The notes beneath the pieces were generated by a model that was not told the origin of the DNA, did no database searches, and was given only the letters and a program-made list of their open reading frames with translations. A stretch of 23,334 nt of DNA from Sphaerosporella brunnea (lineage: Eukaryota > Ascomycota > Pezizomycetes > Pezizales > Pyronemataceae), in NCBI GenBank assembly GCA_008704415.1, contig VXIS01000510.1:1-23334 (forward strand), given 5' to 3'. Below, piece by piece: positions 1-23,334 of the stretch (positions are counted from its first letter, which is position 1; the number at the start of each line of letters is the position of its first letter). The translations under genes and the position numbers were made by a program.

Positions 1-669
1 ATTCATTTGAGGGACCACCTCAAATAAAACAAAGCGCTCAAAGGCTTCCATATTCCAGAAACCTTCGACTATGTCAACTGCAAGAAACCCATCAAGACTC
101 ATTGCAGGTAGTACTGAATACCCGACCCCTCGAACAAACTGAATTTCTGCTTCAGCTCGCTGGCCATGTGTCGCGCGACCATATTTTCGGTAGGTGGTAC
201 GATCATCTTTTCGAGTTTCGTCCAGGAAGACAAACTGCTCAGGCCTATAATCGGCTGTTTCTAGCAGGAATTGTAACCGTTTTCTTCGGCTGCGCTCTCT
301 TGCAATTTTGGATAGGTGCTTTCGAGTTATTCCTTCGCGCTTGAGCATCGCTGATATAGTAGTCAAACAGACCTGCCACCGATCTTGTGTCGCAAGTAGC
401 ATGGCTTGCAACTCATCAAGAAAAATATCCGGTTGAGCAGACAACACCTCGAGAAGATAATCAACAGCCTGCCTATCAAACACTCGGGGTCTTCCACTGG
501 GTGCATGCCGCGGCGGCGCAACACTACCATACTCCCGGTAGTTTTGACGAACTTGTCGTATTGTCCGTTCCGAACAGCAAAACAATTTGGCCGCATCCTT
601 GGCTTTTATCCCTTCGCCGAGTCCGATAATAATCAGCTCCTTGATTTCGCACGCAATATAGCGGTACAT
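1..669 (-). pseudogene. Partial IS630/Tc1-type transposase (left arm copy, cut by window start)
   Basis: This is the mirror image of the first 223 codons of the transposase at 3247-4221, read on the minus strand from an ATG at 669-667. It contains the N-terminal helix-turn-helix region and the first catalytic Asp (LDET). The second Asp and the Glu lie beyond the window. No stop or frameshift is present in the visible part, so it is partial only because the window ends. Whether it is a real second copy depends on whether the palindrome is real. Confidence 0.75.
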
Positions 670-1188
670 AGCTGGGACCGCTGGGTTTCCGGGATTGTGG
701 TAGCGACGCCGAGACGGGACCGCTGGTAGAGACGTCGAGAATCTCGGTGGCAGGGCGATGCTATACAATCAGCACCCGTCAAGAAATGGTAGCGCTATGA
801 CACATACCAGGTGTAGCGACCGCTGGGTTTTGGGGATTGTGGTAGAGACGCCGAGACGGTACCGCTGGGTTTCGGGGATTGTGGTAGCGACGCCGAGACG
901 GGATCGCTGGTAGAGACGTCGAGAATCTCGGCGGCAGGGTGATGGATGCTATACAATCAGCACCCGTCAAGAAATGGTAGTGCTATAACCCATACCGGTG
1001 ATGTGTCCACGCCGAGACGCTGGGTTTTGGGGATTGTGGTAGAGACGCCGAGACGAGACCGCTGACACATACCAGGTGCAGCGACAGCGGGGTTTTGGTG
1101 ATCGTGTAGCGACGCCGAGATGGCAGGGCGATACTGGGCAATCTAAAAGCTCACAAAATGGGGGAACGCAATGACCCTCCGTCACAGT
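670..1188. repeat. GC-rich subterminal repeat block, left arm copy
   Basis: Mirror image of 2728-3246, described there. The core unit reads here as a ggattgtggtag-centred motif followed by cgacgccgagac, repeated four times with changes. It separates the left-arm transposase fragment from the terminal repeat at 1189-1285. No gene is visible. Confidence 0.8.
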
Positions 1189-1285
1189 ACACCGAACCAG
1201 AGCAATTTCACGCGAGCAAAAAGTCTAAATTTGCGCTAAAACAGCGAAAAATTTCGAGTTTGGCCTAGAGTTTCTGGAACGGCTG
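1189..1285 (-). repeat. Terminal inverted repeat of the mariner-type element, left arm copy
   Basis: Reverse complement of 2631-2727 and the third copy of this sequence in the window (the others are 2631-2727 and 5936-6035). Its outer end, at 1285, is followed by TA and then the AT-rich minisatellite, as expected for an element inserted at TA in the opposite orientation. The copy is part of the palindrome, so it is not independent evidence for a separate insertion. Confidence 0.8.
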
Positions 1286-1289
1286 TAAC

Positions 1290-2626
1290 CCTTACAAACA
1301 TCACAATTATTAGAATTACCTCAATCATCACAACGTTCAGAATCATCACAATAATCAAAATGATTTCAATCAGTACAATGTTTACACTGTTCAGAATCAT
1401 CACATACATTTCAATGATCACAACTCATCAGATTTGTGTTAACCCTTACAATCATCAGAATAATTAGAATACTCTCACTTATTACAATCACCAGAATCAT
1501 CACAAGGTTCAAAATCATGACAATCATTCAATCTTTATAATTTTGACAATCATTGTAATCATCGGGATTTTGCACTCATTACATTCATCGCAATTATGAC
1601 AATTATCAAAATTATTGCATTCAGCATGATGATGACAATTATCAGAAATCCCACAATCATTACCATCATTACAAACAGCATAATAATCAAAATCATTGCA
1701 ATAATCGCAATCATTGTAATGAAGACAATGGTGACAAACATTACAATCATCTGAATAATCTGAATCATCAAAATCATGAGAATCATTATCATCATATCAA
1801 TTATAGCAATCATTACAAATATTACAATGCTCAGGATCATCACAATCATTATAATCATCTTTATAATCATCACAATCAGCATAATGATCAAAATCATTGC
1901 AATCATTGCAATCATGTCAATCATTGTAATAAGGGTGATCATTACAATCATAGCATGATCATCATGCTATGATTGTTTGTCCCTTATTACAATGATTGAC
2001 ATGATTGCAATGATTGCAATGATTTTGATCATTATGCTGATTGTGATGATTATAAAGATGATTATAATGATTGTGATGATCCTGAGCATTGTAATATTTG
2101 TAATGATTGCTATAATTGATATGATGATAATGATTCTCATGATTTTGATGATTCAGATTATTCAGATGATTGTAATGTTTGTCACCATTGTCTTCATTAC
2201 AATGATTGCGATTATTGCAATGATTTTGATTATTATGCTGTTTGTAATGATGGTAATGATTGTGGGATTTCTGATAATTGTCATCATCATGCTGAATGCA
2301 ATAATTTTGATAATTGTCATAATTGCGATGAATGTAATGAGTGCAAAATCCCGATGATTACAATGATTGTCAAAATTATAAAGATTGAATGATTGTCATG
2401 ATTTTGAACCTTGTGATGATTCTGGTGATTGTAATAAGTGAGAGTATTCTAATTATTCTGATGATTGTAAGGGTTAACACAAATCTGATGAGTTGTGATC
2501 ATTGAAATGTATGTGATGATTCTGAACAGTGTAAACATTGTACTGATTGAAATCATTTTGATTATTGTGATGATTCTGAACGTTGTGATGATTGAGGTAA
2601 TTCTAATAATTGTGATGTTTGTAAGG
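1290..2626. repeat. AT-rich minisatellite at the palindrome centre
   Basis: Degenerate short units of the type caatcat / atgattgt run without a break for about 1.3 kb. They read as ATCA/ACAAT on the left half and as the complement on the right half, turning at about 1958. Open frames here translate only to Met/Ile/Val strings and are not genes. Both outer edges carry a gtaagggtta motif (right copy 2621-2630) that supplies the TA at which the transposon begins. A second gtaagggtta lies inside the array near 2467. No promoter or RNA gene is recognisable. Confidence 0.85.
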
Positions 2627-2630
2627 GTTA

Positions 2631-2727
2631 CAGCCGTTCCAGAAACTCTAGGCCAAACTCGAAATTTTTCGCTGTTTTAGCGCAAATTTAGACTTTTTGC
2701 TCGCGTGAAATTGCTCTGGTTCGGTGT
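2631..2727 (+). repeat. Left terminal inverted repeat (97 bp)
   Basis: Starts CAGCCGTTCC after the TA target site and matches the reverse complement of 5936-6035. The only differences seen are a 3-nt indel (ctgtttta here, ctgttgtttta there, in the same reading direction) and one substitution near the inner end. It contains an imperfect internal stem (ttcgct / agcgcaa). Such long TIRs in Tc1/mariner relatives usually carry the transposase binding sites. Confidence 0.85.
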
Positions 2728-3246
2728 ACTGTGACGGAGGGTCATTGCGTTCCCCCATTTTGTGAGCTTTTAGATTGCCCAGTATCGCCCTGCCATCTCG
2801 GCGTCGCTACACGATCACCAAAACCCCGCTGTCGCTGCACCTGGTATGTGTCAGCGGTCTCGTCTCGGCGTCTCTACCACAATCCCCAAAACCCAGCGTC
2901 TCGGCGTGGACACATCACCGGTATGGGTTATAGCACTACCATTTCTTGACGGGTGCTGATTGTATAGCATCCATCACCCTGCCGCCGAGATTCTCGACGT
3001 CTCTACCAGCGATCCCGTCTCGGCGTCGCTACCACAATCCCCGAAACCCAGCGGTACCGTCTCGGCGTCTCTACCACAATCCCCAAAACCCAGCGGTCGC
3101 TACACCTGGTATGTGTCATAGCGCTACCATTTCTTGACGGGTGCTGATTGTATAGCATCGCCCTGCCACCGAGATTCTCGACGTCTCTACCAGCGGTCCC
3201 GTCTCGGCGTCGCTACCACAATCCCGGAAACCCAGCGGTCCCAGCT
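2728..3246 (+). repeat. GC-rich subterminal repeats before the transposase
   Basis: A 35-40-bp unit centred on ggcgtcNctaccacaatccc followed by aaacccagcg occurs four times, near 2865, 3019, 3061 and 3201. Larger blocks that begin gacgggtgctgattgtat recur at 2948 and 3137, about 190 bp apart. The region is GC-rich beside the AT-rich minisatellite. It lies between the TIR and the transposase start, so it could be promoter or transposase-binding DNA. No coding potential is convincing: the upstream in-frame extension of the transposase frame only translates the repeat. Confidence 0.75.
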
Positions 3247-4221
3247 ATGTACCGCTATATTGCGTGCGAAATCAAGGAGCTGATTATTATCGGACTCGGC
3301 GAAGGGATAAAAGCCAAGGATGCGGCCAAATTGTTTTGCTGTTCGGAACGGACAATACGACAAGTTCGTCAAAACTACCGGGAGTATGGTAGTGTTGCGC
3401 CGCCGCGGCATGCACCCAGTGGAAGACCCCGAGTGTTTGATAGGCAGGCTGTTGATTATCTTCTCGAGGTGTTGTCTGCTCAACCGGATATTTTTCTTGA
3501 TGAGTTGCAAGCCATGCTACTTGCGACACAAGATCGGTGGCAGGTCTGTTTGACTACTATATCAGCGATGCTCAAGCGCGAAGGAATAACTCGAAAGCAC
3601 CTATCCAAAATTGCAAGAGAGCGCAGCCGAAGAAAACGGTTACAATTCCTGCTAGAAACAGCCGATTATAGGCCTGAGCAGTTTGTCTTCCTGGACGAAA
3701 CTCGAAAAGATGATCGTACCACCTACCGAAAATATGGTCGCGCGACACATGGCCAGCGAGCTGAAGCAGAAATTCAGTTTGTTCGAGGGGTCGGGTATTC
3801 AGTACTACCTGCAATGAGTCTTGATGGGTTTCTTGCAGTTGACATAGTCGAAGGTTTCTGGAATATGGAAGCCTTTGAGCGCTTTGTTTTATTTGAGGTG
3901 GTCCCTCAAATGAATCCTTTTCCCGCAAAAAATTCAGTTTTAGTCATGGATAACTGCAGAATTCACAAGAGCGGTTTCATGCTGAATATTTTGGGAGGTT
4001 TAGGTATCCGAGTACATTTTCTTCCCCCCTACTCACCAGATTATAATCCGATTGAGCAGGCCTTCTCAGTATATAAAGCTTGGCTGCGGAGGAATGGTCA
4101 TGTTGTTAGAACCTATGCTGGTTCTCCAATATCAATTTTAGTACGAGGATTATTCGAGAGTGTTGGCTTAGAGGACATTGCCGGATTTTTTAGAAATTGT
4201 GGTTACAATAATAATGTGTAA
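3247..4221 (+). CDS. Tc1/mariner (IS630)-family transposase, DD34E
   Basis: Intronless frame of 324 codons. It would cut and rejoin the element's ends through a DDE RNase-H-fold active site. The N-terminal ~50 residues form a helix-turn-helix (the DAAKLFCCSERTIRQV segment), followed by a second DNA-binding helical segment up to ~135. The catalytic residues are D150 (FLDET), D235 (VMDNC) and E270 (in PYSPDYNPIE), so 34 residues separate the second Asp and the Glu. A family-typical RGxGYSVLPAMSLDG stretch lies at 180-194. I chose the ATG at 3247 because the open frame upstream to 3148 merely translates the subterminal repeats. No stops or frameshifts are present and the length fits the family, so it is potentially active. 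A poly(A)-like AATAAA lies at 4227-4232. The gene converges with the element's second gene. Confidence 0.9.
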   Translation: MYRYIACEIKELIIIGLGEGIKAKDAAKLFCCSERTIRQVRQNYREYGSVAPPRHAPSGRPRVFDRQAVDYLLEVLSAQPDIFLDELQAMLLATQDRWQVCLTTISAMLKREGITRKHLSKIARERSRRKRLQFLLETADYRPEQFVFLDETRKDDRTTYRKYGRATHGQRAEAEIQFVRGVGYSVLPAMSLDGFLAVDIVEGFWNMEAFERFVLFEVVPQMNPFPAKNSVLVMDNCRIHKSGFMLNILGGLGIRVHFLPPYSPDYNPIEQAFSVYKAWLRRNGHVVRTYAGSPISILVRGLFESVGLEDIAGFFRNCGYNNNV

Positions 4222-4301
4222 AGTAAAATAAATTGACGCCAACACCCAGTGTGGTTACAATAATAATGTGGAAAATAAAATAAATTGAGGTCAACACCCG
4301 G
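4198..4301. repeat. 52-bp tandem duplication at the convergent gene ends
   Basis: Two units, 4198-4249 and 4250-4301, each start tgtggttacaataataatg and end aacaccc plus 2 nt, with only a few substitutions. The first unit overlaps the last codons and stop of the transposase. The second contains the stop codon of the minus-strand gene. The duplication probably serves as shared 3' end/terminator DNA, but this is inference. Confidence 0.85.
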
Positions 4302-5683
4302 AATCTCTTCCCAGCAACCGTCTCAATACAACCCTTTTGCCAATACCGTTTTTCCCAAAAATACTGTCAAGGTCCGCATCAGACATTCCAGGAATCAAGT
4401 CCGTTGTGATTCCATTGTCTTCCAGGTCTTCCTGAAACGCTAAAAAATCGTGTGCCGGATACAGCTCTTCTAATCGGCTAAGAAAAATTGAAAGCGGTAA
4501 CTGTAGTAATTCCTGACGTAGAGGATGCATTGGTTGAGTGTTTTGGGCAGAAGGGAGAACCATTGGTGCGATCGGTGAAACACCAGGAGCTGAAAATCCA
4601 CTCTGAGAGCCTGGGTAGGCGGTATAAAATACTGGCGGGAACGCTGGGTTCCCATAGAAACTTGACGGCACTTGAGGGATGGAGGGAAGCGTCCAAGGCT
4701 TGCGAAGTTCGCTTATAGGCTGCACGATGGTGCTAGCTTGTGGATCCGTCGGTTCGACATTCGATTGCGAGGATGATTGCGACGTCGAAGCGGAATTTGA
4801 CACCCGTGCTTTTGTTTTGTGCACGATATTGTCAAACAAATGATTTGGCGGCGGGTTTCGTTCCGTTATTCCGGGTTGGCCGTCTTTCAGATTTATCGCC
4901 CAAAGCTTCAACGTTACTGGTGTCAAGGCTACATGCTGTCCGTCGCGCTTGATGTAGCAGCCCAATTTGTTCCCAGCGTGGGTCATGCAGCGGTTGGCTT
5001 CCTGAATCCGCTGTGCAATAGGCACTAGCTCATCTTGTTTTTCTTCGTCTCGATCCGCTGCTGATTTTGTCTGAATATTGTTTGAGTGAATCCATTTTTA
5101 CCGTGCGATTTATAGCCTAACTTTCCGTTTCTTTCCCTTGCTTACGTCCACGGACCCTTCTACATCTGTACCGACAGATCTTTTCTTGACCTCAGGGACC
5201 ATTTCAATATTCAAGCTCCATCCTGTCGCTTTTCGCTTCCTGGAAAGATAGTTCAAAACCGTTTCCTGGCAAATGAAGGCGTCACGGTCTGTTTCCATTT
5301 TGATCCATGGTTCCTTGACCGCCATATAGCTCAATTCATATTGTAGCTTATATCTGATAGATGTTTGAGCAAGTGTCTCATCCTCCGCAGTTTCTGCAAT
5401 AAGGTTGTGCAGATATTCCATGTTCAGAGGGACGTCCTCCTGTGGTGGATCAATATAAACCATAGTCGTTGTTTGGCCTTCCGCCGGTGTGATAATTGTC
5501 AGACGTGCCGGCCACGGTCTCGCTGCCTCTCCCTCCTCCTACCATATAATTAGCTTTTATGGTCTCCCAGGTGACCGACCGCCAGCAACTTACCTGCTGA
5601 GATGTTTCCAGTAACTGCTCACACTCCCGGGGTGTGAGCCCGGCGAGGTATTCCTCCGGACCAGTAATATCTTGTGACGACAT
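4291..5683 (-). CDS. Transposon-borne accessory protein with C-terminal SAM-like domain (3 exons, 428 aa)
   Basis: Exons 5683-5594, 5538-5122 and 5070-4291 join in phase 0 to 428 codons. Intron 1 (55 nt) has a gtaagt donor, a gctaat branch site and a tag acceptor. Intron 2 (51 nt) has a weaker gttagg donor and a ttcag acceptor, and it removes two in-frame stops. The N-terminal part (1-170) is charged and ends with a basic GKKRK cluster that could be a nuclear signal. A middle conserved-looking block (~185-250) is followed by a Ser/Gln- and Pro-rich linker. The last ~65 residues look like a sterile alpha motif: LEDNGI, then LIPGMSDADLDSIFG, then GIGKRVVLRRLL. I recognise no catalytic motif. 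It lies wholly inside the mariner-type element, convergent with the transposase, so it may be a DNA-binding or oligomerising helper. It could also be a captured host gene. The splice model is mine. Confidence 0.65.
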
Positions 5684-5687
5684 GCCG

Positions 5688-5800
5688 CTTTTGAAATTAG
5701 TTGCTTGCTTGATTTTATGGGGCTCTCGAGGATCTTACTTACCTGCTGCTCACTCAGTTGGCCTGCTGCTCACTCAGTTGGCCTGCTGCTCACTCAGTTG
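5688..5800 (-). repeat. 20-bp tandem repeats and leader intron of the accessory gene
   Basis: Three 20-bp units (cctgctgctcactcagttg plus one base) fill 5741-5800. On the minus strand the last unit ends cagcag followed by gtaagtaag, a near-consensus donor. A caactaat branch site and an aaag acceptor follow, giving a putative 55-nt intron at 5742-5688 just upstream of the ATG at 5683. The repeats would then be a non-coding first exon. All frames through the repeats have stops, so this is a leader and not coding sequence. Confidence 0.5.
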
Positions 5801-5935
5801 CTTGCTTTCTCCATGCTCTCGAGCCTACTATGCAGTTTTGATGCTCCGCGCAACCAAGGCCTCACCTGGCGCAAGAGTCCTCTTGCCGAGCAATGACGCT
5901 CCTTCATGCGACGTCCGCGTCATTTTCCCTTAGCC

Positions 5936-6035
5936 ACACTGAACCAGAGCAATTTCACGCGAGCAAAAAGTCTAAATTTGCGCTAAAACAACAGCGAAAA
6001 ATTTCGAGTTTGGCCTAGAGTTTCTGGAACGGCTG
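5936..6035 (-). repeat. Right terminal inverted repeat (100 bp)
   Basis: Reverse complement of the left TIR at 2631-2727, with a 3-nt insertion. The outer end at 6035 is followed by TA and then by the protease-coding frame of a retroelement. From here inward, 5801-5935 holds only leader sequence for the accessory gene. Confidence 0.85.
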
Positions 6036-6750
6036 TAACAAAGTTCTTCACAGCTTGCCTTACCGACACTGGGAGGCAATACTGACGACAGTACTCACTG
6101 CGCCACTGCATCGTCCCGGTTTGCCAGTCTATGTCTGAGTTGTGCTGCTCTAACCAGGAGATGGGTATATAGCCCGAGACCTCTGTCTCCAGCTGACCTA
6201 TCTCCCAAGTCATCTCCTCTTGGTGCTCCACAATCCTCATACATAAGAGGTTGGTAAAGCGGGTACCAGTCTCTGCTAATGGGGTCCCATCTGCCCCGGT
6301 CACCTAAATGGGAGTGTCTCTTTTTATCCATGGCAACTTATGCTCGAACACAAAGTCTTTATTCAAGATAGGCCCAGAACACTTTGAGTCAATCAAGAAT
6401 CTTCCTTTGCAACTACGAGACTTGCCATACTCTGTGGTCCACCAAATGTCTGCCACTAGGAACATTCTCTTCCCATGTCTTGGAGGATCCACACTAGGCT
6501 TCTTAGGCATTTGCCTTTCTGCCACTACCGTCTTTCTCTTAAGGGGGTTCATGGTTCTGTACGTCTTAGGCCTTTTGACACCTAAGCAAGCGCAACGTCT
6601 TGCTGAACTACGTCTCTGTGGGATATTGGTATGTCTTTGTCTGTATGCCCTCTGCTGACTCTTATATGCCAGCATATTTCGGGTACTGAACCCATCCTCA
6701 GAGAGCCTTTTTCCTTTAAGAACGACAATTTTAATTTCAACTATAAAATC
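6036..6750 (-). pseudogene. Retropepsin (pol N-terminus) of the Gypsy-like element, broken
   Basis: The frame opens at 6750, directly after the gag stop and in the +1 frame relative to gag. The active-site region reads FLIDSKCSG where retropepsins have D-S/T-G, so the catalytic Asp is kept but the Gly of the triad is Lys. The following segment (FVFEHKLP) and, after an in-frame TAG at 6306-6304, VTGADG and SGYIPISWLEQHN match the typical flap and C-terminal region of fungal Gypsy proteases. The frame continues to 6036, where it runs into the TIR of the DNA transposon. The TAG could come from CAG by one C-to-T change. Confidence 0.7.
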
Positions 6751-6754
6751 CTAA

Positions 6755-8800
6755 CTACAAAGCCCAGATATCCAGATCTGAGTCTTCTCCTTCAGGGATC
6801 TCCAGGATCCTTCCCGACGCAGCTGTAGGGGCCTGAGGCTGCGTGCTAGCAACCTTAGCCTTCTTCTCAGATTTCTCATCTGAGTCCTCAGCCTTTCTCT
6901 TCTTCGAGCTAGCCACCTTCTGGGTGACTGGCTCCTTGGTGAAGCATTCGAACCAAGAGTGGTTCTTCTTGCCACACTTCAAGCTGAGCTTTTCCTTAGC
7001 TCGCTGATTGAGGACATCCTTGCTGATGCCCTTAAGCTCGACAGTCTTATCCTTCCAGGTGCTGTCTTTCTTCGGCTTGTCCTTGCTGGACGAAGCCTTG
7101 TCGGAGGGCTTGAAGGCAGGATTGGGCTTTGAGCCTTGTCCTTTCTCCTTCCTATTGCTCTTGCCACCTTGACTGGTGGACTTCTTGTGGCGCCGTTCCC
7201 AATCTTCGAGGACATGACCCATGTCTCGCAGCATGGCCATCTGGGCACTCACATTGTTGGGCTTAGGTTGAACCTTAGCCCAATCCTTGGACAGTTCTTC
7301 GGACAGCCCCTCCTTGAGCTTATCCTTGACCATGTCCCCTACGTAACCAGTGATCCACATCAATCTGGTTACCTCATCCAGGAAGGCATCAATGCCGGCC
7401 GTCTGCCGCAACTTCTGCCATTCCTGTACTGCCTTGTCACGATTGACACGGCCGCCGAACGAGGCCCTAAGGCTAGCCTCAAATCTCTCCCAGGTCGCGA
7501 AGCTGGGATCATTGATCCAGAATCGTCGGACACGGATCGACTCCTTTCAATCTATGTTGATTTTGTAGGTGGCAAACCAATCGTACGCCGCCTCTTCCAT
7601 CAACAATCCGGCCAAGAGGATCTTGGTGAGGTCATCTGGGTAGGACCTCGGATTGAGCCTGAAGTATGAATCCAGGCTCGATAGGAACCGGTTAAGGTCT
7701 CGTTCCTTGCCCTTGAAGGGCTTTGGTTTGGGCACCTTAATCGACCTTGGCTGTTGCTCAGCCTCTATGTGGGGCCTTGGATTGGCCCCAGGCTCCTTGA
7801 TGATTTGGCGACGGTGCCACTTCTTCCAGCGTACGGGCTGTCGCTGGTGATCTGGTTCGGGGTCGAAATCGTCGTCATCATCGTCATTAGAATCTCCTGG
7901 TGGAGGTGGTCCTCCACTGATTCCTCCTCTTCTACCTCCAGAGCCACCAGCGCCTCCTGCACCAGCCGGCTCCGGGCTCTCAATTCTCCTTCCCGGACTT
8001 TCCATGCCCCCAGACTGACTATCTCCTCCTTCCACCCCTCCTGATCTTCCCAACCCTTGTGTTCCACCTGGCCGGACAGCAGCTCCTCTCATCATGTACT
8101 GTTGAGGAGTCCCGGGTGCTGAGGGTATTGGCGTCTGGTGGATTACCGGTCGCTTGCTTCGCTTAGCAACACCCTTTTTCGCTTTCGGCTTTGTAAGCCA
8201 ATCTGGGTCCGATAGCGGAGTTGTCCGCGATGGAAGTTTGCGGACGATCCTGAGGGGTACGTGCGAGGCTTGCAACGATTGAGGTGGGATGGGGGGAACG
8301 GAGGCAGCTTCTCGGTATTCGGCCTGCGTCTAGTGACTCTTGGCCGCTTCTTCCTCTAGGAGACCGCTGAGGTCCCAGAGGGCGGCTGGGGTTGGCTCCC
8401 AATCCATCTGATCAGCCTGTAAGTCGTCTTGCTCGGCTAAACGACTGAGCTCTTGGTACATGAGCTGGACATGTTGCTGCATCTCAGCAATTGCCATCTC
8501 ATGAAGCCTACGAGTAGCCTCTTGCTGCTCGACTATTCGTGCGAGCACAGTGTGCACTCCACGGACCTGATCCTTGACTAACTCAAAGACCAACTCTTGG
8601 ATCTGCTGAAACAGCTGATCCATGTTTGCCGCGGAATCAATAGACTCCGTGACATCTTTCGCTGCAACCCCCAAGATGAGTGAAGCGACTTCTCTGGGGT
8701 TTCTAACTATGGGGCGATGGCTGTTGGCCTCAGGATACTGCTGGGGGTTCCCCTCAAGGAGCGGAACTTGGGGGGCGGGCTCGATGGTGATAGAGGCCAT
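6755..8800 (-). pseudogene. gag polyprotein of the Gypsy-like element, two in-frame stops
   Basis: One reading frame of 682 codons starts at an ATG 48 nt downstream of the primer-binding site. It is interrupted by TAG at 8332-8330 and TGA at 7549-7547. The N-terminal third is coiled-coil-like and Gln-rich (QQIQELVFELVKDQ). A Gly/Pro-rich linker with an Asp run (DDDDDDFDPEP) follows, then a retrotransposon-gag capsid core (FKGKERDLNRFLSSLDSYF ... WERFEASLRASFGG). Near the end lies a zinc knuckle in which the first Cys is Ser: S-LK-C-GKKN-H-SWFE-C. The tail is Lys/Ser-rich. Each stop can be explained by one C-to-T change (CAG to TAG, CGA to TGA). Confidence 0.75.
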
Positions 8801-8847
8801 GATTGAGTGTCCAAGCGAGAAGTATTCTTAAAATTCTGATGTAACAA

Positions 8848-8861
8848 GGCTCTGTCTACCA
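8848..8861 (-). other. Primer-binding site of the Gypsy-like element
   Basis: Three bases after the LTR end, the minus strand reads TGGTAGACAGAGCC. A TGG start is expected for pairing with a tRNA 3' CCA end. The tRNA partner was not determined. The position is what sets the LTR boundary. Confidence 0.6.
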
Positions 8862-8864
8862 GAG

Positions 8865-9652
8865 TGTCGTGGAATTGAACTCAGGACCTTAAGAAACTAA
8901 ATCCTAAACAATAGAATTTTAAGTGCTATCTTGTCGGGTGGACACTAATGGTTCTTGTTGCTGAAGATAAAGGGGTTCTCTCGGCGGAAGCAATCCTACT
9001 TATAGTAGAACGCCGCTCCAGAGACTACCGTCTCCCTGAGTAATACTCAGCCTATACTCCTTGCTGGCTTTCCGTCAGTCTCTACGACTGCAGGCGTCAA
9101 GGCGCGCACAGAGATCGCCCCACGTTCCTATGACTCACTCTTTTGATTTCAAATCCTAAGTCATACACATGGGTTGCACCCGGATACCCCGCTCCGTAAG
9201 CGTTGTATTTTCGTGTTGCATGAAGATGCTCAGCCCCATTGGCTCCATCTCACGATCATCTGCGTTGCATGCCTTACGCAACAACCACACTTGCTATGGA
9301 GGTTCTAGGCCGAGTGATTCTTCCCTTTTTCGGCTCTACGCCTTCCGGTTGATCACTCCTGACCCCTTCGATCGTCATGCTAGTTCCTGGAACAGGCAGG
9401 TCAACGAAGATATCTCGGGAGAGCTCTAACAATAGCCTATACTATTGTCATCTCCGGACCGGGTTCTCTTCTCAGGTAGCGTCCCACCTGAGGCACCCGA
9501 TCTCCGAGTTCTTCCATAGCGTCACTCAAGCTAGCTACTATGATCCGGAGCCACTCGGCTATCACGTGCCCTCAAGGCGATCACTATCTAGACTCTATTC
9601 TATTCCCTAGCTGACTACTTAGAGTACAGGTCACGTGACCATACCCGTGACA
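8865..9652 (-). repeat. 5' LTR of the Gypsy-like element (788 bp)
   Basis: The minus-strand sequence begins TGTCACGGG at 9652 and ends ...CCACGACA at 8865, giving TG...CA termini, followed by the primer-binding site. A TATA-like ctactataagt (9007-8997) lies about 140 bp from the 3' end, as expected for the U3/R boundary. There is no second LTR in the window to confirm the outer boundary. Small + strand open frames in it are not genes. Confidence 0.65.
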
Positions 9653-9898
9653 CAACCCCAATGACCTCTAGTATCTATTTCTCTTCATGATTCTTTTTGA
9701 TTATACACAGTTGCCAAAACTAAGCTCTTAAATTGTAGCAGACTACGACTCCATTGTTCATTCTTCTTCCAAAAGTGCCAACAGCCTCACCTAACACTCA
9801 ATCAACGTTTTGGATTTCATGGTGATTGCAAATTGTCTCATTGCCTCAGTAACGTCCATCATAACCTGGCTTCTATTATGATATCTTTCTCCTAACAG
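9653..9898. other. Gap between LTR and decayed gene, nothing recognised
   Basis: About 245 bp of AT-leaning sequence. It ends ctcctaacag at 9898, which could be a splice acceptor for the following frame. No promoter, RNA gene or repeat stands out. Confidence 0.5.
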
Positions 9899-11043
9899 TT
9901 TGATGTCTTACTAGGATCAGAAATCCAGCGTCAACTATATTCACTGTTGGGCATGTTCAATACACCCTTTACAGAGTTTCCAGATGTGGTTCAAAAACAA
10001 GCTGTTGCTCAAGCTTGGCGTTTTTGTCAAGAAAAGGGATTTAAGTGGGATATTAAACTGGCTGGTGAATGGCTAATGTCTATTTGTAACAACAACGGAA
10101 AGAATAAACGGCGACCTGAAAATAAAGCGAAGCAATAAGCTTCTATTCCGGTTAAACGGGGTCGACGACCCAAATCTAAGGGTGTTAAAAAACCCATCGG
10201 TACAGCGAAAACACCCTTTGCAATAATTTCACTCTATTAGCTCTTTCACTGATGCAATTTTATCTTTGGATAGTTACTGCACACTTATCCAGTGCTTCCC
10301 AACAGTCCCGGTCTCCAAATCCACGGTCATCATCTTCACTATCACCACCACCACCATCCCTGCAATCATCGTCAATATCTCATCATCAGCTTGCCAACCT
10401 AGCTCAGCCCATGCTTGACGATTCATGTTTGACGTTCGAGTTGAACGGGATATCTATTCAGGTACCGTTTGACGTTCCCTATCAGACTTTTCTCAAATGT
10501 AGCAAGGATGTATTCCATGGGTTGGATTTCACTATCTGGTATACCAAGCGACCATATGGACAAATGATGATTTCAGACGACGCCGACTTTGGAAGGTTTT
10601 TAAAGGCTGTACACGAAGATTTCGTGGTACGACGGGATAGTAAAGTTGTGATAGCACTGCTCAGTCAGGCTGAGGCGTTTAAATCTCCAGAACCTGAACC
10701 ACCTGAGGTTAACACTATGGCATCTGACATACCAAACGATGTTGTCTTACAGCAACACCATCAAGCATCTCCTTCACCTTCATCACCTGTCAAACGTAAA
10801 CGAAGATGACCACTGGAAACCACCAAATCAGCAACAAATGCAAACTCTGCATCTGGGTCTATGGTACCGTCAAGGTCTAATGGCAGGCGACACGTTCAAA
10901 AACTGCTGCAAAATCACAAATTGCAAAACCAACTGTTGATGCTTACAAACAATCAACACTCCAGGCATTTGCTGTGCGGAAGGCTTCACAGAAACGACGG
11001 CAGGCTGCTGCTACTGGTCGTACTGGACTTATTGCTAGGTAAA
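9899..11043 (+). pseudogene. Decayed gene with PB1-like and AT-hook-like segments, function unknown
   Basis: Three protein-like pieces lie in order. From 9899 a frame reads FDVLLGSEIQRQLYSLLG ... GEWLMSIC and reaches TAA at 10136-10138. The same frame then continues with a basic KRGRRPKSKG stretch (AT-hook-like) to 10240. A second frame (10252-10809) has a Ser/Pro-rich start and then ~90 residues patterned like a PB1 domain: a beta-rich FELNGISIQVPF start, then ISDDADFGRFLKAV. It ends in KRKRR plus TGA, and the frame stays open beyond it. After a shift near 10890 a third basic, Gln/Ala-rich piece runs to a gtaaag donor-like site at 11040. The TAA and TGA could come from CAA and CGA. It may be an old transposon gene or a host gene; I do not recognise the family. 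Confidence 0.4.
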
Positions 11044-11222
11044 GGTATTAACATACCACACTTGCCCATTGGAGTAGTTCTTGCTGTATGCTTACATATA
11101 TTACATAGTCTGCAGATGGTATAGACTTGTGTTATGCCGTCATTACTAGGGCAGGGATTTTATTGGGGCATCTCTTGTGGTGATTGTTCTTTTGCCTTTC
11201 TTCATTCTTTTAAAGGTTGTGG

Positions 11223-11238
11223 TTTTTTTTTTTTTTTT
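11223..11238 (+). repeat. T16 homopolymer
   Basis: Run of 16 T in the debris region after the decayed gene. Its meaning is unclear. The sequence between it and the A20 run at 11739 has no gene I can support. Confidence 0.7.
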
Positions 11239-11320
11239 CACTTATTAGAGGTGCCGGTACTTGGGCTTCTAAGAGCTGTGTGGATATTGTACGTAGCTTG
11301 GAAATCACAGGATACAGTTA

Positions 11321-11569
11321 TTTACACCTTTTCTGGCCCACACCACACTTTTGAAACAGCGCACTTTTCACCTTTTTGGGGTCTAGATGAATGGATACTT
11401 TGCACTTTAAATAGGGTGTTTTTTACACCTTTTTGACTGGTGTACGCAACACCTTCTGGGTGCCACATTTAGGTGTAAACCACACCAAAAATCGTGTGTA
11501 TTTTACACCTTTCCCGCTATGAAGCTGGAAGCGCATCTTACAACTTTCCCACAAGGTGTCATTTACACC
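11321..11569. promoter_or_regulatory. Cluster of TTTACACC motifs
   Basis: The 8-mer TTTACACC occurs on the + strand at 11321, 11422, 11502 and 11562, and as GGTGTAAA at 11472. Near-copies (ttttcacc at 11365) lie between. Five exact copies in 250 bp are far more than chance. No convincing gene follows, so it may be a relic of a transposon's subterminal repeats or of a promoter. Confidence 0.4.
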
Positions 11570-11738
11570 GGCCCATCGAACCATAGTGTTATTGTGTTTG
11601 TGTTGTGTGGGTATTCTGAACCATGTGGGGAGATTAAAACACAACTCGCTTTTGGCGGGCAGTGTAGACTTTTGCTCGATCAAAATAATGCTCAAAGTGT
11701 AGAAAACCTCTCTGTGTAGTCCAAATTGAATGCAGTTG

Positions 11739-11758
11739 AAAAAAAAAAAAAAAAAAAA
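11739..11758 (+). repeat. A20 homopolymer
   Basis: Twenty A in a row. It could be the tail of a retroposed sequence, but no target-site duplication or LINE/SINE body was found beside it. The stretch from 11759 to 11976 shows nothing recognisable. Confidence 0.7.
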
Positions 11759-11976
11759 TGGCCAGTCCGTTTTGAGTCTTTGCTGTCGCCTTGCTATCAC
11801 CCAAACTCTGTAATAGGTCGAGGTGGGAATTTTTGTGGGCTTGAAACATGTATTCAACTGAAGAGAAAGTATGAGTACTTGTACATAGAATTTTCACCCG
11901 GCCGTGATACAGCGACAGGTATGGCTAAATAGTATTCAGCCACCAATGGACACTGACCAATGCGCAAGCTGGAATT

Positions 11977-12195
11977 TGTTGGAAAACCGGCTTCCTAGGC
12001 AGGACGAGTGAGGAGGAAAGTACGAATGAGATGGTGTGACTAGGGTTTGGATATCGCCGGGTGATATCCAGTGAAGCTGTAAGATGCATATAAGACGCAG
12101 CTAGATTAGCCTGTAAATAGTAATACAATTGCTTTTCCCACCACCATCCCTCCACTTCGGCTAAGCCTCAATCTCTACGCGTCCACACTTCAACA
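11977..12195 (+). repeat. LTR-like segment (219 bp), possible solo LTR
   Basis: Begins TGTTGGA and ends TTCAACA, the short inverted termini typical of Copia-type LTRs. It contains a TATA-like gcatataag near 12088 and a gtaaatagtaatacaat stretch after it. The flanking 5-mers (gaatt, atgcc) do not match, so no target duplication supports it. The 3' end overlaps by 3 bp the start of the next inverted-repeat element. It may be chance. Confidence 0.3.
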
Positions 12196-12924
12196 ATGCC
12201 AGTGAAAACCTACCCGAGTTTTACAATGTCAGCGACCGGTTTATCATGCCACAAAAAAATATATCGCGGTCAAAACAAAGAGAGAAAGCGGTTACAAGAA
12301 AGAGATAACAGCGCTTTTTTTTTTTTTTTTTTCTTCCAGCCCGGAGGTAGAGCACGACAATTACGAACATTGTGACTCCTCTAGCTCTCTACAGCGACTG
12401 AATGAAGTGTATTTAGATGCACCCCTTGGATTGAGTCTAGAGTGCACAGGCAGGAAGACACCCAAACTGCTGCGCCTGCTGCTTCATAGTTGATGGTGAC
12501 TTGGTAGTGAAGGGAAACGGTGTCGATAATCTGGTGAGACGTCGTTTCCTCCCACAACGACTCGGTCACGATCTTCCCCCGATTCCTCATCCCGAACTGC
12601 ATACACCCGGAAGGGACAATCATTGTGAGCACACACAATGATTTTTCGAGTGAGGTCTTACTTTTTAACACTGTAGGTATCCGGGTTGTTGACCCAGCGT
12701 ATACATTACCCGGTTGAAAGCATCGAAGTCATGAAATTCTTGTCCTTCGTACACAGGCAACAGACAGCGAGGATGATGGGTGGGGGCGGCGGCTGGGGCG
12801 ATGCTGATAATGGGCAGAGATGGCAAGACGGCGAGTTTTTTATTCTTCACAGGTGTTTTTTCTTGTGGCATGGTAAACCGGTCGCTGCCATTGTAAAACT
12901 CGGGTAGGTTTTCGCTGGCATTGT
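12193..12924. mobile_element. 732-bp element with 62-bp terminal inverted repeats, possibly Mutator-like
   Basis: 12193-12254 and the reverse complement of 12863-12924 match at 59 of 62 positions (start acaatgccag, end catgccacaa). Each TIR contains two related copies of acaatgNcag, at its positions 1 and 31. Inside is a decayed zinc-finger-like coding fragment on the minus strand, starting within the right TIR, and a T20 run (12313-12332). No flanking duplication was found. The long TIRs plus the internal fragment suggest a deletion derivative of a Mutator-like element. Confidence 0.6.
12484..12871 (-). pseudogene. Fragment resembling the N-terminal zinc finger of MULE transposases
   Basis: An ATG inside the right TIR (12871) opens a 68-codon frame with EGQEFHDFDAFNRVMYTLG. 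After a one-base shift and a TAA, the next frame (12657-12484) reads KIIVCAHNDCPFRVYAVRDE. An acidic FxSFDAFxxx start, a C-x4-C pair and CPFRV are the pattern of the FAR1/MULE-type N-terminal domain. The second half of the finger and the catalytic domain are missing. The resemblance is from memory, not an alignment. Confidence 0.4.
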
Positions 12925-13385
12925 AGACCTTTGCTCAAAATAAAAAGCAAGAGGGTGTAGGAGAAAATGAGCTTGGACACCGTTGTGGAAGGCTACTAAG
13001 CATATAAAGTCACTCGCATCACATGTTGGTCGCTAGTAACCCCTTTATGTTTTTCCACACCATGTACTCGGGTGTAGCTATAAGTCGGGGAGCACCCGAA
13101 CAAACAGCAACTGGCAACGCCACTACGATTGCTGCTAGAACTTTGTGAAGCTGGGGGTGGCATCGTAGGCCTCCCTAGAGCCTTTTTGAGTGTTTTGAAG
13201 AAAAAATACCGACTTCTTCGTGAACGACAAAGGTCTTGGCATTGTTTGGTTGTATGGAGGAAAGAAGTCGGGTACTCTTTGCATGTGTGTAACGGTACCC
13301 GAATTACCCTCGTACCCTAGTACACCCTTTCGCTTTTTGTTTTTCGCGCCGTGCAGGCTCTTGCTGGCGAATTCATACGGTATAT
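12925..13385. other. Gene-free stretch between two inverted-repeat elements
   Basis: No open frame is convincing, and those present lack family features and splice logic. A TATA-like catataaag occurs at about 13001. Nothing else is recognised. Confidence 0.4.
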
Positions 13386-13902
13386 AGGCGGGTTTTGTAA
13401 CTCGGTGGTGCACCTACCCGAGCGCCAAGCTCACAAAATTCTGATTGGCTGCAGCAACGTCACAAGCATCGAAGCGAAATAAAATAATGATTCCGTGATG
13501 GGAATGCTTTGTTGCACTGTCTGTGAGTCCGGTAGGAGTGCGGCAGAAGGGTGGTTGTGAATATCATTGTGCGGCCATGCGGGCCCATGTAGCGCGGCGG
13601 GAGTGCGCTGTATGGCGGCGTTTCTTCCGCCTCTGATAACACCACCAACTCTGAGCGAAACAGTCAGCCTGTGGTTACGCAGTTATAGGCGAGGCCAAGG
13701 AGGATTCTAATGGCTTAATATTGAAGTTATTTTTCTTCGCTGCTTTTTGCATTGTTGCAGACAATCAGAATGTTGTGAGCTTGGCGCTCGGCCGCGCGAG
13801 TAGGATGATTATTGTTGTTGACACTTTTGTGGAAAGTCCATTTTTTAACACCGTTGCAATTTAGTTCGACAGTGTTGTTGCACCGAGTTACAAAGCCCGC
13901 CT
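13386..13902. mobile_element. 517-bp inverted-repeat element (MITE-like)
   Basis: Two nested inverted pairs are seen. The outer pair is 13386-13407 with 13881-13902 (21 of 22 match, aggcggg...ctcggtg). The inner pair is 13418-13451 with 13758-13791 (32 of 34 match, around gcgccaagctcacaa). The spacer between the pairs is 10 nt on the left and 89 nt on the right, as if ~79 nt had been inserted on the right or lost on the left. No coding sequence is inside. The flanks show at most a TAT, too short to call a target duplication. Confidence 0.5.
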
Positions 13903-14120
13903 TATGCGAGTTAGGAAATCTCCGACCAATAGGCGTGGTGTCATTGATAATTGCGCAATATTCTTTCGATGCAGCTCAAGTTGTAGAAGATGCATCCCCA
14001 CCTTTTAAATATCACGCGTGGCCGCAGTTATTCGAACCCCTCGGTTTTATTTATTCTCAAACTCCTTAACTAAGTACTTCCTACATACCTACCCTTACGC
14101 TTCCTCCTCCATTGCTCACC

Positions 14121-14587
14121 ATGTCATCACAACCATCCACTTGTTGCCGGAAAGATGGAGGCCAGTGCAGTTGTGCTCAGCAGGCAAAATGTTCATGCGG
14201 AGCGCGAAAGGCGCTTGACTGCAACTGCGACAGGTCGGCGAAAGAAAATACTGTGGGCGGTCCGCGATGTTCATGTTGTACGTAATCAGCAAGCCATCCT
14301 CGCTGGAGTTCTGAAGTTCTGTAAACTCATCATGCCCTTCTTGGATATGGCAGCCCGCCGACCTGCTCAAGAATGCACCTGCGAGCGTGCATCCCAAGAA
14401 AACACCGTTTCTGGTGCTACTTGCGAATGCGGAAAACGCCCAGCTGATGCCTGTAAGTACACGAACATACACGGCTAATGATAACACGTGCGCTACAAAG
14501 GCTCATTCATCGTCAACAGGTACTTGCGAAAAAAATTCTGCATACGGGCCACGGGAGGGTGAAATCGATTTCACGACGAAGCGATGA
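14121..14587 (+). CDS. Cys-rich CxC-repeat protein, metallothionein-like (DUF7871-type)
   Basis: Exons 14121-14277, 14354-14452 and 14520-14587 give 107 aa. The introns are 76 nt (gtacgt...gcag) and 67 nt (gtaagt, gctaat branch, cag). The protein has 16 Cys: a CC pair at 8-9 and seven C-x-C pairs at 16, 24, 34, 50, 60, 76 and 86, spaced by repeated CEC/CTC-GxRPA-type units, then an acidic tail ending DFTTKR. This matches from memory a small conserved ascomycete family of unknown role. The CxC spacing suggests cytosolic copper or zinc binding, which is inference. The intron phases restore Cys codons split across the junctions, which strongly supports the model. Confidence 0.8.
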
Positions 14588-15250
14588 AGCCCAGGGCAGT
14601 GCGATTTGGTGCTTATATTGTGATTATGATTGAGTGTTTGTTTCCGTATATTTAGGTATCATCAACTCGCAAAAAGTCAATGAGAGCGAGCTTCCCAAGT
14701 CCTCGAGTGCATAGTGAGTGGACTGGGTGAAAATGGGTATTACTTGTACGAGTAGGATAGGTAGGGTGCCGGAAGCCTTAAAGTTGTACTGTTACCCGGC
14801 CTTATCGCAGCAATTTCCAACCCTTACTTGAGTAACTAACCTAACCCTGCTATCGGTAAAATTGTGGCACACCCGGCATCCCAAACAAAAATGCATTTAA
14901 CCCCTTATATTAAAGCTAGAAAGCTACCAGGTTATGGGCGTTTCCAATGCTTTTTACCGTTGACGAGCAGATCTATTCCGCCAACGCAAGATTCACCCTT
15001 ATTTCAAGGAAAGTATGTATAGATAGGTTCTTCAAATGACTCGTAATCACCATAGAAGTGAGTGGCTTGTTGATTTCTAAGCCAATGTTACCTCATAGCC
15101 GGGTAACAGGTGTTTCATTAATTTGTATAACTGCCGGCACCATAAGTACTAAGTACTTTAGAGATCGGATCAGGCACCCATTTATCCTTCCGACTGCCAG
15201 ATAAACTCATCCTTCTCTTTGACTTGCTTGTCATTCTCTTGTCCACCCCC
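14588..15250. other. Intergenic, with a weak inverted repeat
   Basis: Holds two short inverted pairs: ggtgccgg at 14765-14772 with ccggcacc at 15134-15141, and ctgttacccggc at 14789-14800 with gccgggtaacag at 15098-15109. Together they may be the worn ends of a ~377-bp MITE. No gene or RNA is recognised. Confidence 0.3.
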
Positions 15251-15589
15251 ATGGACAACAATCGCAGCCCTTGTATTTTTCCAGTTGACATGTTAGCTCG
15301 TCCTTGTACTTACTTACATATCAATGGTACACGTCCTGCGTCCAGAGAAGCCCGCTTGCCGAACCTCGGACGGTGCCGGGGATCGTATTGTTGCTCAAAT
15401 ATTGAAGGTGGAGAACTGGCGTATGCAGAGTTTGATGAGAAGAGTACCATAACTCATCTCGATAATTACCACTCTAGATCCCCTTCTCCGGCGGAGAATT
15501 CACGACACAAGCCAAAAAAAGCGTTGACTAAGCCGTTGACAAGCACTGAAAATTGTCGTGAAAACGGACAACGGGATAGACTAGAGTAA
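15251..15589 (+). CDS. Small hypothetical ORF (112 aa), doubtful
   Basis: An uninterrupted frame from the ATG at 15251 gives a hydrophilic protein with scattered Cys and a Lys/Ser/Glu-rich second half. No domain, signal peptide or membrane segment is visible. It lies ~390 bp upstream of AP-2 alpha and could be chance or part of a leader. A further open stretch at 15642-15905 has no ATG-led protein-like content, so I leave it out. Confidence 0.25.
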   Translation: MDNNRSPCIFPVDMLARPCTYLHINGTRPASREARLPNLGRCRGSYCCSNIEGGELAYAEFDEKSTITHLDNYHSRSPSPAENSRHKPKKALTKPLTSTENCRENGQRDRLE

Positions 15590-15976
15590 TTACATAAGCA
15601 CACCTCAGCGGGATGTCGGGATTCTGAAACAGTGACAGCACGTGCTTGGTCGAGCGTATTCTATTCCCCCCCAATCTACAAGTTACCTACCTACACCGTA
15701 CCCTTCAACTGCCATCATCTTCTCCCAAAACTCCGAATCGTTCTCAGTCCAAACTGAGCTCGGAATTCCTAGCACCCCTTGGGCATTGAATTGGCCTCTT
15801 AGTATCTATCTGGCCCCGCATCACCTCAACCACGCAAGTTACCTGCCCCCAAACGCGACACGTTGTGCGCTCAGCAGCACAATAGCTGAAGCTCCCCCGG
15901 TATGATACATCGCTCATAGGGTCGCTTGGCTAGTCGATAACGGCAACTGCACCCAACTTTCCCGTCAACTGTCGCG

Positions 15977-18900
15977 ATGTCGTCTATGCGTGGTATGTAC
16001 CAGCTTCGCCGAAGAACTCAAACTCCACGCACGACCGAAGGGATATCAATTGATTGCGGCGTCTGTGGATAGGGCTGGTGCAGTTCATTGCAGACTTGAG
16101 AAATGCACGGGCACGAGAACTGGAGGAAAAGCGAATAAACAAGGAGCTGGCAAACATTCGGTTAGTTCAGCCCACGAAACCCGCTACGAAACCCGCTGAT
16201 TTATCCAAGGCAAAAGTTCAAAGGCAAACTCTCCGGCAGGCTTTTGTGAAGACAAGGTTATGGTGATCGCTGACCAACTTTGAAGACGGTGGCTTGAATG
16301 GGTACCACAAGAAAAAATATGTCTGCAAGGTAGAACGCACCCCCGATCATTCGCTGAAGCAAGCCCGCTCACCTCCTTAGCTTCTGTATATCTATATTCT
16401 AGGATGGAATGTCGATTTCGGTCACCTAGAAGCCGTAGGTCTCGTCTCCGCGACCAAATACTCCGAAAAGCAGATCGGATACCTGGCGGTTACTCTATTT
16501 TTAAACGAGAAGCACGATTTCTTGCATCTGGTGGTCAACAGCATCAAGAAGGATCTCTTGGACAACAATGAGCTAAACAACTGCTTGGCATTGCATGCCA
16601 TCGCCAACGTGGGAGGACGAGAGATGGGAGAAGCCCTCAGCCCTGACGTCCATCGGCTGCTTATATCACCGTAGGCCACTGACTTGTCGCATTTCTATTT
16701 GTGCAACCGGAAGCTTAAATGTTTCTAGTACCTCCAAGTCATTCGTCAAGAAGAAGGCCGCTTTGACACTACTACGACTCTACCGAAAATTCCCTGGCAT
16801 CATCCAAAATGAGTGGGCGGAACGCATCATATCCATCATGGATGACCCTGACCTAGGTGTTGCATTGTCTGTGACGTCGCTTATCATGGCTTTGGTACAA
16901 GATAACCCCGAGGCATATAAGACCAGTTATGTGAAAGCAGCTCATCGGCTCAAGCGCGTCGTCGTCGATAATGAGTACATTCAAGACTACATATACTATA
17001 AAGTCCCTTGCCCGTGGATCCAGGTCAAGTTATTGAGACTTCTTCAATATTATCCGCCTTCAGGTAAGCATATCTTTTTTCAGCAATTCCATCCAGCTAA
17101 CCCGATTTGTAGAGGATGTCAATATTCAGAACATGATTCGCGACTCGTTACAACATATACTCGACACCGCATCTGACACGCCCAAAAACGTCCAGCAGAA
17201 TAATGCCCAAAACGCCGTACTGTTCGAAGCGATAAATCTAGCTATCCATCTCGATTCGGAGGCTGGACTAATGACCCAGATTGCTGTCCGGTTGGGGAGG
17301 TTTATCACTTCCAGGGAAACGAACGTTCGCTACCTGGGTTTGGAAGCAATGACCCATCTTGCTGCGCGATCTGAAACACTTGAACCGATTAAAAAGCATC
17401 AGAATACAATCATTGGCTCTCTGCGGGATCGAGATATCAGTGTCAGGAGAAAAGCCCTGGATTTGTTGTACAGCATGTGCGACCCAACAAATGCGAATAC
17501 CATCGTCTCTGAGCTCCTCAAATATCTGCAAGGTGCAGACTTCGCCATTCGGGAAGAAATGGTCCTGAAAATTGCTATCTTGACGGAGAAATATGCCACA
17601 GAATATCAATGGTACGTCGACATATCGCTCCGGCTCATTAGCATGGCTGGAGATCACGTGAGCGACGAAGTGTGGCAACGAGTGATACAAATCGTCACGA
17701 ACAACGAGGAGCTGCAAGTATATGCGGCGCAGAACATTCTGCAACATCTGAAGGCTGCCCAATGCCATGAAACTTTGGTGAAGATTGGAGGTTACCTATT
17801 GGGCGAATTTGGCCATCTCATCGCAGATAACCCCGGTTGCAGCCCAATTGAACAGTTTCTGGCACTGCAGTCTAAATTCAACGGATGTTCATCCAACACC
17901 AGGGCTATACTACTTTCGTCATTCGTCAAGTTCGTCAATCTGTTCCCAGAAATCAAGCCTCAGCTATTACAAGTCTTCCGGGCATACAGTCATACCTTAG
18001 ATCCCGAACTACAACAACGGGCCTGCGAATACCTTGCTCTTGCAACGCTGCCAACAGACGAGCTGCTTAGAACCGTTTGTGATGAAATGCCACCTTTTCC
18101 CGAGCGTGCTTCAGCGCTTTTATCCAGATTGCACCAAAAACATGCTGGAACTAGTGACAAGCGCACATGGGTGATAGGAGGCAAAGACGCCAATGTCGAG
18201 AAGAAGGAATTCAATCTCACGCTCAACACTGGCTTGAAACGGACCTTTACGAACAACGGTGCGGGGACCCCCACCAACGGTGGCTTGTCCAGTCCAGCGA
18301 AGCCGGTCGCATTAACTCCGACTCAGGAGTTAGCCGGCATCGATCTCAACGGCAGTGCGGCGAAGAAGCAACCGCCTAATCTTGCCGCGCCCACTCATCT
18401 CAGCCCTGATTGGGAAGTCGGCTATAACAGATTACTCATCAGGTCAGAGGGTGTTCTTTTTGAGGATGGGCAAATTCAGGTGGGGCTGCGATCTGAATAC
18501 AGAGGACATATGGGCTGCATCATCCTTTATTACACCAACAAGTCATCCGCGCCGATAGGCTCGTTCACAACTACAGTCAACAATAATTCGCCCGGACAGT
18601 TGGTGATCAATTGCACCAATATTCCCGATCCCACCGTGCCCGCCGAAAGCCAGACACAACAGACCATAATGCTCGAGGCTCATCAAATATTTTCAGAGGC
18701 ACCTACCATTCGCATTTCGTATCTGGCGGGTGCGCTGCAAGCGCTCACACTCAAGCTTCCAGTGGTTCCAACGAAATTTATGGAGCCAGCGAATCTTTCG
18801 GCGGAAGATTTCTTCAAGCGTTGGAAACAGATTGGAGGTGGCTCTCGAGAATATCAAAAGGTATTTGGGATAAGGATCAAAGGGCATCGGATTGAGCCCC

Positions 18901-19217
18901 CTAGGGCCCGGAGAGTTATTGAAGGGTTCAAGTGGGGCATTTTGGATGGTGTTGATCCGAATGCCAAGAATTTTGTTTGTGCAAGCGTTTTACACACGCT
19001 GGAGGGTGGGAAGTTTGGCTGCCTTTTGCGAGTAGAACCGAACCTAGAAACCGGGGTGAGCATTTACACACTCTGGTCTTTTCGTAATCACTGACAATCA
19101 CTGCAGATGTACCGCGTCACAGTTCGAGCAACGGACGAAAATGTCCCGCCAGTATTGGTGAAGGTCATGGAAGGTCGTCTTGCCCTCGGCTCGCCGCCAC
19201 CTGATAATCAGCGGTAA
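15977..19217 (+). CDS. AP-2 complex subunit alpha (alpha-adaptin), 8 exons, 946 aa
   Basis: Large subunit of the plasma-membrane clathrin adaptor. It binds PtdIns(4,5)P2 and dileucine cargo and recruits endocytic accessory proteins. Exons: 15977-15992, 16073-16160, 16210-16223, 16286-16329, 16381-16670, 16729-17063, 17113-19055, 19107-19217; all phases close. Residues 5-40 carry the conserved GLVQFIADLRNA and RINKELANIRQKFK helices, and YHKKKYVCK (46-54) is the phosphoinositide-binding basic patch. The adaptin trunk runs to ~604, a Gly/Ser/Pro/Ala hinge to ~690, and the appendage (beta-sandwich plus platform) to the end, with the family-typical FFKRWKQIGG. Exon 3 is a 14-nt microexon and intron 3 has a GC donor. 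Introns are 49-80 nt with ctaac/ctgac branch sites. Full length, with no disruption. Confidence 0.93.
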
Positions 19218-19611
19218 TCATGATGATAATACATGTAGGATGTAATGGAGCACCGGATTTTGCTGGAAAATTTTCTGTCGAAAGATACTGCTTATACTGG
19301 CGCCACATGTAACCAAATTGCTTCTGGGGTTTTCTTTCTTTCTGTCTTACTTTCTTGGATTTCTATATTCGCCTATGTACTTTGTTTATTCCATCCACAC
19401 CAATCGACGGCCAAGGTAGTTAGCCAGATCTTGGAATGATACCCTTCTTGAATTGAGTATTCAAATGCCTAGCAATTTACTTGTCATGTTTGGTGCCGCG
19501 TCCCCAACGAAGACTGTGGTCCGTACGAGCTAGCAAACCAGCAAGTGACGCCTTTGCGTGAATATTCCATAGTAAGTGCAGTTGATGAAGGCAATACCGA
19601 CAACACTCTAA
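19218..19611. other. Convergent intergenic region
   Basis: The 394 bp between the stops of AP-2 alpha (+) and the PLP homeostasis gene (-). It must hold both 3' ends. No clear gene: one 64-codon frame (19245-19439) has a hydrophobic run but no other support. Confidence 0.5.
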
Positions 19612-20635
19612 TCAAGCCTTCCGTGAGTTCTCTGGAGCCTTGGCATCACGTTTGGATGGTCTCTCGCCGAAAATAGCTGTTCCAACACTGCAATTCTTTT
19701 CAGCAAACAGCCTTCGTCGCGACCGTAGGGAGAAAGCTCACCGAACATTGGTGGCACCTAACTGAATGGCTTGTTCGAAATCGCTACTCATGCCCATGCT
19801 GAGCTCCAGTTTGATACCCAACTCATTCTCGACTGCGAGAGCAGTCTCTTTTAGTAGCAGGAAGTCTTGGTTCTCCTTTCCTCTAGCCCAGGAATTCGCA
19901 ATGCTTCCAATGGTCATCAACCCCTGGAGTTGAAGGTTTGGGCAAGCTTCTCTGATGTGCCGTGCAATGGGCAGCGCTTCAGATGGATCGCATCCGGATT
20001 TAGAGGCCTCTCCTGTTGATCATCAGCAGCCGCTTCGCAGTTATACTTGAGCAGTTCGTACCAGACGTGTTGACCTGGACGTATACTCGCAGCTTGGGAG
20101 CCTCGGGAGAAGCCGCGACTAAGGCTGCACGTCCTTTTTCCAGGCCATCCGCCTTTTTGGCGGTATCGACGGATTCCACGGCCCAGAGATTAGGGATCTC
20201 CTCGGCAAGCTTGCGACATTTGTTCGATTGCAGTTGGCCAATGAAGTGCCAATCGATGTCGCGAGGAAGAGAACGCGCCTTATCAAGAAGCTCTGGAGAG
20301 GGACAGAGCATTGCATGTATGAGTGATTGAACATGAATACCAAGCAAAAGTCAACTCAGCCCAGCGCACCTTGAACATAGTTCTCTCCCATGTGCCGATG
20401 ACCCGTCTCCTTGTAAAGAGCCAACACGTCTGAAGCTGGCTTCAACTTCGAAACAGCGACCAAACGGACCTGTTTACAGCGCACCCCTAGTCAGCCGTTT
20501 CATGCGCGGATTGGGGGGCGGGGGCGGGGGCGTTTGACGTACTGGATGACTGGGGGATGCAACGGCATTAATTTTGGAAACGACGGCGCAGAGGTTGTCG
20601 ACCAAAGCCTGGGCTCTTGTGGGAGTAGCCTGCAT
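19612..20635 (-). CDS. Pyridoxal phosphate homeostasis protein (YggS/PROSC family), 5 exons, 256 aa
   Basis: Binds PLP in a fold-type III barrel and buffers vitamin B6 and amino-acid metabolism; members show no racemase activity. Exons on the minus strand: 20635-20543, 20469-20370, 20292-20062, 20012-19742, 19687-19612; introns 73, 77, 49 and 54 nt, all phases closing. The start ATG at 20635 gives the usual fungal length. The PLP-binding lysine is K39 in VRLVAVSKLKP. Family signatures GENYVQ (58-63), HFIGQLQSNK (80-89), LMTIGS, LSMGMSSDF and VGTAIFGER are all present. Intron 1 carries a run of G-rich blocks. No gene symbol is certain for this organism. It converges with AP-2 alpha. Confidence 0.93.
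20513..20554 (+). promoter_or_regulatory. G-rich tract (possible G-quadruplex) in intron 1
   Basis: Runs of 6, 5 and 5 G separated by single C (20513-20530) are followed by another run of G at about 20552. The tract lies in intron 1 of the minus-strand PLP gene, so the transcript carries C-runs and the template strand carries G. This could fold in DNA. Only the sequence pattern supports it. Confidence 0.35.
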
Positions 20636-21180
20636 ATCTGGACTTTCGAGAGTAGGTGGTGGTTAAAGAAGGTGGGGCGCGATGAGGAAAAGAAAGGGTT
20701 ATGTAAGTAAGTAGATTCGCCTTTCGTCCGCCTTGCATCAGCGGCGCATGCAGACTGGGGGGGAATCTCGACGACGATACCTCAACCACCAGACGTCCGA
20801 TTACTACCAAACTCAAAACCAAGCATTGTGAGATAGTAGAGAACAAAAAAGAATCGTCAAGAATCAAGAAAACATCCAGGGCGCCCAGCGACGAGCCCAG
20901 CTCCATAAGCGACGCTCCAAACCCGCTGCAAACCAACCTACGCACTGCCGAGCCCCCGGGGTCGCTCAGGCTGACAGCGATGTACCAGTGCGAGGTCTGC
21001 TGTCTCCTCCTAGATCCTGCGGTAATGGTGCAGCGCACTCGGCATCTTCCTATTGCTACCTTCGAGTCCGGTTCTGACGGTTGGGTGGGGATGTGGGTGT
21101 GGGACCGGTGTTTTCAACCTGTATCTATATGGTACGAGTGACCACCCGTGTGGTGACCACACGGTGTGGAGTCATTAGTA
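20636..21180. promoter_or_regulatory. Upstream region of the PLP gene, with an 8-bp palindrome
   Basis: Must hold the PLP gene promoter, reading leftward. ccgtgtgg (21146-21153) and ccacacgg (21157-21164) form a perfect inverted pair around tga, with further accac/gtggt repeats beside it. This could be a dimer-binding site or simply sequence next to the transposon target. No TATA box stands out. The 156-codon minus-strand frame at 21038-20568 overlaps exon 1 in another frame and is a shadow. Confidence 0.3.
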
Positions 21181-23334
21181 CAGCGCCACTTAATGTAAAG
21201 TCATATGGTGCAAGGCGCTTTAGCCCCAGACCTTCGGGGTTTTGGGGTTACCCGGAGCAAACTAGCATTATTTGGCTGTGGTGCACGCGAGCGCGCGGCG
21301 GGGTGGACCTTTTCTCGATCGCAATTCTACGTCCTACGTCCCCGCCGAATTTACGTTACATTACATTACGCGATGGGTAAAATCACAATCCTCGACGAGG
21401 GCAAGGTAGTGGGTTTCCAGCTCAAGGAAACTGCGGAAGATAGTGAAAAGGGGAGAGCAGTCTTCTCGCGCGTCGAGCTTCCACCGGGAATTTCAAGAGA
21501 GGAGGTGGAAATTGTGCGCACTGGCTGGCCGCAGTCTGCGCGCCTCCGGCAGCGCTCCGATGCGCGGCTTGACAAGATCAAAAGCGTGATCTTGAAAGAA
21601 GGTATGGTGCGCCACCTGTTCAACAGATCGCAACCTAACTAAACCTCGCAGCCTGTGCAGATCTAAAGCGGATCTTGACGTTGAAAACCCTGCGGCCTGC
21701 TGAAAACGAGGGTGCCGACCGAAAGTGATTGCTGCAAGTCCAGGCCTTCCTCAACTTTCAACTGACGGGGTTGAAGCGGAGGTTCTTCAGACAATCCCGG
21801 AAGATTCTAGCATCAATGGTGGCTGCTGGTGACAACAAAGGACAGTGGGTGCGGGAACGGATCATGCGTCAAGAAACCCACTGGGTTCGCTATCGCACGT
21901 TCTTTTGCAGCCAGCAAGGACGATTTCCAAAGCATTTAGACAAGTTGCTGGATGAAGGAACAATCCTTTTTATGCGAGAGTACCTGAATGAGCACACGGA
22001 GGGAATTACCGCCCAGAAACTGGCTCAGACGATAGTGGGCTTCTGGAAGATGCAGGGAATTGCGGCGGGGGTCACCGAAGACGCGGTCTGCGAGACACTT
22101 AATAGTTCGACGGCTCGGCGGCATCTGAAGAAGGAAGGATTCCACTGGAAAGACCTCACAAAAGGCCTTTATAAGGATGGACACGAGCGTCATGATGTGG
22201 TAGACTATAGAGAGCACAAATTCCTTCCATTGATGGCTGAACTCAAACCTAAAATGGTTGAATTCTACCTCGATCAAGATCTTGTCAGAGCGCACGTTCC
22301 AAATACCGTTGGTCCAGGAGAACGTCCTATCGTACCGACGTACCAAGACGAGTCAACCTACAATGCAAACGATGGACTGAGTAAGGGCTGGGTGACAGAG
22401 GAATGGTACCCTTTACGTCCAAAAGGTGATGGAGCTGGGATTAATGTTTCTGACTTCACCACACCAGCCGGACGGCTTCGTGCTCCGCAAGGAACGCATC
22501 CTAACCGTCTGCCAAAATTCGGCTTGGCTGAAGGTTGGCGTAAAGACCCTGCGCAAGCGGCTATGTTCCTGGAGTGTGGAAAAGGGACATGGTGGAACTC
22601 TGATCGTCTCATCGAGCAACTTGAAGAAGTTACCATCCCGTTGTTCGATCTCGCGTTCCCTGGGTGCCAAGCTCTCTTTATTTTTGACAATGCAACCCTC
22701 CACCGCAGCTATAAAGATGATGCGCTACGAGTACAGAACGTCAACTTGTACCCTGGGGGAAAGCAGGCGATAATGCGATCTGGGTGGAACCAACGGAATG
22801 GACGCGAACAGGAGATGGTCTTGCCTGATGGAAAGGCCAAAGGGGCAAAGATGATCCTTCAAGAGCGCGGTTTGTGGGATGCGGGGTTGCTCGTACAGTG
22901 CAAAGACGTACACGACTCAAGTCGATTGAACCCAAATTGCCTTCAGGGTTGCAATCGCTGTGCGCGCGGGCGCCTTGCTATGGAACCAGACTTTCAAGCC
23001 CAAAGGTGTCGTGTGGCAGAGGTCATTGAGAAGCACGGCCATTTGGTTACCTTTCTACCAAAATACCACCCCGAGCTCAACCCAATTGAGTACATCTGGG
23101 GCCGGTCAAAGATCTACGCTCGCAAGCACTGCGAATATTCGCTCTCTGCGCTTCGTGAAATGGTTCCCAAGTGTCTTGGACAAGCAGTTGTGACAGACAA
23201 GATCGTGTTACAATTTTTTGCCCGAGTGGAGCGCATCATGGACGCTTATCGTCATGGGGAAAAATATGGAACACTGGCATTCAAAGAGCGTGTATATAGA
23301 AGTCACCGCAGAGTGGGCGACGGGGGTCTGTAAT
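21181..23334 (+). mobile_element. Second DNA transposon (left end and transposase), cut by window end
   Basis: The putative left end is CAGCGCCACTTAATG at 21181, directly after TA (21179-21180), as in Tc1/mariner-like elements. It is ~190 bp upstream of the transposase start. The right end lies outside the window, so the TIR cannot be checked. The element lies ~550 bp upstream of the PLP homeostasis gene and points away from it. Confidence 0.5.
21373..23333 (+). CDS. DDE-superfamily transposase of a fungal family with a large insert (3 exons, 614 aa)
   Basis: Best model: exons 21373-21601, 21652-21724 and 21791-23333. Intron 1 (50 nt) has gtatgg, a ctaac branch and cgcag. Intron 2 (66 nt) has a weak gtgatt donor, a ctgac branch and cttcag; it removes the TGA at 21726-21728 in phase. 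If intron 2 is not used, that TGA ends a 101-codon product and the rest starts at the ATG at 21816. Catalytic residues are D287 (YQDEST), D400 (FIFDNATLH) and E534 (HPELNPIEYIWG). The 133 residues between the last two include a C-x3-C-x2-C cluster, against ~34 in Tc1/mariner. The C-terminal MDAYRHG ... YRSHRRVG is typical of a family abundant in fungal, especially mushroom, genomes. The stop falls one base before the window end. Confidence 0.8.

Follow-up and report, generated by a model that had tools for sequence, protein, structure and literature searches.

The stretch of DNA analysed here, called the window, covers 23,334 bp (C458:1-23334) of the genome of Sphaerosporella brunnea, a cup fungus (Pezizomycetes, Pyronemataceae; 50.6 Mb in 640 contigs). 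It contains a unit of 3,405 bp (2631-6035) in which a transposase gene and a second gene lie tail to tail between terminal inverted repeats (TIRs). Tc1/mariner elements are the textbook case of transposons that need one protein only, hence their ability to cross species and their use as tools. By the features tested (TA target, TIRs, HTH and DDE_3 domains, DD34E), the autonomous-looking element of the window is a Tc1/mariner. Its features and those of its left flank are as follows.

1..1285, minus strand: inverted identical copy of the transposase-side end, truncated where the contig begins (sequence comparison)
1286..2630, no strand: array of 9-bp repeats separating the two inverted ends, with the palindrome centre at 1936-1980 (repeat scan)
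2629..2630, no strand: TA at the left end (read from the sequence)
2631..2727, plus strand: left TIR (arm comparison)
2784..3242, plus strand: subterminal repeats with 16-bp and 42-bp units, from the left TIR to the transposase start (repeat scan)
3247..4221, plus strand: DD34E transposase, 324 residues, HTH_23 and DDE_3 (ORF, Pfam, catalytic residues)
4198..4299, no strand: 52-bp tandem duplication with both stop codons (read from the sequence, repeat scan)
4291..5070, minus strand: second gene, exon 3, stop included (gene model)
4306..4524, minus strand: predicted SAM fold at the C-terminus of the second protein (structure prediction and comparison)
4933..4989, minus strand: C-x2-H-x6-C-x7-H motif of the second protein (alignment)
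5071..5145, minus strand: second gene, predicted intron 2, 75 bp, GTAAGC..CAG (gene model)
5146..5538, minus strand: second gene, exon 2 (gene model)
5539..5593, minus strand: second gene, predicted intron 1, 55 bp, GTAAGT..TAG (gene model)
5594..5683, minus strand: second gene, exon 1 (gene model)
5742..5801, no strand: three 20-bp tandem repeats near the start of the second gene (repeat scan)
5936..6035, minus strand: right TIR (arm comparison)
6036..6037, no strand: TA at the right end (read from the sequence)

Transposase and second protein

An earlier note on this DNA had described TIRs some 100 bp long, flanked by TA and enclosing an intact DD34E transposase and a convergent gene, and this description is borne out (2631-2727 and 5936-6035). 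The TIR arms agree over 92 left-end bases except for one 3-bp indel; one mismatch and then 4 more bases follow. The transposase ORF is intact. It matches DDE_3 (E 4e-25) and HTH_23 (E 6e-6), and its catalytic residues are D150, D235 and E270, the last two being separated by 34 residues. Seven Pfam families match at E<=0.1, none of them a Harbinger family, and only DDE_3 and HTH_23 pass the cut-offs. Besides S. brunnea P0009, the best named matches are basidiomycete proteins with 36-42% identity (best 120 of 482 matches).

The second gene (4291-5683) is convergent with the transposase gene and is predicted to consist of three exons, both predicted introns having GT..AG ends. The earlier account stands in these respects, but not in the length of 428 codons, which becomes 420 in the present model. 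It was also right about a tandem-repeat 3' end common to both genes, since each stop codon sits in one copy of the 52-bp duplication, that of the transposase in copy 1 and that of the second gene in copy 2.

A C-x2-H-x6-C-x7/8-H motif, with a last gap of 7 or 8 residues, is present in all four aligned second proteins, that of the window included. The second protein also has a proline-rich linker. For the predicted SAM fold of its C-terminus, SAM domains from the chromatin proteins Scm and Ph are among the structural matches listed. No Pfam SAM match was obtained at E<=1 for P0001, C345 and C56, or at E<=0.1 for exons 2 and 3 of the window, with HMMER filters that discard most weak matches. The second protein has no Pfam family match and no relevant match by PDB sequence. 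No relatives of the second gene were confirmed in viral contigs or in bacterial and archaeal genomes. The protein searches scored 7,991 and 7,995 candidates, chosen by most words in common, and absences in these are therefore weak.

Relatives and short copies in the same genome

Five further elements bounded by inverted repeats carry both genes tail to tail, three of them on contigs C541, C155 and C56 and two, more distant, on C125 and C46. The inverted repeats around both genes measure 62 to 150 bp; the C541 contig ends at its own inverted repeat, and the C56 contig starts at its own. The earlier note had named full genomic copies with both genes as support for the unit, and these five relatives, with TA outside their readable ends, provide them in the host genome. 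Among the best candidates scored, transposase matches lie on eight contigs (C458 of the window, C155, C541, C56, C125, C46, C590 and C224), and the second gene is present on six. The earlier note had named copies lacking it as a refutation; the other two contigs, C590 and C224, hold transposase fragments (75 and 88 residues), for which searches with both second-gene types gave no second-gene match.

The exon 3 ORF matches five contigs (the window, C541, C155, C345 and C56), and all five loci adjoin transposase sequence; on C345, exon 3 is accompanied by 33 residues from the tail of the transposase. The more distant second gene of the C125 type matches seven places. It adjoins a transposase at C125 and at C46:295249. 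On C457, C365 and C278, the contig stops within 53 to 627 bp of the match, at the place expected for the transposase 3' end downstream. The two others, C46:132067 (a 35-residue match) and C17, are without transposase in the flanking DNA examined. Profile comparison of the window-type and C125-type second genes gives a weak match (11%). The predicted structure of the C125 type resembles the window type in the order of its elements, with low confidence; no SAM entry occurs in its best 50 structural matches, and no SAM fold is claimed for it. A four-cysteine array was read by eye in the C125-type protein P0122; scanning this type with a Cys-motif pattern returned nothing, the spacing having been set too strict and some rows being gapped. 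Elsewhere, L044 13-3255 was considered as a possible copy of the element and rejected, as it holds an integrase-like ORF by our own reading.

In all four full elements of the window's group, the space from the left TIR to the transposase contains tandem repeats, with a different sequence in each. At the same place, C46 has a short tandem repeat of 2.5 copies and C125 has none. The genome also contains five short copies (C107, at roughly 330 bp, C72, C335, C114 and C186), which measure some 300 to 440 bp, with both ends present and no room for genes; pieces of the subterminal repeats are kept in four of them. TA stands outside each end of C107 and C72, CA is read at one end of C335, the first base is altered at one end of C186, and in C114 one end alone fits the pattern used.

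Compared with the window copy, C541, C155 and C56 are 51-65% identical in the transposase and 28-33% in the second protein, and the two proteins rank the relatives in nearly the same order. Over all pairs of these four elements, identity ranges from 51% to 81% for the transposase, from 22% to 60% for exon 2 and from 28% to 57% for exon 3. The six pairs rank identically for the transposase and exon 2, and exon 3 departs in the last two ranks. Since diverged relatives keep both genes, the second gene seems to belong permanently to the mobile unit.

Nearly all pairs are saturated at synonymous sites, and the corresponding dN/dS values were set aside. The one usable pair, C155 versus C345 over 219 codons of exon 3, gives a dN/dS of 0.22; values below 1 for the accessory ORF had been named as support in the earlier note. 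Residue changes in this pair number 34, against 53.5 +/- 3.6 (minimum 41) when the same base changes are placed at random 5,000 times. No stop is observed, where two are expected on average, and such an absence arises by chance in 14% of the placements. Judged from this single pair, one member of which (C345) is truncated, the second gene has been under purifying selection.

Empty site, flanks and palindrome

Joined at a single TA, the flanks of C155 match C260 over all 302 bases (87%). The junction is crossed by 35 of the 40 matches listed; two of the others are C155 itself and three do not span it. The ends of C155 read TTA / TAA, that is, a 2-bp TA repeat, and the empty site holds one TA, unlike a 3-bp target duplication. 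Since the joined flanks match uninterrupted copies of a repeat, the C155 unit, both genes included, was inserted as one piece at TA. The earlier note had taken the TIRs of the window as proof that the second gene is mobile: this does not hold for the window locus alone, where the flanks disagree, but mobility is established through the C155 empty site. For C125, the junction of the joined flanks is reached by its own two halves alone among the best 40 of 125 candidates. By our own reading, the repeat that hosts C155 resembles a LINE.

The right flank of the element in the window is a dispersed repeat with 28 matches, gypsy-like by our own reading; Pfam returned nothing for one of its ORFs. At the right end of the element, three of the four copies of this repeat that were read have an uninterrupted TA, and the fourth has TG. 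All four continue leftward with their own sequence, unlike the 9-bp array of the window, which is found elsewhere in the genome at one C381 site with 3 mismatches and otherwise on C458 alone. From the discordance between the array on one side and the dispersed repeat on the other, the two flanks at this locus do not stem from one simple insertion.

Bases 1-1935 and bases 1981-3915 are exactly complementary inverted arms around a centre of 45 bases that is nearly palindromic itself. This palindrome may have arisen artificially at the contig end, during library preparation or assembly. It may also be a real composite of two inverted copies, whose outer ends were joined to the dispersed repeat on insertion, which would account for the foreign left flank. 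The two-gene layout is independent of the palindrome, since other loci show the same layout.

Known systems and the role of the second protein

According to the available part of PMC7325037, the TBE and Tec elements of ciliates combine a Tc1/mariner DD34E transposase with further ORFs, three ORFs being described; TBE carries a zinc-finger protein, and Tec has one ORF in the complement, TIRs of about 700 bp and a recombinase. Compared by description, these elements resemble that of the window in DD34E and extra ORFs, and differ from it in their three ORFs, in the Tec TIR length and in the recombinase. Among fungi, TremE and TremF of Paracoccidioides are Tc1/mariner elements with two ORFs in one direction (335+217 and 143+505 residues, in the available part of PMC2836289). 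Judged by these lengths, they look like split transposase frames, unlike the separate convergent gene of the window. Ti_tr2 of Tuber indicum, another Pezizomycete, is a Tc1/mariner of 1,868 bp with a TA target, 45-bp TIRs and one putative gene of 370 residues, a second gene being unmentioned in the part of PMC3864998 available; as it is described with one gene, Tc1/mariner elements of Pezizomycetes do not generally carry the second gene. Relative to a typical fungal DDE_3 Tc1/mariner, the element of the window adds a convergent gene, predicted to be spliced, and element-specific subterminal repeats.

The earlier note knew of no described element of such layout. This fails for the superfamily, multi-ORF Tc1/mariner elements being already known in ciliates (TBE and Tec; PMC7325037, available part), and holds at most for fungi in the open-access literature. 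No fungal Tc1/mariner with a convergent second gene was found in the part of that literature covered, which does not imply absence from print.

A similar design is found in another superfamily. PIF/Harbinger mobilisation requires two element-encoded proteins (PMC2836001, available part); autonomous Ectocarpus Harbingers have two genes tail to tail, and the target duplication is of 3 bp (PMC12477816, available part). The S. brunnea lineage shares this two-gene design, with another transposase family and another target length. The second protein of PIF/Harbinger is Myb-like, whereas that of S. brunnea combines a Cys/His motif with a predicted SAM fold.

These elements form a lineage of DD34E Tc1/mariner transposons with two genes. 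By analogy, we consider it fairly probable that their second protein is a DNA-binding, self-assembling cofactor, with two-component transposition as in PIF/Harbinger. The transposase would cut and join at TA, as follows from its family and from the empty site. The second protein, made from the convergent gene after its predicted splicing, would enter the nucleus and use its Cys/His motif and basic region to bind the element ends or the subterminal repeats. Its SAM domains might then connect bound copies, and either aid the transposase in pairing the ends or shield the element from silencing.

The last possibility leads to a different reading, in which the second protein would be an anti-silencing factor that binds the element repeats and lifts host repression while being dispensable for catalysis; it would work like VANC of the Arabidopsis VANDAL elements. 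The Cys/His motif, the similarity of the predicted fold to the Scm and Ph chromatin domains, the fast divergence of the second gene relative to the transposase and the element-specific repeats are all consistent with it. Against it stands the lack of any Pfam family match for the second protein, and the data do not separate this role from that of a cofactor; the latter is held likelier, since it fits the PIF/Harbinger design of two required proteins and tail-to-tail genes, and anti-silencing is considered unlikely. The gene could also be cargo captured from the host, with no role in transposition, as its lack of a Pfam match, its predicted spliced structure and the two of seven C125-type loci without transposase alongside might suggest. 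The earlier note had envisaged a captured host gene; a recent capture is disfavoured by the five of five exon 3 loci beside transposase sequence. No host paralogue was thus found among these loci, and a gene retained by four or more elements with transposase identities of 51-81% would be old for passive cargo; this reading is most improbable.

A chimaeric assembly of two insertions, which would make the two-gene layout itself an artefact, has to be weighed as well, given the perfect palindrome (1,935 bp) with which the contig begins and the contrast between the two flanks of the element. It appears very unlikely: five other loci share the layout, one with an empty site, and the TIRs of the window form a matched pair, all other genomic TIR matches being at most 92% identical. 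The cofactor reading can be extended to a two-component Tc1/mariner lineage of Pezizomycetes in which the Cys/His and SAM protein would polymerise on the subterminal repeats, to pair the ends or to lift silencing, the palindrome being a composite of two inverted copies around the 9-bp array, inserted into the dispersed repeat through its outer ends. As a whole, this extended picture is possible though doubtful.

Retention of a second protein by a fungal lineage despite deep divergence would demonstrate that Tc1/mariner, too, can turn two-component, like PIF/Harbinger. The necessity of the second protein can be tested directly with the paired elements and the short non-autonomous copies, the latter being natural substrates for such a test.

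Surroundings of the element on its contig

The start of the contig is occupied by an inverted repeat (window 1-3915), the arms of which are perfect over 1,935 bp. Its centre, a 45-bp segment that is itself nearly palindromic, lies within a 9-bp repeat array, and the whole structure may be either a composite element or an artefact. Beyond the element, positions 6036-6900 correspond to a dispersed repeat, gypsy-like according to our reading, with 19 further full-stretch matches in the genome at 90-96% identity. The same contig also carries a host gene, identified by Pfam as an AP-2 alpha adaptin gene (17133-19094). At the opposite contig end, an ORF of 505 aa (21816-23333) is DDE_3 transposase-like by Pfam, and is additional to the transposase of the element.

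Relatives with both genes and copy number

Since the contigs C541 and C56, which carry relatives with both genes, as well as C457, C365 and C278, which match the more distant second-gene type of C125, break at or inside elements, the assembly may under-count full copies. The transposase genes of the C541 and C155 relatives share the position of a presumed intron, which is absent from the window copy. At G000:C179:214557-215847, the repeat site that hosts the C155 insertion is likewise interrupted: roughly 1 kb separates its two parts at approximately the position of the C155 insertion.

Other loci

At L044 13-3255, a locus initially considered a possible copy, 90-bp inverted repeats of 77% identity flank an ORF that we read as integrase-like. 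On C17, an ORF of 434 aa (L063 1384-2685) resembles the second protein of the C125 type in one stretch (32% identity), and its N-terminus looks, by eye, like a zinc finger.
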